Positions 1-64,000 of a DNA stretch of 64,000 bases are shown one piece after another. This stretch comes from Vampirovibrio chlorellavorus (GTDB lineage Bacteria; Cyanobacteriota; Vampirovibrionia; Vampirovibrionales; Vampirovibrionaceae), in assembly GCA_001858525.1 (NCBI GenBank), contig LAPX01000004.1:186001-250000 (forward strand), in the 5' to 3' direction. Below the pieces are notes generated by a model that ran no database searches, was not told where the DNA came from, and saw only the letters and a list, made by a program, of their open reading frames with translations. Position numbers and translations under genes: made by a program. Within the stretch, counting starts at the first letter, position 1, and every line of letters starts with the position of its first letter.

Positions 1-643
1 CCTGCTGAATTTTGCCCTTGTTCAGGATAACAATGCGATGCCCCATGGTCATGGCTTCCACCTGATCGTGGGTCACGTAAATGGTGGTGGCCTTTAACCG
101 TTTGTGTAATGCGGCAATCTCAGAGCGCATTTGCACCCGCAACTTGGCATCCAGGTTAGAAAGGGGCTCATCCATCAAAAATACTTTGGGGTTGCGCACA
201 ATGGCCCGACCCAAAGCCACCCGCTGACGCTGTCCGCCAGACAACTGCTTGGGCTTGCGCTCCAACAAATGTTCCAAATCCAGAATGCGAGCGGCTTCTT
301 TGACCTTGGTATCAATTTCCGCCTTGGGCGTTTTACGCATCTTCAGGCCAAAGGCCATGTTTTCGTACACGCTCATATGCGGGTACAACGCATAATTCTG
401 AAAGACCATGGCAATGTCGCGATCCTTGGGGGGCACGTCGTTCACCACCCGATCTTCAATCTGGATGGTACCACCGGTAATGCTCTCCAAACCCGCAATC
501 ATGCGAAGAATGGTGGACTTGCCGCACCCGCTGGGGCCCACCATCACCACAAACTCCTGATCCTGAACGGTCAATGACACATCCTGTATCACGGAGGTCT
601 TATCGTAGGACTTGGCTACGTTTTCCAAAACCACTTCTGCCAT
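1..643 (-). CDS. ABC transporter ATP-binding protein, MalK/UgpC type (3' end cut by window)
   Basis: ATPase subunit of a carbohydrate-type ABC importer, acting at the cytoplasmic face of the inner membrane. The reverse-strand translation begins [13 protein letters not shown] and shows Walker [10 protein letters not shown] (about residues 36-44), a Q-loop in [14 protein letters not shown], the signature [14 protein letters not shown], Walker B VFLMDEP with the D-loop SNLDAKLR, and the switch His in [13 protein letters not shown]. That order and wording is typical of MalK/MsmK/UgpC. The usual C-terminal regulatory OB-fold region lies beyond base 1, so the substrate cannot be judged. No Shine-Dalgarno precedes the ATG. 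Partner permease and binding-protein genes are not in the window. Confidence 0.93.
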
Positions 644-649
644 AGTATT

Positions 650-678
650 ATTATCCGGCTATCTTCGGATTGTGACAA
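650..678 (-). promoter_or_regulatory. sigma70-like promoter of the ABC ATPase gene, apparently leaderless
   Basis: On the minus strand TTGTCA (678-673) and GATAAT (655-650) are separated by 17 bases. The predicted start of transcription falls at about 643-644, on the ATG itself, and no ribosome-binding sequence lies between. The -35 box is inside a 13-bp inverted repeat (668-680, GATTGT-G-ACAATC) that could be an operator. Confidence 0.55.
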
Positions 679-754
679 TCTATTTCAATAATCAAGCTGC
701 CTTGCGTCAACTTCAAACACCCATACACCGGGCAGATCGAAGGACCCTTCTGTT

Positions 755-1510
755 ATGTACCATCAACTCGCTCACCTGTACGATTGGCCCGGCGCCCTGG
801 ATTTCGCCCGCAAAATTACTGATAAAGACCTTCAACTCCTGAGCGAACTCAGCATCCAAGCCGGCGCCCACCTGCTCGACCTGGGATGCGGTACAGGGAC
901 ACTGGCCTTGGCGCTGGCCCAAAAAGGCTATCGACTGACCGGCCTTGACCTGTCAACGGCCATGCTGGCTCAGGCCCAATCCAAGCAAGCCGAGTGCCCG
1001 GACACCCTCCCTATCCAATGGATTCAGGGCGATATGCGGGACTTTGTGCTGGAAGATCCAGTGGATGCCGTCCTATGCCATTACGACAGCCTGAACCACC
1101 TCTCCAACGAAACCGAACTGCGCTGCACCTTTTTACAAGTTGCCCAGGCCCTCAAGCCAGGCGGACTCTTTTTGTTTGACCTCAACACGCTGGAGAATTA
1201 CCAGACCTTCTGGAACGGCAAGGACAGTTACGAAGGCCCCAACTACCGGCTTAAGACCATTTCCCAGTTTCAGGAAGAGAGCGGCAAGGCCGAAGTTCAG
1301 TTTGCCGTGGATGAATACAATGATGAGGGTGAGCTGCACCACCACGAGGAAACCGTCTTCGAGCAGTACTTTAATGAAAAGGCGGTGGAAAAATACCTAT
1401 TGGCCGCTGACTTCTATGACATTGGCTATGCGCCCTTCAATCCCGTGGAAGAATTACCGGCGGACTTTCCTCTGAAAACCTTTTGGGTGTGCAAAAAGCG
1501 GCCTGTCTGA
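755..1510 (+). CDS. class I SAM-dependent methyltransferase
   Basis: 251-residue soluble methyltransferase of unknown substrate. SAM-binding motif I is LDLGCGTG at residues 41-48, followed by the acidic motif II end in TGLDLS and the post-motif GDMRDF. The central CHYDSLNHL and KPGGLFLFDLNT segments are typical of the small-molecule Methyltransf_25/11 group. An AAGGA box about 10 bases before the ATG supports the start. It stands alone, divergent from the ABC ATPase gene, so the context does not suggest a substrate. The family is sure; the function is not assignable. Confidence 0.88.
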   Translation: MYHQLAHLYDWPGALDFARKITDKDLQLLSELSIQAGAHLLDLGCGTGTLALALAQKGYRLTGLDLSTAMLAQAQSKQAECPDTLPIQWIQGDMRDFVLEDPVDAVLCHYDSLNHLSNETELRCTFLQVAQALKPGGLFLFDLNTLENYQTFWNGKDSYEGPNYRLKTISQFQEESGKAEVQFAVDEYNDEGELHHHEETVFEQYFNEKAVEKYLLAADFYDIGYAPFNPVEELPADFPLKTFWVCKKRPV

Positions 1511-1669
1511 ATTGAGAGACCCTTTGCCTTGCCGCACGGCCTTGATCTGACTCAATTTAACTAGCACAAAAATCGAATCAGCAGTTTTTATGGGGTAGAC
1601 AATCAAATCAAGGCTCGCTGACAGTACCGTTAAGCCTCAGTTTGATAGCCCAACCGTGAGGACTTCATC

Positions 1670-2455
1670 ATGCGTCTTTTCTCATTATTTTCCAGTCAAC
1701 AACCGACACCCGCCCCAACTATCGACGCCTCTCAACAGGCTTCAGCAAGCGCCACTGCCACCCCAACGTCAGGGGGAGTCGCAACAGCAGCCCCAAACTC
1801 AACAGCAGCTCCGAAAACCGCCCCACCCATTGCTGACACTGTAGAGATTCAGGGTAACAAGCCTCAAACGCCTGAGCCCCAAAAAGCACCTGCCTCGGTA
1901 AAGGACTCAAAACCTTTTTATCAGCCAATACTGGACTTTTTCAAGAACCTCTATGAAAAGTTCATGGATTTTTTCACCCCCACCTCCAAAGAAGCGATTG
2001 AAAAATCGTTGGCAAAGGCACAATTAAAGTCTGAGCTTTACGAAGCCCGCATTGCCCGAAGTCAAATCGCCTTATCTCAAAAGGGGATCAGCAGCGATGT
2101 TCAGGCTATTTTGGCGAAAGATGGTCAAAAAGCGAAGAAAAAACTGGAGGCTTTAACCCCCAAAATTGAAAAGCTGTCCGCCAGATATGAAAAACTGATC
2201 GGCGCCACCACGGCCCCCACCACCACAGCCGCCGAAAAAGCGGCCGCGGCAGCGACTACTGAAAGTGCCGAACACGCAGCACAAAATACCGCCGCCGATG
2301 CTACCGAAGAAACTGCGGAAAGTTTAGAAAAGGGTTTAAAAGAGTTTGCTGAAACTTTAGCCCAACAAGGTGAAGAGGTTTTCAATAAATTGAAACAAGA
2401 ATCGCCAGAAGTGTTTGAAGTCTTCCAAAAACTACTCAAAGGCTTTTTGAAATAA
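1670..2455 (+). CDS. uncharacterised Ala/Thr/Pro-rich helical protein
   Basis: 261 residues, not recognised. The first 90 residues are a disordered Ser/Thr/Pro/Ala tract. They are followed by FKNLYEKFMDFF and a charged helical stretch with KAKKKLEALTPKIEKLSARYEKL, probably a coiled coil. A second Thr/Ala tract follows, then a C-terminal amphipathic helix ending FQKLLKGFLK. There is no membrane segment; the hydrophobic start MRLFSLFSS is too short to be a signal peptide. Its Pro/Thr/Ala-rich composition resembles the proteins at 56660-57679 and the N-terminus of 43230-44165, suggesting a lineage-specific style of protein. It ends 2 bases before the convergent phosphoesterase gene. Confidence 0.7.
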   Translation: MRLFSLFSSQQPTPAPTIDASQQASASATATPTSGGVATAAPNSTAAPKTAPPIADTVEIQGNKPQTPEPQKAPASVKDSKPFYQPILDFFKNLYEKFMDFFTPTSKEAIEKSLAKAQLKSELYEARIARSQIALSQKGISSDVQAILAKDGQKAKKKLEALTPKIEKLSARYEKLIGATTAPTTTAAEKAAAAATTESAEHAAQNTAADATEETAESLEKGLKEFAETLAQQGEEVFNKLKQESPEVFEVFQKLLKGFLK

Positions 2456-2457
2456 AA

Positions 2458-3261
2458 TCATCGATTGCTCAAGGTTAAAACGGCAATTTCTGGCCAGGTG
2501 TTAAAGCGAAATCGGGGAAACCCGATTTTTCGCTTTTTAAGGTAAAAGGCAGCTGACCCCACGCCGCTGGTCACATGCAACTGACACCCATTTTTTTCAT
2601 ACAACCCGTAGCGGTACTTCATGCGAAAAATTTTGCGATAAATAGGCCCTAAAAAAGGAATGTACACATGCCCGGCATGAGTATGCCCGGCCAAGACCAA
2701 ATCCACCTGCCCGTGAGCCCCCAAGGCAATGGGATCAAACAACAAGGGGTTATGCGCCATCATCAGGGTCACATCACGCTCGGTAGGAATAGAAGCCAAT
2801 GCTTTAGAGATATTAGGCGCACCGTACCAGAGATCATCCAGACCGGCCAGCCACAAGCGTTGCCCATTCCGTTGCAAACAATCACTCTCGTTTTTCAACA
2901 ACTGAAATCCGGCCTGCGGCAGCATTACCTCAATCAATTCCCCCTGTTGACTATCGTTGTAATCGTGATTTCCCAAAATAGCCCATTTACCAAAACGGGA
3001 CTGCAACTGGCTCAAGAATGACCGGGCGGGCTCAATGTAATCTGGGCCGTAGTGCACCACATCCCCGGTCAGTAGAATCAAATCCGGAATTAGATCATTG
3101 ACCTGGCGAACAACAGCATTGTAAAAATCTGGACTGGTATATTCATAAAAATGCAAATCCGAAAGTTGAATCACTCGCAACCCATGAAAGGCTTCCGGGA
3201 GCCTTGGCAAGTGAATATGACGCTGAGAAACCCTCAACTGATTATGCGTGAGAACATCCAT
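2458..3261 (-). CDS. metallophosphoesterase, YaeI/YkuE-like
   Basis: 267-residue calcineurin-fold phosphoesterase with the full dimetal set in order: SDLHFYE (Asp and His), LTGDVVHYG (Asp), LGNHDYND (Asn-His-Asp), MMAHNP (His) and LAGHTHAGHVYIP (Gly-His-Thr-His). Family members such as E. coli YaeI and B. subtilis YkuE act on phosphodiesters or lipid-linked substrates near the membrane. No signal peptide or transmembrane helix is visible, so a cytoplasmic or peripheral location is likely. It follows tadC on the same strand after 65 bases and could share its transcript. The biological substrate is unknown. Confidence 0.9.
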   Translation of the reverse strand: MDVLTHNQLRVSQRHIHLPRLPEAFHGLRVIQLSDLHFYEYTSPDFYNAVVRQVNDLIPDLILLTGDVVHYGPDYIEPARSFLSQLQSRFGKWAILGNHDYNDSQQGELIEVMLPQAGFQLLKNESDCLQRNGQRLWLAGLDDLWYGAPNISKALASIPTERDVTLMMAHNPLLFDPIALGAHGQVDLVLAGHTHAGHVYIPFLGPIYRKIFRMKYRYGLYEKNGCQLHVTSGVGSAAFYLKKRKIGFPRFRFNTWPEIAVLTLSNR

Positions 3262-3326
3262 GCCTGCTATTCTATCAACAACCCGCCCTGTTTTTAACCC
3301 AGCGAACCCACAAAACTTGGCCTGAA

Positions 3327-4313
3327 TTATTTCACCATAAACTGCAATACGGCTTTGATGACCACGGGCCCCATTAATACGATAAAGAGCGGTGGAAAAA
3401 TAAACAGTACCAATGGAAAGGTCATTTTAATACTGGCCTTACTGGCCAACTCCTCGGCACGCTGACGACGCTTGGTGCGCAAGTCATCTGCGTACACCCG
3501 CAAAGTATCGGCAACACTGGTACCCATTTTATCAGACTGCACAATCATGGCGCACAACGAACGCACCTCATCAACCCCAGAACGCTGCCCCATATTTTGA
3601 AACGCCTCAATCCTGGAAATACCGGCATTCAGCTCCTTATTCAATCGCTTAAACTCATAAGAAATTTCTGGGGCCATTTTTTCAGTTTCCTCCGCCACCC
3701 GATGAATGGTTGAGTCCAGACCCAGACCGGCTTCTACGCATACCACCATTAAATCCAGCGTATCAGCCAACTTGAAACGGATCTCCACCTTGCGCTTGGT
3801 GGCAGCGTTTCTCAATCCAAACTGGGGAAGCAAGCTTCCAACCATAAAACCACCCAAGGCACCGGAAACCATCCATAATAAATTTCCTGAGCCTAAAATC
3901 ATGCCAACCACAGCAAGTATGGTACCAATCATTAAACCAACGGCAGCACGTTGGGCCAAAAAGGTCATAACCTTATCTTCCGTATCCTGCAACCCGGCTT
4001 CAGTCAGTAAAGTTTTCACCTGCTTTTTATACTTGTCGTTCTGGGCATAAAGATTCTGAGAAATAGGCCGAGCGGCCCTCATCAAAACATCCTGCAAGTC
4101 ATCAAACGGAGTCGATTTTTCAATGCTTGAGCCATCAAAAGTCCCACCGTCTTTTAACTGATAAAGCCGCTGCTTAACCGGATTCTCCTCATAGTTGAGC
4201 AGGGAAATAATCACTGCGAGTATCCCAAACGTGGCAAAAATGACCACAATACCCCCACCAATTAATAACATAAGGTGGGTCGTATCGATAATTTGAAGAT
4301 TCGCTTCAGCCAT
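3327..4313 (-). CDS. tadC: Tad pilus inner-membrane platform protein TadC (T2SF family)
   Basis: 328 residues, type II secretion system F-domain protein that works with TadB as the inner-membrane platform for Flp pilus assembly. An N-terminal helix at about residues 10-35 precedes a cytoplasmic linker. A hydrophobic pair then surrounds VGLMIGTILAVVGMILGSG, the T2SF core contains EAGLGLDSTIHRVAEE, and the last helix is PLVLFIFPPLFIVLMGPVV. I place the start at MAEANLQ because it lies 2 bases after the tadB stop; the open frame extends 17 codons upstream into tadB. The tight spacing indicates translational coupling with tadB. Confidence 0.9.
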   Translation of the reverse strand: MAEANLQIIDTTHLMLLIGGGIVVIFATFGILAVIISLLNYEENPVKQRLYQLKDGGTFDGSSIEKSTPFDDLQDVLMRAARPISQNLYAQNDKYKKQVKTLLTEAGLQDTEDKVMTFLAQRAAVGLMIGTILAVVGMILGSGNLLWMVSGALGGFMVGSLLPQFGLRNAATKRKVEIRFKLADTLDLMVVCVEAGLGLDSTIHRVAEETEKMAPEISYEFKRLNKELNAGISRIEAFQNMGQRSGVDEVRSLCAMIVQSDKMGTSVADTLRVYADDLRTKRRQRAEELASKASIKMTFPLVLFIFPPLFIVLMGPVVIKAVLQFMVK

Positions 4314-4315
4314 AA

Positions 4316-5320
4316 TTACACCCGAATATCCACAATTTTTTTCATGATAAAAAAGCCAATGCACTGCAAAATCACAGCAGCCATCAAGGCAAAATGCCCC
4401 ATTTCAGTTTCATACAATGGCGATACATAGCCATAAAAGAAAATGGACAAAAAAACCAAGAGCAGGGCTGGCGCCCCACCTAAAACATAACCGGTTAAGC
4501 GAGATTGACCGGTCAAGGCCGAAATTTGGCCTTTCAGCTTAAACCGCTCTCGAATGGTATATCCTAAACTCTCTAAGACCTCAGCCAGGTTTCCTCCCGC
4601 TTCCCGCTGAATCGTCACAGCAGTAGCGAACATGCGCACATCGGGCAATGTATCGAGTTTGGCTACCAAACGAGCCAGAGACTCACGAACCGGAATCCCC
4701 AGATTAATATCTTTAACCATGGAAGCAAACTCTATGGCGATTGGGTTTGGCATTTCACTGGAAACAACAGTCAGGGCAGACTGAAAAGAATGTCCGGCCC
4801 TTAGTGCGCTGGTAATCATACTCAAGGCATCTGGAAACTGCGTAATAAATTTGGCATAGCGCTGTTTACGTTTAAACAAAACCATAAGGTACGACCCACC
4901 GGCCCAAACCAACCCAATCAAGGCCATCATGAAAAAGCCGCTAACCACAGCCAAAACCGTTAAAATACCAATTGGCATCAACATATTCATAATCAAATAC
5001 TTGTCAGCAGGTGTATCAATTCCTGCTTGTTGCAAACGAATTTTCAGTGTCAGAAAAAAGGGGATTTGCTCCAGCTTCTTGCCCAGTTTCTCGTTTTGAT
5101 AATCGGCGTCCTTAAACAACGAAGCCAGCTTTTTTAACTGCTCCTGATCAGGACTATGACTCTCCGTCACGTTCCTTTCCTTGAGCGCCAATAATCGCTT
5201 CTGAACTTCTGTCGGTTCGGGATTGGCATACCTCTGAAACAGAAACACAGCCACCCCAAAACCAATGGCCATCAACAAAAAGGCCGACAGCATCAGAATC
5301 AGAAGTAGCATAGGATTCAT
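4316..5320 (-). CDS. tadB: Tad pilus inner-membrane platform protein TadB (T2SF family)
   Basis: 334 residues. An N-terminal transmembrane helix (residues 3-30) and a charged cytoplasmic segment are followed by a helix pair around GILTVLAVVSGFFMMALIG. The T2SF domain carries ALRAGHSFQSALTVVSSE and QREAGGNLAEVLESLG, and two C-terminal helices follow. The repeated AL-AG-S-QSAL pattern is the F-domain signature shared with TadC. TadB and TadC form the platform through which the TadA ATPase drives pilin insertion. It lies between tadA (27 bases upstream) and tadC in the expected Tad order. Confidence 0.9.
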   Translation of the reverse strand: MNPMLLLILMLSAFLLMAIGFGVAVFLFQRYANPEPTEVQKRLLALKERNVTESHSPDQEQLKKLASLFKDADYQNEKLGKKLEQIPFFLTLKIRLQQAGIDTPADKYLIMNMLMPIGILTVLAVVSGFFMMALIGLVWAGGSYLMVLFKRKQRYAKFITQFPDALSMITSALRAGHSFQSALTVVSSEMPNPIAIEFASMVKDINLGIPVRESLARLVAKLDTLPDVRMFATAVTIQREAGGNLAEVLESLGYTIRERFKLKGQISALTGQSRLTGYVLGGAPALLLVFLSIFFYGYVSPLYETEMGHFALMAAVILQCIGFFIMKKIVDIRV

Positions 5321-5347
5321 AAGCAGGGGCTTTCCGTCGAATTCAGT

Positions 5348-6826
5348 TTATTTAACGTCAGGTGGCGGGGAATCATCGCGCTCAAAAATATTGTTGGGTA
5401 ATTCAATCCCTTTGGCCTTACAAATGTCGGCAAACCGTGGACGAACGCCAGTCGCCACATGACGCCCGATCACTTTGTAGTTTTCATCCAGGCCGTATTG
5501 CTCAAATTTAAAAATTTCCTGCATGGTTACCATATCCCCTTCCATCCCTGTAATCTCAGAGATACAAGTGGTCTTACGCTGCCCGTCCATTAAACGACTA
5601 ACCTGTACAATCAGATGAACGGCAGAGGCCACTTGCTGTCGAATGGTTTTTTCGGGCAACGGGTTATCATTCATCATACACATGGTCACAATACGGGCAA
5701 TGGCATCACGGGGCGTATTGGCGTGAAGGGTGGTCAATGACCCATCGTGACCGGTGTTCATGGCTTGCAACATCTCCAGGGTTTCTGGCCCTCGGCACTC
5801 ACCAACCACAATGCGATCCGGGCGCATCCGCAAGGAGTTAATCATCAATTGACGCGCGGTAATTTGCCCCTCGCCCTCAATGTTGGGAGGACGGGTTTCC
5901 AAACGCACAACATGCTCTTGCTTCAGTTGCAATTCCGCGGAGTCCTCAATGGTGACAATCCGTTCATCCGGGGCAATCAAAGCCGATAACGAGTTCAGCA
6001 TGGTTGTTTTACCGGAGCCGGTTCCGCCAGAAATAATAATATTTAAATGGCACTTCACAGCGGCCTCTAACGTTTTGGCCATCGCAGGTGTCATAGAACC
6101 CCAACCCAGTAACTTTTCCAGTGTCCCGGCATCCGCTTTGAATTTACGAATGGAGATAGAAGGGCCATCCAATGCCAAGGGCGGAATAATGGCATTAAAC
6201 CGTGAACCATCTTTCAGTCGAGCATCTACCATCGGTGTTTTTTCATCCACCCGGCGACCCACTGCAGAAACAATGCGCTCAATAATATGCATCACATGCG
6301 CATTGTCTTTAAACATGACTGTCGTTTTGTGCAACTTCCCCATGCGTTCGATATAAACATTTTTGGGGCCGTTGACCATAATTTCAGAGATGGTAGGGTC
6401 TCTCAGCAAGGGTTCCAATGGGCCCAGCCCAACCACTTCTTCTACCAATTCCTGGATCAAAACAGTGCGTTCTGAAGTACCCATTGGTACTTTCTCTGCC
6501 ATCAGAATTTTTTCTAAAAACTGATAAGCAGCCAAGGACACATCTTCCTTGCTCAACGCGTCAGTGGATGAAATGTTTAAATTTTCCACCAACATGTTGT
6601 GAACTTTCGTTTTGACCTCTTCAAAACGCTCACCTTTTTTAGGCTGATTACTATGACTCTCTGGCGTTCCGGCTAATCCCGGAGAAGAATTTCCAAAACC
6701 AGAAGACGCGGATGCGCCCTGGGTAGATTGTCCACTGCCGGGCAGATTGGGATTGTTTGTATCCAAACCAAAAGAAGACCCACTTTGTGGTATTCCCGGT
6801 TTTTTTAAACGATCCCGTAATGACAT
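5348..6826 (-). CDS. tadA: Tad pilus assembly ATPase TadA/CpaF
   Basis: 492-residue secretion ATPase of the VirB11/CpaF class that powers Flp pilus polymerisation in the cytoplasm. The first 60 residues are a Gly/Ser/Pro-rich tail, unusually long and probably disordered. The N-terminal ATPase domain has [18 protein letters not shown] and [21 protein letters not shown]. Walker A is SGGTGSGKT, the Asp box is [12 protein letters not shown], and Walker B with following residues is [26 protein letters not shown], then the His box [12 protein letters not shown]. All catalytic elements are intact. The C-terminus adds the CpaF-specific [13 protein letters not shown] region. Confidence 0.95.
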
Positions 6827-6855
6827 AGAGACTCCCAGACCTAAAGTTATGTACC

Positions 6856-8073
6856 TTAACGCTTACCGAACAAGTTACCCAAAATACTCTTGGACTCCTT
6901 ACGGACTGGTGTTGAATAGATAGCCCCTGAAGATAAGACACCGCTCAGTTTTTGGGCAAGCTCCAGAAAGTTTTTCTCAAGAGCCTTACTGTTCTCAACC
7001 ATTGAGATGGGAATACCACGGTTGATAGCCGTCATAACCACCCCATAATTATTGGGAATTTTCCAAAACAGAGGATGATCCAGTGTTTCCTCAACATCCT
7101 CAATAGTAATTTCTTCTCCCTGAATGTATCGATTGACCACCAGCTTTATTTTCTGAGAGTCATAGCCAAGGCGCTCAAACAAGTTGAGTAACCGCTGGCT
7201 GCTTCGAATACTGGGCAGGTTGACCATGGTAACCAGCAGAATATAATCGGCCAAATCCAGAGCGGCCAACGTTTTAGAGTCAAACGACGTGGTGGTATCA
7301 ATAATCACGTACTCAAAAGTTGCCCGCAGCACGGTTAAAACCGCGTTGATCTGATCCGCGGTCACCTCTTCAGCATCTTCCACGTAAAGCGGATCCGCCA
7401 AAACATAAACCGTAGCGTTTTTGGTTTGGTACTGTGCCAATGAGCCTTCCAGATAAGCCGCGTCTACGCGTCCAATATTGCGCGCGATATCAACGATGGT
7501 TTGCTTGGGCTCTACATCCAAAAAGGTAGTAATGTCTCCCAACTGTAAATTTAAATCTACCAAGGCAACTGGCTTCCCGATTGTCTCTGAGAGGGCTAAA
7601 GCCAAATTGACCGCAATGGTGGTTTTGCCCAACCCACCCTTGTTACTGAATACGGTGACAATGCGACCGCTTCTATCTCCAGCATCGGTACTGGCCCTTA
7701 AGGCCATTTGGTGTTTCTCCAAAACTTCCTTGATCTGCCCGGCATCAAAAGGCCGCTTCAGAAAATCGCGAATGCCTGCTTCCATGCAAGCCTTGATCAT
7801 CTCCAAGTTCATATCCAACCCAGAGGCGATCAACATAACATCTTTAAAATAGGAAGAAATGCGCTTAGCGGTATCCAAACTTTTGGCCGCGTCCTCGCGC
7901 AAATCCAGAAAGACCACTTTAGGCCGATTTTGACGAATCAATTCGTAACCGTAAACCAAACTGTCGGTCTCTGCCAGAATTTCAACCCCTGGAATACTTA
8001 ATAAAGCCGTTTGCAACAGGGCCCGAACGGCTGGGTCCTCCTCGATAATGACAACGGTTAAATTATTTGCCAT
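6856..8073 (-). CDS. cpaE: Tad pilus localisation protein CpaE/TadZ: receiver-like domain fused to ParA/MinD ATPase
   Basis: 405 residues. Residues 1-125 form a response-regulator-like domain (VVIIEEDPAVRALLQTAL, VVFLDLRED, FLKRPFDAGQIKEVL) with an acidic cluster and a Lys, so phosphorylation is possible though the phospho-acceptor is not in a textbook context. Residues 138 onward are a ParA/MinD-type ATPase with deviant Walker A FSNKGGLGKTT, PVALVDLNLQLGD and VIIDTTTSFDS. TadZ/CpaE proteins position the pilus machine, often at a pole. It sits between the secretin and the ATPase in the Tad operon, as expected. Confidence 0.92.
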   Translation of the reverse strand: MANNLTVVIIEEDPAVRALLQTALLSIPGVEILAETDSLVYGYELIRQNRPKVVFLDLREDAAKSLDTAKRISSYFKDVMLIASGLDMNLEMIKACMEAGIRDFLKRPFDAGQIKEVLEKHQMALRASTDAGDRSGRIVTVFSNKGGLGKTTIAVNLALALSETIGKPVALVDLNLQLGDITTFLDVEPKQTIVDIARNIGRVDAAYLEGSLAQYQTKNATVYVLADPLYVEDAEEVTADQINAVLTVLRATFEYVIIDTTTSFDSKTLAALDLADYILLVTMVNLPSIRSSQRLLNLFERLGYDSQKIKLVVNRYIQGEEITIEDVEETLDHPLFWKIPNNYGVVMTAINRGIPISMVENSKALEKNFLELAQKLSGVLSSGAIYSTPVRKESKSILGNLFGKR

Positions 8074-8097
8074 GGCCTTACTCTCTTGCCGGACGCA

Positions 8098-9621
8098 TTA
8101 CTGAACGGTACCCAAAACTTTGCCATAATCGGCTGCCTTGACGATATGTGGTGTAATCACGACCACCAACTCCCGATCACTTTTGCTCATATCGGCATTT
8201 TTGAAAAAGTTGCCCAAAATCGGTAAATTCCCAATAAAAGGCACCTTACTAAATGTATTCTGTTCTTCTCGGCTGAGAATACCGGAAATCATGAGTGTCT
8301 CCCCATCCATGAGTTCAACCGTCGTATCCGTGGAGCGTTTTGCGATCCCGCAAACCTGAATTCCCCCCGTGGTGGTCTGACAGTTTGAAAAGTCTACATT
8401 ACTGACCTCGGGGGACACTTTTAATTCAATACGACCAGACTTGATGGCAATCCAGGGCGTAAATCCAAGCTTTACCCCAAATTCTTTAAACTGAATAATA
8501 GGGCTACCATTCTGATCCGTACCAGCCACATAAGGAAACTCTCCACCGGCCAGGAAGCTGGCACTACGACCATGCGTACACACCAAGGTTGGGTTGGCCA
8601 ACGTATTGAGTTTACCGGATGTTTCCAGCATGTCCCACATCACATTCATTCTACTAAAGGGACTAAACGAGCCCGTGGAACCACCCGCATTATTACTGGC
8701 CTGGTTGGTCTGAATTGGCCCAAAGGCACTCGGGGTTATTCCACTGGTGCCCCGATTGATATTGGACAGAAACGCTGAATCCAGCGGATTGGCCAAACGA
8801 ATAATATTCAAATCCCCGGTAGTGGAACGCAGCTGATAAGCCGTTTTGAGTTCACGCCCAATGCTTCGGTTGGCTTCAGCAATGCGCACTTCCAACAGAA
8901 CCTGAGGCACCGGCGTATCGGTCAGGTCAATAAATTTATCATCCCGGTAACCATAGGCCGTAGCCGTTTTTCGAATCTCATCCAGCACCACGGAACTGGA
9001 TACCTGCCCCGATAGAATAAAAGAATCATCCGTCACCCGGGCTTGAATTTTCTCATTGGGAGCAACGGTATTCACGGCATCCAGTAGCTCACTACTGTCA
9101 TTTTGAACGTATAAGTCAAAAATCCCTTCCTGACCGTTTTCATCCCACACAATCAAACTGGTCACCCCACGTAGTTTACCATTGACCATAATTTGATCCG
9201 GTGACAGAGGGATAATGTCGGCCACTGAGGGCTCCGCAATTGATAAACGCATGATCGGTTGCGCAAACTTGACGATTTGAGAGCGACCCCGAGTCACATG
9301 AATACTGGTCACACTGCCTTGCAGTGCTTTGGTTTTTTGAGGGGCACCAGCCAGACGATCCAGTGTTTCACTTTCATCCAGGTGCTGCATGATAAAAGCA
9401 GGCGCTACTTCTTTGGCCGGTTCAGAAACGGACGAGCTGGACTTCTCTAAGGCCTGAGTCTTCAGCTCAGGCATCTGGACCACAGCCTTCCCAGGTTTCA
9501 GATTATTTTTACCTTCGGCAGCCACAGCCAAACCCATCAGCCCAGATACGGGAAGTAGATGCGCGGTAACAGCCACAGCCAGGGCTATCCTCATCAGCTT
9601 TTTTCCACTTCTCCCGTTCAT
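8098..9621 (-). CDS. cpaC: Tad pilus outer-membrane secretin CpaC/RcpA
   Basis: 507 residues with an N-terminal signal sequence (hydrophobic LMRIALAVAVTAHLLPVSGLMGLAVA). The pilus-assembly N-terminal domain follows with VTRGRSQIVKFAQPIMRLSIAEPSVADI, then a BON-like segment (NEKIQARVTDDSFILSGQVSS) and the secretin domain with PQVLLEVRIAEANRS, FLAGGEFPY, VKLGFTPWI and TPHIVKAADYG. It forms the outer-membrane channel for the Flp pilus, which implies a diderm cell. A linker of about 100 residues before the N-domain is poorly conserved in composition. It lies 61 bases downstream of cpaB. Confidence 0.93.
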   Translation of the reverse strand: MNGRSGKKLMRIALAVAVTAHLLPVSGLMGLAVAAEGKNNLKPGKAVVQMPELKTQALEKSSSSVSEPAKEVAPAFIMQHLDESETLDRLAGAPQKTKALQGSVTSIHVTRGRSQIVKFAQPIMRLSIAEPSVADIIPLSPDQIMVNGKLRGVTSLIVWDENGQEGIFDLYVQNDSSELLDAVNTVAPNEKIQARVTDDSFILSGQVSSSVVLDEIRKTATAYGYRDDKFIDLTDTPVPQVLLEVRIAEANRSIGRELKTAYQLRSTTGDLNIIRLANPLDSAFLSNINRGTSGITPSAFGPIQTNQASNNAGGSTGSFSPFSRMNVMWDMLETSGKLNTLANPTLVCTHGRSASFLAGGEFPYVAGTDQNGSPIIQFKEFGVKLGFTPWIAIKSGRIELKVSPEVSNVDFSNCQTTTGGIQVCGIAKRSTDTTVELMDGETLMISGILSREEQNTFSKVPFIGNLPILGNFFKNADMSKSDRELVVVITPHIVKAADYGKVLGTVQ

Positions 9622-9682
9622 AGTGTCATCCTTTTAATTTTTTACTGGTTAACTTTTTTACTGGTCGATCATCAAGAGGGTT

Positions 9683-10708
9683 TTAACGCTGAAAATCAAT
9701 GGTTTCCGCACCGGTGCCCCGATACACCTGCATGGTAAATTTAGCACCCGCTTTAGCATCCGGCTCAGGGTAAGGCAAATTATCAGCAGGAGAATAATTC
9801 ACGTTGTAAAAGCCCGATTTATCATTGGTTCTGTTCGGCCGGGCAGGCAAACGCCCTTTCATGGTGGCAGGCTGAAGCCCGGTCATCACCGTGGTTAAAT
9901 CCGCCCCCGCCAAAGTCGATTTACGAGTATCCGAAAAATTACGAAGGGTTAAATGGAATCCACCCAACTGGCCAGCCAGCGTCAACAGTTCTGCCTGAGC
10001 AGGATTCACAACCAAAGTAACCGCATAATTACCACCAGCAGCTGGAGAAGCCAGCTTGGATACGGCGCTCGAACGAACAGCGTTGCTCTGAGGACTGCTT
10101 CCAGCAGGATTCACAGCAACAACCGGCACATCTTGCAGTAAAGTGCGCGTTAGGGCTTCCTCCTCCTTGACCACCGTGGTCAATACATCCACATGAGCAC
10201 CTGGCGGCAGTGCGCCTCCCAGGCCCCCAATATTATTCACTTCGATGGTAATAGCCCGCATACCAGCCTCAACAGAGATACCACCGGTATCCAGTAACTT
10301 GGAACTCTCTAATGGCTCCCCGGTAACCACCGGAGACCGAACCACTTTCCCCAAGGCTTGAGAAATAAGACTCAGGGTACCAGGCATGGGCTTTTCAGTC
10401 ACTTCCACCAGCGTCAATATCTCTTTACTAATGGTTTGGCCCGGCTTTAAATCCACCAGAGTCTTCACCACCCGATACGATTTAGGCGTTTTGCTCAATT
10501 GTTCCTGTAATCTGCGGTACTTTTCCTCTTCCGCTTTGGCCGCCTCAGCCTTGGCTTTGGCTTCCTTTTGCACCTGTTCCGCATTGGTAGAAATACCCTG
10601 AATAACCATAAACCCAACCACGATGGCAGAGATACCAAAAACCACGGCCACGACCATGGCAATCGCAAATTGAACAAAAATTTTCTTGGGTTTACGGGCT
10701 GCAGGCAT
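9683..10708 (-). CDS. cpaB: Flp pilus assembly protein CpaB/RcpC (SAF domain)
   Basis: 341 residues, first gene of the Tad operon here. One N-terminal transmembrane helix (FVQFAIAMVVAVVFGISAIVV) is followed by an Ala/Lys/Glu coiled-coil stretch. A SAF/AFP-like domain follows (YRVVKTLVDLKPGQTISKEILTLVE, LGKVVRSPVVTGEPLESSKLL), then a CpaB domain with AGMRAITIEVNN and PGAHVDVLTT. CpaB is an inner-membrane-anchored periplasmic protein thought to meet the secretin. The 286 bases upstream contain no pilin (flp) gene and no prepilin peptidase, so these must be elsewhere. I saw no convincing promoter in that interval. Confidence 0.9.
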   Translation of the reverse strand: MPAARKPKKIFVQFAIAMVVAVVFGISAIVVGFMVIQGISTNAEQVQKEAKAKAEAAKAEEEKYRRLQEQLSKTPKSYRVVKTLVDLKPGQTISKEILTLVEVTEKPMPGTLSLISQALGKVVRSPVVTGEPLESSKLLDTGGISVEAGMRAITIEVNNIGGLGGALPPGAHVDVLTTVVKEEEALTRTLLQDVPVVAVNPAGSSPQSNAVRSSAVSKLASPAAGGNYAVTLVVNPAQAELLTLAGQLGGFHLTLRNFSDTRKSTLAGADLTTVMTGLQPATMKGRLPARPNRTNDKSGFYNVNYSPADNLPYPEPDAKAGAKFTMQVYRGTGAETIDFQR

Positions 10709-10938
10709 GTCGTTCCGCTCTGTTAATACTCAAAAGTACGCTCAGCGATCCCTTGGTAATGGCTTGAAAACGCCGAATTCCACTTGATCGTTTCCTCACT
10801 TTGCAATAACACTGGACGGCAATCATGCGTCCTGGAAATCGTCATAAGCAAGGTTAGATCTTCCTCTCCTCAGCATACCGCCCTAACCCCTGTTGGCTGA
10901 TCCTCCATCCGAATGAATTACCGGCAGCACACAGCCAA

Positions 10939-10965
10939 AAACAGAGGGCGCTTGACCCTCTGTTT
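10939..10965 (-). terminator. intrinsic terminator of asnS
   Basis: Perfect 10-bp stem AAACAGAGGG/CCCTCTGTTT with a 7-base loop. On the minus strand, downstream of the asnS stop, the second arm runs into a T tract, which fits rho-independent termination. It also separates asnS from the Tad operon. Confidence 0.85.
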
Positions 10966-10994
10966 GATGGAGTTTTTAACTTGCAAATGGCAGC

Positions 10995-12329
10995 TTATGG
11001 GCTCAAACGGTCCATCAAGCGGGGGAATGGAATGGTTTCCCGCACGTGGTGCAGACCACAAATCCAGGAGACAGTACGCTCAATGCCCAAACCAAAACCA
11101 GCATGGGGAAAACTGCCGTATTTCCGCACATCCAGGTACCAGTTAAACGCTTCCATGGGCAATCCGTGTTGCTCAATTTTAGACACCAGCACCGATAAGT
11201 CATCTTCCCGCTGACCGCCCCCAATGACTTCCCCGTAGCCTTCCGGGGCAATCATATCCACATTCAGAGCGTATTTGGGATTCTCTGGATCTGGCTTCAT
11301 GTAAAAGGCCTTAATTTCGGTGGGATAGTGGTGTATAAACACAGGCCGATCAAACTGGCTGGAAATAATGGTTTCCTCATCCCCGCCAAAATCTTCGCCC
11401 CACGGGAAATTTTTATGTTCTTCTTCAGGCCCGTGCTTGCGAATCAACTCAATGGCCTCATCGTAAGTAATACGAGGGAAGGGCTTCTGAATGGCTTCCA
11501 GCTTGCTGATATCCCGCTCCAGCACTTCCAGCTCCGCCCGACGATTCTGGAGCACCTGCTGGACAATAAAACACACAAAATCTTCCGCCAGATCCATATC
11601 CTCATACAGATCCATGAAGGCCACTTCCGGCTCAACCATCCAGAACTCCGTTAAATGGCGACGGGTTTTGGATTTTTCCGCCCGAAAGGTCGGGCCAAAA
11701 CAGTAAGCCTTACCAAAGGCAGCGGCGGCGGCCTCCATGTACAATTGCCCACTTTGAGTCAGGTAAGCCTTTTCATCAAAGTACTCGGTCTCAAACAGAT
11801 TACTGGTCCCCTCACATGCGTTTGGCGTGAAAATAGGGGCATCCACCAGGGTAAAGCCATTCTGATCAAAGTAATTCCGCACCGCCCGAATGATTTCCGC
11901 CCGAATGCGAATGATAGCGTTTTGCCGAGCCGATCGCAGCCACAAATGCCGGTGGTCCATCAGGAAAGCCACCCCATGCTCTTTGGGGCTAATGGGGTAA
12001 TCCACAGAATCACCCAGCACTTTAAAATCAGTCACACCCAGCTCAAAACCCAGTTTGGAGCGAGTGTCCTCTTTGACCACACCTGTCACCTGAATAGAGG
12101 ATTCCTGACTGACCTTATCAGCGGCTTCAAAAATCTCGGGGGACACATCGCCCTTGAAAACCACGCACTGGATAATGCCGGTGCCATCGCGCAGTTGCAA
12201 AAAGTGCAACTTACCGCTGGAGCGCTTGTTATACAGCCAACCCTGCAATGTGACGGTTTCACCGGCATGTGCGCCAATGTTTTCAATATAAATTCGCTTC
12301 AGTGGGGTTTGGGTTCCAACTACCATCAT
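10995..12329 (-). CDS. asnS: asparaginyl-tRNA synthetase
   Basis: 444-residue class IIb aminoacyl-tRNA synthetase that charges tRNA-Asn with asparagine. The N-terminal OB-fold anticodon-binding domain ([24 protein letters not shown]) is followed by the catalytic core: motif 1 region [29 protein letters not shown] (quoted in pieces: [13 protein letters not shown]), motif 2 around [20 protein letters not shown], and motif 3 [21 protein letters not shown] lies 4 bases before the first ATG and 7 before the second, so the protein may begin at the second Met. Its presence implies direct Asn-tRNA charging rather than only the amidotransferase route. Confidence 0.96.
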
Positions 12330-12428
12330 GAATCTCCTGACTGAACTCTGGTCCTATCTTAGTGCGAGCCGGTACCCAACACAACAAGCCCACCATAATC
12401 GCCCGGCATGTCATGTCCGTTAAAAGCA

Positions 12429-12463
12429 ACGATCCCGCCTCCCAAAGGAAAGCAGGATCGTTT
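12429..12463 (-). terminator. intrinsic terminator of the aldehyde dehydrogenase gene
   Basis: A long stem pairs AACGATCC with GGATCGTT and continues inward through GC/GC and TTCC/GGGA around a short loop. On the minus strand it is followed by GCTTTTAA. It lies 24 bases past the stop of the 12487-14025 gene. Confidence 0.8.
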
Positions 12464-12486
12464 TAGTCACTGAATTTCAGTTGAAA

Positions 12487-14025
12487 TTAATCGTCAATTT
12501 GGGCGCGTTGCAGCTTGTCGCTGTAATCCACGTACAGACTCTTCCACTCGGAGAAGACATCCAGAGAGGTGGTACCGGCGTCCCGATGGCCATTCCCGGT
12601 GTCCTTGGTGCCGCCAAATGGCAAGTGAACTTCCGCCCCGATGGTAGGCGCGTTGACGTAACACAGGCCAGATTCCAAATCGCGCAGGGCCGTAAAAGCC
12701 TGATTGACGTTCTTGGTGTAAATGGCCGTGGACAATCCAAAGGCGATGCCATTGGCCACGTCAATGGCCTCTTCAAAGCCGCTCACTGGAATGAGGGCTG
12801 TTACCGGCCCAAAAATTTCCTCTTGGGCAATGCGCATAGTGGACTTCACGTTATCAAACAAGGTTGGTTGCACAAACCAGCCGGAGCCCGCCTGCGTATC
12901 CCGAGCGCCGCCGGCAATCAGCTCAGCGCCTTCGCCTTTGCCGATTTCAATGTACTCCAGAATCTTTTTCATGGCCGCTTCGTTTACCACTGGGCCCACT
13001 TTGACCTCTGGATTGAGGCCATAGCCCAGTTTCAGCTCACCGATACGCTTTTTGAGTTTATCCCGCACCTGGGCATGCACCGCTTTATGCACAATGACTC
13101 GACTGGCCGCTGTACAGCGCTGCCCGGAGGTTCCAAAGGCGCCCCACAGCACACCATCCACCGCCAAGTCCAGATTGGCATCATCCATAATAATAATGGC
13201 GTTTTTACCGCCCATTTCCAGGGATACCCGTTTAAAGGTCGGAGCGCAGGCTTCATTGACCCGACGGCCAATATCGGTGGAACCGGTAAAGGAAATCAGG
13301 CAGACGTCCTTGTGAGCCATCAGTGGTTCGCCCACTTCCCGTCCGGAACCATAAACTACATTGACCACCCCTTTGGGCAATCCGGCTTCCTCTAAAATTT
13401 CCACCAGACGATGAGACAACAAGGGCGTATCACTGGCCGGTTTTAACACGCAGGTATTCCCGCAAATCAGGGCGGGCATCAGCTTCCAACTGGGAATGGC
13501 CATGGGGAAGTTCCAGGGGGTAATGAGACCCACCACACCCAAAGGTACCCGCACGGACATGGCAAATTTATTCTGCAATTCGGAAGGAACGGTTTGCCCA
13601 AACAGACGACGACCTTCCCCGGCGGCATAGAAGGTCATATCGATGACTTCCTGTACATCGCCACGGGCTTCGGCCAGTACTTTACCCATTTCACGGGTCA
13701 TTTCCCGGGCCAGTTGCTCCTTACGTTCCACCAGAATTTGTCCGGCCTTGAACAGAATTTCTCCCCGCTTGGGCGCGGGATATAACCGCCAGCTTTCGTA
13801 TGCTTTTTTGGCGGCAGCCACTGCTGCGTTCACCTCATCCGGACCCGAGGCGGGAAATACCCCCACCACATCCGATGGCTCAGCTGGATTACGACTCTCA
13901 AACGTTTTACCCGATTTGGCAGGGATCCACTGCCCACCAATGTAGTTTAAAAACTGACTTTGCCCACTAAAGGCACTGGGTTTAATTTCAAAATTCAACT
14001 GGGGATTGGCTTGCGTAGCGGCCAT
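12487..14025 (-). CDS. NAD(P)-dependent aldehyde dehydrogenase
   Basis: 512-residue ALDH superfamily enzyme oxidising an aldehyde to the acid. Visible landmarks are [21 protein letters not shown] (in part WNFPMA for the cofactor site), [20 protein letters not shown], catalytic Glu in LEMGGKNA, catalytic Cys in [19 protein letters not shown], and C-terminal [17 protein letters not shown]. The last motif and the [11 protein letters not shown] tail resemble Bacillus YcbD/GucD-type 2-oxoglutarate semialdehyde dehydrogenases, but substrate cannot be set from motifs. GGAGGAGG lies just before the ATG. It is monocistronic with its own terminator. Confidence 0.92.
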
Positions 14026-14165
14026 TGGCTTCCCTCCTCCTCAACACTTCTAGCGTATTATACTACGCCTACCCTTCAATCAATAGGTAAACCTGTGACT
14101 GTGTTTTCACTGCGCCCATTCGAGGATCATCCAAATTCGAGGAGCCCGTATGTTAAAGTCAAGCA

Positions 14166-14672
14166 ATGGCAAGTGGAAAAACACATGACTGGGTCACCGT
14201 CACCCTGCTCCCATCCGTCTGGCTGATTGCCCACTGGGGCTTCAATTTGCCCTTCCACGAAAGCCTGCTAATCACTGTTGGCACCTGGCTGGGTGGGTTT
14301 TATCTCAGCCCGGATTTAGACACCCCCAGCCGCCCCTTTTACCGCTGGGGCATACTGCGCTGGATCTGGATTCCATACCAATGGGCGGCCAAGCATCGCT
14401 CGCCCCTGTCACATGGACTGCTGTGGGCTTCCTGGCTGCGGTTGTTTTACCTCACCGGCATGCTGACCCTGATTTATTGGGGACTGTGCCAATTGCTGGA
14501 AATTTTGGGAGTGCGCACCTCACTGCTGCCATTGCGCTCAGCCCAACGATTTTTAAGCGCCCATCAGTCAGATTTTCTACGGCTGGGCGTGGGCCTTTGG
14601 GTGGGCGCCCTCATCCATATCGTGCTAGATGCCTTAACATCCGCCCTGACCCCGAAAAAACGGCGGCGCTGA
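14166..14672 (+). CDS. DUF2227 putative metal-binding membrane protein
   Basis: 168 residues beginning MASGKTHDWVTV, with SPDLDTPSRPFYRWG and KHRSPLSHG, the His/Asp motifs of the DUF2227 (YcbK-like) family. As I recall that family it is common in Cyanobacteria and scattered elsewhere. Four or five hydrophobic segments surround the motifs, and the His/Asp residues sit where LexX/YdjM-like membrane hydrolases bind metal. No function is established. It is the first gene of a plus-strand run; the next gene has its own promoter-like sequence. Confidence 0.75.
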   Translation: MASGKTHDWVTVTLLPSVWLIAHWGFNLPFHESLLITVGTWLGGFYLSPDLDTPSRPFYRWGILRWIWIPYQWAAKHRSPLSHGLLWASWLRLFYLTGMLTLIYWGLCQLLEILGVRTSLLPLRSAQRFLSAHQSDFLRLGVGLWVGALIHIVLDALTSALTPKKRRR

Positions 14673-14721
14673 ATCCTCGTAGACGGCAAGCCTGGCCGGA
14701 TGTTGTCCGTGCTTCCGTGCT

Positions 14722-14746
14722 TTGACAGCAAACTATGGCATATAAT
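14722..14746 (+). promoter_or_regulatory. possible promoter of the DAACS transporter gene
   Basis: A consensus TTGACA (14722-14727) and a consensus TATAAT (14741-14746) lie upstream of the gene, but only 13 bases apart, shorter than usual. An overlapping TAATAA gives 15. The boxes are good and the spacing is poor. Confidence 0.4.
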
Positions 14747-14783
14747 AAAGATTCAATCTTTTAATGGAGTGGAAGGATCCCCG

Positions 14784-16133
14784 ATGAGAGCTAAAGCCTT
14801 CTGGTTGATTCTGGTAGCGTTGGGACTGGGTACCAAACGGCACTGGCACATTTTGGCGGCCATTTTACTGGGGGTGATGCTGGGTATTTATCTGCCCTAC
14901 CCCAATCAGTCCCTACAGCCAGATTCCTACTATTTCATTCACCAGTTTTTTGATATTGTGGGCCAGCTTTTCATTCGCCTGATTACCATGGTGGTCGTGC
15001 CGCTGGTGGTCAGCTCTCTGATTGTCGGTGTTTCCTCCCTGGGAGATTCTCGTCAGTTGGGCCGGATGGGCGGAAAAGTTCTTTTTTACTTCCTCTTGCT
15101 GATGGGCATTAGCGCCTTACTAGGTGCAGGCTTGGCCCTCTGGATGGATCCGGGCTCTCAATTGCAGCAGGACTTTCTGATGAACGCCGATGCGGCCAGT
15201 ATCATTCAAGAATTGCGACAGGCTCCTAGTCAAAGCTTGCAGGCCCTGTTTTTCAACATGATTCCCCGCAACCCCATTGAATCACTGGCGCAGGCTGATT
15301 TGGTACCGGTCATTGTATACACCCTGCTGTTTGGGGCCGCGGTGGCCAGTGTGGGCGAAGCCGGAAAGCCCATCATCAACTTTTTTGAATCCCTGTTTAC
15401 CGCCACCATGAAACTGACCGACTGGGTCATGATTCTGGCCGTACCCGGCGTGTTTTCCCTGGCCTTTATTACTGTCGCAAAATCAGGCTTGGGGGTGTTT
15501 GGACAACTGTGGATCTATGCCCTGACCATCCTGCTGGGCCTGTTGATTCAACTGTTTATTATTTTCCCGCTCATGCTCAAGTTTCTGGCCAAAATCAACT
15601 TCATGAACGTTTACCGAGCCATTTCGGAAGCCATCATGGTGGCCTTCGGCACGGCCAGTAGCTCAGCGACCCTGCCCATTACCATTGCCTGTATGGAGCG
15701 CCGGGCTGGTGTTTCCAACCGCATCGCCAGTTTTGTGCTTCCCACCGGGGCCACCATCAACAAAACGGCCACCACCATGTTTGAAGTGATTGCCGTTATT
15801 TTCCTGATGCAGGCCTATCACATCCCGCTGACCCCAGACAAAGTTGGCATTATCGTCCTCTTTTCCATCATCGCTTCTATTGGGGCGGCAGGCGTTCCTA
15901 GCGCTGGGCTGATTACCATCGCCATCGTCCTCAACAGCATCGGCCACTTTGAAATGGATTATCTGGCCGGAGGGATTGCCATGCTGTGGTCTATCGATCG
16001 GGTGCTGGACATGTGCCGCACCGTGGTGAATGTGGTCAGTAGCTGCACCGTGGCCACTTTGGTCGCCTCCAGTGAAGGGGAACTGAACCGGGATATCCTC
16101 AACAACCACGACGCCTGGACGGAGGTAGTATAG
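14784..16133 (+). CDS. dicarboxylate/amino acid:cation symporter (DAACS) family transporter
   Basis: 449-residue multi-pass inner-membrane carrier of the GltP/DctA fold. Recognisable parts are ITMVVVPLVVSSLIVGVSSLG, VPVIVYTLLFGAAVASVG, the serine-rich hairpin FGTASSSATLPITIACMER, and VLPTGATINKTATTMFE. In well-studied members the last segment reads NMDGT and its Asp/Asn ligate the substrate and sodium. Here it is NKTAT, so substrate or coupling may differ. The late helix WSIDRVLDMCRTVVNV, normally Asp/Arg-bearing in acidic amino-acid carriers, retains D and R. The ATG is preceded by GGAAGG at 7 bases; an earlier in-frame codon at 14700 is less likely. Confidence 0.9.
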   Translation: MRAKAFWLILVALGLGTKRHWHILAAILLGVMLGIYLPYPNQSLQPDSYYFIHQFFDIVGQLFIRLITMVVVPLVVSSLIVGVSSLGDSRQLGRMGGKVLFYFLLLMGISALLGAGLALWMDPGSQLQQDFLMNADAASIIQELRQAPSQSLQALFFNMIPRNPIESLAQADLVPVIVYTLLFGAAVASVGEAGKPIINFFESLFTATMKLTDWVMILAVPGVFSLAFITVAKSGLGVFGQLWIYALTILLGLLIQLFIIFPLMLKFLAKINFMNVYRAISEAIMVAFGTASSSATLPITIACMERRAGVSNRIASFVLPTGATINKTATTMFEVIAVIFLMQAYHIPLTPDKVGIIVLFSIIASIGAAGVPSAGLITIAIVLNSIGHFEMDYLAGGIAMLWSIDRVLDMCRTVVNVVSSCTVATLVASSEGELNRDILNNHDAWTEVV

Positions 16134-16138
16134 TCCGC

Positions 16139-16918
16139 ATGTGCCATCGTTTGAAATTGCGTCCCGAATGGTTTTCCCTGTTTCTCGTTTTGCTGATGTG
16201 GCTGGGCTGCAGTGACAGTTTCGCCGACAATAACACCAGCACGCAGCAAAGCGAAATCAGCCAATCCGCCCCCGCAGAGGAGAATGATGCCAGCCTGCCC
16301 GCCGGCGCAGTCACCTACAACAAAGGCGTGGAACTCTTTCAAATCGCCCAAGTTCAGAATGAAAAAGGGAACAGCGAAGGGCAAAAAAAGTTACTAAAAG
16401 AAGCCATCAAGCAGTTTGAACTGGCCCTGGGTACCAATCCCAAGCTGGTGGAAGCACAAAGCAACATCGGGTTTGCCTACCTGACCTTGCACGATTACCG
16501 CAAAGCCATCACCGCCTTTGAAAAGGCCCTCCTCATCAACCCCAACCACCTCAATACGCTCAATGGGCTTTCCACCGCCTATGCCTTTAACAAAAATATC
16601 GATCAGGCCTTAAAAACCTTCAACAAATTGACCACCCTGGATCCGGGAAACAGCCAGTACTGGTTCAATAAAGGCAGTGTCCTGCAAAAAGCCGGACGCG
16701 CTCAGGAAGCCGAACAATCTTATCTGCAAGCCCTGAAAGCGCAACCCAACGATCAGCGCACCTTGTTTAATCTGGGTACTCTGTACGAAAATCAGGGAGA
16801 ATTGGAGAAAGCCCGCCCCTATTATGAAAAAGCCAAAGGGGTGGAAATCGGCAATTCTATTGGCCTGGAAGCCATCCGGCGCTTGGAAGAAATCAACAAC
16901 ACGCTGAAAAAACCCTAG
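16139..16918 (+). CDS. exported TPR-repeat protein
   Basis: 259 residues. The N-terminal region WFSLFLVLLMWLGCSDSFA is a signal sequence; the Cys suggests a lipoprotein, but Trp-Leu-Gly before it is not a good lipobox, so cleavage after SFA is equally possible. A low-complexity linker leads to four or more tetratricopeptide repeats from about residue 75 (for example AQSNIGFAYLTLHDYRKAIT, NTLNGLSTAYAFNKNIDQAL and FNLGTLYENQGELEKARPYY). These form a protein-binding scaffold, probably periplasmic. It starts 5 bases after the transporter stop, so the two are probably co-transcribed. Confidence 0.85.
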   Translation: MCHRLKLRPEWFSLFLVLLMWLGCSDSFADNNTSTQQSEISQSAPAEENDASLPAGAVTYNKGVELFQIAQVQNEKGNSEGQKKLLKEAIKQFELALGTNPKLVEAQSNIGFAYLTLHDYRKAITAFEKALLINPNHLNTLNGLSTAYAFNKNIDQALKTFNKLTTLDPGNSQYWFNKGSVLQKAGRAQEAEQSYLQALKAQPNDQRTLFNLGTLYENQGELEKARPYYEKAKGVEIGNSIGLEAIRRLEEINNTLKKP

Positions 16919-16954
16919 CTTTAGCACTCACAGCCACAAGGAGAGGCTGACCCT

Positions 16955-18091
16955 GTGTTTCATAGTCACTTAAAACAAGGATTCCGCTTAAGCCGCACCA
17001 TTGGCATCTGCCTGCTGGCTTATACACTACTGGCGCTGGTCTCCCTCAAGATGCCGGGCAGCACCCTTCACCTGAGCACGCCTTGGATTGGCCTGCGTTT
17101 AAGTCTTGCCGGGATCAGCGCTGTGCTGTTTTTACTGCTGAACGAGGTCAGCCTTCGGTCCTTTAAACGGCATCCCCGCCTGGATGACATTACGCTGGAG
17201 AAGCTGAGCCTTCTGCTTCCGCTGGCAACGGCCCTGCTGGTGGGCTTTCATTATCTGTTATCCGGTCAATTCGGGCTCATCCTGCTGGGAGCGGTGGTTA
17301 GTTTACAAGCCCAATTGTTCGGCCATAATGGCGTGGCCCGGGCCTTGCTGGTTATTTTCGGTCTGCTCTATGTGGCCAGCTTTGGATTGGGCTATCCCTT
17401 TTTACTAGGGCTTCAGGCCAATGCCTTTGCTGGAATTCCTTTGGGAGCCCGGCTCCTCATGATGGTAGGCCCAGCGATTTTAGGGCTGAGCCATCTAGGC
17501 GGCATTGTGGCTTCCACCCAGCGCCACACCTCTAGCCGAGTCTCCAAATTGCAATCGCTGGCCGCCACCGATGGCTTAACGGGCCTTGTCAACCGGCGAC
17601 AGTTCAACCAGCAACTGGATGCAGAGATGGCCCGGGCCCGACGCTACCGGAAACCCTTGTCTCTGGCCCTGTTTGACATTGATGACTTCAAGAAAATAAA
17701 CGACTTTTACGGCCACACCACGGGCGACCGCATTTTAAAGGAACTGGGCCAGCTCATCACCCAAAACATTCGGGAATCAGATGTGGCAGCCCGCTACGGC
17801 GGAGAAGAGTTCGCCCTGATTTTGCCGGAAACTGGACAAATCGACGCCTATGAGCTGCTGGAACGCCTACGAGCCATGATTGAGCGCACCGTGTTCTGCT
17901 TGCCGGATAACCCCATCACCGCCACCATCAGCGTGGGGGTGGCCCAACTCGATTTGAACGACAGCAAGGGCTATGAAATCATCGAGAAATCAGACGCGGC
18001 CTTATATGAGGCCAAAAAGCAGGGCAAAAACCGGGTGGTCTATGGCACACTGACCCCTCCCAAGGTTACCTACCCGCCCTTTGAGTCCTAA
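16955..18091 (+). CDS. membrane diguanylate cyclase (GGDEF domain)
   Basis: 378 residues, GTG start preceded by AAGGAGAGG. About six transmembrane helices fill residues 10-190. A short coiled connector (STQRHTSSRVSKLQSL) leads to a GGDEF domain opening AATDGLTGLVNRRQFN. The active-site loop is GGEEF (282-286), competent for c-di-GMP synthesis. The inhibitory I-site RxxD (RESD, 273-276) lies the standard five residues upstream, so product feedback is expected. The unnamed N-terminal domain is the likely sensor. c-di-GMP could control the Tad pilus or flagellum encoded nearby, which is inference. Confidence 0.92.
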   Translation: MFHSHLKQGFRLSRTIGICLLAYTLLALVSLKMPGSTLHLSTPWIGLRLSLAGISAVLFLLLNEVSLRSFKRHPRLDDITLEKLSLLLPLATALLVGFHYLLSGQFGLILLGAVVSLQAQLFGHNGVARALLVIFGLLYVASFGLGYPFLLGLQANAFAGIPLGARLLMMVGPAILGLSHLGGIVASTQRHTSSRVSKLQSLAATDGLTGLVNRRQFNQQLDAEMARARRYRKPLSLALFDIDDFKKINDFYGHTTGDRILKELGQLITQNIRESDVAARYGGEEFALILPETGQIDAYELLERLRAMIERTVFCLPDNPITATISVGVAQLDLNDSKGYEIIEKSDAALYEAKKQGKNRVVYGTLTPPKVTYPPFES

Positions 18092-18164
18092 ATCAAGTCC
18101 TCAAAGCTGGCTCCAACAGAGCCCCATCGCCAAGCGTCCGCCTTCGTGGCACAATAGGCACATT

Positions 18165-18902
18165 ATGAGCAAAACCTCTCTCTCCAGCATTCTGCCCGAT
18201 CCCCAAAAAGCGGCCACCAGCAAAGCCCAGCAGGTTGAACAGATGTTTGACCGTATTGCCGGGAGCTATGATCGCCTGAACAACTGGATCTCCATGGGCT
18301 TTCACAAGCAGTGGAAACGCCAGGCCTGCCAAAAGTTGCAACTCAAGCCCGGCCATCAGGCCCTGGATGTCTGTACGGGTACCGGCGACCTGATTGCCTA
18401 TCTGCTACCTCTGGTGGGTGAGCAAGGTCAGGTGTGCGGACTGGATTTTTCGGCCCAGATGCTCTCTTTTGCTCAGCAACGGTATCAAAACCAGGCCCAA
18501 GTGGCCCTCACGCAGGGCGATGCCTTGGCATTGCCTTATGAGGACAACCGCTTTGATGGGGCCATCATCAGCTTTGGCCTGCGAAATGTGACCGATATTC
18601 CCAAGGCCTTGGCCGAAATGCACCGGGTCATCAAACCGGGCGGCTGGATGGTCAATCTGGATACCGCACCCAAGCCCCTGTTGCCCGGCATGCAATTCTA
18701 CTTCTCTAAAATTGTGCCCCTGTTGGGCGGCTTACTAGCCCAGGACAGTCAGGCTTACCAGTATCTCTCCAACTCCACCCAGCATTTTTTAACCCCACAG
18801 GAACTCAAGCGACTGTTTGAGCAGGTGGGCTGCGTGAATGTTGAGTCTCAAACGCTGATGCTCGGCTCGGTCTCTCTTCAAGCGGGGCAAAAGCCTTTCT
18901 AG
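18165..18902 (+). CDS. menG: demethylmenaquinone/quinone methyltransferase MenG (UbiE family)
   Basis: 245 residues when started at MSKTSLSS; an upstream TTG at 18081 overlaps the cyclase gene and would add 28 residues. Family signatures are FDRIAGSYDRLNNWISMGFHKQW near the N-terminus (Y-D-x-x-N), LDVCTGTGDLIAYLLP for SAM binding, and GLRNVTDIPKALAEMHRVIKPGGW. It methylates the quinone ring in the last steps of menaquinone or plastoquinone synthesis at the membrane. Without neighbouring men or ubi genes the exact quinone is open. The gene ends 16 bases before the palindromic-ended element at 18919. Confidence 0.92.
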   Translation: MSKTSLSSILPDPQKAATSKAQQVEQMFDRIAGSYDRLNNWISMGFHKQWKRQACQKLQLKPGHQALDVCTGTGDLIAYLLPLVGEQGQVCGLDFSAQMLSFAQQRYQNQAQVALTQGDALALPYEDNRFDGAIISFGLRNVTDIPKALAEMHRVIKPGGWMVNLDTAPKPLLPGMQFYFSKIVPLLGGLLAQDSQAYQYLSNSTQHFLTPQELKRLFEQVGCVNVESQTLMLGSVSLQAGQKPF

Positions 18903-18918
18903 CCAAACGGGGCGCCTA

Positions 18919-19076
18919 AGAGACTCTCCGAAAAGCTTTTAGATCGGTGTGGCTACAAGGCCCTCAAAAATCAATACCAGGACGCTCAAGCAAGGCGCTT
19001 ATACTAATAAGTAACGATGCTGAGCAGCGCACGAACAAAGTAGACGCCCGAAATGCAAGCTTTTCGGAGAGTCTCT
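18919..19076 (+). repeat. 158-bp dispersed element with perfect 20-bp inverted ends (copy 1)
   Basis: Ends at 18919-18938 and 19057-19076 are perfect reverse complements (20 of 20, beginning AGAGACTCTCCG). The interior matches the element at 45954-46096 over most of its length, including a core around 18991-19038 with the small hairpin CTTAT-acta-ATAAG. Copy 1 has about 15 extra bases near 18964-18985. It contains no open frame and no transposase. No target-site duplication is obvious. It fills the gap between the convergent menG gene and a small minus-strand gene. The strand given is that of the alignment with copy 2. Confidence 0.9.
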
Positions 19077-19263
19077 AGGCCAGAATGCCTTTAGAAGTAT
19101 CGACGGCCTTGGCTTGGCTGACGAACTGCTTCAATAGCATGTCTTTTTGATGGGAAAGGCGTTCTTTTTCTCGTTTCTCAGAGGATGAATCCTGATGAAC
19201 CTTTTGCCCCTGAGTGTACGAGATAATCAGCGCCGCCATCAAAGGATGAATGGAGGGCATCAT
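19075..19263 (-). CDS. small uncharacterised protein
   Basis: 62 residues (start MMPSIHPLM), with a hydrophobic stretch LMAALIISY followed by a charged helix rich in Lys, Glu and Gln (SSEKREKERLSHQKDMLL). AAAGG lies about 11 bases before the first ATG. The TAG stop is built partly from the end of the repeated element (last two bases inside it), so the present C-terminus may have been set by insertion of that element. No family recognised; expression is uncertain. Confidence 0.45.
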   Translation of the reverse strand: MMPSIHPLMAALIISYTQGQKVHQDSSSEKREKERLSHQKDMLLKQFVSQAKAVDTSKGILA

Positions 19264-19453
19264 GGTAGGTAGACCTTTAAAATAAGATACTGCTTCTAAA
19301 GTGACCGGATATAAAATGGATCACACTGGTATAAAAACGTTACAACGTAACAAATTGCTACAAAAGTCAAAAATTTATGAAGCAGCAGCCAAACCGTTTC
19401 AAAGCTTTACAAACCGCTAAAGCGTTTTCCCAATTTGGCGGGAAGGTGGATCG

Positions 19454-20299
19454 TTACTCCAGATACTGGGTATAGGCCAAAATGCTGTAGCAAGACTGCA
19501 GCATTTGATAAACCACTTCAAACTGATCGGTTTTAAAAGAAATCCGGGTGCCATCCAGACGCTCTACGCCGGGGATGGTGTTGGCGGCATCGGCGGCCAA
19601 TGGGTTGATAAAGGTCATGACCAACTCGTAAGGCCCCTGTAATTTCAGGAGGTTTTGAGACCAGCCAACCTGGCTTTGAAGCACCTGACGGGTTTTGGCC
19701 TGATAGTCTGCCAGCACTGTTTGCACCGGATGACATTCGGCCGCCGTGTAAGTCAAGCCCACCTTGGTTTCCACGCCGGCGATGCCCGGAATTAAAGCCC
19801 GCATTTCAGACAAATAGGCCCGATCGCCACTGGTTAAAATAACCGGCACCCCGCAGACCAGGCTGGCGTACAATGCGTTGATCCCGCCTTCCCCATAAGA
19901 CACCCCGTTGATGGAGACATCAAAAAGCTTGGAGTGGAAGGTATGACACAACACCCCCTGATGGGTGCCCGCTTTGGCGTGGTAGCCCACATAAAGGGCC
20001 GCATCATAGCTGGTATCCAGTCCGGCGGACATGGCACAGCGCTTGGGCTTGCCGGTCAGTACCGACACCCGGGGATCCAGCTGATCCAATCGTAAATTGG
20101 TCATGGTGAAATGAGAGTCATTCACCAAAATGTGGGACACGCCTTCTGCCAGTGCGGTTTCCACCACGGCACTGACTTCCAAGGCCAACTGATTCACCGC
20201 CCAGTCATAGGCAGTCCGATCAGGCTGAGTGGCGCAATGGTGCGTAGATACTACACCACAGGCGCCCTCAATATCCGCAGAAATATAAAGCCGTGTCAC
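19454..20299 (-). CDS. M55 family zinc D-aminopeptidase, DppA-like
   Basis: 281 residues, GTG start. The M55 ligand pattern is intact: SADIEGACG (Asp9 and Glu11), LVNDSHFTM (His), YVGYHAKAG (His) and SYGEGGINA (Glu). B. subtilis DppA removes N-terminal D-amino acids from peptides and is thought to recycle or scavenge peptidoglycan peptides. No signal peptide, so cytoplasmic. It is the last gene of a minus-strand series of envelope-related genes, in keeping with a cell-wall peptide role. The 190 bases downstream to the small gene at 19263 hold AT-rich sequence with a GTTAC-aac-GTAAC inverted repeat and no gene. Confidence 0.9.
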   Translation of the reverse strand: MTRLYISADIEGACGVVSTHHCATQPDRTAYDWAVNQLALEVSAVVETALAEGVSHILVNDSHFTMTNLRLDQLDPRVSVLTGKPKRCAMSAGLDTSYDAALYVGYHAKAGTHQGVLCHTFHSKLFDVSINGVSYGEGGINALYASLVCGVPVILTSGDRAYLSEMRALIPGIAGVETKVGLTYTAAECHPVQTVLADYQAKTRQVLQSQVGWSQNLLKLQGPYELVMTFINPLAADAANTIPGVERLDGTRISFKTDQFEVVYQMLQSCYSILAYTQYLE

Positions 20300-20312
20300 C
20301 GAAAACTCCGGA

Positions 20313-20624
20313 TTAAGAAGGTGTCTCAGACGTCTTTTTCACCGCGTCCGTCAAGCGGCTGACCGTCTTACGACCGGTTTCTTCCAGTTCGGATGACAGA
20401 TCGCACATTTTATCCTTGAAAGCGGCAGCCTTCTCTTTGATCAGGTCGGACTTTTCCCGCAGGACATCCGAGGATTCCCGGTAACGGTTATCCAATTCTT
20501 CCCGAATCAGTTCACGAGTTTCGGCGCCACTGCGAGGCGCCAACAACATGCCGATGGCCGCACCGACCGCCCCGCCAACCAGGGTGCCTAAAATAAATTT
20601 TCCCAGTGAGGATGAGCTGGTCAT
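20313..20624 (-). CDS. YtxH domain protein
   Basis: 103 residues. The N-terminal Gly-rich hydrophobic helix FILGTLVGGAVGAAIGMLLAP is followed at once by RSGAETRELIREEL, the YtxH (PF12732) pattern. A long amphipathic helix with many Lys/Glu then runs to the C-terminus. YtxH proteins are small membrane-anchored stress or envelope proteins of unknown mechanism. Two of the three neighbouring genes upstream (21029 and 20636) are of the same or a similar kind, and spacings are short, so an operon is likely. Confidence 0.85.
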   Translation of the reverse strand: MTSSSSLGKFILGTLVGGAVGAAIGMLLAPRSGAETRELIREELDNRYRESSDVLREKSDLIKEKAAAFKDKMCDLSSELEETGRKTVSRLTDAVKKTSETPS

Positions 20625-20635
20625 GGTGTATCTCC

Positions 20636-20992
20636 CTATCGCTTGCGGTTAAATGATTTGATGATTCCACCCCAGAAGGACTGGAATCCGTGTTGAATCT
20701 CTCGGCCCAAGGATTTTAAAGCAGGCCCAGTAGAGGCCACCCCTTCCTCAATGGACTTCACGCCAGTGGCGGCCCGTTCACTCAGCATTTCCACGTGCTC
20801 GGCAATCAAACGAACATCTTTCATGGCCGGTGCGAGCTCGTAGCGGGCCAAATTCAGAAAATCCAAAAGACTGTGCAGCAGCATGGCCAGCTTGTACAGC
20901 ACCAGGCTCAGTAAAACGCCCGCCGGAATAAGGACAATCCAGCTCACGCGGAGTAGGTGGGCCATTTCCGATTGGGTGGCATTTGGTTCCAT
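20636..20992 (-). CDS. DUF948-like membrane-anchored helical protein
   Basis: 118 residues with one N-terminal transmembrane helix (VSWIVLIPAGVLLSLVLYKLAMLL). A long helix follows containing VRLIAEHVEMLSERAATGVKSIEEG, resembling DUF948/YoxC proteins that often sit beside YtxH genes. It lies 11 bases upstream of the first YtxH gene and 36 downstream of the second. A structural role at the inner face of the membrane is likely; there is no enzymatic motif. Confidence 0.75.
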   Translation of the reverse strand: MEPNATQSEMAHLLRVSWIVLIPAGVLLSLVLYKLAMLLHSLLDFLNLARYELAPAMKDVRLIAEHVEMLSERAATGVKSIEEGVASTGPALKSLGREIQHGFQSFWGGIIKSFNRKR

Positions 20993-21028
20993 CAGCCTAT
21001 TTCCCCCCAGGGTTAATTCGTGCGTTCG

Positions 21029-21391
21029 TTAGTTAAACTCGTAACCGCTGGCCAACTCTTCGGCTTTTTTGGCCTTGGCCATACGATCAGCGTCTCGATC
21101 TTTTTTGACCTTGCCCACCTGGTTTTCAATGCTGTAGCGGGTCTTTTCAATAAATTCACGGGTGCGGGCGTTGGGGTTGTGCAATTCTTCATTCATGCGG
21201 CCGGGCAAGCTACGCACAAAGGCGTTGGCATCGGCCCGCAACTCATCGCCAGACTTGGGGGCAAACAATACCCCGGCCAGTCCGCCACCTAAAATACCCA
21301 ATGCCATGCCGGACAAAAAAAGTAAGATACCGTCGCCGTCACTTTTGTAAGATTCGTTAGCCACCGTTCTCTCCTCTTTCTTGAACAACAA
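21029..21391 (-). CDS. YtxH domain protein (second copy)
   Basis: 120 residues. A hydrophobic helix ILLFLSGMALGILGGGLAGVLFAPKSGDELR matches the YtxH motif (quoted core GILGGGLAGVLFAPKSG). A charged helix with RTREFIEKTRYSIENQVGKV and a Lys/Asp-rich tail follow. It is a paralogue in type, but not closely similar, to the gene at 20313. The upstream in-frame MLFKKEERTV start may be replaced by a later codon; no decisive ribosome-binding site is visible. Confidence 0.82.
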   Translation of the reverse strand: MLFKKEERTVANESYKSDGDGILLFLSGMALGILGGGLAGVLFAPKSGDELRADANAFVRSLPGRMNEELHNPNARTREFIEKTRYSIENQVGKVKKDRDADRMAKAKKAEELASGYEFN

Positions 21392-21427
21392 CGACTACTG
21401 CCAGTCTACGCCACCGGGCCGAAAGCG

Positions 21428-21739
21428 TCAAGAACAGGCCATTCCGGAGCGCTTGAAAAACTGGGTCGTCCAGCGAATCAATTTCCAGGTTCGACGCAAA
21501 CGGGGGCTCAGCGGCAAACCCATAGCCGACGCCTCCACCGTCAGAATTTGACGACGCAAGCCACGAAGCTGGCGGGCCGCTTGCCGACAGTCCGCTAACC
21601 ATTGCGATTGGCGCTCGGCAACCAGCGTCTGCCAATAAATCAGACGCAACAACAAATAGCCCAAAGCCAGTAACACCCCAAATTCAGCCAGCATCAGCAA
21701 GATGCCACTCAACGCACTAAAGGTTTCCATTGGGCACAT
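21428..21739 (-). CDS. small membrane protein
   Basis: 103 residues with one strong N-terminal transmembrane helix (SGILLMLAEFGVLLALGYLLLRLIYW). A basic, Arg/Gln-rich cytoplasmic tail (AARQLRGLRRQ) ends in a short hydrophobic, basic segment. Not recognised. It overlaps the upstream gene by 23 bases (14 if the second Met is used), implying translational coupling, and belongs to the same run as the YtxH/DUF948 genes. Confidence 0.65.
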   Translation of the reverse strand: MCPMETFSALSGILLMLAEFGVLLALGYLLLRLIYWQTLVAERQSQWLADCRQAARQLRGLRRQILTVEASAMGLPLSPRLRRTWKLIRWTTQFFKRSGMACS

Positions 21740-22151
21740 CTGGCTTGGCTTCAGGCGACGCTTCCGGCTGGTTGATGGGAAGCACCACCGGTTTCATTTT
21801 GGGCAGACTGGGTGGGAGCTCAATATCCACGTGCTTGAGGTACTCATGCTCCTGAGTCATTAGCTCGTTGGTGCATTTGTGGTACTCATTCATCAGCCAC
21901 AGCAACCGAGGCTCCAAGAAAGGCTTAAGCAGCAGCGGTTTTTTGCTCAAATCCACGGCGCTTTTTCGGTAAGGCTCGCAGTAGGTGAGCATGGCATTTT
22001 CCGGAGGCGGCTGAAAAGTTTGCACCTGCTTAACCGGATCGCTTTCCGGAGGTACTTTTTTACCAAACCACTTGGCTTGTACCGGCTGCGCACAGGCTAA
22101 AGCCAAACAGCCAGCTAAAATACAAAGGGTGACAAAACGCGTGCGGGTCAT
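21717..22151 (-). CDS. exported uncharacterised protein
   Basis: 144 residues with a clear signal peptide (RFVTLCILAGCLALACAQPVQA, cleavage likely after VQA). The Cys at LALAC is not in a standard lipobox. The mature part has two hydrophilic Pro-rich stretches around a central LMNEYHKCTNELMTQEHEYL helix. Likely periplasmic; family unknown. It lies 27 bases downstream of the alpha-mannosidase gene and overlaps the next gene, consistent with a shared transcript. Confidence 0.7.
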   Translation of the reverse strand: MTRTRFVTLCILAGCLALACAQPVQAKWFGKKVPPESDPVKQVQTFQPPPENAMLTYCEPYRKSAVDLSKKPLLLKPFLEPRLLWLMNEYHKCTNELMTQEHEYLKHVDIELPPSLPKMKPVVLPINQPEASPEAKPDVPNGNL

Positions 22152-22178
22152 CAGCTTACCTCGTTAATGCTCCCTATT

Positions 22179-24722
22179 CTACACCGCAAACAGAAAGGTT
22201 TTAACACTTCGAGCCGGAATACTCAAAGATGCCGCCGAAACCGTGCGTTGTCGTTCTTCCAGGAAGTTCACCTCCCAAACCGAGGAGCATTCAAACCCGG
22301 TATGAATGGCCGTTCGCTGCTCTTGCCCGGTCGGGTTCAACACCCGCAATATCCAGCCAACTCCCACAGACCAGTAACAGGCAGCCACCACCAGTTGAGG
22401 ATTTTCCACAACAATCAGCGCCTCAAATTGAGCCTTACAGGACTGCTGAGCAACTCCCGCCAGCCCCCACACCGTGCCATAAAACCGGTCCGCCATCTCA
22501 AATAAAGGACTCGGCTCATCCCCTTGGGGGGTCCAGGCATACCGACACTGAAAAACACGCCCCAGACATTGCCCTTCGGGCGTTTCAAACGGAGGCCCAG
22601 CCTGAGCCCCCCGAACTCCCGTATCCGCACTGGACAAAGCTCCGAAAGCCCGCAGCAGGGTAATGCACACGGTGTTTTGATACACTGCGTATTCGCACAA
22701 GCCTTCGGTCATCCAGCCCTGACCATTGGTGCTAAAAAACCGCTGTATGGGCCCGGTATTGGTGGCCAGTTCCTTCATGGGCGCCACTGGAATATGGTCT
22801 AATTCCCGGTAATCGGGGTTGTAAGTACGCTGCACCACCCCCAAATGACTTTCGGCAACCACTTCTCGAACCGGCTGCCCGGTATTGAAGACGGCTTGCA
22901 CCTTATGCTGGATGGTATGGTTGATAAACGTAGTTTCAAAATCCAGCCGGGCACTCCCCGCATCCAGCCGAACCTGAGTGACCAGCAACAGATCAGAACC
23001 CTTGAAGTGATGGGTCAGCTCCAGTATGCCCACCAGTGGCCCGCCCTGCAACACCCGACGACCCGTAAAAACAGCCACTTGGGGAGCAGCCCCCGGCACC
23101 GGCCCACTGTTGTAGGAATCCCCCTGATCGGGCTGATCGGTAAAGGTCAACAAATTCTCAAATCGCTGCCCAGTGGCCACCGTCTCAACGGATAATCGTC
23201 CTTGGGCATCGACGGCCACCCGCAACTGATCATTCTCCAAACAGGCACCATTGGCAGAAACCGCTGCTGGCAACTGTGTCCCGAGCGTTTGAGCACGATT
23301 CAGGACAGCATAGCCCAAAGGCGGAATCGCCTCCGCCCAAATCCAACCCTGACGACGCACTTTGGTGAGGTGGGACAAAGGAATCCGCTGACTATTGTGG
23401 GCGTACTCATCCTGAAGCACGGAGGTTTCCGATGCCTGCTGGGTCAAAAAAGAAGGGGCCTGCGCATCCGGTACGTCTTCTGTCACCGGAACCACACCCG
23501 TATAAGGACGCCCGCTGGTGTTCAACACAATCCACTCATCCTCAGTCGCTAGCGCCTGACGAAAACGCTGCTCGGTACGATGCCGCAGTCCCTGAACGAG
23601 TTGATCCACCTGTTCAAAGCGCACCTCATTCTCCCGATGCACGGCATCCACACTGCAACCGCAAATACTATCGTGGGGATGATTGAGCATCAGAGTTTGC
23701 CAGGCCAGGGCCAAAGCCCGCTCTGGATAATCAGCCTGGAAACTGGGCAATAGCGCTTGCGCCATGGCCAACAATGGTTCCAGCTGGTGAACCAGAACAT
23801 GCTCCAGCTTGCGGTTGGCTTGTTTCAGGTACATGCGGGAAGAATACACCCCCGGCAGCAGAAAACTCCCGGTGTTATCCACCAATTCCCCAGCCACCGT
23901 TTCCAGCCCTTCGGTCGGGGTAATTTGGCTCAAGTAAGCGTCCGGGGTGGTTTCCCGCAAATTCGGATACAAATCCTTCAGCCGCTGATGGGCCTCGGCG
24001 GGCAATGGCCCCAAATGATCACCACCTAGGGGCAACAGTGGCGGAATGCCATCCACCTGAGCAGCCTTTAATTTTTGCACCAACCCCTTCAAAGCAGTCG
24101 CCTGTGCTTCCGGCTCCGCCGTCCAGTCCTGCAACATCATCTGAAAATAACCATCGGTCAGGTGTAAGGTTTTGACCTGATCGCCCGTGGGACTTTGCCA
24201 TTGGAACACGCTTTTTTTCGGGGAAACACCCCGCCACACCACCGCGGACTCAAGGCCGCAATGCTGAAACAGTGTCGGCATATCTGCCGAATGCCCAAAG
24301 GTATCCGGCAAATAACCGGTAAAAGACTGACAGCCCCAATCCCGAGATTGACGAAGCCCCAGCGCCAAATTGCGAATAAGACTTTCCCCGCCCACCAAAA
24401 ACTCATCGGGCATGACATACCAAGGGCCAATACTGAGTTGCCCCTGTTGAATGAAATGCCGCAGCCGATCTGCCTGTTGGGGGCGAAGTTCCAGATAGTC
24501 CTGTAGCACCACGGTTTGCCCATCCAGCATAAAGCAGGAAAAAACACCGTTTTCCAAGCGTTCCAGAATATCGTCCACCACTTCCACCAGACGCAACTGA
24601 TAAGCGCGAAAGGGGAGATACCATTCCCGATCCCAATGCGTATGATAATAAACGGACAACGGAGCAGACACGGTCAATCCATCCGCTGATTTTGCACTTG
24701 GCTCGCTCTCCGTCCGGCTCAT
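22179..24722 (-). CDS. glycoside hydrolase family 38 alpha-mannosidase
   Basis: 847 residues. The zinc site begins with HTHWDREW at 27-34, the catalytic nucleophile Asp140 lies in LPDTFGHSADMP, and NHPHDSICGCSVD carries further zinc-site His/Asp. The middle and C-terminal beta domains follow in the family order. GH38 enzymes remove alpha-mannose residues, and bacterial members such as MngB act on mannosyl-glycerate or mannosylated oligosaccharides. No signal peptide, so the enzyme is probably cytoplasmic. No mannosyl-glycerate transporter or kinase is adjacent. It heads a minus-strand gene series with small envelope proteins, so recycling of a mannosylated cell component is one possibility (inference). 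Confidence 0.93.
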   Translation of the reverse strand: MSRTESEPSAKSADGLTVSAPLSVYYHTHWDREWYLPFRAYQLRLVEVVDDILERLENGVFSCFMLDGQTVVLQDYLELRPQQADRLRHFIQQGQLSIGPWYVMPDEFLVGGESLIRNLALGLRQSRDWGCQSFTGYLPDTFGHSADMPTLFQHCGLESAVVWRGVSPKKSVFQWQSPTGDQVKTLHLTDGYFQMMLQDWTAEPEAQATALKGLVQKLKAAQVDGIPPLLPLGGDHLGPLPAEAHQRLKDLYPNLRETTPDAYLSQITPTEGLETVAGELVDNTGSFLLPGVYSSRMYLKQANRKLEHVLVHQLEPLLAMAQALLPSFQADYPERALALAWQTLMLNHPHDSICGCSVDAVHRENEVRFEQVDQLVQGLRHRTEQRFRQALATEDEWIVLNTSGRPYTGVVPVTEDVPDAQAPSFLTQQASETSVLQDEYAHNSQRIPLSHLTKVRRQGWIWAEAIPPLGYAVLNRAQTLGTQLPAAVSANGACLENDQLRVAVDAQGRLSVETVATGQRFENLLTFTDQPDQGDSYNSGPVPGAAPQVAVFTGRRVLQGGPLVGILELTHHFKGSDLLLVTQVRLDAGSARLDFETTFINHTIQHKVQAVFNTGQPVREVVAESHLGVVQRTYNPDYRELDHIPVAPMKELATNTGPIQRFFSTNGQGWMTEGLCEYAVYQNTVCITLLRAFGALSSADTGVRGAQAGPPFETPEGQCLGRVFQCRYAWTPQGDEPSPLFEMADRFYGTVWGLAGVAQQSCKAQFEALIVVENPQLVVAACYWSVGVGWILRVLNPTGQEQRTAIHTGFECSSVWEVNFLEERQRTVSAASLSIPARSVKTFLFAV

Positions 24723-24817
24723 GGACTGCTCTCCATCGTCAAAAGACTGTTCAACAAAGCCCGAAGACGGGCCCGCTATTCAGTGTAGCAGGCCCGCCGA
24801 AAGTTGAGGAAGCAATC

Positions 24818-25654
24818 TTACTGAATCAGACGCAGAGCCTCTTCCAGCAAGGTCTTGTTGGTGCTAATCAGTTTGGAAGTCACATCCAACTGCAGCTTGG
24901 CTTGGGCCAGATAGTTGGCGTTGGTTCTGAAATCCGTGTTGGACGCTTCCAGCAAGCCCACCCGCACTTCGCCGGAACCTTCTACCGGCTCACCGGACAA
25001 TTCCGTAGGCTCAAACATCTGATCTTCCGGCATTCCCAGAGAACCAGGGTTGATAAAATTGACCAGGGCAATTTTATACAGGGGCGTCATGGTTTTCCCC
25101 TTATCCGCCACACCAACCACCGTGCCATCGGACTTGACCTTGTATTCGTCGTACTTGCCAAAAAACTTGCCGTTGCTGGGATCCATCCACATGTTAATTT
25201 CGGTGGTGGGAATATGTCCCGGCCCCCCAGCACTGTGGTTGGGATTGTTGGCCACGGGAGAGGCATTGGAGTCCCCCGTATTGACCATCTGGCCATCTTC
25301 TCCCAGCAAATAGCCTTGCACCACATAGCCTTGAGGGTTCACCAGTGTGCCTTCGGCACTGAGGTCAAAGTCGCCGTTACGGGTATACAGTAATTTGCCA
25401 TCGGGCTTACGCACTACAAAATAGCCCTTACCCTCTACCATCAGGTTATTGGGGCCACGACCCGGCATGGATTTTCCCTGTCCCTCATTGCGGGGTAACT
25501 CCAGTAACTGCACCCCGTTTACAAAATCACCAAACGTGGTTTTCATTTCCCGGAAGCCGGGGGTGTACATATTGGTCATGTTGGAGGCCAATGAGTCAAA
25601 CCAGCCCAAAGCGGCCTTTTGGGTGTTTAACGCGGTTATAAATGGATCAATCAC
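24818..25654 (-). CDS. flagellar rod/hook protein, FlgG/FlgF-like
   Basis: 278 residues. The N-terminal rod signature appears as ALNTQKAALGWFDSLASNMTNMYTPGF (core SNMTNMYTPGF). The central region has VEGKGYFVV, LYTRNGDFDLSAEGTLVNPQGYVVQGY and the FlgG-type LVNFINPGSL. The C-terminus has VGLLEASNTDF and a final coiled coil LDVTSKLISTNKTLLEEALRLIQ. It builds the distal rod or proximal hook outside the cell. It follows fliJ and a FliK-like gene. In that order a hook gene (flgE) might be expected, but length and motifs fit FlgG/FlgF better. Paralogue assignment is uncertain. Confidence 0.85.
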   Translation of the reverse strand: MIDPFITALNTQKAALGWFDSLASNMTNMYTPGFREMKTTFGDFVNGVQLLELPRNEGQGKSMPGRGPNNLMVEGKGYFVVRKPDGKLLYTRNGDFDLSAEGTLVNPQGYVVQGYLLGEDGQMVNTGDSNASPVANNPNHSAGGPGHIPTTEINMWMDPSNGKFFGKYDEYKVKSDGTVVGVADKGKTMTPLYKIALVNFINPGSLGMPEDQMFEPTELSGEPVEGSGEVRVGLLEASNTDFRTNANYLAQAKLQLDVTSKLISTNKTLLEEALRLIQ

Positions 25655-25691
25655 GATCAGACGTCCTCCGTTTAACGTTCAGGCCTTGTGC

Positions 25692-26450
25692 TCACTCCGA
25701 ATGGGATGGGTTTTCTTCATCCGATTGCTTTTGATGTTGTCGTGGATTTTGATATTTATATTCCAGGGTGCCCACTGGTAAATTGCGGGCGGTCATGCGG
25801 TTACGCAGCTCATCCAGTTGTTGCTGAACGGCAAAAGCGGCAGCCCGATCCGCGGAAACAAATTCAGCGGAGACCTGCCCATTGCGAATCTTCAGCACCA
25901 AAGCCGAAGTGGCATCCAGCTCCACCCGAATGGGCCGACCAGTTTTAAATCCTTTTTCAATTAACTCGGATAATTTAGGAGAAACATCAAAGCCCTTGTA
26001 GCTGATTTCCCCATCTCCACCGGTGGGAAATACCGTATTAAAGGGCACCTGACCTACCAAAATAGGCAGCGCAGGAATTACCTCCTGCTTTAAATACTGA
26101 ATATCCAGCAAGGTTAAATCATCCGGCTTTAAAACCATATCAGCATCAACCGAAGTGTGAAAATCACCTTCATCACTGGCTGAGGACACTGGCTTTTCGG
26201 GCACCGGTAAACGCACCACATTTTTGGATTCCGGCACAACGGCCTTGTCTGACTTCAACGCCGCATCGGGATCCACGCCCGCGACAGGCCCTTTATTACC
26301 CGCATCGGCTTTGGTGTTAATGGAATCCAACAGTTCTAAAAAGGACATGTCCAATTCATCCAGGGCAAACTCAAAAGACGTTTGCAGCGAATTGGACCGC
26401 AATTTTTCAACTGGGGAGCGATAGGGAAAGGGGGAATCTTCGATTTTCAT
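25692..26450 (-). CDS. probable flagellar hook-length control-like protein
   Basis: 252 residues. An acidic, low-complexity N-terminal half is followed by a compact C-terminal part. That part contains PIRVELDATSALVLKIRNGQVSAEFV and a helix AVQQQLDELRNRMTARNLPVGTLEY, with strand-strand-helix spacing like the FliK C-terminal domain. Position between fliJ and a rod/hook gene also fits FliK, which sets hook length and switches export specificity. It is shorter than typical FliK and the match is by pattern only. Confidence 0.5.
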   Translation of the reverse strand: MKIEDSPFPYRSPVEKLRSNSLQTSFEFALDELDMSFLELLDSINTKADAGNKGPVAGVDPDAALKSDKAVVPESKNVVRLPVPEKPVSSASDEGDFHTSVDADMVLKPDDLTLLDIQYLKQEVIPALPILVGQVPFNTVFPTGGDGEISYKGFDVSPKLSELIEKGFKTGRPIRVELDATSALVLKIRNGQVSAEFVSADRAAAFAVQQQLDELRNRMTARNLPVGTLEYKYQNPRQHQKQSDEENPSHSE

Positions 26451-26531
26451 TCACTGCGATTCCTTCTCATGACTTTCTAAAAAACAGGATCCTAAAAATG
26501 GATTTCTCAAAATTGGATTTAAGACAGAACT

Positions 26532-27023
26532 TTAATAATCGAGTGCCTCTTCTTCGGACAGAATTGCCTCCAAAGCATCGTCTTCGGCTTTTTCCAGTTG
26601 GGCCCGGAAATAACGCTGACCAGCAACTTCATCCAGTCGTTTCATTTCCAGCTTTTTTTCTTCTTCCAGCCATTCTTCTCGGGCTTTTTCCTTATGTTTA
26701 ACCAGGGCTTCCAAATCAGCCTGGGCCTTGATGAGCAATTGCCGTTCATGATCCAGCACCGCCTTGGCCTGAGCCAGATCCCCGTGCAATTGATCCAGCT
26801 GACCGTTCAGGTGATACAAAAAACTATCGTGAGCGGCCATTAATGTATGCGGCGAAGCCAGCATATTTTTCTGTACGTCACGAATTTCGTCTTTCTTTTC
26901 TTCAATGGACACTTCCACCTCACGAACCCGCTTCTGAGCATCCACCACGCGCTGCTCCTGCTCCTTTTTACGGCGCTCACGCAGCTCAAATACTTTTTGC
27001 AGTCGATAAACAAAGCGGGCCAT
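26532..27023 (-). CDS. fliJ: flagellar export protein FliJ
   Basis: 163 residues, almost wholly coiled coil. The N-terminus FVYRLQKVFELRERRKKEQEQ is the FliJ opening, and the long helical hairpin continues to KKLEMKRLDEVAGQRYFRAQLE, the conserved FliJ C-terminal segment. FliJ is the central stalk-like chaperone of the flagellar ATPase FliI. FliI is not in the window, and the 235 bases upstream hold no flagellar gene. Confidence 0.85.
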   Translation of the reverse strand: MARFVYRLQKVFELRERRKKEQEQRVVDAQKRVREVEVSIEEKKDEIRDVQKNMLASPHTLMAAHDSFLYHLNGQLDQLHGDLAQAKAVLDHERQLLIKAQADLEALVKHKEKAREEWLEEEKKLEMKRLDEVAGQRYFRAQLEKAEDDALEAILSEEEALDY

Positions 27024-27086
27024 AGTCTAAGTGGCTTTCAGGTAAATGCTGACCGGTCCATCCTGCCACAAACGACGACCACTAAC

Positions 27087-27106
27087 AGCCTCGTGTCAGC
27101 GAGGCT
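27087..27106 (-). terminator. hairpin, possible mnmG terminator
   Basis: Perfect 7-bp stem AGCCTCG/CGAGGCT with a 6-base loop, 150 bases past the mnmG stop and before fliJ. There is no T tract on either strand, so termination is only possible. The rest of the 27024-27258 gap shows no gene or RNA I can support. Confidence 0.35.
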
Positions 27107-27258
27107 CAGTCGATGCCATCATTTGTATTGGGATTGTATTGAAGATTCGGCAAAAGACAACGCAGCTTTAACAAAAGTGCGAAAGCTCCACTATCAAGAG
27201 GAGTCCAGCGTGATTGGCAAAAGACCCTATAACAGGCAAACCCAAAAGGCCGAAACAG

Positions 27259-29190
27259 TTAGGCTGAGACGCCTGCTTCCGCTGGAGCGGCGTTTTCGGC
27301 ATCTGCCAGCGCCTGCACCTGTTTTTGGCGACTCATTAAAATTTGCAGTACAGAAATATCAGCCGGGGTTAAACCGGGAATGCGGGAAGCCTGACCCAAG
27401 TCCGCCGGTTTCATACGGCTCAATTTCTCACGGGCTTCGTTGGATAACTGCTTGATGCTCAAATAATCCATATCCAAAGGCAATTTGACTTTATGCGCTT
27501 CCGACAAATGCTGAATATTGCGGTTTTGCCGCTGCAAATAACCTTCGTACTTAATTTCTGTTTCCACAAATTCTAAAACATCCGGTGCCACCCGCGCACA
27601 GCCGGGCTCCACCTGTTTCAAAACCTCATAGGTCACCGATGGACGACGTAAAAGCTGGAACAGAGTCGTTTTTTCACGAATCACTTCCCCACATTGGGCT
27701 TCCAATATGGCATTTACACCTTCTACCGGATCCAGCTTGACGGTTTTAAGGCGCTCTTGCTCAACGGCAATGGCTTCATTCTTCTTCTGATAGACGTCCC
27801 AACGCTGGGCATCCACCAAACCAATTTCGCGACCCAACGGCGTCAAACGCTGATCGGCATTATCCTGACGCAGCAACAAGCGGTACTCACTGCGGGAGGT
27901 CAGCATGCGGTAAGGCTCATGGATTTCCTTAGTCACCAAGTCATCAACCAAGGTACCGATGTAAGAAGACTCCCGGGTGAAGACCAAGGCTTCCTGCTCG
28001 CCACAGAAGCGGGCGGCGTTAATACCAGCGACCAAGCCTTGGGCCGCCGCCTCTTCATAGCCACTGGTGCCATTAATTTGCCCGGCTAAAAACAAACCCG
28101 GCGCCACTTTGGTCATTAGGGAGGGCAACAACTGGTACGCCGGAAAATAATCGTACTCTACCGCGCAGGCAGGCCGCAAAATTTCAGCCTTCTCCAAACC
28201 CGGTAGGGAGTGCACCATCTCCACCTGGATTTCATAGGGCAAGCAAGTAGAAAACCCTTGCAGATACATTTCATAGGTATCCCGGCCTTCCGGCTCAATG
28301 AAAAGATGGTGACTGTCTTTATCCCGAAAACGCTGAACTTTATCCTCGATGGAGGGACAATATCGAGGCCCCGCCCCCTGTAGCAAGCCCGAATACATGG
28401 GCGAGCGATGCAAATTTTCATCAATGAGGGCATGGGTGGCTTCATTGGTGCGGGTTAAGTAGCAAGGCATTTGCTCCCGCACGGGCCGATTGGGCAAAAA
28501 GGAGAAGAATTTGAGCTCCGCATCTCCCGGATGCACTTCCAGCCCGGTAAAATCAATGGTGCGACCATCCAGACGCGGGGGAGTCCCCGTCTTCAGGCGG
28601 CCAGTCTTTAACCCCAAATCGGCCAAACACCCGGTAATACCATAAGAACCCGATTCTCCAGGGCGGCCACCGCCCATACTTTTTTCACCCACCCACAGCT
28701 TCCCATTGAGGAAGGTGCCAGTGGTAATAACCAGAGCTTTGGCCTGATAGACAATGCCCAGATTGTCTTCCACCGCGTTAAAACTGTTATCGATTGGATT
28801 GACGTGCAATTTGGTGATCATGGTCTGGCGCAACTTGAGATTGGGCTCAGATTCCACCAGTTTACGGGTAAAGGCACGATACTCAGCCTTATCGGACTGG
28901 GCCCGCAACGCACGAACCGCTGGCCCCTTGCTGGCATTCAGCGTTTTCAGTTGCAAATAAGTGGCATCGGCGCAAATGCCCATAACCCCACCCAATGCGT
29001 CAATTTCCTTCACCAACTGACTTTTGGCAGGGCCGCCAATGGCTGGATTGCAGCTCATTTGGCCAATGGTATCCAGATTCATGGTCATCAGCAGGGTTTT
29101 ACACCCCAGACGGGCAGCCGCCATGGCAGCTTCAATGCCGGCGTGTCCAGCGCCAATTACGATGACATCTGCTTTTTCGATAATGCTCAT
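27259..29190 (-). CDS. mnmG: tRNA uridine-34 5-carboxymethylaminomethyl synthesis enzyme MnmG (GidA)
   Basis: 643 residues, FAD-dependent partner of MnmE that modifies the wobble uridine of several tRNAs. The dinucleotide-binding motif VIGAGHAGIEAA is at residues 11-22. The GidA signatures MSCNPAIGGPAKSQLVKEIDALGG (core CNPAIGG), GTFLNGKLWVG, MGGGRPGE, RLKTGTPPRLDG and GYEEAAAQGLVAGINAAR are all present. The C-terminal helical domain ends KLSRMKPADLGQASRIPGLTPADIS in pattern. Length is normal. Confidence 0.97.
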   Translation of the reverse strand: MSIIEKADVIVIGAGHAGIEAAMAAARLGCKTLLMTMNLDTIGQMSCNPAIGGPAKSQLVKEIDALGGVMGICADATYLQLKTLNASKGPAVRALRAQSDKAEYRAFTRKLVESEPNLKLRQTMITKLHVNPIDNSFNAVEDNLGIVYQAKALVITTGTFLNGKLWVGEKSMGGGRPGESGSYGITGCLADLGLKTGRLKTGTPPRLDGRTIDFTGLEVHPGDAELKFFSFLPNRPVREQMPCYLTRTNEATHALIDENLHRSPMYSGLLQGAGPRYCPSIEDKVQRFRDKDSHHLFIEPEGRDTYEMYLQGFSTCLPYEIQVEMVHSLPGLEKAEILRPACAVEYDYFPAYQLLPSLMTKVAPGLFLAGQINGTSGYEEAAAQGLVAGINAARFCGEQEALVFTRESSYIGTLVDDLVTKEIHEPYRMLTSRSEYRLLLRQDNADQRLTPLGREIGLVDAQRWDVYQKKNEAIAVEQERLKTVKLDPVEGVNAILEAQCGEVIREKTTLFQLLRRPSVTYEVLKQVEPGCARVAPDVLEFVETEIKYEGYLQRQNRNIQHLSEAHKVKLPLDMDYLSIKQLSNEAREKLSRMKPADLGQASRIPGLTPADISVLQILMSRQKQVQALADAENAAPAEAGVSA

Positions 29191-29306
29191 AGTGTCGTAT
29201 TGTAGGTTAAAAAGTAAGATCCAGCCAATAGTTTTCTCTCATCTTAAAGGTCACTGGCGCTTCAAAATTGCCCGCAGTGCTTCAAAACCTTCAAAAATAA
29301 AATCCA

Positions 29307-30902
29307 CTAACCAGCCTTACTTTGAGCCCCTTTTTGCAGTCGATACAGCTTATCAATGGAGCGGTACTGCAGGGCCTCGGCAATATGAGAAGCTTTGACC
29401 AGTTCAGATTGCTCCAAATCGGCAATGGTTCTGGCCATGCGCAAAATCCGATCAAAGGTGCGGGCACTCAGGTGCATTTTCTGGATGGCCTTTTGCATTA
29501 ACCCTTGACCGGCCGCATCCAGCAGGCAGGCGTTTTTAATTTGCAGCGGGGTCATTTCAGCGTTACACAAAATGCCTTGCCCTTCAAAGCGCAAAGCCTG
29601 CCGTTGCCGAGCCTGAATCACCCGTTCTCGCACCTCCGCACTGGAGGCACCCGGCTCCTGATTAACCTGTTGATTGAGCAATTCACTCTCATTCAGGCGT
29701 GGCACTTCCAGGTGAATATCAATGCGATCCAGCAAAGGGCCGGATAGTTTTTGCAGATATCGGGCTACTTGCATCTCGCTACAGGTACACTGCTTCACAC
29801 TATCGCCCGCATAACCGCAAGGACAGGGATTCAGCGCCGCCAACAGCATAAACTTGGCCGGATAAGTAATGTTTTGATGGGCCCGACTGATGGTCACCAC
29901 CCCATCTTCCAGGGGCTGGCGCATCACCTCCAGCACATTGCGGGGAAACTCCACAAATTCATCCAGAAACAAAACCCCTCGATGGGCCAGGGTAATCTCG
30001 CCCGGACGGGGATGACTGCCGCCGCCGGTAATACCGGCCTTGGAGGCCGAATGATGAGGCGCCCGAAAGGGTCGCTGGCGCATAAGGCTCTGTTGAGCGC
30101 TGCCCGGCTCCTGAGCCAGCAAACCAGCCACGCTGTAAATGCGGCTGACTTCTAACACCTCCCCAAAAGATAAGGGCGGCAAAATACCGGCAAAGGCTTT
30201 GGCCAACATGGATTTTCCACTACCCGGCGGCCCCAGCATCATCATGTTATGCCCGCCAGCGGCAGCAATCTCCAGAGCCCGTTTGGCTACAGCCTGCCCC
30301 TTGATATGGGCAAAATCGACCGAGGGAACCGATAGTTCCGTGGCCGAGGCAATCAAGGCCGCCCGATCCACCGGCCTTAAAAAGCTGGGCGGATGCAAGA
30401 ACAGCACCGGTAGTTCATTCAAATGTTTAAGCCCATACACCTCCAACCCCTCTACCAAAGAGGCTTCCAGCACATTTTCATCCGGCACAATCAGCGCCGT
30501 ATATCCTTCCTGCTTGGCCATTAAAGCCATGGAAAGCACCCCATTCACCCGCCGCAAGGAGCCCTCCAGAGAAACTTCCCCGATAAAGCAGGCCTTTTCT
30601 AAAAATGGCGTGGGGGCCAAATACTCAGCGGCCAGCAGAATGCCCACACACAATGGCAAATCAAAGCCGGTGCCCTCCTTGCGCAATGCGGCCGGTGCCA
30701 AGTTGATCACCACTTTTTTTAATGGAAAAGCAAACCCACTGTTTTTAATGGCCGCCTTAATCCGCTCCTTGGACTCGTTCACCCCGGTATCCGGCAGACC
30801 CACAATGGTTAAACCCGGAAGCCCGGCGCTCAAATCAACCTCTACCACCACGGGATGGGCATCCAGACCCGTCAGGGAACCCGTATAAACCGTTGCAATC
30901 AT
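29307..30902 (-). CDS. comM: ComM/YifB family Mg-chelatase-like AAA+ ATPase
   Basis: 531 residues from the start MIATVYTGSL, which has GGAG five bases upstream; an in-frame codon 15 residues earlier lacks one. The N-terminal Lon-like domain has VDLSAGLPGLTIVGLPDTGV. The AAA+ core follows with GPPGSGKS at residues 224-231, Walker B VLFLDEFVEFPR, and LLAALNPCPCGYAGD. The Cys-rich loop CPCG...CTC is typical. ComM is a hexameric helicase aiding integration of foreign DNA during natural transformation. Here that fits with Tad pili, but no com gene is in view. Confidence 0.93.
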   Translation of the reverse strand: MIATVYTGSLTGLDAHPVVVEVDLSAGLPGLTIVGLPDTGVNESKERIKAAIKNSGFAFPLKKVVINLAPAALRKEGTGFDLPLCVGILLAAEYLAPTPFLEKACFIGEVSLEGSLRRVNGVLSMALMAKQEGYTALIVPDENVLEASLVEGLEVYGLKHLNELPVLFLHPPSFLRPVDRAALIASATELSVPSVDFAHIKGQAVAKRALEIAAAGGHNMMMLGPPGSGKSMLAKAFAGILPPLSFGEVLEVSRIYSVAGLLAQEPGSAQQSLMRQRPFRAPHHSASKAGITGGGSHPRPGEITLAHRGVLFLDEFVEFPRNVLEVMRQPLEDGVVTISRAHQNITYPAKFMLLAALNPCPCGYAGDSVKQCTCSEMQVARYLQKLSGPLLDRIDIHLEVPRLNESELLNQQVNQEPGASSAEVRERVIQARQRQALRFEGQGILCNAEMTPLQIKNACLLDAAGQGLMQKAIQKMHLSARTFDRILRMARTIADLEQSELVKASHIAEALQYRSIDKLYRLQKGAQSKAG

Positions 30903-31118
30903 GAAGGCTCCGTTTCCACCAGCGCAAGACAAATCGTACCTCTGCATTGTGTAAAAAGCGCATCAGAAGCCAAATGGTTAAATGTTCGGTTTTAGGACAA
31001 ATCAACCGGAGCGCACTCCGTTCCGGCAAGGTAAGTTACAATATATTGTGCATCATTGGTTGCTGGTGAAATCGTCAGATTTTGAGACACCATTCGGAGA
31101 GAGGTTAGGAGAACCACA

Positions 31119-32174
31119 TTGAACACCCAGATCACTTCACGCCAAGTCGCATTGGGCTTGCTGACTTTTTCGTTATTAGCCCTGGTGGTGGGCATTTTCA
31201 ACTCTGCCCGAATCGTGCAGGAGTCCGCCAAGGCCAAACAGGATATCAGTGGCAGCAACGTCTCCGCAATATTCAACAAAAAGCCCCATCTGGCACTTTT
31301 AGAACTCAGCGGCCCTATTACGATGGACGCCGGTAACGACGGTGGCTTCCTGCCCAGTGAATCCAACGCGGTCTCCGTGCGCAAGGGTCTGGATGACGCC
31401 GCCAAGGACGATAGTATTAAAGGCGTGTTGCTGCGGATTAATTCGCCGGGCGGCACGGTGGGTATGAGTCAGGAGCTGAACGCCGCTGTAAAACGGGTCA
31501 GCAAAAAGAAACCAGTGGTGGTTAGTATGGGCGACCTGGCAGCCAGTGGCGGCTACTACACGGCCTGCGCCGCCGATATGATCGTGACTAATCCGGGCAC
31601 CCTGACCGCCTCCATCGGGGTGATTATCAGTACCATCGAACTCAGCGACCTGCTGAACAACAAATTGGGTGTACACGCGGTTACCGTGAAAAGCGGCAAA
31701 TTTAAAGATATTCTCTCCCCGTATCGCAAACCCCGCCCTGATGAGATCAACTTGATTCAGAACGTGATCAACGACAGTTACCACGATTTCCTGAACACGG
31801 TCATTGAAGGCCGCACCCGCTTCATCACAGATGGCGCTAAAAAGATTGCCTTGGCCGCCAAAATAAAAGCGGTGGCAGACGGTCGGGTGGTCACCGGACG
31901 GCAGGCCATTGAAGCCGGTCTGGCTGACAAGCTGGGCGACTGGGATTTGGCCTACACCGAGCTGGATCGACTGGCTAAGGAAAAGTTTCTCCTGAAAGGC
32001 AAAGAGCGCCTGCCGCTGGAAAACGAGAGCGAAAACTTTCACCTGCTGGAGTTCTTAGGAATTAAATCCGAAGGGATGCTCTCCCCGGGTGCTCAGGAGC
32101 CAGCCGCTATGGCCTTAAAAATGCTGCCTGTGAGCATGCGCTACAACAACCAGCCCCTTTGGATCATGGAGTAG
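31119..32174 (+). CDS. sppA: signal peptide peptidase SppA, short form
   Basis: 351 residues, TTG start with AGGAG 8 bases upstream. One N-terminal transmembrane helix (residues 10-28) anchors it. The S49 domain has LLRINSPGGTVGMSQEL, the nucleophile Ser143 in LAASGGYYTACAAD, NPGTLTASIGVI, and Lys191 in TVKSGKFKDILSP as the likely general base. It degrades signal peptides left in the inner membrane after export. It is divergent from comM across a 216-base gap containing a small GGAG-CGCA-CTCC hairpin. Confidence 0.93.
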   Translation: MNTQITSRQVALGLLTFSLLALVVGIFNSARIVQESAKAKQDISGSNVSAIFNKKPHLALLELSGPITMDAGNDGGFLPSESNAVSVRKGLDDAAKDDSIKGVLLRINSPGGTVGMSQELNAAVKRVSKKKPVVVSMGDLAASGGYYTACAADMIVTNPGTLTASIGVIISTIELSDLLNNKLGVHAVTVKSGKFKDILSPYRKPRPDEINLIQNVINDSYHDFLNTVIEGRTRFITDGAKKIALAAKIKAVADGRVVTGRQAIEAGLADKLGDWDLAYTELDRLAKEKFLLKGKERLPLENESENFHLLEFLGIKSEGMLSPGAQEPAAMALKMLPVSMRYNNQPLWIME

Positions 32175-32183
32175 TTAAAAGCC

Positions 32184-32792
32184 ATGAGCACGACAACACC
32201 TGATATTACTTTTTCAGACGGGCTAGAGACACTGTATAATAGCCTGTTTCACCCCGTAGCAACTTTTAAAACAGTAGCAGAATCTGAATCCTTGCCCAGC
32301 CGGGTTTACGTTCAGGCTCTAAGCGCTGTGATTCTAATTTCAGCCCTGGCCCCGGCCATTCAGCTTGCCAACCAAGGGGGAAACGCTGGCAATTTAAGCT
32401 GGGCGATTCCGATCAGCGCTATTGCGGGCGTATTTGCCTGGGCTTTTACCGGATTGTGCACCGGTTTGCTGGCCTTCGCCTTTACCGGAAAAGCACGCAT
32501 TGGGCACTTCCTCACACTATCGGGTCTGGCCACGCTTCCCTGGTTATTATTAGGCCCCATTAGCCTGGTGAAATTCGGACTCGGCCCTGTGGGTGCCGGT
32601 CTTGCCATACTGTGCGCTCTTGTCATCTGGCTTTGGACTGTCTATTTATTTGGCATGGCCCTAATGATGACTTATCGCATGACCGTCGAACGCATGCTAA
32701 TTGTCCTCGCCACACCCTTTGTCACCCAGCTTTTTTTACTGGGCTGGATTTTAGGCTTTGTGGATAATATCCGACTGCTAAGCCCGTCCTAA
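32184..32792 (+). CDS. Yip1-family multi-pass membrane protein
   Basis: 202 residues. The amphipathic N-terminus with LYNSLFHPVATFKTVAE is the usual opening of bacterial Yip1 (PF04893) proteins. Five hydrophobic segments follow, including a Gly/Pro-rich pair around LTLSGLATLPWLLLGPISLV. No catalytic motif. It lies 9 bases after sppA, so a shared transcript and a membrane quality-control context are likely. Role unknown. Confidence 0.75.
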   Translation: MSTTTPDITFSDGLETLYNSLFHPVATFKTVAESESLPSRVYVQALSAVILISALAPAIQLANQGGNAGNLSWAIPISAIAGVFAWAFTGLCTGLLAFAFTGKARIGHFLTLSGLATLPWLLLGPISLVKFGLGPVGAGLAILCALVIWLWTVYLFGMALMMTYRMTVERMLIVLATPFVTQLFLLGWILGFVDNIRLLSPS

Positions 32793-32817
32793 AGCTGGAA
32801 AAAATAGGGGTCAGCGT

Positions 32818-33270
32818 TTAATCGTCCGTCAGCCGGAACAAGCAACGGGTGCAATTGGCCTTGATCACCACCAAGGGCCGATCTTGCAAATCGCGACGCT
32901 CAAACAACCTTGCTGCCAGTGGCGCCCCGCAACTGGGACATAAATGGGGCGCATCCGGGTCTTCCATAATGGCCTCCCGCAGCTCAATGCCTTTGCGCCG
33001 AAGCAGCGGTACTTCCGCATCGTTGAACTCGGGCGCTGTCTCCACTTCTTGAATTTGAGAGGGACGCACATGCAACACCCGTGCAATGCGCTGACGGACC
33101 GCTGGCGCCAGAAACAGCTCTATGCCCCCTTCAATGTCCTCAATCATACTGACCGGCACCTGAGCCTTAATCGCCAGCAAATCGGGGGTCATATAGCGCT
33201 TTTCCCGCAGGAAACGCACTCGTTCGGCTAAAGTAGACGGCAAAGAGGAGGGAGGAAGACCACGAGACAT
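32818..33270 (-). CDS. HTH domain protein with C-terminal zinc ribbon
   Basis: 150 residues from the ATG that has AAAGG at 9-10 bases; a GTG three codons earlier is too close to it. Residues 12-70 form an XRE-like helix-turn-helix (TLAERVRFLREKRYMTPDLLAIKAQVPVSMIEDIEGG in pattern), giving way to a linker. The C-terminal zinc ribbon has CPSCGAPL and CTRC. DNA binding with a metal-stabilised tail is likely, so it may be a regulator. It follows the large acidic protein gene by 46 bases on the same strand. Confidence 0.72.
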   Translation of the reverse strand: MSRGLPPSSLPSTLAERVRFLREKRYMTPDLLAIKAQVPVSMIEDIEGGIELFLAPAVRQRIARVLHVRPSQIQEVETAPEFNDAEVPLLRRKGIELREAIMEDPDAPHLCPSCGAPLAARLFERRDLQDRPLVVIKANCTRCLFRLTDD

Positions 33271-33316
33271 TTCACACACCTTTCAGGCAGGCAACAGCGC
33301 ACATCAGCCAGAGGCG

Positions 33317-36091
33317 TTAGCCAAGATCCGTGTGCAAGGTAATTTTATCCTGAAACGTGGATATAATGCCACGCCATGTCCCAACCTGAGTCACGAACAT
33401 ACCCTGACTATCCGCATGTGCCTCGGCCACAGCCGTAAAAGTATTCTGATAGGCCAGTGGGTTGTGGTCAAACAATTTCAGCACGGCAATTTGGGGTTGC
33501 TGCAAGCCCACTTGCCCCATCAGGGCATACATGCCATTGCTACTGACCACCAGTAATCGTCTATCGCCAAACAGCGGACAGACCGCTAAAATCTGGATGT
33601 CTGACAATAAAAACTCGTCCGGAGGCGCTACCTGTGAGGGCTGAATGGCAGACATGGTCACATCAGAGGACGTATCGTGCCACTGAGCCTCCAAGGGACC
33701 GCTGTATTCTGGCAATGGAGGATGTTCCTCAGGCACCTGTGCTTCCTCAACGGGCAAGGGGGCAGGCATGATGGGAATCGGAGGAAGTGCAACCTGCTGA
33801 AACGGAGAGACTGCTTCTGTTGGCAGTTGCTCTACAGGACTCTGAAAAGCTTCCTCTTCCGCAAATAACTGAGAATCACTCGAATTACCAGCGGCTTGTG
33901 TCAGAGAAAACACTTCGGGCAACTCGGGAGTCTCGAACACTGACTCCACTTCAAACTCAAAAGACGTCGGTGGCACTTCGGGCAAACCAGGAGTCTCGGC
34001 CACTGGCTCCACAGCAAAATCCAAAGTCGTGGGGGGCGCTTCGGGCAAACCGGGAGCCTCGAACGCTGGCTCTAGTGTTAGCGATACGCCTGCTTCCGTG
34101 GGATCCACAGGCACCAACTCACCAAACTCGTTCAACGTAAATTCTGTGGCGTAAAAATCCTGATCACTCAGCTCCAACAAAGTCGGCTCACCAACGGCAT
34201 CAACGTCTGAAAGCTCTGGCAAAGGGACCGTATATGCCTCATCACTCTGGCCCAAGGCAGCTTCTGGCATTTCCCAAGACTGGAACGCCAAACTGGCATC
34301 CTCCCCCGAAAATCCCTGATCAGAGACCGCCATATCTGCATTCGCCTCACCGGGCCATAAAATCCCAGCGTCATCCATAGAGACCGCCGAGGACTCAAGC
34401 ATCCCTTGAGGAGCTTCCAGGGCGGCAGATTCCGTCGATAACGGTGTGAATGGATCAAAATCCAAACCATCCGGCTCCACCAGAGACGGCCCCATTAAAG
34501 TTTCAGGTGTCTGCTGGCCTGAAGGCCAAATGTCTACAGACTGTTGGGATTGGGCTTCCAGGTCAGACACTGGCAATTCAAACGCACTATCGGAAGGCTC
34601 AAACTGGTTGAAGCCCGCCCCAAGCGGCTCTGCCGATGCCGTCAACGGGACAGTAAACGGATCAAAATCCAGAGCCTCTGGACCCAATGGATCAAACGAG
34701 GTTAACGGGACTTCTGAAGGTACGCCTTCCAAAGGTATTTCCGGCGCTTCAAAACCTGTTGAAGAGGACTCAAAGCCGCTGTTTGAAAAGTCAAAACCAG
34801 TCAGGTCTGTGTGGGTGGAGCTGGGTCCCTCCAGACCAAAGTTCTCTGGGCTACTCAGCGACGGTGTTGCAGACGAGTCAAACGTTCCAAAAGCCTCCAA
34901 GGGGTCATCGACCAGCCAAGAGTCACCCGCAGACGGGGCAGCACCTGAGGGCTGAGATGGCGGCAAATGAGTCTGTAACATTTCCGCGGCGTACGCGGTC
35001 ATATCACTCACTTCGGAGACATCGCTTTGAACACTGGGGCCCAATTCCAAAGGAGGCTCTATCAAAGCCGCATTATCGAGGGACAGTGTCTGAGCAGTGA
35101 ACGGATCAATCCCTTCTGACGGGTAGGCATCCGGCTGCCAGTCCAAGGGAGCGCTCACCGTATCCGGAAAAAGAAACTGAGCCGCTTCTTCAAAAGCATG
35201 CTGACCTTCGACCAGGTCATCGTAGCCGGGGGCAAAGGGATCTTCCGGATAGAGTTTCTCGTGTACCGAATCCAGAAAGGCACCCGAAGCCATCGGCACC
35301 TGCTCACCCGGCAGAGTGGCTCCCGAATCGAACTGTTCCCAGAGCGCCTCAGGCGATGGAGATACCTGAGCATTGGTGGGATTATCGGGCAATTGCTCCC
35401 AAGGCATTAAATCACCCATGCCAGAATCCAGCGACGCTTCCAAAACCCCTTCAGACGGCATAGCCCAGTCCGACTGGGACTCTATAGCCGAGGAAGGTGG
35501 GTAAGCCATTTCCGCATCACCGGGGGGCGCTTCGCTCGCCCAGGACTGTGTCTCCAGTCCACTATTCCAGGTATTAAACTCGGTATTCAACTCAGCATTC
35601 ATCGCTGGTTCGGCAGGCAATTCCCACCCCAAGTTTTCTGTGGAATCGGACAAAGGCTCTGTTAACGGGTTGGGGGTGTAGTTTTCAAAGGTTTCTCCCA
35701 GATAAGATGACCCTGTGCCAGAAGGCATAGGCTGCTCCAGCAAGGGAGCGTCCCCTTCAGCACTGGGGGCAGCGGCAGACAATTCCGCATCGTTCAACAA
35801 TTCCGGCATGGGCTGAGCCTCAAAGCCAGGGTCTGACGCCTCAAACTGGGGGGCCCAGCCGCTGGTCTCAAAAGGCTGCACGGGCGGCATGACCTCAGGC
35901 GCCAGTGAGGATTGCGGGTAAGCGTAATTGGGCGGGGTGGGAATTCTCCCAAAGCCAAAGTCAATGGGCTGTGCGTTCGGATTCAAGCCCGGCGCAAACA
36001 AACTGGGACCATCCATTGGGTCCCGGTGGGCAGCAGATGGGTGGTTGGGGTCTAGGGGCGTATCATTCGACTTATTTTTTTTGAAAAACAT
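33317..36091 (-). CDS. very large acidic low-complexity protein with a small folded C-terminal domain
   Basis: 924 residues from MFFKKNKSNDTP. About 800 residues are Pro/Ser/Glu/Ala/Phe-rich and strongly acidic, with degenerate repeats such as LDFDPFT (three forms), PGLPEAPPT/PGLPEVPPT/PELPEVF and FETSGW-like motifs. The last 100 residues look folded: SDIQILAVCPLFGDRRLLVVSSNGMYALMG (in part) followed by beta-rich segments. No signal peptide or membrane helix. Such a tail-tethered disordered chain may act as a scaffold or adhesion linker, but no function can be assigned. The short basic start is the only positively charged part. The family is unrecognised. Confidence 0.75.
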   Translation of the reverse strand: MFFKKNKSNDTPLDPNHPSAAHRDPMDGPSLFAPGLNPNAQPIDFGFGRIPTPPNYAYPQSSLAPEVMPPVQPFETSGWAPQFEASDPGFEAQPMPELLNDAELSAAAPSAEGDAPLLEQPMPSGTGSSYLGETFENYTPNPLTEPLSDSTENLGWELPAEPAMNAELNTEFNTWNSGLETQSWASEAPPGDAEMAYPPSSAIESQSDWAMPSEGVLEASLDSGMGDLMPWEQLPDNPTNAQVSPSPEALWEQFDSGATLPGEQVPMASGAFLDSVHEKLYPEDPFAPGYDDLVEGQHAFEEAAQFLFPDTVSAPLDWQPDAYPSEGIDPFTAQTLSLDNAALIEPPLELGPSVQSDVSEVSDMTAYAAEMLQTHLPPSQPSGAAPSAGDSWLVDDPLEAFGTFDSSATPSLSSPENFGLEGPSSTHTDLTGFDFSNSGFESSSTGFEAPEIPLEGVPSEVPLTSFDPLGPEALDFDPFTVPLTASAEPLGAGFNQFEPSDSAFELPVSDLEAQSQQSVDIWPSGQQTPETLMGPSLVEPDGLDFDPFTPLSTESAALEAPQGMLESSAVSMDDAGILWPGEANADMAVSDQGFSGEDASLAFQSWEMPEAALGQSDEAYTVPLPELSDVDAVGEPTLLELSDQDFYATEFTLNEFGELVPVDPTEAGVSLTLEPAFEAPGLPEAPPTTLDFAVEPVAETPGLPEVPPTSFEFEVESVFETPELPEVFSLTQAAGNSSDSQLFAEEEAFQSPVEQLPTEAVSPFQQVALPPIPIMPAPLPVEEAQVPEEHPPLPEYSGPLEAQWHDTSSDVTMSAIQPSQVAPPDEFLLSDIQILAVCPLFGDRRLLVVSSNGMYALMGQVGLQQPQIAVLKLFDHNPLAYQNTFTAVAEAHADSQGMFVTQVGTWRGIISTFQDKITLHTDLG

Positions 36092-36143
36092 ACTGGGCTC
36101 TAAATCCTTTGGAGGGCTCAATCCCCTCAAACTCTTAATTATT

Positions 36144-36173
36144 ATAATACGCAGCAGGCCGTTTCATTTTCAA
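36144..36173 (-). promoter_or_regulatory. promoter of the large acidic protein gene
   Basis: On the minus strand TTGAAA (36173-36168) and TATTAT (36149-36144) are 18 bases apart. They lie about 55 bases before the ATG at 36091, inside an AT-rich stretch of the divergent gap. Confidence 0.5.
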
Positions 36174-36272
36174 AAGGCCTTTTATACCGACAAAGCCCCT
36201 CTGTTTCCCGTAGAATATCATCGATAACGCACCTTTTACCATTAATCCGAATTAATCAGAGTAACCCAGCCC

Positions 36273-37730
36273 ATGACCAATCCCTCCCTGTCGAACCCGA
36301 TTGCAGAGGCCAATCCGACGATGCCTCTGGATTTTTCTTATCTACCAACCAGCCCGCTGTACGGCCAGCAAAGCGCAGAGGATAACGTTCTAGGCTGGCA
36401 GCTCTCGCCAGCGCCTTTTACCCTGACAGTGGCACAACTGGAAGACTTGCAAACGCTGGGAAAAATCCTGACAAAATTCATTAAAGCCATTGATACCTTG
36501 TACAAGCAAAGCCAGAATCCAAACCTGCCCACACCGGACTGGATTGCCGGGTTGTACGATCAGGGTAAACCCGATTCCTTGAAACAACTTGCCAGCCTGA
36601 AGCGACTAAAAAGCCAGATGCCCCTGGTCCTTCGTCCGGATCTACTGTTAAAAAAAGACGGCTGGACCCTGTGCGAAATCGATGCCGTTCCCGGTGGGCT
36701 CGGTTTTATTGCCGCCCTGAACCGTTTTTACCGACAAAATGGTTTTCCGGTGATTGAATCCAGCCAAGGCCTGCCTGGCGCCTTTCTGAACATGCTCAAA
36801 GCACTGACCCCCGACCACCCGCAACCGTTTATCGCCATTGTCCTATCCGATGAGGCGGGGGATTATCGGGCTGAAATGAGCTGGCTGGTGGAAACCATTC
36901 AGCAGGGCACTGATTTGCTGCCAGCCTACCCCCATATCGCCCTGATTCACCCCAAAGAAATTGACCTGGTGCGCGATCAGCTGGTTTTTCAAAACCCGGC
37001 CACTGGCCAAGAGCAGCCGATTGATGTTATCTACCGCTTTTTTGAACTGTTTGATCTGCCCAACATTCCCAAAATCGAGCTTATCCAATACGCGGTGAAA
37101 AAAGGGCTGGTGAAGTGTACCCCGCCATTCAAACCCCATGTGGAAGAAAAGCTTTCCCTGGCCTTGCTGCACCACCCCGTTCTGGCTGATTTCTGGACCA
37201 AAGAACTGGGTCAGGCCGATTTCCAGCAGCTCCAACACTGGGTGCCACAGGGGTGGATTGTAGACCCCACCCCGCTGCCCCCACAAGCGGTGATTGCCAA
37301 TTTAACCCCTGGCGGTAAAGTCATTCAGGACTTCCAGCAACTGAAAACCCTCTCTCAGAAAGAGCGGGAACTGGTCCTGAAGCCCTCTGGATTCTCTCCG
37401 CTAGGCTGGGGGAGCCGGGGCGTGACCATCGGACACGACCATTCCAGCGACAGTTGGGGCCAACAGCTAGATACCGCCTTGGCCAGTTTTGGGCAAACAC
37501 CCTACATTCTGCAAAAATTTGAAGCCGCCGACGTGCTACCCGCCCAACGGCTGGAGATGGCCACAGGCGAAATCCGGGATTTCCAGGCTCGAGTGCGGAT
37601 ATGTCCTTACTATCTGGTTGAAAACGACCAAGTGACGCTGGCAGGGGTCTTGGCTACCGCCTGTCCCGCCGATAAAAAGCTGATTCACGGCATGAAAGAT
37701 GCCGTGCTAACCCCTTGCCAAGTTAAATAA
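36273..37730 (+). CDS. uncharacterised ATP-grasp-like protein
   Basis: 485 residues, no named family recognised. Features that look ATP-grasp-like are LVLRPDLLLKKDGWTLCEIDAVPGGLG (core CEIDAVPGG, acidic metal or substrate site) and, near the C-terminus, VLKPSGFSPLGWGSRGVTIG, which resembles a nucleotide-binding Lys plus glycine-rich loop. A further segment is ILQKFEAADVLPAQRL. Between them is a helical region with VIYRFFELFDLPNIPKIELI. No membrane segment. A carboxylate-amine ligase-type reaction is possible. The last 8 bases overlap the end of the convergent aroQ gene. Confidence 0.55.
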   Translation: MTNPSLSNPIAEANPTMPLDFSYLPTSPLYGQQSAEDNVLGWQLSPAPFTLTVAQLEDLQTLGKILTKFIKAIDTLYKQSQNPNLPTPDWIAGLYDQGKPDSLKQLASLKRLKSQMPLVLRPDLLLKKDGWTLCEIDAVPGGLGFIAALNRFYRQNGFPVIESSQGLPGAFLNMLKALTPDHPQPFIAIVLSDEAGDYRAEMSWLVETIQQGTDLLPAYPHIALIHPKEIDLVRDQLVFQNPATGQEQPIDVIYRFFELFDLPNIPKIELIQYAVKKGLVKCTPPFKPHVEEKLSLALLHHPVLADFWTKELGQADFQQLQHWVPQGWIVDPTPLPPQAVIANLTPGGKVIQDFQQLKTLSQKERELVLKPSGFSPLGWGSRGVTIGHDHSSDSWGQQLDTALASFGQTPYILQKFEAADVLPAQRLEMATGEIRDFQARVRICPYYLVENDQVTLAGVLATACPADKKLIHGMKDAVLTPCQVK

Positions 37731-38196
37731 CCCGGTCCAGAGAAGAAGGCTTGAGCGTTTCAATCAGGGATTGCAAGGCCAGACGGTAGCCATCGGCTCC
37801 CAACCCACAAATGACGCCGGTCACCACCGCACTCAGGTAAGACTGATGCCGAAACGCTTCGCGGCGGTATATATTTGAAATATGCACTTCCACGATGGGA
37901 TGGGCATAAGCCGACAAAGCATCCCGCAGAGCAACGCTGGTATGGGCATAGCCACCGGGATTGATAATCAGACCGGCAGTGGTCAGCCGCAAAGCCTGCA
38001 CCTGATCAATCAAATCGCCCTCATGATTCGACTGATAACAGATCAGGTCAAATCCAGCGTTGGCTGCCATCTCTGTAAGGCCCGCATTAATATCCTTCAA
38101 GGTTTGCGCCCCGTAGATATGAGGCTCCCGCTCCCCCACCAGATTGAGGTTGGGACCGTTGATAACGGCAATGGTTTGATTGGACGCTTGTGCCAC
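37723..38196 (-). CDS. aroQ: 3-dehydroquinate dehydratase type II
   Basis: 157 residues, third step of the shikimate pathway (3-dehydroquinate to 3-dehydroshikimate). Type II signatures are INGPNLNLVGEREPHIYG, YQSNHEGDLIDQVQ, the active-site NPGGYAHTSVALRDAL and VEVHISNIYRREAFRHQSY. Length is normal for the dodecameric enzyme. It is cytoplasmic and follows prfB on the minus strand by 76 bases. Confidence 0.97.
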   Translation of the reverse strand: MAQASNQTIAVINGPNLNLVGEREPHIYGAQTLKDINAGLTEMAANAGFDLICYQSNHEGDLIDQVQALRLTTAGLIINPGGYAHTSVALRDALSAYAHPIVEVHISNIYRREAFRHQSYLSAVVTGVICGLGADGYRLALQSLIETLKPSSLDRVI

Positions 38197-38272
38197 AGCG
38201 GAACTCCTTGATGGGTTATGCCTGTTTTTATAGTAACCGATTTCTACGAACTGGCCGCTTCGGCGCTTCTTC

Positions 38273-39407
38273 CTAACTGGCCGCCTCTGTGGCCAAGACC
38301 TGAGATTGCCTCAAACGCAACATGGCCTCAATAAAGCGGGTTAAATCGCCATCCATAACCCCGTCCACATCGGCGGTTTCCTCGTTAGTACGGTGATCCT
38401 TGACCATGCTGTAGGGGTGAAAGACGTAAGAACGAATCTGACTGCCAAAATTGACATCCATAACCTCGCCACGGCTGGCCGCCAATTTGGCTTCATGCTC
38501 GGCAATTTTACGGGCCAACAGCTTGGATCGCAGCATATCCATGGCGATCTCCCGGTTTTGCAACTGGCTGCGCTCCTGCTGGCTACGCACCACAATACCG
38601 GTGGGCTTGTGCACGATACGCACCGCCGTTTCCACCTTGTTGACATTCTGTCCACCAGCACCCCCACTGCGACTGGTGTCCAACTCAAGGTCCTCAGGCC
38701 GAATCTCAATATCCGCAGCGGTCACCCCAGTGACCACCGGGCTCACCTCCAGAGAGGCAAAGCTGGTTTGCCGCTTCCCGGAAGCGTTAAAGGGAGAAAT
38801 GCGGACCAAACGATGGACGCCCCGCTCGGCTTTGGCGTAACCATAGGCGTACTTCCCGCTCAAGCGAATGGAAGCACTTTTAATGCCAGCCTCTTCCCCT
38901 TCATTTACATCCAGAACGTCCCGCTTAAAGCCCTGTTGCTCGGCCCATCGAAGGTACATGCGCATCAGCATCTGGGCCCAATCCTGAGCATCGGTGCCAC
39001 CCGCCCCGGCGCTAATGGTAATAATGACATCGCACTTGTCGTACTCGTCACTCAACAGGCTTTGCAGCTCCCAGGCGTCCACTTCCACTTCCAAGGTAGA
39101 CAATTCGCTGTCCAGCTCAGCAATCACCGAATCATCCCCTTCTTCCTGCCCCATAGACAGTAAGACCTGCTGATCACTCAAAGCCTGATCCCAGCGCTGC
39201 ATGCGAGCGATACTATCCTTCAGCTCGTTCAGCTCCTGCATGGCAGATTGGGCGGCATCCGCATCATCCCAAAAGCCTGGCTGCGTGCTTTTATTTTCTA
39301 AATTGGCAATTTGCTCCCGAATGGCCGGAGTGTCAAAGAAACCCCCTTGCCGCATGCAGACGAGGGGCCAGCGCATCCAATCGGCGTTTAATATCAGAGA
39401 AATCCAC
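38273..39407 (-). CDS. prfB: peptide chain release factor 2, made by programmed +1 frameshifting
   Basis: Translation starts at GTG 39407-39405 (AAGGAA 6 bases before), runs 24 codons to an in-frame TGA at 39335-39333, and continues after a +1 slip into the main frame. The slip site reads AGGGGG-TTT-CTT-TGA-C, which is the classic RF2 arrangement: an internal Shine-Dalgarno, CTT slippery codon and TGA followed by C. The product is about 377 residues, with SPF (about 204-206) for stop recognition and GGQ (about 251-253) for peptidyl release. Autoregulation by RF2 level is expected. Annotation from the first ATG of the main frame would miss the true N-terminus. Confidence 0.95.
39333..39347 (-). 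promoter_or_regulatory. RF2 programmed frameshift signal
   Basis: On the minus strand AGGGGG (39347-39342), TTT, CTT and TGA (39335-39333) followed by C. Spacing between the Shine-Dalgarno-like run and the slippery CTT matches the known bacterial prfB signal. Confidence 0.93.
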
Positions 39408-39625
39408 GGCTTTTCCTTTTGGGTTGATAATGACCCTTATTGTACTGAAGCCGGTAGCTCGCCCACAAGTCAACCGGACCGTAAATCCAAACCAGTGGAC
39501 AGCGGAAAAACACTAAAAATACTGCACCTGCCGGACGCTTTTGACAGGCCCGCAAATTAGAATAAGCTTTGAAATGAGCATTGAGTGAATTCAACCCGCC
39601 ACCAACCAGGAGGAAGCCGTCCCGC

Positions 39626-39907
39626 ATGAGCCAGCCCCCATTTCCACTGAATGTGCCCGCCAGCAACGGCAATCCCTTTACCAAAGCGGTGAAAGCCACC
39701 CTGCCATCTTTGGCCACACCGGCCATTACCAGCAGCACAGGCACCAGCACCAAAAGAAGTAATCCCTTTATGACGGCCATGAATACGGACAGTGCGGAAT
39801 TTCGGGAGCAGTACGGGGTCAACAAACCTCTGAAAGACGCCATGTTTCTGGGTTATCGGGATGATCAGCCTGTTTTTGGCGGCAGTCGCCTGTTTATCTT
39901 GTATTAA
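39626..39907 (+). CDS. small uncharacterised protein
   Basis: 93 residues from the ATG with AGGAGG about 11 bases upstream; the open frame continues 15 codons further 5'. Pro/Ser/Thr-rich N-terminal two thirds, then FREQYGVNKPLKDAMFLGYRDD and a hydrophobic-aromatic end GGSRLFILY. No signal peptide or helix long enough for the membrane. Not recognised. It lies divergently beside prfB, and its stop overlaps the end of the convergent WYL gene by 4 bases. Confidence 0.55.
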   Translation: MSQPPFPLNVPASNGNPFTKAVKATLPSLATPAITSSTGTSTKRSNPFMTAMNTDSAEFREQYGVNKPLKDAMFLGYRDDQPVFGGSRLFILY

Positions 39908-40893
39908 AGACTAACCCCGGCGGGAGGCTGGCCCTCCATCACCGACAGCAAACCCGCGATATGCTCACGCATAGTGTCTCGCAGGCCATCAGGGGAAAGA
40001 ACCTGACAGGACGCTCCATACTTCAGGAGACGCAACATCAAACCAGTGGTCTCCGTAAGCCGGGTTTTCACCTGAATTTCCGTATCCGAGGAATACACCA
40101 GCCGCTCATCCGGGTACAAGCGATAACTCTTGGCCAAACGGCCATACAAGGCAAACACCACCGTCACTTGCACCGGGGGCCTTCGATTTTTAGAGGGCAG
40201 TTGACGCACCGAGGCAACCCGATCCAGATCCAGCAAACGCTGCTCCTGACTCCCCCGATCCAGACCCAGCAACAAAAGCCGGGTTCCTCGCTCCAGTACC
40301 TCATAGGGTTCTATGGACAGCGCCTGCTCACCGTGTTCCGGATCAGCGTACTGAATCTCCAGGGCAAATGCCTCCTGACAATAACGCTTGAATTCATTGA
40401 AACGCTGCCGCCACAAGCCCACATCTCGCAACGGGGTGACCGGCACCAAGCCAGGCTCCTCCTCCCATTCCAGAGAAGCATTAGAGCCCACCGCCCAAAC
40501 CAGACCTTCCATAAATCGACGATAGTCCTGATAAAGCACCTCATCCGGCTGACTGGCCAGAACATCCATCAACTTTCGGGCCGCGGAAAGCTCCTTGGCA
40601 TCCAGGGACACCGGAAACGGATTCCGTAACAGCTCGTAACTGTAATCATTTCGGTTGGTGGATCGAGGAATGCGACAGCCCACTTCCCGCAAGGTGTTAA
40701 TGTACTTGGTCAGCGTTTCCGAGTTGTACCCCCGGCCGATCATAGGGTTTTCATAGAGCAAGCGGTTCAACTCCACCATGTTCAGGCTGCGATACCGCAC
40801 CAGCATCAACAGAATGAACAGCACCCGGTACGCCGAAATATTGATATTTTGAAACACCTCTGAGGGCGCACTAGCCATGGCCATCCGCTGCAC
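39904..40893 (-). CDS. WYL-domain transcriptional regulator (second of a tandem pair)
   Basis: 329 residues. An N-terminal winged helix (RVLFILLMLVRYRSLNMVELNRLLYENP, in pattern) is followed by the WYL-domain region FALEIQYADPEHGEQALSIEPYEVLERGTRLLLLGLDRG and a C-terminal extension. WYL regulators sense ligands, often single-stranded DNA or nucleotides. The first residues MQRMAMASA offer three possible starts. It overlaps the upstream WYL gene by 23 bases, so the two are translationally coupled and may form a heterodimer like mycobacterial PafB/PafC (inference). Confidence 0.82.
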   Translation of the reverse strand: MQRMAMASAPSEVFQNINISAYRVLFILLMLVRYRSLNMVELNRLLYENPMIGRGYNSETLTKYINTLREVGCRIPRSTNRNDYSYELLRNPFPVSLDAKELSAARKLMDVLASQPDEVLYQDYRRFMEGLVWAVGSNASLEWEEEPGLVPVTPLRDVGLWRQRFNEFKRYCQEAFALEIQYADPEHGEQALSIEPYEVLERGTRLLLLGLDRGSQEQRLLDLDRVASVRQLPSKNRRPPVQVTVVFALYGRLAKSYRLYPDERLVYSSDTEIQVKTRLTETTGLMLRLLKYGASCQVLSPDGLRDTMREHIAGLLSVMEGQPPAGVSL

Positions 40894-41977
40894 TTCCTTT
40901 CGCCTCGTAAAATTTCAGCATACTTTTGAGCGTATCCCGCATCTCCTGCCCGAAAACCTCCGGACTCTCAATCGAAAAAGGCAAACCCAGAGACAACAGG
41001 GTCTGCTTGACGTAAAAGAAGTCCCGCACCAGCAGGCGAACCTCGTAATAGGGATTCAGCCCATCCACCCACAGGCGGCTTTCCTGATACACACCCTGAT
41101 TGGGGTCCAATGCAAAGCCTTGAAAGGCCTGCGGTGACTTCACGAAAACTTTCAGCACCACCTCCGCCTTGACCTGCTGACGGTCAATCAGCTGAGCCCG
41201 CAAGTCATCGTCCTGCACCTCTTGCACGCCCAATAAACGATCCACCCGCAAACTGCTCGGCCCCGGATAATCAAGCCGCTCCCCGCGCACATACACCACC
41301 CCTTGGCGGTAAAACAGGCTCTCTGGGAGAAAAGTAAACACACTTTCGCCCTTCATGGGGGAGGCATAGGTCACTTCCAGCAGACTTTCTTCCAGCAGGG
41401 CCTTCTCCAGTTGGTCAATGCGTGTCCGGAACTCCTGAGAATCCAGACTTCGACTTTGCTCAAACAACTGAGCCATCCATTCATTTCCAGCCTCAGCCCC
41501 TTGCAGTGGACTCTGCACAACCATCTTCTTCAGCAAACCATCCAGGGCCAACATTTCCTGGGGAGAAAAATGGCGCTGAGCCACAACCTTGGCCTGAGCC
41601 AGCACTTCTAGCTGGCTTTGCTCCAGAGTCAAGCCAAAGGGATGACTGACCATTTGATAGGCAAATCCATTGCGTGGACTGGGCCGACGAATCACACATC
41701 CCAGAGCCTTGAGGGTATTGATATACAACCAGATGGAATCATTGGAAACGGGCTTGCCAATGCCCGGCTCTTGCTCAAACTTACGATTCAGCTGATCAAC
41801 GGTCAAGGGCGATTGAATAAGCCATTGCAGCAAGCGATAAATACGATAGGCCGTTCCGTTCAGGGCACGACGCGCTGACAGGGGCGAATTTTCAGAAGGT
41901 TGTGACCCCTCCTCCATTCCCGCTGCCACCAATGGCGCGAGACTGGCGTCCAGATTGTCCGATTGCTGGCTAATCAC
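40871..41977 (-). CDS. WYL-domain transcriptional regulator (first of a tandem pair)
   Basis: 368 residues. Winged-helix N-terminus (TAYRIYRLLQWLIQSPLTVDQLNRKF), a middle helical segment, then the WYL-like domain LEVTYASPMKGESVFTFLPESLFYRQGVVYVRGERLDY and a WCX-type C-terminal part. Domain order matches its partner at 39904, though sequence identity by eye is low. The 230 bases upstream are shared with the divergent kinase gene and contain a 7+7 inverted repeat that may be its operator. Confidence 0.82.
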   Translation of the reverse strand: MISQQSDNLDASLAPLVAAGMEEGSQPSENSPLSARRALNGTAYRIYRLLQWLIQSPLTVDQLNRKFEQEPGIGKPVSNDSIWLYINTLKALGCVIRRPSPRNGFAYQMVSHPFGLTLEQSQLEVLAQAKVVAQRHFSPQEMLALDGLLKKMVVQSPLQGAEAGNEWMAQLFEQSRSLDSQEFRTRIDQLEKALLEESLLEVTYASPMKGESVFTFLPESLFYRQGVVYVRGERLDYPGPSSLRVDRLLGVQEVQDDDLRAQLIDRQQVKAEVVLKVFVKSPQAFQGFALDPNQGVYQESRLWVDGLNPYYEVRLLVRDFFYVKQTLLSLGLPFSIESPEVFGQEMRDTLKSMLKFYEAKGSAADGHG

Positions 41978-42053
41978 GCTTGAAACCCCGAATTCAACAA
42001 AATCAGTTAGGCCGTCCTAGGACCTTTATGTTGACTGAGCCAACTTTGGATGT

Positions 42054-42074
42054 AAACCGATAAATGTTCGGTTT
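42054..42074. promoter_or_regulatory. candidate operator between the WYL pair and the kinase gene
   Basis: Perfect inverted repeat AAACCGA-N7-TCGGTTT in the divergent intergenic region, 77 bases before the first WYL gene. Its right half plus spacer (TAAATGTTCGGTTTT) also occurs at 30979-30993 upstream of comM/sppA, without the left half. Binding by a WYL protein is a guess. Confidence 0.35.
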
Positions 42075-42207
42075 TCCAAATAAGCGATCGCCCGTGTGCA
42101 ATCCAGCCCTCAAAGCCCTTGCCCCACCGGTCATTACAAAATTTTCTGTTGTCTATGAAGGCTCTCCGCTAGAATAATAGAACCCCTGCACGGAAACAGA
42201 CGTCCCT

Positions 42208-43083
42208 ATGAGCGATAAAAATCAATCCAGAAATGGCACAGAGCATGCCGCTAAATCCGCCCGACTCCCTGATCAACTGAAAACTCAGGTCATTTCTCAA
42301 GTACAAGCGCTTCTGGATCAGGACAGTCAAAGCGAAATGGCCGTGGTTCAATCGGTTTCGCTTTTTTTCTGGGAAAGTTTGTCCCAGTGGGCCCATCATA
42401 TCGCCTTTGTGCCTCAACCCTTCATCTTGGCGCTCACAGGCCCTTCCGGTTCCGGTAAGTCTTTTATCCGGGAAACGCTGGTGCAGGAGCTCAGCCAGTT
42501 CACCGATGTGGCCTCCTTTACCCAGGATAACTATTACCGGGACTTTGAGGCGGATTTTCCGCACCTGCCCCTGACCCTGTTTTACGATCATATCGATTTC
42601 GATGACCCGGATCACATACGCTTTCGTCATTTAGGGCGCGATTTACAGCGCTTTCAGGCCCAACCACTGGGCGGCCATATTTACATTCCGAAACTGCGCT
42701 TTGGCACCCCCGAGCAAAAGCCTGCCATTATTGAAGAGGCCATTCATCTGCCAGTGACCCCCTTTATGGTCACAGAAGGGATTCATGCCTTCTACGAACC
42801 GGCCATTTTACCCTTGTATCAGTTTAAAATTTACGTGGACGTGGATGAAAAGACCCGTCGCCAACGCTGGCTTTCTCGGAACATTGAGGAAAACCGGGGT
42901 ATTACCGACAACATGTGGAACACCACCGTGCAATGCCTGGAACGCCATATTCTTCCCGCCCGTGAAGTGGCCGATTTGGTCATCAACAACAACGCCCCCA
43001 TCCCCCAGGTCAAACAATTCCTGACCCAACTGGCGCAGGCCTTGGGCAGTGCCCGTGTTTTAAGCCAGAAAAACATCGCTTAA
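42208..43083 (+). CDS. uridine kinase-like P-loop kinase
   Basis: 291 residues of the uridine kinase/phosphoribulokinase fold. Walker A is LTGPSGSGKSF (about residues 75-85), followed by FTQDNYYRDF (substrate Asp-Tyr-Tyr), FYDHIDFDDPDHI, YIPKLRFG, and a lid region YVDVDEKTRRQRWLSRNIEENRG with the catalytic-type Arg cluster. The N-terminal 60 residues are an extra helical region absent from short Udk. The substrate may be uridine or another small metabolite. It stands alone and divergent from the WYL regulators, so regulation by them is possible. Confidence 0.8.
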   Translation: MSDKNQSRNGTEHAAKSARLPDQLKTQVISQVQALLDQDSQSEMAVVQSVSLFFWESLSQWAHHIAFVPQPFILALTGPSGSGKSFIRETLVQELSQFTDVASFTQDNYYRDFEADFPHLPLTLFYDHIDFDDPDHIRFRHLGRDLQRFQAQPLGGHIYIPKLRFGTPEQKPAIIEEAIHLPVTPFMVTEGIHAFYEPAILPLYQFKIYVDVDEKTRRQRWLSRNIEENRGITDNMWNTTVQCLERHILPAREVADLVINNNAPIPQVKQFLTQLAQALGSARVLSQKNIA

Positions 43084-43229
43084 CCCTGCCCTTAAACAGA
43101 CTTCACAAACTATCAACAAACTGGCTTCACGGCCATTAAGACAACAACCCCATGTGATATCTGACCCTGTCATATCTGCCAAGGAAGCCAAAGACCTTGC
43201 AACCGACTTTAGGAAATACCTTGCTGCCA

Positions 43230-44165
43230 ATGAATGCCTGGGCCTCCCCACAGGCATACCCGCCCAGTGGGTATGGCACCCCTCGGCCAAACCCTTTCCC
43301 AGCGCCCTCCCCAATTTGGAACAGCCCAACGGCCACCAAGGCCTTCCATGCGCCATCTGCCATTCAAAACCCCATGCCGGTTGCCCAAAGTGTTTTCCCA
43401 GCAGTCGCCCCGAGTCATACTCAGCCCCATCAAGGCGGCCATCATCACCAGCATTCAACAGAACAGTCTAAAGATCTCTATAGAGACACGCCCTTGCGCT
43501 ATCTGGGGTATGTAAACGAACTGGGCGAATCTCTCAAGGACTGGCTCAAAGCCTTTTCCCTCACAACCAACAGCGCAGATGGCATCGTCAAGCACTCCTA
43601 CACAGCGGTAGGAGGCTATGTGGCCTTGGATGCCTTTGACAAAGCGGCCAAAGGATATCAGCAATCCAAAAAAGCCGGAGATAGCAAGGGCGGACAAGTC
43701 CTCAGCGCTACTACCTCTGGCCTGGATGCGGCCCTGTTTCAATATGGGGCCAGCTATTCCATCCCCGCCTTTTTGGTGGCAGTGACCCGAGACAGCCTGA
43801 AATTGGGCCTGAATCGCCTACTGGGCAAACAAAAGGCGGCGGAAGAGATACTCCAGCATGAAATCAGCCACGAAATTGAAGCCAAAGGCTGGTATCGCTT
43901 TGATCAACGCCTATTGGGCAAGCTGAAAAAAGGGATTGACGATCATCTGCTGCAAAAACTAAAGCCCTCCCAAAGGTTCGCCGAAATAGTTCAAAAATGG
44001 GGGCCTAAAGCGGAAAAGAACCTGTGTATCGCCCTGCCTTTAATTGGCAGCATGGCCATTATTCCGTTTATCGTGCACCCCATTGATGCCGGGGTGAACT
44101 TTATCCTGGATCATAGCTATCGCCCCCTGACGAAAATGCTGAAACAGTGGCTAGGTGCCCATTAG
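43230..44165 (+). CDS. MTFP1/MTP18-like protein (mitochondrial fission process protein 1 family)
   Basis: 311 residues from this ATG (an in-frame TTG at 43197 would add 11). A Pro/Ser-rich, His-rich tail of about 80 residues is followed by a domain that matches human MTFP1, as I recall it, along its whole length. DLYRDTPLRYLGYVNELGES compares with DLYRDTWVRYLGYANEVGEA, SYTAVGGYVALDAFDK with SYGVASSYVLADAIDK, Q-x-x-AS-x-x-IP-x-F is shared, and IPFIVHPIDAGVNFILDHS compares with IPIIIHPIDRSVDFLLDSS. The bacterial protein has an extra region of about 50 residues (roughly 200-250). Two or three hydrophobic helices imply a membrane location. The human protein controls mitochondrial fission in the inner membrane; the bacterial role is unknown. 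Its stop abuts the convergent pth gene. Confidence 0.8.
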   Translation: MNAWASPQAYPPSGYGTPRPNPFPAPSPIWNSPTATKAFHAPSAIQNPMPVAQSVFPAVAPSHTQPHQGGHHHQHSTEQSKDLYRDTPLRYLGYVNELGESLKDWLKAFSLTTNSADGIVKHSYTAVGGYVALDAFDKAAKGYQQSKKAGDSKGGQVLSATTSGLDAALFQYGASYSIPAFLVAVTRDSLKLGLNRLLGKQKAAEEILQHEISHEIEAKGWYRFDQRLLGKLKKGIDDHLLQKLKPSQRFAEIVQKWGPKAEKNLCIALPLIGSMAIIPFIVHPIDAGVNFILDHSYRPLTKMLKQWLGAH

Positions 44166-44759
44166 TTACTGGGGTAACAACAGGCGCCCGTTATAACGGG
44201 TCATGGTTTCTTCCACACCTACGCTCATCCAGGATTCCACGGCATCCAATGCCGCGTCAACAATCTCTGGAAGGTGTTTCTGCTCTTCCGGGGCAAATTT
44301 GGACAGCACAAAATCCGGCATGGCCATAGGCGGTGGGGGAGACCCAATACCCACCCGCAGCCGGGCAAATTGTTGATTGCCCCCCAACTGCTGAATAATA
44401 GAACGCACCCCTTTTTGACCGGCATCACTGCCCGCAGGCCGCACCCGGATTTTTCCGAAGGGCAAGGCCGCCTCGTCATAAATCACCAATAAGCGCTCCG
44501 GGGGCACATCGTAATAATTCATCAGCTTCAGAACAGCTTCACCCGATAAATTCATGTACGTCAGCGGTTGGGCCAGAATCACCGAATAACTGCCCAGACG
44601 GCCCAAGCCCACCATAGCCTTAAAGCGACTCTCAGACTTGCCGACGATTCCTGCCCGACGGCTCAGGGCCTCCAGCACCATAAAGCCAATATTATGGCGG
44701 GTGGCTTCGTACTGCTTGCCGGGGTTGCCCAACCCCACAATGAGAAATTTATCGCTCAT
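44166..44759 (-). CDS. pth: peptidyl-tRNA hydrolase
   Basis: 197 residues from MSDKFLIVGLGNPG; the open frame runs 32 codons further upstream but the family starts here. Catalytic and binding residues lie in GLGNPGKQYEATRHNIGF (Asn and His), LAQPLTYMNLSGEAV (Asn), VIYDEAALPFGKIRV (Asp) and GSDAGQKGVRSIIQQLG. It frees tRNA from dropped-off peptidyl-tRNAs in the cytoplasm. One residue worth noting is DAG in place of the more usual NGH/HNG in the last motif. It is divergent from tlyA, and the 88-base gap has TATACT (44806-44801) as a likely -10 for pth. Confidence 0.94.
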   Translation of the reverse strand: MSDKFLIVGLGNPGKQYEATRHNIGFMVLEALSRRAGIVGKSESRFKAMVGLGRLGSYSVILAQPLTYMNLSGEAVLKLMNYYDVPPERLLVIYDEAALPFGKIRVRPAGSDAGQKGVRSIIQQLGGNQQFARLRVGIGSPPPPMAMPDFVLSKFAPEEQKHLPEIVDAALDAVESWMSVGVEETMTRYNGRLLLPQ

Positions 44760-44847
44760 AAGCCAGTTTGCTTTGCTTTCTCGGCGTACCAATTCCTTGT
44801 AGTATAGAGAAAAGTCTACAATAAGAGATTCAAAAGAGATCCAAACA

Positions 44848-45687
44848 TTGGCCACTCAAAAAGAAAGACTGGATAAACTCGTGGTGGATCGAGGTCTGTG
44901 CAGCACACGCGCTCAAGCCCAGGCCCTCATCATGGATGGTAAGGTCAAGGTGCGCGGAGAGGCCCTGAAAAAACCAGGCACCTTAATTTCGGTAGAAGAA
45001 ACCGATATTGAGGTTAGCGGCCTGCAACCGTTTGTCAGCCGTGGCGGACTGAAACTGGCCAAGGCCATTCCCCTGTTTGGGATACAGGTGCAGGATCGGG
45101 TGTGCATTGATGTGGGAGCCTCCACCGGGGGGTTTACCGATTGCTTGCTGCAACACGGGGCCAGTCAAGTCATTGCCGTGGACGTGGGTTACGGCCAATT
45201 GGACTGGAAGCTGCGCAGCGACCAGCGGGTTCAGGTGCTGGAAAAAACCAACATTCGCGAGCTGAAAGCAGAACAATTAGAAGGACTTCCCTCGCTGGGC
45301 GTGGTAGATACCTCCTTTATCTCCCTGAAAAAAGTGCTTCCGCCTTTGAGCAATTTACTATGCCCTGACGCCGAAATAGTGGCCCTGCTGAAGCCCCAGT
45401 TTGAGCATAAGGACTACATTCAGGACAGTACGTTCAAAGGTGTGGTTAAAGGCCTGGAAACCCACCGGACCATTGTGAAAGGGGTGCTTCAAGATCTGGA
45501 GCGTTTACTGTCTCATTGGACTTTGGCCGGACTGGATTTTTCTCCTATAACCGGACCAAAAGGAAATATGGAATTTCTGCTATACTATACGCGAGGATGT
45601 TACAGTGAAAAAGGTTCCCCCCTCCGGGAAAACCCGTCTCTGATTGAACAAGTGATTGAGCAAAGTTACCAGACACACGCTTCGTAA
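44848..45687 (+). CDS. tlyA: TlyA-family S4-FtsJ rRNA methyltransferase
   Basis: 279 residues, TTG start. The N-terminal S4 RNA-binding domain has RLDKLVVDRGLCSTRAQAQALI and GKVKVRGE. The methyltransferase domain follows with FVSRGGLKLAKAI, VCIDVGASTGGFTDCLLQ (SAM site), AVDVGYGQLDWKLR, VVDTSFISLKKVLPP and LLKPQFEH. TlyA methylates ribosomal RNA at the 16S/23S interface in some bacteria and is also listed as a hemolysin-like protein. Length is typical. Confidence 0.93.
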   Translation: MATQKERLDKLVVDRGLCSTRAQAQALIMDGKVKVRGEALKKPGTLISVEETDIEVSGLQPFVSRGGLKLAKAIPLFGIQVQDRVCIDVGASTGGFTDCLLQHGASQVIAVDVGYGQLDWKLRSDQRVQVLEKTNIRELKAEQLEGLPSLGVVDTSFISLKKVLPPLSNLLCPDAEIVALLKPQFEHKDYIQDSTFKGVVKGLETHRTIVKGVLQDLERLLSHWTLAGLDFSPITGPKGNMEFLLYYTRGCYSEKGSPLRENPSLIEQVIEQSYQTHAS

Positions 45688-45769
45688 CAAAAAATATTTT
45701 TTCCCTAAAGTTTTCGCTAAAAACGTCGAAGCGGATATAGAAGCAGATAACGATGGAGCGTAAGACTGA

Positions 45770-45925
45770 ATGCGACCCTACCAAAATTCCCGTGCTCACC
45801 AGCGCCATTCTCAACCCAAGGCCATCGCCATTAGCGCCAGTCGTGTCAAACCCCTGCAAAGTGTAACGGTTCAACTCGCTCTGGTTGGCGTGTTGTATGC
45901 CCTCACCCTTTGGTTGTTGAACTAA
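45770..45925 (+). CDS. 51-residue single-pass membrane peptide
   Basis: Open frame of 51 codons with GGAG about 12 bases before the ATG. A basic, Gln/Ser-rich N-terminus (MRPYQNSRAHQRHSQPK) leads to a C-terminal transmembrane helix TVQLALVGVLYALTLWLLN ending at the stop, so a tail-anchored topology is likely. It lies 82 bases downstream of tlyA and 28 bases before the second palindromic-ended element. Coding is plausible, not proven. Confidence 0.5.
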   Translation: MRPYQNSRAHQRHSQPKAIAISASRVKPLQSVTVQLALVGVLYALTLWLLN

Positions 45926-45953
45926 TTCAGCCGCCTACTCTGAAGGTGCCCCA

Positions 45954-46096
45954 AGAGACTATCCGAAAAGTTTTCAGTCTGGTGTGGCTACAAGGCCGAA
46001 GCAGCGCAAGCAAGGCGCTTATACGAATAAGTAACGAAGCTGAGCAGCACACGAACGCAGGAGACGCCCGGAATGGAAGCATTTCGGATAGTCTCT
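45954..46096 (+). repeat. 143-bp dispersed element with inverted ends (copy 2)
   Basis: Ends AGAGACTATCCGAAA (from 45954) and its reverse complement (to 46096) match for 15 bases, then 17 of 19. The interior aligns with the element at 18919-19076: GGTGTGGCTACAAGGCC, GCAAGGCGCTTATAC, AATAAGTAACGA, GCTGAGCAGC and AGACGCCCG are shared in order. The eighth base of the arm is A here and C in copy 1, and the opposite arm has changed to match. No open frame or target duplication. It sits 95 bases upstream of gcvT. Confidence 0.9.
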
Positions 46097-46190
46097 AAGC
46101 AACGCCGCGCATCCCATTTGCTAACAAGCAACTTGCTCCACCGGATTTTTAAAATTGACAAGCGGCAGGGGCTGGTGAAAAATCTACTTT

Positions 46191-47369
46191 ATGATGACCC
46201 AACCCACGCCGGAGCCAAACGCTCCTGAACTAAATACGATCGCCAGGCAGACACCGCTTTATAACAACCATGTGTCTCGGGGCGCAAAAATGGTTGACTT
46301 TGCGGGTTGGCAAATGCCGCTGCAATACGGCAAAGTGTTGGAAGAGCACCACACCGTCCGGCAATCGGCAGGCCTGTTTGATATTTCCCACATGGCCTTG
46401 GTGATTGTTTCCTGCGGCGATGTGGAAACCACCCGGGCTTTTCTGGACCGACTGGTGGCGCAGGATTTGCGCAAGCTATTTCCGGGGAAAGCGGTGTATA
46501 CCCAGTTTTTAAATGAGCAGGGCGGCATTATTGATGATGTCATTGTTTACATGCTGCCTGAACTACCCGCCTTTCCCCAATTTCAGGAATTTATGGTCAT
46601 CTGCAACGCAGCCAACGCAGAAAAAGACCTGAACTGGTTAAGGACACAGGCAAAGGCCCTGCACTACCCGCAAATTCAGGTGCAGGATTTGTACGAGCAC
46701 TACAGCCTGTTTGCCTTACAAGGCCCCTTGTTTGCCGATATACTGGCCCGCACAGGTTTTGATACGGATTATCTGCCCAAGCGCTTCCAAATTACCGATG
46801 CCACGATCCAGGAAACTTCAGCCCTTCTCTCTAGAACCGGCTATACCGGTGAGGACGGGGTGGAGATTATCGTTCCCGCTGCAAAAGCGGAATATTTATG
46901 GAATTTACTACTGGACTTGGGGAAACCCATCGGCTTGCAACCCATTGGACTGGGCGCTCGAGACACCCTGCGTCTGGAAGCGGCCTACCCCTTGCATGGG
47001 CACGACATTTCCGAGTCCGACACGCCTCTGGAGGCTGGACTGGCCTGGTCGGTCAAGCTCAACAAGCCGGGAGATTTCATCGGCAAGCAGGCCCTGCTCC
47101 AGCAACAGGAAAAAGGGCTGGACAAGGAATTTTATTGTTTTACCATCAACAAACGGACCATTGCCCGCCAGCACGATATCATTTATAAAAACGGTACACC
47201 GGTGGGCGCTGTAACCAGCGGGTCCATTTCACCCCTGTTTAACGTGCCTATTGGCATGGGATATATTCGTTCCCAGACGGTCATCGGCCCGGGTGACACC
47301 ATTCAAATCCGGGTTCGCGGGGTGGATGTGGACGCTGAGATCGTTGAAAGACCTTTTTATCAGAAGTAG
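46191..47369 (+). CDS. gcvT: glycine cleavage system T protein (aminomethyltransferase)
   Basis: 392 residues. It transfers the methylene group from lipoyl-GcvH to tetrahydrofolate, releasing ammonia. Family segments are MVDFAGWQMPLQYG, GLFDISHMALV, GGIIDDVIVYML, SLFALQGP, RTGYTGEDGVEI, GLGARDTLRLEAAYPLHGHD and VTSGSISPLFNVPIGMGYI (Asp in YPLHGHD and Gly-Ala-Arg-Asp are the folate/catalytic region). Start has two adjacent ATG codons; GGTGA lies 12 bases upstream, while no stronger ribosome site is seen. A TTGACA at 46155 lacks a good -10. First gene of the gcv cluster. Confidence 0.96.
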   Translation: MMTQPTPEPNAPELNTIARQTPLYNNHVSRGAKMVDFAGWQMPLQYGKVLEEHHTVRQSAGLFDISHMALVIVSCGDVETTRAFLDRLVAQDLRKLFPGKAVYTQFLNEQGGIIDDVIVYMLPELPAFPQFQEFMVICNAANAEKDLNWLRTQAKALHYPQIQVQDLYEHYSLFALQGPLFADILARTGFDTDYLPKRFQITDATIQETSALLSRTGYTGEDGVEIIVPAAKAEYLWNLLLDLGKPIGLQPIGLGARDTLRLEAAYPLHGHDISESDTPLEAGLAWSVKLNKPGDFIGKQALLQQQEKGLDKEFYCFTINKRTIARQHDIIYKNGTPVGAVTSGSISPLFNVPIGMGYIRSQTVIGPGDTIQIRVRGVDVDAEIVERPFYQK

Positions 47370-47392
47370 AGCCCGTTAGGAGATTACCCCCC

Positions 47393-47794
47393 ATGGCTAC
47401 CGAATTCATTATGCCGGATGACATCTTAGTTGCAGAAACTCACGAATATGTCCGTACCATGGATGATGATCGGGTGCGGGTAGGCATTACCGAATACGCC
47501 GCCGGACAATTGGGCGATATCGTGTTTGTGGAATTACCCGATGTGGGCCAAACGTTTGACCAGAATGAATCCTTTGGCTCCATTGAGTCCGTAAAAGCCC
47601 AATCTGAGCTTTACTTGCCCGTGGCCGGTGAAATTATAGCCGTGAATACCCAACTCAGCGAAGAGCCCCAGATGGTCAACGATGATCCCTACAACGGCGG
47701 CTGGATGCTGGAAATTCTCTTATCCAATCCGGATGATTTAAAAAAACTGATGGATGCGGACAGCTACCTGAAATTTATTGGCGAAGCCAACTAA
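47393..47794 (+). CDS. gcvH: glycine cleavage system H protein (lipoyl carrier)
   Basis: 133 residues, cytoplasmic. The lipoyl-lysine is Lys68 in SIESVKAQSELYLPVAGEI (in pattern ESVKA). VRVGITEYAAGQLGDIVFVELP at the start and NDDPYNGGWMLEI after the lipoyl site are standard. AGGAG lies 10 bases before the ATG, and the gene starts 23 bases after gcvT. Confidence 0.97.
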   Translation: MATEFIMPDDILVAETHEYVRTMDDDRVRVGITEYAAGQLGDIVFVELPDVGQTFDQNESFGSIESVKAQSELYLPVAGEIIAVNTQLSEEPQMVNDDPYNGGWMLEILLSNPDDLKKLMDADSYLKFIGEAN

Positions 47795-47849
47795 AGCCTT
47801 CTCTCGTTTTTGTCCTGACCGCTCTTAACAGCAAACTGTGCTTCCTCAC

Positions 47850-47878
47850 TTGGCGGACCCCTCTCGTCATACTATAAT
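47850..47878 (+). promoter_or_regulatory. promoter of gcvPA-gcvPB
   Basis: TTGGCG (47850-47855) and consensus TATAAT (47873-47878) with exactly 17 bases between. A leader of about 150 bases follows, with one hairpin-forming segment (CCGATT...AATCGG, 47929-47960), before gcvPA. No glycine riboswitch fold is visible. Confidence 0.65.
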
Positions 47879-48035
47879 GGCGATGGTGGTGTTTGCGGAT
47901 ACCGTGCGTCCAAACGCAATTCGTAAACCGATTACTCATCAAACAAGTGGTAAATCGGGGTAACCAAGCGCAGCGTTCTCCAAAGCTTGCAACAGCTGCA
48001 CAGCAAGAGAAAAGGCAAAAGAGAGGAAAGGCAAA

Positions 48036-49454
48036 GTGATGTATAACTTTCTTCCCCACACCGAGGCGGAACGTCAGTTGATGCTGACCAAAATCGGGGT
48101 GAAGAATATCGACGCCCTGTTCAGTGACATCCCGGCCTCCCTACGCCAGAATATGCATTACTCGGTGTTACCCAAGCAGGGCTTGCCCGAAGCGGAGTTA
48201 CAGGCCGAGTTACAAGCCTTGGCACGCCAGAACAAAGGCACAGAGCTCACCTGCTTCCTAGGAGGCGGGGCCTATAATCGGTTTATCCCCATGGCCGTGA
48301 ATACCATTGCCAGCCGTTCCGAGTTTTACACCGCCTACACACCGTACCAGCCGGAAATCGCCCAAGGTACCCTGCAAGTCACCTACGAGTTCCAGACCAT
48401 GATATGCGAATTGACCGGCCTGGATGTAGCCAATGCCTCGGTCTACGATGGGGCCTCGGCAGTGACTGAAGCAGCCTTTATGGCCATGCGAACCACCCGC
48501 CGTAATCGTATTCTAATCGCCAACTCGGTCAATCCAGACTATCGCAAAGTACTGGAAACCTACGCCAACGGGCTGGGCGAGGTAACCGTGGAGACCTTTG
48601 ATCCGCTGAAGCCCGGGGAAACCTTGAGCCCCAATCACCCCCAGGCCAAGCAAAGCGCCTGTGTCATTGTTCAAGTCCCCAACTACTGGGGTGGGCTGGA
48701 AGAAACCCAGATCATTCGACAGTTTTGCGAAGCCTCTGGCGCCCTCTTCATCGTGTCCGCAGAACCGGTTTCCCTGGGACTGCTCAAAGCGCCCGGCAGC
48801 TATGGCGCCGACATTGTCACCGGCGATATCCAACCCTTGGGCAATCACCTGTCTTTCGGCGGCCCGTACGGTGGCTACATTGCCACCAAAAACAAGTATG
48901 TGCGGCAATTACCGGGACGGCTGGTGGGCAAAACCACCGATCGCCACGGCAAGCAATGCTATACGCTCACCCTGCAAACCCGGGAGCAACACATCCGGCG
49001 AGAGAAGGCCACTAGCAACATCTGTACCAATCAGGCCCTGAACGTACTCAAGGCAACCGTTTATCTGACCCTGGTAGGGCCAAACGGCCTGAAGCATCTG
49101 GCCAATCTGTCGTTGCAACGCACCCACGCCCTGGCCAGCCAGTTGCGCAAACTGCCCGGTGTCACCTTGTATCAGGCGGGTCAGCCGTTTTTTGCCGAAG
49201 TGGCCCTGCGTTTCCCGGTGCCGGTGGCCCCCTTACTCAAGCACCTGGAGCAGCAAGGTATTCTGGGCGGCATTGCCCTGGAGCGTTTTTACCCAGACGC
49301 CAAAAACTGCCTGCTGATTGCCTGCACCGAAATGACCCTCCCCAACGAGATGGACCGCTATGTGGAAGCGGTGCGGGAGTTTCTCAAGCTGAATGCCCCA
49401 CCCGGCACCCCACAACCCGCTGAGATTCTGCAACAAATGGAGGCCACCTGCTAA
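48036..49454 (+). CDS. gcvPA: glycine decarboxylase P-protein subunit 1
   Basis: 472 residues, GTG (or the next codon, ATG). It is the N-terminal half of the split PLP-dependent P protein: FLGGGAYNRFIPMAVN, FYTAYTPYQPEIAQGTLQ, FQTMICELTGLDVANASVYDGASA, NPDYRKVLETY and QPLGNHLSFGGPYGGYIATK. It forms an alpha2-beta2 enzyme with GcvPB that decarboxylates glycine and loads GcvH. The split form is common in Firmicutes and several other lineages, whereas most Cyanobacteria have a fused P protein. Confidence 0.96.
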   Translation: MMYNFLPHTEAERQLMLTKIGVKNIDALFSDIPASLRQNMHYSVLPKQGLPEAELQAELQALARQNKGTELTCFLGGGAYNRFIPMAVNTIASRSEFYTAYTPYQPEIAQGTLQVTYEFQTMICELTGLDVANASVYDGASAVTEAAFMAMRTTRRNRILIANSVNPDYRKVLETYANGLGEVTVETFDPLKPGETLSPNHPQAKQSACVIVQVPNYWGGLEETQIIRQFCEASGALFIVSAEPVSLGLLKAPGSYGADIVTGDIQPLGNHLSFGGPYGGYIATKNKYVRQLPGRLVGKTTDRHGKQCYTLTLQTREQHIRREKATSNICTNQALNVLKATVYLTLVGPNGLKHLANLSLQRTHALASQLRKLPGVTLYQAGQPFFAEVALRFPVPVAPLLKHLEQQGILGGIALERFYPDAKNCLLIACTEMTLPNEMDRYVEAVREFLKLNAPPGTPQPAEILQQMEATC

Positions 49455-50947
49455 TGAACGCCCCCCTGTTGAACACACCTGTATTGGAACCGTCCATTTT
49501 TGAACTCTCCCACGTGGGGGCCCAAGGGGTGAGCCTGCCAGCGGTGGGCGTTGAGGAAAACCCCCTGGAATCCTTGATTCCCCCAGATTTTTTGCGAGAA
49601 GCCGCCCCTCGCCTGCCAGAAATTTCCCAAATGGATGCAGTGCGGCACTTCTTACGCCTGTCTCAGCTGAATCATTGTATTGATAAAGAGTTTTACCCCC
49701 TGGGCTCCTGCACCATGAAGTACAACCCCAAGGTGTGCGACTACTACGGCATGCTGGACGGATTGACCCGCCTGCACCCCATGACCCCGGCCCATTTGAG
49801 CCAAGGGGCTTTAAAAATCATCTACACCTTGCAACAGTATTTGGCCGATATTACCGGCTTTGACGCGGTCAGCCTGCAACAAGCCGCCGGGGCCCAAGGG
49901 GAACTGGTGGGCATTATGATGATCAAGGCTCACTTTGCCCATATGGGAGACACCCAGCGCACCGAGGTCATCGTCCCCGACTCTGCCCACGGCACCAATC
50001 CAGCCTCTGCCGCCATGTGTGGCTATAAAATCGTGGAAATCAAATCCGGGGCCAATGGTCTGGTAGATTTGGCTCGCCTTAAAGCGGCGCTTTCTCATAA
50101 GACTGCCGCTGTGATGTTGACCAACCCCAGTACCGTGGGATTATTCGAGAAAGATATTCTGGAAATTACCCGTTTGGTGCACGAAGTGGGCGCCTTTATG
50201 TACTATGACGGCGCCAACCTGAACGCGGTCATGGGGCAAGCCAAACCGGCCCAAATGGGCTTTGATGTCATGCACATCAACACCCACAAAACCTTTGCCA
50301 CTCCGCACGGAGGCGGAGGCCCTGGCTGTGGTCCGGTGGCCGTTACCAAAACCCTGGCCCCTTACCTGCCTGCCCCCATCGCCGATTTTGACGGGCAGCA
50401 ATACTTCCTGAACGAAGATAGGCCCTTATCGGTCGGTAAAGTGAAGGCGTTTTACGGCAATTTCGAGATGATGGCCCGGGCCCTGACTTACATTCAAGCT
50501 TACGGGGCGGAAGGCCTGTCTCAGGTCAGCCAAGATGCCGTATTGAACGCCAACTACCTAAAAGCCTGCCTGCAAGAGGACTATCAAGTGGCTTTTGATC
50601 AGGTGTGCAAGCACGAGTTTATTTTGACCAACGCCAAGCAAAAAGTGCATGATTCGCACCTGAATACCATGGCCATCGTCAAACGGTTGATGGACTATGG
50701 GTATCACCCCCCTACGGTGTACTTTCCGCTGATTGTGCATGAGGCCATGATGTTTGAGCCCACCGAAACCGAGTCCAAGGCCACGCTGGATCACTTTGTA
50801 GCGGCCATGAAAGCCATTGCCGAAGAATGTCGCACCCAACCGGAACTGGTGCTGAACGCCCCCCATACCACACCGGTCAGCAAAGTGGATGAAGTGGCCG
50901 CCGCCCGGAATCCTAATCTGAATTACTTCGGCCAGTCAGCTTCTTAG
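49454..50947 (+). CDS. gcvPB: glycine decarboxylase P-protein subunit 2 (PLP subunit)
   Basis: 497 residues. The PLP lysine is Lys279 in INTHKTFATPHGGGGPG. Other motifs are YPLGSCTMKYNPK, LQQAAGAQGELVGI, HGTNPASAAMCG, MLTNPSTVGLFEKDI and YYDGANLNAVMG. It overlaps gcvPA by one base (TAATG), a coupled arrangement. Both P subunits are intact, so the cluster lacks only lipoamide dehydrogenase (L protein), which is usually shared and located elsewhere. Confidence 0.97.
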   Translation: MNAPLLNTPVLEPSIFELSHVGAQGVSLPAVGVEENPLESLIPPDFLREAAPRLPEISQMDAVRHFLRLSQLNHCIDKEFYPLGSCTMKYNPKVCDYYGMLDGLTRLHPMTPAHLSQGALKIIYTLQQYLADITGFDAVSLQQAAGAQGELVGIMMIKAHFAHMGDTQRTEVIVPDSAHGTNPASAAMCGYKIVEIKSGANGLVDLARLKAALSHKTAAVMLTNPSTVGLFEKDILEITRLVHEVGAFMYYDGANLNAVMGQAKPAQMGFDVMHINTHKTFATPHGGGGPGCGPVAVTKTLAPYLPAPIADFDGQQYFLNEDRPLSVGKVKAFYGNFEMMARALTYIQAYGAEGLSQVSQDAVLNANYLKACLQEDYQVAFDQVCKHEFILTNAKQKVHDSHLNTMAIVKRLMDYGYHPPTVYFPLIVHEAMMFEPTETESKATLDHFVAAMKAIAEECRTQPELVLNAPHTTPVSKVDEVAAARNPNLNYFGQSAS

Positions 50948-50952
50948 TAAGT

Positions 50953-50973
50953 TAGAACAACCCTGTTGTTCTA
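50953..50973 (+). terminator. hairpin after gcvPB
   Basis: Perfect 9-bp stem TAGAACAAC/GTTGTTCTA with a 3-base loop, starting 6 bases past the stop. No T tract follows, so it may terminate weakly or stabilise the mRNA end. Confidence 0.5.
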
Positions 50974-50991
50974 CCGAGTACCCCAAAACAC

Positions 50992-51019
50992 AAAAAAAGG
51001 GCGCTTTAAAAGCTGCGCC
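50992..51019 (-). terminator. intrinsic terminator of bioD
   Basis: On the minus strand a GGCGC/GCGCC stem with an A/T-rich loop is followed by a run of seven T, 19 bases past the bioD stop. Confidence 0.8.
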
Positions 51020-51037
51020 TGAGGAAATTTTGCTGAA

Positions 51038-51715
51038 TTAATGGGATTCCAGCAAATTAAGGCGTTCAAACTGCTCGATGACCGCGTCATCCAGAAAACT
51101 ACCGGCCGTTTGTGGCAATGGCGGCAATAAGCCCAAAATTGGCACAGCCAAAAACGGCTCCAGCGCTTCCCGCAAACTATGCACAGCCGGATCGGGATCA
51201 TCGGCTCGCCAATTGGAAAATACCACGCCTTTCACCTCCAACCGTTGCGCTAGCAAGGCGTCCACGGTCAGCAAAGTATGGTTCATGGTTCCCAAATTGG
51301 GGCGAGCCACCACCGCCACGGGCAACTGCAACATGCGAGCCAGATCCAGCATCTCAAAGTGCGGGGCTACCGGCACCCGAACACCCCCAGCCCCTTCCAC
51401 CAGCACCACATCATAGCGGGACTGCAGCTCCTTGAACTGGGTCAATATTTGGCGCGGCTGAATGGTCCGTTCTGGATCCGCGGCATAAGGGGCCACCGGT
51501 GACGGAAAGCAGTACGTACAATACGTAGGCACGTCCGCACTGACCCAATACTTGACCTGTTCGGGATCTTCCGGGCAATTGGGATCAGGCGAGCCGGTTT
51601 GAATGGGCTTAAAAACGCAGAACGATTTACCCTCCCGGATTAGCAATGCCGCCAACCCAGCAGTCAGAACGGTTTTACCAACCCCTGTGTCCGTGCCGGT
51701 AATAAACAGAGACAT
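51038..51715 (-). CDS. bioD: dethiobiotin synthetase
   Basis: 225 residues. It closes the ureido ring from 7,8-diaminopelargonate, CO2 and ATP. Walker A GTDTGVGKTVLTAGLAAL, KPIQTGS, VEGAGGVRVPV (Glu-Gly-Ala-Gly-Gly, metal and phosphate binding), VVARPNLGTMNHTLLT and VVFSNW are the BioD set. It follows the BioU-like gene by 20 bases on the same strand, so the pair encodes two successive steps of biotin synthesis. Confidence 0.96.
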   Translation of the reverse strand: MSLFITGTDTGVGKTVLTAGLAALLIREGKSFCVFKPIQTGSPDPNCPEDPEQVKYWVSADVPTYCTYCFPSPVAPYAADPERTIQPRQILTQFKELQSRYDVVLVEGAGGVRVPVAPHFEMLDLARMLQLPVAVVARPNLGTMNHTLLTVDALLAQRLEVKGVVFSNWRADDPDPAVHSLREALEPFLAVPILGLLPPLPQTAGSFLDDAVIEQFERLNLLESH

Positions 51716-51735
51716 CAGCAGAAAGCCCAGTCGGC

Positions 51736-52755
51736 TTAAACGCTCAGGGCCATTTCCGCTTGCAGGGGTTGTGCTTGCGCACCCGGCACCCGGCTGGCAA
51801 AGCGGGGCATAATATCAGCGGAAGTAATCAAGCCGTAGAAACCACGCTGGTGCATTTCGGCAGCCCGCAACATAAAGCCCAACGCAGGGCCGCACACGTT
51901 GTCCACCATGGTGGCTTCATCGCTGACCACAAACTGATGACTGCCAACGGCACCACTCATGGTGCGGCCCGTCACCGTAACCGTGGTATTCACCGGCTTT
52001 TTGGCGTTGCGGGTATCAACCAAGCCACCCACACGCACCCGATCCCGAGGGCAAACGCCTGCCAGTTCAAGAATCACGTCGTCGGCGTGTTCCATGTCCA
52101 CCAGCTTCAGCAGACCATTGCGCACGCTCAACTCTTCAGAAATTTCCTCATCGCTCATGCAGGCTACCCGCTTGGCGTCAAAGCCTTCCAGGTGAATGAA
52201 ATCTTCGCGCACGGTGGCTTTATAGGCTTCCCAGTTGGCGATGCCAACCCCGAAGTGAATGTTCACATCCAGCACTTCCACGAAGGAATGAGCGGCCACG
52301 GCGGCCACGGTGGTCAAAAAGCCTGGGGTCGCACCCGCGCCGGTGACGTACAAAATACCTTGCTCACGCAATTCATCATGCAAATCAAATAAACGCTCCA
52401 CCGCTTCAGTGCGTTTCAGGGCGTCCACAAATACGCCTTTAAAGCCGGTTTCAGCCACAATGCGCTTTACGGTATCGGCAAAAAATTCCACCGGCAAATT
52501 GGGCAACGCCATAAACACAGCGTCAATTTCACCAGCATGGGCCTTCAGCAAGCTAATGATCGAGTCCGAATCGGAGTGAAGAGGTTGGCTTAATTCATAA
52601 GATTCGGTCAGGGACAAACCATTGGCGTTAAACGCAAACCCCTGGCTATCGGCCACGGCCACCAACTTGAAATCAGGGCGGTGGGGAATTAAACGGGCCA
52701 TTCCTTTGCCCAAACCACCAAAACCAAAAACGGCCACACGTACTGCCTGTTGCAT
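51736..52755 (-). CDS. bioU: BioU-like (S)-8-amino-7-oxononanoate-modifying enzyme
   Basis: 339 residues. N-terminal Rossmann fold VAVFGFGGLGKGMARLI with VADSQGFAF. Lys114 in VFVDALKRTEAV corresponds in position to the sacrificial lysine of cyanobacterial BioU, an enzyme that donates its own lysine amine to KAPA in place of BioA. GAGATPGFLTTVAAVAA, FGVGIANWEAYKAT, MEHADDVILELAGVC and GGLVDTRNAKKP agree with BioU as I remember it. The general annotation would be saccharopine or homoserine dehydrogenase-like. The bioD gene directly downstream, and no bioA in view, support the assignment. Confidence 0.8.
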   Translation of the reverse strand: MQQAVRVAVFGFGGLGKGMARLIPHRPDFKLVAVADSQGFAFNANGLSLTESYELSQPLHSDSDSIISLLKAHAGEIDAVFMALPNLPVEFFADTVKRIVAETGFKGVFVDALKRTEAVERLFDLHDELREQGILYVTGAGATPGFLTTVAAVAAHSFVEVLDVNIHFGVGIANWEAYKATVREDFIHLEGFDAKRVACMSDEEISEELSVRNGLLKLVDMEHADDVILELAGVCPRDRVRVGGLVDTRNAKKPVNTTVTVTGRTMSGAVGSHQFVVSDEATMVDNVCGPALGFMLRAAEMHQRGFYGLITSADIMPRFASRVPGAQAQPLQAEMALSV

Positions 52756-52862
52756 AGCAAAATCCTCATCTCATTGTGCTGATGGCATATATGCTTTAAC
52801 TCTACCCAAAAGACGCCAGTGGAACAACTACGCCCATAAGCCAAGCCCTCTGTCACTTTTCG

Positions 52863-53399
52863 CTACAGCGCCCCCGAAGCCCCTTGCAAGACTCGCAAAC
52901 GACCCACCTGATTGTAGTAGCATACCGCCAAAGCAAGGCCATCCGCGGCATCATCCGGTGTGGGCTTTTTGTCCAGCTTCAGCAGTTGAATCAAAGCCTC
53001 CTGCACCTCAGATTTCTCAGACTTCCCGTACCCGGTAACCGCCTGCTTCACCTGCATGGGGGTATATTCATAAACCGGCAAGTTAAAGCGATGGGTCAAC
53101 ATCAGGATGACCCCCCGTGCCTGGGCCACCGGTATAATGGTGGTGTTGTTCCGAAAGTAGAACAAGCGCTCAATCGACACCACATCGGGCTGAAGCTGCT
53201 CCATAACATGGGTCAGATCATCGTGAATTTCTTGCAGACGGGCCCCATCCGACTTATCTTTGGTGGTGGCAATGATTCCCCATTGGCAAGGGCCGAACTC
53301 CTCTCCCACCCAACCTGCGGACTGATTGGTGTCCCGAACGGTTTCCACCAGGCCAAAGCCCACTCTGCCTAATCCCGGATCAATGCCTAAAATTCTCAT
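52863..53399 (-). CDS. ruvC: Holliday junction endonuclease RuvC
   Basis: 178 residues. Catalytic acids are in LGIDPGLGRVGFGLV (Asp7), VVSIERLFYFRNN (Glu), and KPTPDDAADGLALAVCY (two Asp near residues 140-150). QVKQAVTGYGKSEKSEVQ is the DNA-binding basic segment. It resolves recombination junctions with RuvAB, whose genes are not nearby. Between it and lnt there are 32 bases; the two genes diverge. Confidence 0.96.
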   Translation of the reverse strand: MRILGIDPGLGRVGFGLVETVRDTNQSAGWVGEEFGPCQWGIIATTKDKSDGARLQEIHDDLTHVMEQLQPDVVSIERLFYFRNNTTIIPVAQARGVILMLTHRFNLPVYEYTPMQVKQAVTGYGKSEKSEVQEALIQLLKLDKKPTPDDAADGLALAVCYYNQVGRLRVLQGASGAL

Positions 53400-53431
53400 A
53401 GCGGCATTATAGCAAGAGACCGTATCTCAAC

Positions 53432-54958
53432 ATGACAGCTTCTTTTCCCAAATCGTCCATTTTACAGCCCCTGTTGGACGCCAAACTGAAAAGGAACCCA
53501 CTATGGATGGCCCTTTTTGGGTTGTTATTGGGACTAAGTGCGCCGGGATACAGCCAATGGTGGTTGGCTTGGCTAGCAATTGCACCGGCACTCCTGTGGG
53601 CCTACCAATGCCCCACCTTTAAACAAAGAGCCTGGGGCGGGTTTTGGTTCGGATTTTGCTTTCAGGCCGTATACTGCCTTTGGTTTTTCGATTTACATCC
53701 CCTGACCTGGCTGGGTTTTGATGAACTCAGCAGCCGATTGGTCACGTTGGCTGGCTGGTTGTTAATTTCCACCGAAGGCGGCCTATTAACCAGCCTGTTT
53801 TTTGGACTGGCCGATCCCCAAAAGCCCTTTCTTTGGCGACTCATTGGCCTTCCCTTGGCTTGGATTGGTCTATTTTACCTGCTAAATGCCACTCCACTGG
53901 CACTGCCTTGGGGCTTATTGGAATACACGCAAGCCGGATTATGGCCCATGCGCTGGCTGGCCAGCCATCTGGGAGGGCTTGGCATTACGCTATTAGTAAT
54001 TTTTTATGCCGTGCTGCTGGCGGAAAACCTTCGAGCCCCCAAAGCAGACCCTTTGAAAACCAAAAACAGCCTGAAAAATCTGGGTCTGCTGTGCCTGCCG
54101 GCCCTGTTGGCCCTGCTCAACACAAGCCCCGAACCAACAAAAACCACCCCAATACCACTGCCGGTGGCCATCATTCAGGCCAATTTACCCATTGAGCTGA
54201 TTCGTTCCGGACGGTTGACCTTAGACGAGATTGAGCCCGCCTATCTACAACCCATTCAAAAAACGGACTTCCCGACAGGTAGCCTGATTTTACTCCCAGA
54301 AGAGGGCGTGGTGCCGGGCATTGTGAACTTACAAGCCCCCCAAGAGCATCCTGTTCTCAAACGACTGAGTCATCTAGCCCGGCAGAAGGCCGTTTATATC
54401 GCTGTGGGTGTCAGCAGCCGCGCACAGGATGGCCAACTGTTCAACAGCATTGCCCTACTGTCTGGCGTCAAAAAGGAGCTCGTGCGTTTTTATCATAAAC
54501 GCCGACTGGTTCCCTTTGGAGAGTACACCCCTTACCAGTTCGGCCCCCTGCTGAGCACCACTTTGCAAACCTTTCAGGTAGAGTATTCCGCCCCTTATCA
54601 AATGGGGCAAAGCACTCAACCTTTAGCCGCAGGCCCTTACAAACTGGGTGGACTGGTCTGTTTTGAACTGATCGACGGTTCCTATAGCCAGGCTTATCGA
54701 AATCAGGGGGTCAACTTGCTCATTAACCTGAGCAATCTGGGGTGGTTTCATCAAAACCCACTGATTGAAGCCCAATTTCTGGCCATCGGTCAACTACGGG
54801 CGGCAGAAAGCAAAACGCCACTGGCCATTGCCAGCAATACGGGCGTTTCGGCCATCGTATCCGCCACGGGTGCCATTCTCAAACAGACCCGCCCCTTATC
54901 TCCACTTGGGACAAACCCTCACACACCACAACCCCAGGTCCTTTTTTACAGCAACTAG
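53432..54958 (+). CDS. lnt: apolipoprotein N-acyltransferase
   Basis: 508 residues: six or so N-terminal transmembrane helices, then a nitrilase-like periplasmic domain. The catalytic triad is visible as Glu290 (LLPEEGVVPG), Lys356 (HKRRLVPFGEYTP) and Cys410 (LVCFELIDG). It adds the third acyl chain to lipoproteins, which implies a diderm envelope. The region NLSNLGWFHQNPLIEAQFLA and AIASNTGVSAIV match the family. Length is normal. Confidence 0.95.
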   Translation: MTASFPKSSILQPLLDAKLKRNPLWMALFGLLLGLSAPGYSQWWLAWLAIAPALLWAYQCPTFKQRAWGGFWFGFCFQAVYCLWFFDLHPLTWLGFDELSSRLVTLAGWLLISTEGGLLTSLFFGLADPQKPFLWRLIGLPLAWIGLFYLLNATPLALPWGLLEYTQAGLWPMRWLASHLGGLGITLLVIFYAVLLAENLRAPKADPLKTKNSLKNLGLLCLPALLALLNTSPEPTKTTPIPLPVAIIQANLPIELIRSGRLTLDEIEPAYLQPIQKTDFPTGSLILLPEEGVVPGIVNLQAPQEHPVLKRLSHLARQKAVYIAVGVSSRAQDGQLFNSIALLSGVKKELVRFYHKRRLVPFGEYTPYQFGPLLSTTLQTFQVEYSAPYQMGQSTQPLAAGPYKLGGLVCFELIDGSYSQAYRNQGVNLLINLSNLGWFHQNPLIEAQFLAIGQLRAAESKTPLAIASNTGVSAIVSATGAILKQTRPLSPLGTNPHTPQPQVLFYSN

Positions 54959-55121
54959 CCGAAGCCAAATGCCCTCCGTTCGTTCATACTTTAGGGAGAT
55001 AGACCCTGAATAAAATGCAAAAGTGGGCTTATACTTGAAGATAATAATACGGTTGTTTTTCCATTGCTGAGTTCAAGAATGTCCAAGCACCTAGTGGGAT
55101 TGGGAGCCATCCAACGTTATC

Positions 55122-56318
55122 ATGACATCTGACACCCAAAATCTAGTCGCCATTGGGCTTTATAAGCCGTCCCCCTCTGGTTTGATCCACCAGTGCGAAG
55201 AACTTTTGATCTATGGCATCCTGAGTCAGGCGGCTCGTCTGGCGAATGTGCAGTACAAAGATTTAGTCACCTTGGGCGACAAAGTGGAACCCCATTGGCT
55301 CCACGCCCCTGAAGATTTCCACTCAGCGGACGCCTTGAAAAAACTAAAGCAAATTTGCCAGTCCACCCGAACCAATTACCTGATCAGTGGCATTCTTCAA
55401 CCGTCCGCACAACTCAAAAGTGATTTGGAAATCGAAGTCAGTCTCTACAGCCTGACCGAAGATAAAATTCTTTTCACCGATAAATCGGTTCTGAGTCTGG
55501 ATATTGAGAATATTGGCGATGGCGGGGATCCTGAAATTCCGGTAGAGGAATTAAACCGGGTGATTAATTCGGCCGTTTATCAACTCCTTCAGGCCATCTC
55601 CCCTGAAACAAGCTATACAGAAGCCAATGACTTACCCTTGCTGAGTGATTCACTCTCGGCCATCAAACTCATTCTCAAAGCCCATCGCATTTCCAATGTG
55701 ACCGAAAAAATCGTGCTCTATGAAAGCGCCCTACGAGAAGATCCCGCTATGGAAACAGCCTACTTCCATTTGGCCCGGTGTTTTCGCAGCGAGTACGAAT
55801 TGGAAAAAAGTGTGATTTTCTACCGGGAAGCCCTTAAAATTTCTCGTGCTTCCGCCAGAAACAAGGCCATCTATGCCACTGAAGCGGGTGTTGGCTGCGC
55901 CCTGTTGGGTAAAAATACCGTGGCCCTGCAATGGTGGGAAAAAGCCATTGAATTTGATTCCAGCTACATCAACCCCTACTTTAATATGGCCAACACCTAC
56001 GAAGATCAGGAAAATTACCCGGCTGCGGAAGAATATTTCTTGAGGGCCCAGGAATTAGCACCCGATGACTTCCGGACCTTTTTAAACCTGGCCCGCATTT
56101 ACTCCAAAATGGGCCAGTGGGACAAGGCCCTCAATCAGTATCAATTCCAGCTAAAGAGCGAAGATAACGACCCATGGTGCCACAGCGATTTGGCCACCTG
56201 CTACCTGAACCTTGGGGAACTGGAGAACGCCAAGCGCCACCTGGAGAAAACCGTGGCCTTGGATCCTGACGGAGAGGCAGGCGAATACGCCCAACTTATT
56301 CTCGGTGGATTGGGCTAG
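55122..56318 (+). CDS. TPR-repeat protein with a TolB/CsgG-like N-terminal region
   Basis: 398 residues. Residues 1-170 form an alpha/beta domain (AIGLYKPSPSGLIHQCEELLIYGI, NYLISGILQPSAQLKSDLEIEVSLY) reminiscent of the periplasmic CsgG/TolB-N-type folds used by adenylate-cyclase-associated TPR proteins. Residues 185-390 have five TPRs, including AYFHLARCFRSEYELEKSV, YFNMANTYEDQENYPAAEEY and CYLNLGELENAKRHLEK. No signal sequence is seen, so it is probably cytoplasmic. It acts as a scaffold or signalling component of unknown partner. It has its own terminator at 56400. Confidence 0.82.
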   Translation: MTSDTQNLVAIGLYKPSPSGLIHQCEELLIYGILSQAARLANVQYKDLVTLGDKVEPHWLHAPEDFHSADALKKLKQICQSTRTNYLISGILQPSAQLKSDLEIEVSLYSLTEDKILFTDKSVLSLDIENIGDGGDPEIPVEELNRVINSAVYQLLQAISPETSYTEANDLPLLSDSLSAIKLILKAHRISNVTEKIVLYESALREDPAMETAYFHLARCFRSEYELEKSVIFYREALKISRASARNKAIYATEAGVGCALLGKNTVALQWWEKAIEFDSSYINPYFNMANTYEDQENYPAAEEYFLRAQELAPDDFRTFLNLARIYSKMGQWDKALNQYQFQLKSEDNDPWCHSDLATCYLNLGELENAKRHLEKTVALDPDGEAGEYAQLILGGLG

Positions 56319-56659
56319 CCACAGTTAAGCCGCTTTGCTCGCTTTGCCTTTTCAGGGCTGCTTTTCCAATGCCCGGCTATATCCATCGGGCGCTGAATCG
56401 GCCTTGCCCTTGCATGGCCTTTTTCTTTCATCAATAATAACTTCACTTTAAATTCGGTTTAAAATCACACCCTCACACTTGCGGTTTCTTGCATTAAACC
56501 TCCCCACCTAAATCAAGGTTAGACAACATTGAATTCAGACCCATCGAATTATTAAGATTTTTTGCGCACAAACTGAACGCATGTCGCACAAACATCCATT
56601 GAGGGGTTTTAAGAAGGCAAGATTACGCAAATTCCCAAAAACTCAGGAGATTTTCCCAA
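56319..56659. other. 341-base intergenic region
   Basis: No gene is supported. It holds a GCCCG...CGGGC stem near 56371-56391, the terminator at 56400-56427, then AT-rich sequence leading to the next gene. TTGAAT (56529-56534) with an AT-rich TATTAA (56550) 15 bases later is a weak promoter candidate. An AGGAG (56643-56647) serves the ATG at 56660. Confidence 0.5.
56400..56427 (+). terminator. terminator of the TPR gene
   Basis: GGCC...GGCC with an inner TGC/GCA pair, tetraloop CCTT and one T-T mismatch, followed by TTTTTCTTT. It lies about 80 bases after the stop at 56318. Confidence 0.72.
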
Positions 56660-57679
56660 ATGAGCTATCTGCCCAATACCCCCTACGCTCCCACAACCCC
56701 TATGTTGCCACCGCAATTGGGATTGGGCGGACCAGCCCCCATGAATCCCCTGGCCGCTATGCCGATGCCCGGCGCCGGTTTTCCGGGTGCTACAGCTCCC
56801 GGGCTGCCACAAGCCGGTATCCCGGCAGGTTTGAGTCAAGACGCCTTTGGCCCTGCGGCCGCTGCCGGTGCGCCTGCTGCCCCCAATAACCAGCAGGGCA
56901 GTGTCTTTCAGCATCCATCCGGTGGGTTGGCCGATGTTAACCAAAGCTTATCCGGTGGAAACTTTTGGAGCAGCTGGAAAGGCATTAGCACCATTGTAGC
57001 TGGTCTTGCAGTCGCAATTTATACTGGTATCGCCATCTACAAAGGCAAATTGAACATCTTCGAGGGTGCCGGCGGTGAATATGGCAGTAAGGCTTTCCAT
57101 GAACTAACAGGTGATTTAAAGACTGCTGCCGATAAACTGGTTGAAAAAGCCCAAGCAGCCAAAAAGGCATTCGTCGAAGGCTTAACCAAAGAGAACGTGG
57201 GCACCAAAGCCACAGAATTCAAAAAGCCGTTTACCGACATAAACGAGAAAAACTTGAAATCACAAATCACGGAAGAAGAGCACAAGGTATTTGCAGCTTA
57301 TGAAAAGGCACACACGGATTATGCCGATAAAATAGCCGAAGGCTTAAAAGCAGACAAGGCGCTGGCTGATGTCCTCAGTTCAGAGGAAGTCAAAACACTT
57401 GATGCAGCCATTCAGCCGGCCGAAGGAGCTTTCACCAAAAAGCTGACCGCTCCTGAACCCGCCGCCGCAGAAGCCACAGGCACAACCGCCACAGGCACAA
57501 CCGCCACAGGCACAACCGCCACAGGCACAACCGCCACAGGCACAACCGCAGGACAAAAAGGAAGAATGGCAAGTATTGTAGACAGCCTTAGAAACCGCCT
57601 GCCTAATAACCCTTTTAAAAGTGCCCCTAAACCCCAAGCCGCACCCAGTGGAGCTACAACTGCAACCACCGGAAGCTAA
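56660..57679 (+). CDS. membrane protein with a coding minisatellite, family unknown
   Basis: 339 residues. A Pro/Gly/Ala/Met-rich N-terminal 100 residues is followed by one transmembrane helix (STIVAGLAVAIYTGIAIYKGK). A Lys/Glu helical domain with KTAADKLVEKAQAAKKAFVE comes next, then five perfect Ala-Thr-Gly-Thr-Thr repeats (57473-57547) and a basic C-terminus. AGGAG lies 13 bases before the ATG. A single-pass, helix-rich anchor or scaffold is likely. No family recognised; composition resembles the protein at 1670-2455. Confidence 0.7.
   Translation: MSYLPNTPYAPTTPMLPPQLGLGGPAPMNPLAAMPMPGAGFPGATAPGLPQAGIPAGLSQDAFGPAAAAGAPAAPNNQQGSVFQHPSGGLADVNQSLSGGNFWSSWKGISTIVAGLAVAIYTGIAIYKGKLNIFEGAGGEYGSKAFHELTGDLKTAADKLVEKAQAAKKAFVEGLTKENVGTKATEFKKPFTDINEKNLKSQITEEEHKVFAAYEKAHTDYADKIAEGLKADKALADVLSSEEVKTLDAAIQPAEGAFTKKLTAPEPAAAEATGTTATGTTATGTTATGTTATGTTAGQKGRMASIVDSLRNRLPNNPFKSAPKPQAAPSGATTATTGS
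57473..57547 (+). repeat. five perfect 15-bp tandem repeats in a coding region
   Basis: Unit GCCACAGGCACAACC, repeated five times without a mismatch. The unit is a multiple of three, so copy changes keep the frame and add or remove one Ala-Thr-Gly-Thr-Thr block. Confidence 0.95.
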
Positions 57680-57711
57680 AGGCCATACAAGCCAACAAAA
57701 TCTACTAAAAT

Positions 57712-57745
57712 AATAGAGTCAGGTCTTTGATGACCTGGCTCTATT
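57712..57745. terminator. strong hairpin between convergent-free plus-strand genes
   Basis: A 14-bp stem (one G-T pair) with a 6-base loop: AATAGAGTCAGGTC pairs with GACCTGGCTCTATT. It starts 33 bases after the 56660-57679 gene and is followed by GCTTGTT, a poor T tract. It still fits a transcription stop before the LD-carboxypeptidase gene 22 bases further on. Confidence 0.7.
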
Positions 57746-57766
57746 GCTTGTTAAAGGATTTCCCAC

Positions 57767-58705
57767 ATGCCCCCCACCAAAGCCCCAGCCCTGCACCCCG
57801 GTGACACCATCGCCATTGTCTCCCCGGCCGGGGCCACGCCCATCGAGCCTGCCAAACCCGATCCCTTTGCCCAGGGCATTGCCCTGCTGGAGCAAGCGGG
57901 CTTTCGGGTTAAATTGATGCCCAACGCCAAAAACAAGCGCCTCTATCTGGCGGGTACGGATGCCGAACGCCTGAGCGATTTGCAGGCCGCCTTTGCCGAT
58001 CCGGAGGTGAAAGGTATTTTATGCGCCCGGGGCGGCTATGGCTGCACCCGATTGCTCCCCCACCTAGACTTTGCCCTCATCCAACAAAACCCCAAAGTGC
58101 TCATTGGCTTCAGCGATATTACCGCCCTACTGCTGCCCATTTATCAACAAACCGGGCTAATCGGCTTTTATGGCCCCATGCTCACCTCCAACCTCATACA
58201 TAACGAACCCTACAGCCAAAGTCAACTGTTACAACTGATTCAAGGGAATACCAAAGCCCCCCACAGCATCCCCAACCAAAATCCCTATCAGTGCTTTCAA
58301 CCGGGAATCGCCCAAGGGCGGCTCATCGGGGGGAATCTCTCCTTGCTGACCGCCTTATGCGGCACCCCTTTTCAGCCAAAAACCGAGGGGCATGTGCTGT
58401 TTATTGAGGACTGGCACGAAAAATACTACACCCTGGATCGCCAGTTTCAGCAACTCCGAATGGCCGGGCTGTTCGATGGCATTACCGGCCTACTCTTAGC
58501 GGATTTCTCGGAAATCGAAACCGAGCCAGAGCAAACCCTGCCAGAATTTCTGCAAGCATTGACCGCTTTTTTAAAAGTGCCGGTGGGCTTTGGCTTTTCG
58601 GTGGGACATGGGGAGCAAACCGCCACACTGCCCATCGGCTGCTTGGCCGAATTCAACGCCACCACGGGCACATTGACCCTGCTGGAAAATCCGGTGCGGC
58701 TTTAA
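57767..58705 (+). CDS. S66 family LD-carboxypeptidase
   Basis: 312 residues, LdcA/MccF fold. Ser nucleophile in LIGFSDITALLLP, GILCARGGYGCTRLLPHLD, GRLIGGNLSLLTALCGTPFQP, catalytic Glu in LFIEDWHEKYYTLDR, and His in FSVGHGEQTATLPIG complete the triad. LdcA removes the terminal D-Ala from muropeptide tetrapeptides in peptidoglycan recycling. No signal peptide, so cytoplasmic. It fits with dapF and the D-aminopeptidase in this window as murein-peptide handling. Confidence 0.9.
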   Translation: MPPTKAPALHPGDTIAIVSPAGATPIEPAKPDPFAQGIALLEQAGFRVKLMPNAKNKRLYLAGTDAERLSDLQAAFADPEVKGILCARGGYGCTRLLPHLDFALIQQNPKVLIGFSDITALLLPIYQQTGLIGFYGPMLTSNLIHNEPYSQSQLLQLIQGNTKAPHSIPNQNPYQCFQPGIAQGRLIGGNLSLLTALCGTPFQPKTEGHVLFIEDWHEKYYTLDRQFQQLRMAGLFDGITGLLLADFSEIETEPEQTLPEFLQALTAFLKVPVGFGFSVGHGEQTATLPIGCLAEFNATTGTLTLLENPVRL

Positions 58706-58773
58706 AAATTAAGCGCGTATTTTTTCAGAGCACGGCACAACACGCCTGTAAAACGTGGGCTTGGGTCCTACCC

Positions 58774-60642
58774 TTACTTACGCTTATCGTCCAGCGGCAG
58801 CAATGGATTACCGGAGGCCTTCCCCCCGCCCGTGGCCTCTGCCGGTAAATCGGCCGCGGCAGGCAGGACATTCGGTTGCTCCAGACGGGCACCCGCCTTG
58901 ACCGGTAAATCCCCGTTGTCAGCGTCCACCGATGTGGCAGCCGAGCCTGGCTTGCCCGCACCATCAAGACCACTATTCTTGCGAGAGGTGTTCTTCTTCT
59001 CACCCGTCTCTTGCCCAAACTTGATAATGGAGAATTTACGAGAAACCCTCCCCGAATTACCCTGTCCCGCGGCTGATTGCACGGGCACCACAGGGGTTGT
59101 GGACTTTACCTTCACCGGCCCTTGAGGCACTTGTGAGGCAGTGGTTTCAATCACCGGGATGACCGGCTCTTTCTCGGCAGCGTCAGGGGTCATGGCGATA
59201 AATCCACCCCGAAATTTAACGAGCACAGTCTTTTCCACTTGCTCCGATGCCAAATTGACCACAATGAGGTCTGTCGAACCGGCGGTCACCACATAGGCCC
59301 GCTGTTCGGAAGGGGCATTGACCACACTAGCTGGAAACGTATCGCTCAGCAAGGGAATGGCTGGCTGCAAAGTGCGGTTGGTCAAATCCACCACATCAAA
59401 ACGGGCATCGCCAGCGGATAAAATGAACAACTTGTTCTGATTCGTGATCATATCCACGGGCTTTTTACCGACCGTCAGTGTCTTAAGCACCGCTCCCGAC
59501 AGATTAAGCACAGACACTTCATCCTGACTGCGGCTGGCCACCCAGATTTCCAGTTCGCCAGCGGTATTTTTGAACGCCCGCAACACCGAAATATCCGGTA
59601 AGGCGGGAATGGTCTTTTCCACCGCTCGGGTCTTCAAGTCCACCAAATACAACTGGGGCTTTCCGGAATCGGCCACCAAAAGCTTGGTTTCACCCGGGAT
59701 TAGGGTCATCACCCCACCATTGCCCGGCAAGTTGATTTTCACCCCGGCTTGTAGCTTCTCGCCATCCACCACAGACAGAAAAGGCGAATAACGATTGCTG
59801 ACAATCACCTCATTCATGCCGGAGACATACAGCACCGAGTCAGGGCGTTGACCAACCGGCACCCGGGTTTTCACCAGATTCGACCCGGTATCCACCACCA
59901 CCAGTTCGTTGGTAGATAAGCAGGGTAAAAACAGTAGTTTGCCATCAGGGGAAACTTTCAACCCGGCCGGAACAGCTTCCAATGCCACTTCCCCAGTGGT
60001 TTTCCCGGTCAAAGGCTCAATGGAAACGATTTTTTGATTATTCAAATCAAACACATAAGTTAAACGATTCCCCACCGTCAAAGGGGCACTTTGCCCGGAC
60101 TGCTGGGACAAAGTGACCGAAGGCGGCACAATTACCGGCTTTTTCTCCGGCACATACGATGGGTTATAAGGCAAGGAACCCAGAAGGATCTTCAGTTCCA
60201 CCGGGATAAACAAATTCCCGGGAATTAAGAAGTCCTGAGGCAACAACCCTTCCCGCAACTGCATGGGGTATTCCGCCATTTTGGGAAAGGTCAGTCGACC
60301 GGAAGAGGTCAGAATCAACTTCATCAGGAAAAAGTTATTATCAAACTGAATCAAATCAGGGTAAACGGCCCCCTCTGGCAGAACCGCAATGACCCGTTGC
60401 GAATCCGGGTGCAAATCGGGGTCCTGAGGAATGACCGGCACATAGGATTCCCCATTGCTGAACATCACCAGACCGTCAAAGCGGACCTTGACCTTCGGAT
60501 CTTTCTCCCGCAGGTAGTTCAGGACACCGGGCGGCAAATCAGTGGCCCGGGCGGACAAAGCACCCACCCCGCCCAGCGCCAGAAAAACACTGGCGGCCAT
60601 AGCCACTAAGCCTTTTTTAAGGGGGAATCTCAGTCCTGTCAT
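58774..60642 (-). CDS. exported YVTN-type beta-propeller protein
   Basis: 622 residues. Signal peptide GLVAMAASVFLALGGVGALSARA. A 170-residue N-terminal domain (GVLNYLREKDPKVKVRFDGLVMFSNGES, in pattern) is unidentified. Seven or so 40-residue blades follow with YVTN-like strands, for example GLKVSPDGKLLFLPCLSTNELVVVDTG, RPDSVLYVSGMNEVIVSNRY and RAYVVTAGSTDLIVVNL. A Ser/Pro/Lys-rich tail of about 110 residues completes it. Probably a periplasmic or surface binding protein; no enzyme motif. Confidence 0.82.
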   Translation of the reverse strand: MTGLRFPLKKGLVAMAASVFLALGGVGALSARATDLPPGVLNYLREKDPKVKVRFDGLVMFSNGESYVPVIPQDPDLHPDSQRVIAVLPEGAVYPDLIQFDNNFFLMKLILTSSGRLTFPKMAEYPMQLREGLLPQDFLIPGNLFIPVELKILLGSLPYNPSYVPEKKPVIVPPSVTLSQQSGQSAPLTVGNRLTYVFDLNNQKIVSIEPLTGKTTGEVALEAVPAGLKVSPDGKLLFLPCLSTNELVVVDTGSNLVKTRVPVGQRPDSVLYVSGMNEVIVSNRYSPFLSVVDGEKLQAGVKINLPGNGGVMTLIPGETKLLVADSGKPQLYLVDLKTRAVEKTIPALPDISVLRAFKNTAGELEIWVASRSQDEVSVLNLSGAVLKTLTVGKKPVDMITNQNKLFILSAGDARFDVVDLTNRTLQPAIPLLSDTFPASVVNAPSEQRAYVVTAGSTDLIVVNLASEQVEKTVLVKFRGGFIAMTPDAAEKEPVIPVIETTASQVPQGPVKVKSTTPVVPVQSAAGQGNSGRVSRKFSIIKFGQETGEKKNTSRKNSGLDGAGKPGSAATSVDADNGDLPVKAGARLEQPNVLPAAADLPAEATGGGKASGNPLLPLDDKRK

Positions 60643-60746
60643 ATCGTTCTCTTCGCTTTATAACTCATTCAATGGGGATGACGGCAAAATCACAAAAAGT
60701 TTTCATTACAAACGTGAACAAGAGCCAGTCACTACAACAACCAATA

Positions 60747-61673
60747 CTAAACCGGAACTTTAGGCAAAACAGAGGCAGGTACCTCGATTTCACCATTAAA
60801 CACATACGCGGCAGGGCCACTCATAAAGACGTGATCATCAGGCTGGCCGTTCCATTCAATCTTCAGCGTGCCTCCGGGCAAGGCCACATTCACCACCGAA
60901 TCCACTTTACCCAACATCATGGCCCCAACGCCAGTAGCGCAAGCCCCGGTGCCACAAGCCAAGGTAAACCCACAACCGCGCTCCCAAACGGTGACTTTTA
61001 ATTCCTGTCGGGAAAGCACTTCTACAAATTCCACATTTGTTTTGGCGGGAAAAGCAGGATGGATTTCCAGTGCCGGACCAAATACGGCCGGATCCAGCTT
61101 TTGAGGCAACTCATCCTGAAACACAAGGCAGTGTGGGTTGCCCATACTCACAGGCGTCACAGGAACCGACTGTCCCAAAACCGATAAGGGCAAGCGCTGC
61201 ACCGGCGATTGGGCATTCTCCGCCACAAACGGAATCAAGGCCGGTTCCAGAATGGGCGGCCCCATATCCACAGTAACAGTGCGATCGGCATTGATTTTGG
61301 GGCTGATAGGACCAGCCAAGGTTTCCACGGTGAAAGAGTCACTGTGCACCAGGCCCAGATCTTTCACGAATAAAGCAAAGCAACGAATCCCATTCCCACA
61401 CATTTCAGCCCAACTGCCATCACCGTTTAAATAGACAAAACGGGTGTCAAAGCGGCTGGAGTCCGAGGCGGGCACGGGTAAAATCAGGCCATCCGCGCCA
61501 ATCCCAAAATGACGATCGCACAAGAAGGCGGCCAGTTTTTCCAAGGTCTCTTTTTGGCGATCCGGATGCAGATCCAAACCGGCCACGTCAGGCCCAGAGA
61601 GCATTACAAAATCATTGCCCAAGCCGTGCATTTTGGTAAAAGGGAGTTTTACGTGCATTTTCGGAGAACTCAT
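60747..61673 (-). CDS. dapF: diaminopimelate epimerase
   Basis: 308 residues. It converts LL-DAP to meso-DAP for lysine and peptidoglycan. The two catalytic Cys are in MCGNGIRCFALFVKDLG and FTLACGTGACATG. The start region FTKMHGLGNDFVML and VSMGNPHCLVF are standard. The first Met lies 5 codons before a possible alternative (MHVKLP). It is divergent from the ArnT-like gene, and both could use AT-rich sequence at 61690-61700. Confidence 0.96.
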   Translation of the reverse strand: MSSPKMHVKLPFTKMHGLGNDFVMLSGPDVAGLDLHPDRQKETLEKLAAFLCDRHFGIGADGLILPVPASDSSRFDTRFVYLNGDGSWAEMCGNGIRCFALFVKDLGLVHSDSFTVETLAGPISPKINADRTVTVDMGPPILEPALIPFVAENAQSPVQRLPLSVLGQSVPVTPVSMGNPHCLVFQDELPQKLDPAVFGPALEIHPAFPAKTNVEFVEVLSRQELKVTVWERGCGFTLACGTGACATGVGAMMLGKVDSVVNVALPGGTLKIEWNGQPDDHVFMSGPAAYVFNGEIEVPASVLPKVPV

Positions 61674-61708
61674 ATCGCTGAACGAGTGTGTTATACAATA
61701 CTAGCACC

Positions 61709-63424
61709 ATGAGCACTTCCATTAAAGCACCCCTCGAAAAACCGCCTCAAAAGACATCCAGCGCACTCGTTCAGGATATTGCCATACTGGTGCTGTTTTG
61801 CGCCGTGGTCTTTTTCTTCAAGCTGGGCAGTTATCCGCTATTTGATCTGGATGAGCCCCGTTACGCGGAAGCGGCCCGGGAAATGCTGGAACGCCACAAC
61901 TGGATTACCCCCTATTTCAACTACGAAGTGCGCTTTGAAAAGCCGGTTTTTTTCTACTGGCTGATTGCGCTGGCCTATCAACTCTTCGGCCTGTCTGAAT
62001 TTTCAGCCCGCTTTTTCAGTGCCGTCACCGCCAGCGCCACCGTGGGCATGATTTACGCCTTTGGCCGCCATTTTATTTCTCGTCAGTTTGGGCTTTATGC
62101 AGCGTTAATTTTGGCCTCCAGCGTTCTGTTCATTGGCATTGCCCGCATGTCCATTACTGATATGACCCTGGCCTGCTTTATGACCGGCACCACCTTGTGC
62201 TTATTTGTGGCCGCCCATCGCAATTTAAAATGGTGGCTGGCAGCGGGAGTCATTGCCGGGTTGGGCATTTTAACCAAAGGCCCGGTAGCCCTGATTATCC
62301 CCGGCGCCATTTTCACGCTCTATACACTAGTCATTGGGCAATTCAAGCGCTGCCTCCTCAACCGGTGGATGCCTCTGGCTATTCTAATCGCCCTCTTCAT
62401 TGCGGCGCCATGGTACTGGGCCATTTACCAAGAGAATGGCCCTATCTTTATTGAATCTCAGTTCATGAACAACGTGACACGTTACTCCGACGTGGTTTCC
62501 GGGCACAAACAACCGCCCTATTTTTATACACTGGTTTTGCTCGCCGGATTTTTACCCTGGACGGCCTACTTGCCCGCCGCCCTCCGCAATCTGTGGCAGT
62601 CATTCCGAACCAATCATCAACAATTAGTTGACCAACAAGCCTTTCACTACCTGATCCCCTTGTACGGTCTGGTGTGGACCTGCTTTGTCTTTGGATTCTT
62701 CAGCCTGGGCAGCACCAAATTGCTGACCTACATTCTGCCCCTGTTCCCCGCATTGGCCCTGATGACAGCCAGCGTTTGGCACCCACTTTCCCAAAGCAGC
62801 ACGCAAAAATCAAACACTAGCTGGCGCTGGATGCTGATTCCAAGCCTGATTTTACCCCTCAGCACTTTGATTGGAGGCTCGGTTTTTATAAGCAATATGG
62901 AAAAACTCCTCCCCCGGGAAGCGGCTGGTATTGAGGCCAATGGCTACAATGTGGCCGCAGTATTGGTACTCCTCGGCGGGTCGGTGGCCACCAGTTGGTT
63001 ACTGAGCCGGAAAAAAGCAAAACAGGCGCTTTTCGTGCAAACTTCCACTATTTTTCTGCTGGTAATGGTTGCCCTACAGGGCATTGTCCCCAATATCAGC
63101 CAGGCTGCCCAAAGTGTTATGATGAACTACCTGCAAAAAACCAATGGCCAACCGCTGATACTCTATGAAATTCAACGGACCAGCCTGACGTTTTACGGAA
63201 AGCGCCGCATTCCCCGCTTCGTGGAAGAACAAGCCCCCGCCCTGCTGGCCGAGCTCCAGCAACACCCACAAAGCTTTATCATTACTAAAAATGAGCACTT
63301 GAACACCCTTCGCCCCTTAATCCCCCACGCCTTAGAATTAACGGTTGTTGAAAATGACCGTGTTTATAGTTTACTTTCTGTACGCAAACGGCAAAATGCC
63401 ACACCACAGGAAACCCGACCATGA
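61709..63424 (+). CDS. ArnT-like membrane glycosyltransferase (PMT/GT83 family)
   Basis: 571 residues with about 12 transmembrane helices. The first periplasmic loop carries YPLFDLDEPRYAEAAREMLE, the Asp-Glu signature of ArnT/PMT enzymes. A long C-terminal domain of about 100 residues follows. Family members transfer sugars from polyprenyl phosphate to lipid A or other acceptors at the outer leaf of the inner membrane. The start is the ATG after GCACC; an earlier in-frame codon at 61688 is less likely. Its stop overlaps the next gene by 4 bases (ATGA), so the two form an operon. Confidence 0.85.
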   Translation: MSTSIKAPLEKPPQKTSSALVQDIAILVLFCAVVFFFKLGSYPLFDLDEPRYAEAAREMLERHNWITPYFNYEVRFEKPVFFYWLIALAYQLFGLSEFSARFFSAVTASATVGMIYAFGRHFISRQFGLYAALILASSVLFIGIARMSITDMTLACFMTGTTLCLFVAAHRNLKWWLAAGVIAGLGILTKGPVALIIPGAIFTLYTLVIGQFKRCLLNRWMPLAILIALFIAAPWYWAIYQENGPIFIESQFMNNVTRYSDVVSGHKQPPYFYTLVLLAGFLPWTAYLPAALRNLWQSFRTNHQQLVDQQAFHYLIPLYGLVWTCFVFGFFSLGSTKLLTYILPLFPALALMTASVWHPLSQSSTQKSNTSWRWMLIPSLILPLSTLIGGSVFISNMEKLLPREAAGIEANGYNVAAVLVLLGGSVATSWLLSRKKAKQALFVQTSTIFLLVMVALQGIVPNISQAAQSVMMNYLQKTNGQPLILYEIQRTSLTFYGKRRIPRFVEEQAPALLAELQQHPQSFIITKNEHLNTLRPLIPHALELTVVENDRVYSLLSVRKRQNATPQETRP

Positions 63425-64000
63425 CCGCAGCGAACACCCTCTCCAGCCTTCCCCACCGACAATTTTCCCACACGGTGGATGTTTCCTTCATTATTCCGGT
63501 TTACAACGAAGTGGACAACGTGGACGCCCTGATTCGAGAGGTGGCCCAGACTGGCTACCGGCTGAATCGCTCCTTTGAAATGGTTCTGGTCGACGATGGT
63601 TCCAAGGATGGCACGGTGCAAGCACTGCGCCATTTAAGCGATGAATTTCCCCAATTGCGAGTGGTTTGCCTGAAACGCAACTTTGGACAAACGGCCGCCA
63701 CCGCTGCGGGTTTTCGTTACGCCCAAGGCAAGTATTTTGTGACGCTGGATGGCGATTTGCAGAACGATCCGGCTCAGGTGCCTGAAATTGTGGACATGCT
63801 GGAAGCAGAGAACCTGGATATCGTTTGTGGCTGGCGCAAACACCGCCAAGACAAGGCCTTGACCCGCAAGTTACCTTCCATGATTGCCAATCGCATTATT
63901 GGGGCTTCCACTGGGGTTAAAATCCACGACTATGGCTGCTCCTTAAAAGTATATCGGGCCGAAGTGGCTAAAGAAGTTCCACTATATGGCGAAATGCACC
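63421..64000 (+). CDS. GT2 polyprenyl-phosphate glycosyltransferase, GtrB/DPM1-like (3' end cut by window)
   Basis: First 193 codons of a gene running off the window. FIIPVYNEVDNVDAL, VLVDDGSKDGT, LKRNFGQTAATAAGFRYAQG and TLDGDLQNDP are the GtrB/ArnC/DPM1 motifs, with Asp-Gly-Asp and LQNDP for donor binding. Family members make polyprenyl-phosphate-sugar, the donor that the upstream ArnT-like enzyme would use. The ATGA overlap with that gene supports a joint pathway. C-terminal membrane helices lie outside the window. Confidence 0.93.
   Translation, partial: MTAANTLSSLPHRQFSHTVDVSFIIPVYNEVDNVDALIREVAQTGYRLNRSFEMVLVDDGSKDGTVQALRHLSDEFPQLRVVCLKRNFGQTAATAAGFRYAQGKYFVTLDGDLQNDPAQVPEIVDMLEAENLDIVCGWRKHRQDKALTRKLPSMIANRIIGASTGVKIHDYGCSLKVYRAEVAKEVPLYGEMH

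Follow-up and report, generated by a model that had tools for sequence, protein, structure and literature searches.

A predicted BioU encoded next to bioD in non-photosynthetic Vampirovibrio chlorellavorus, with relatives in Omnitrophota and haloarchaea

We analysed a window of 64,000 nucleotides of Vampirovibrio chlorellavorus DNA, in which a gene for a protein of 339 amino acids is followed directly by bioD on the same strand (Table 1), the pairing that the initial annotation had proposed. The upstream neighbour, ruvC, lies outside the biotin pathway and, apart from bioD, no extra biotin-related partner gene adjoins the locus. Convergent with the pair are gcvPA and gcvPB, which encode a split glycine decarboxylase P protein.

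Table 1. Coordinates of the genes, codons and loci discussed in the text (positions without a prefix are those of the window; C23 is the contig that carries bioU).
Feature	Location	Strand	Basis or remark
bioU (339 aa)	51736..52755	(-)	Predicted 'suicide' enzyme, 8-amino-7-oxononanoate to DAPA-carbamate
AAA codon, predicted sacrificial lysine K114 (within DALKRT)	52414..52416	(-)	Codon read; alignment
CAC codon, predicted active-site H223 (within MEHADD)	52087..52089	(-)	Codon read; alignment
bioD, dethiobiotin synthase	51038..51715	(-)	20 bp downstream of bioU; TIGR00347, 148 bits, cut-off 83.3; the genome's only bioD match
ruvC	52863..53399	(-)	107 bp before bioU; NF000711, 196 bits, over cut-off
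gcvPA and gcvPB	48036-50947	(+)	
bioB	C23:35980-36882		Over cut-off
bioF	C14:91078-92151		Over cut-off
Probable kbl	C23:571309		
bioU-bioF-bioD, Omnitrophota	L092:4001-6937		Genes between checked by family
bioU-bioF-bioD, Omnitrophota	L100:3974-7102		Genes between checked by family
Biotin gene cluster with bioA, genus G301	L138:3379-8188		
Haloarchaeal BioU homologue	L130:4992-6020		Between bioB and bioF
Haloarchaeal BioU homologue	L131:4992-6020		Between bioB and bioF
Haloarchaeal BioU homologue	L132:4992-6059		Between bioB and bioF
Haloarchaeal BioU homologue	L133:3501-4571		Between bioB and bioF
Haloarchaeal BioU homologue	L134:3501-4553		Between bioB and bioF

When the product was searched against all PDB chains, the sole matches at E <= 0.001 were chains of Slr0355, the BioU of Synechocystis sp. 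PCC 6803, with ~49% identity over residues 5-320 (E 9e-101). The homology is full-length, and the window protein has a C-terminal tail ~20 residues longer than that of Slr0355, predicted with low confidence. Among NCBIfam families, NF047886 (BioU) matched with 383 bits (E 8.5e-115), short of its curated cut-off of 600 bits, and no other family came near; no Pfam family scored above threshold. BioA, the SAM-dependent aminotransferase that forms 7,8-diaminopelargonate (DAPA), serves the same pathway step as BioU and is an unrelated PLP enzyme. As the initial annotation also held, the window protein has none of the features of BioA, and it does not satisfy the BioA family TIGR00508 (class-III PLP aminotransferase). 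An AlphaFold model of the protein, built from 13 sequences (mean pLDDT 86.1, pTM 0.84), had as its five best PDB matches the five BioU structures in that database (6ir4, 6itd, 6k36, 6k37 and 6k38; E 6.6e-42 to 1.6e-39, TM 0.84-0.86). Behind them came D-amino-acid and diaminopimelate dehydrogenases, none better than E about 4e-13.

The lysine that had been singled out within the motif DALKRT is indeed there. Lys114 is its correct number in the window protein itself, the number used in the literature being Lys124, the residue consumed in BioU (PMC12915131, PMC9302846). In the alignment, the position of K114 holds lysine in 89 of 89 BioU sequences, and that of H223, equivalent to H233 of the Synechocystis enzyme, holds histidine in the same 89. 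Both were changed by mutation in structural work on that enzyme, as the PDB titles give K124A for 6itd and 6k37 and H233A for 6k38; the sequence of 6itd indeed has alanine at the position aligned with K114. The name of the enzyme invites confusion: in one review (PMC11089781) BioU denotes a pimeloyl-ACP methyl ester esterase, called 'BioUh' in PMC9302846.

We searched the genome of the window (3.03 Mb, 99.6% complete, 2.2% contaminated) for bioA, bioB, bioD and bioF. It has bioF, bioD and bioB, the last on the same contig as bioU, and a search with the bioA model gave nothing over the cut-off of 405 bits. The three matches to that model (255, 245 and 142 bits) were rejected as a hidden BioA, their best families being ornithine aminotransferase, an acetylornithine-type aminotransferase and HemL; the bioA elsewhere that would have spoken against BioU was thus not found in this genome. 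A promiscuous aminotransferase could in principle substitute for BioA here. A second BioF candidate was also rejected; it is probably Kbl, since it scores best with the BioF/Kbl acyltransferase family and the gene for L-threonine 3-dehydrogenase is two genes away. The presence of bioF, bioD and bioB without bioA is the same genome logic as that around Slr0355, from which the window differs in its host, a heterotrophic predator lineage, and in having bioD directly after bioU, an order not seen in the cyanobacterial flanks examined. We conclude with high confidence that this gene is a bioU orthologous to slr0355 of Synechocystis, and that it replaces bioA for the formation of DAPA in biotin synthesis.

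Vampirovibrio (Melainabacteria/Vampirovibrionia, Vampirovibrionales) is non-photosynthetic, and its class is sister to Cyanobacteria. The expectation that BioU extends beyond photosynthetic Cyanobacteria is therefore borne out, although the extension here is to their sister class and not to a remote lineage. Among named records, the nearest relatives in a GTDB contig scan with the window protein were metagenome-assembled genomes of Vampirovibrio sp., at 97% protein identity, and of Vampirovibrio chlorellavorus, at 86%. Across 146 genomes of the class, 31 have BioU (350-443 bits for the full-length proteins), 73 have bioA over cut-off and none has both (hypergeometric 8e-12, a statistic that ignores shared ancestry). 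Cyanobacteria, likewise, carry either BioU or BioA (PMC12903740). Biotin pathways have been called present in Melainabacteria, with the enzyme of this step left unnamed in the relevant portions of those texts (PMC3787301, PMC4040986).

In place of BioU, bioA is found in families f2, f44 and f46, in part of f43 and in two genera (G293 and G301) of the window's own family. The presence of a bioD-bioA cluster instead of bioU-bioD in these two genera suggests that the route was replaced within one family. The cluster of G301 comprises bioF, an open reading frame without family match, a bioC-like gene (below cut-off), bioD and bioA, and is divergent from bioB; judged by the positions of bioB, bioF, bioD and bioA, the layout in G293 (L139) is similar. 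In the three f43 genomes examined for it (G304, G308 and G316), BioU, bioA, bioB and bioD are all missing, a pattern like that of an auxotroph. One genome of the window's genus (G325, 95% complete) keeps bioB and bioF and has no match to bioU, bioD or ruvC; because the neighbour ruvC is missing as well, a gap in the assembly is a more probable cause than loss of bioU.

Within the window's family, bioU and bioD were adjacent at all seven loci examined, and the same holds for part of f42 (pairing in G335 was judged from genome-wide matches to BioU and bioD). The adjacency was not seen in the examined flanks of f41, f3, f45 and Cyanobacteria (about 0.3-4 kb in the latter). On this distribution the pairing is a local arrangement, which provides useful context and does not define the enzyme.

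The fold of BioU is common to diaminopimelate, lysine and amine dehydrogenases, and the window protein scores below the curated BioU cut-off. It might, then, be homologous to BioU and yet have diverged into a different NAD(P)-dependent dehydrogenase, acting for example on an amino acid or amine, with DAPA made by another aminotransferase. We consider this very improbable, as both the catalytic lysine and the catalytic histidine are kept, bioD is adjacent in a pairing conserved in the family, the genome has no recognisable bioA, and bioA and BioU are mutually exclusive across the class.

If the window protein works as the Synechocystis enzyme does, the epsilon-amino group of K114 would condense with the C7 ketone of 8-amino-7-oxononanoate, and reduction by NAD(P)H would give a BioU-DAPA conjugate. 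CO2 would then carboxylate the conjugate, and oxidation of the lysine-side bond by NAD(P)+ would release DAPA-carbamate. BioU would lose the amino group of K114 and so is proposed to act once. The adjacent BioD would presumably take over the DAPA-carbamate and close the ureido ring, and BioB would insert sulphur. We infer this single-turnover chemistry by homology. In the literature cited here, single turnover is reported for the cyanobacterial enzyme only (PMC12915131, PMC9302846), so a BioU-like protein turning over many times, with its lysine restored or with the amino group drawn from free lysine or ammonia, might be imagined; it is the least probable of the readings, given the identity of both mutated residues and the lack of a further biotin-related gene next to bioU.

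Scanning GTDB contigs with the window protein also revealed BioU in Candidatus Omnitrophota, a phylum in which 17 of 384 genomes carry it. These proteins (L092-L100, L109-L125) are 41-47% identical to the window protein and keep both catalytic residues, usually in the motif DVLKRT. The window has bioD directly after bioU, whereas the order in Omnitrophota is bioU-bioF-bioD, as confirmed for two loci (Table 1), and bioD lies about 1.2-1.4 kb downstream of bioU in most of the others; bioB is directly upstream of bioU in at least three genomes (G415, G589 and G601). None of the eight BioU-bearing Omnitrophota genomes tested has bioA over cut-off, and bioB is over cut-off in 16 of 20 tested.

A plasmid search gave BioU homologues in seven haloarchaeal records, from Haloferax larsenii, Natronococcus, Natrinema and Haladaptatus. 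They are 39-42% identical to the window protein, with the catalytic lysine (in the motif DVLKRS) and histidine kept, and the three scanned with the BioU model scored 315-329 bits. In all five records read, the plasmid order is bioB-bioU-bioF-bioD, again unlike that of the window, and the BioU gene is annotated as 'transcriptional regulator' or 'hypothetical protein'. A literature search on BioU, which did not extend to the original description of the enzyme, returned no paper for Vampirovibrionia, Omnitrophota or haloarchaea. That description is reportedly by Sakaki et al. in 2020, and the haloarchaeal homologues may have been noted earlier; part of the widened range may already be known.

A well-supported tree of BioU sequences gave one clade each for Cyanobacteria, Vampirovibrionia, Omnitrophota and haloarchaea. 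The window protein grouped with BioU; its failure to do so would have counted against the initial annotation. Rooted on haloarchaea, a root that is an assumption, Cyanobacteria and Vampirovibrionia are sisters (branch 98/93). The tree fits vertical descent inside Cyanobacteriota and carries no direction for transfer between phyla. The window BioU adds a member to a known enzyme family, the taxonomic range of which is widened. Beyond this, we lean, with some reserve, towards a broader reading, in which the single-use BioU route, as found in Cyanobacteria, Vampirovibrionia, Omnitrophota and haloarchaea, is a widespread and largely unannotated alternative to BioA in two domains, Bacteria and Archaea. 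On this reading, photosynthetic and non-photosynthetic Cyanobacteriota probably inherited it from their common ancestor, and exchanges between it and bioA took place more than once.

The cut-off of NF047886 bears on how such genes are named. All members tested from Vampirovibrionia, Omnitrophota and haloarchaea miss 600 bits, as do two intact cyanobacterial BioU proteins (G085, 570 bits; G241, 553 bits). The cut-off looks tuned to photosynthetic Cyanobacteria, and is a naming threshold rather than a biological feature; a lower one would name the excluded members. As it stands, automatic annotation would leave the window gene unnamed. The label 'saccharopine dehydrogenase-like', under which the initial annotation expected the gene to be hidden, was not returned by our searches.

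Where bioU is annotated as hypothetical or as a transcriptional regulator, a genome can wrongly seem auxotrophic at the bioA step, and biotin pathways in Vampirovibrionia, Omnitrophota and haloarchaea need re-reading. BioU costs one protein molecule per biotin precursor, a strategy that the literature cited here treats for cyanobacteria only. Its occurrence in a heterotrophic predator lineage, Omnitrophota and haloarchaea, in every case with the same two catalytic residues and often near biotin genes, suggests a greater age or mobility than has been assumed. Diverse natural variants of BioU are now on hand to ask why single turnover is tolerated.
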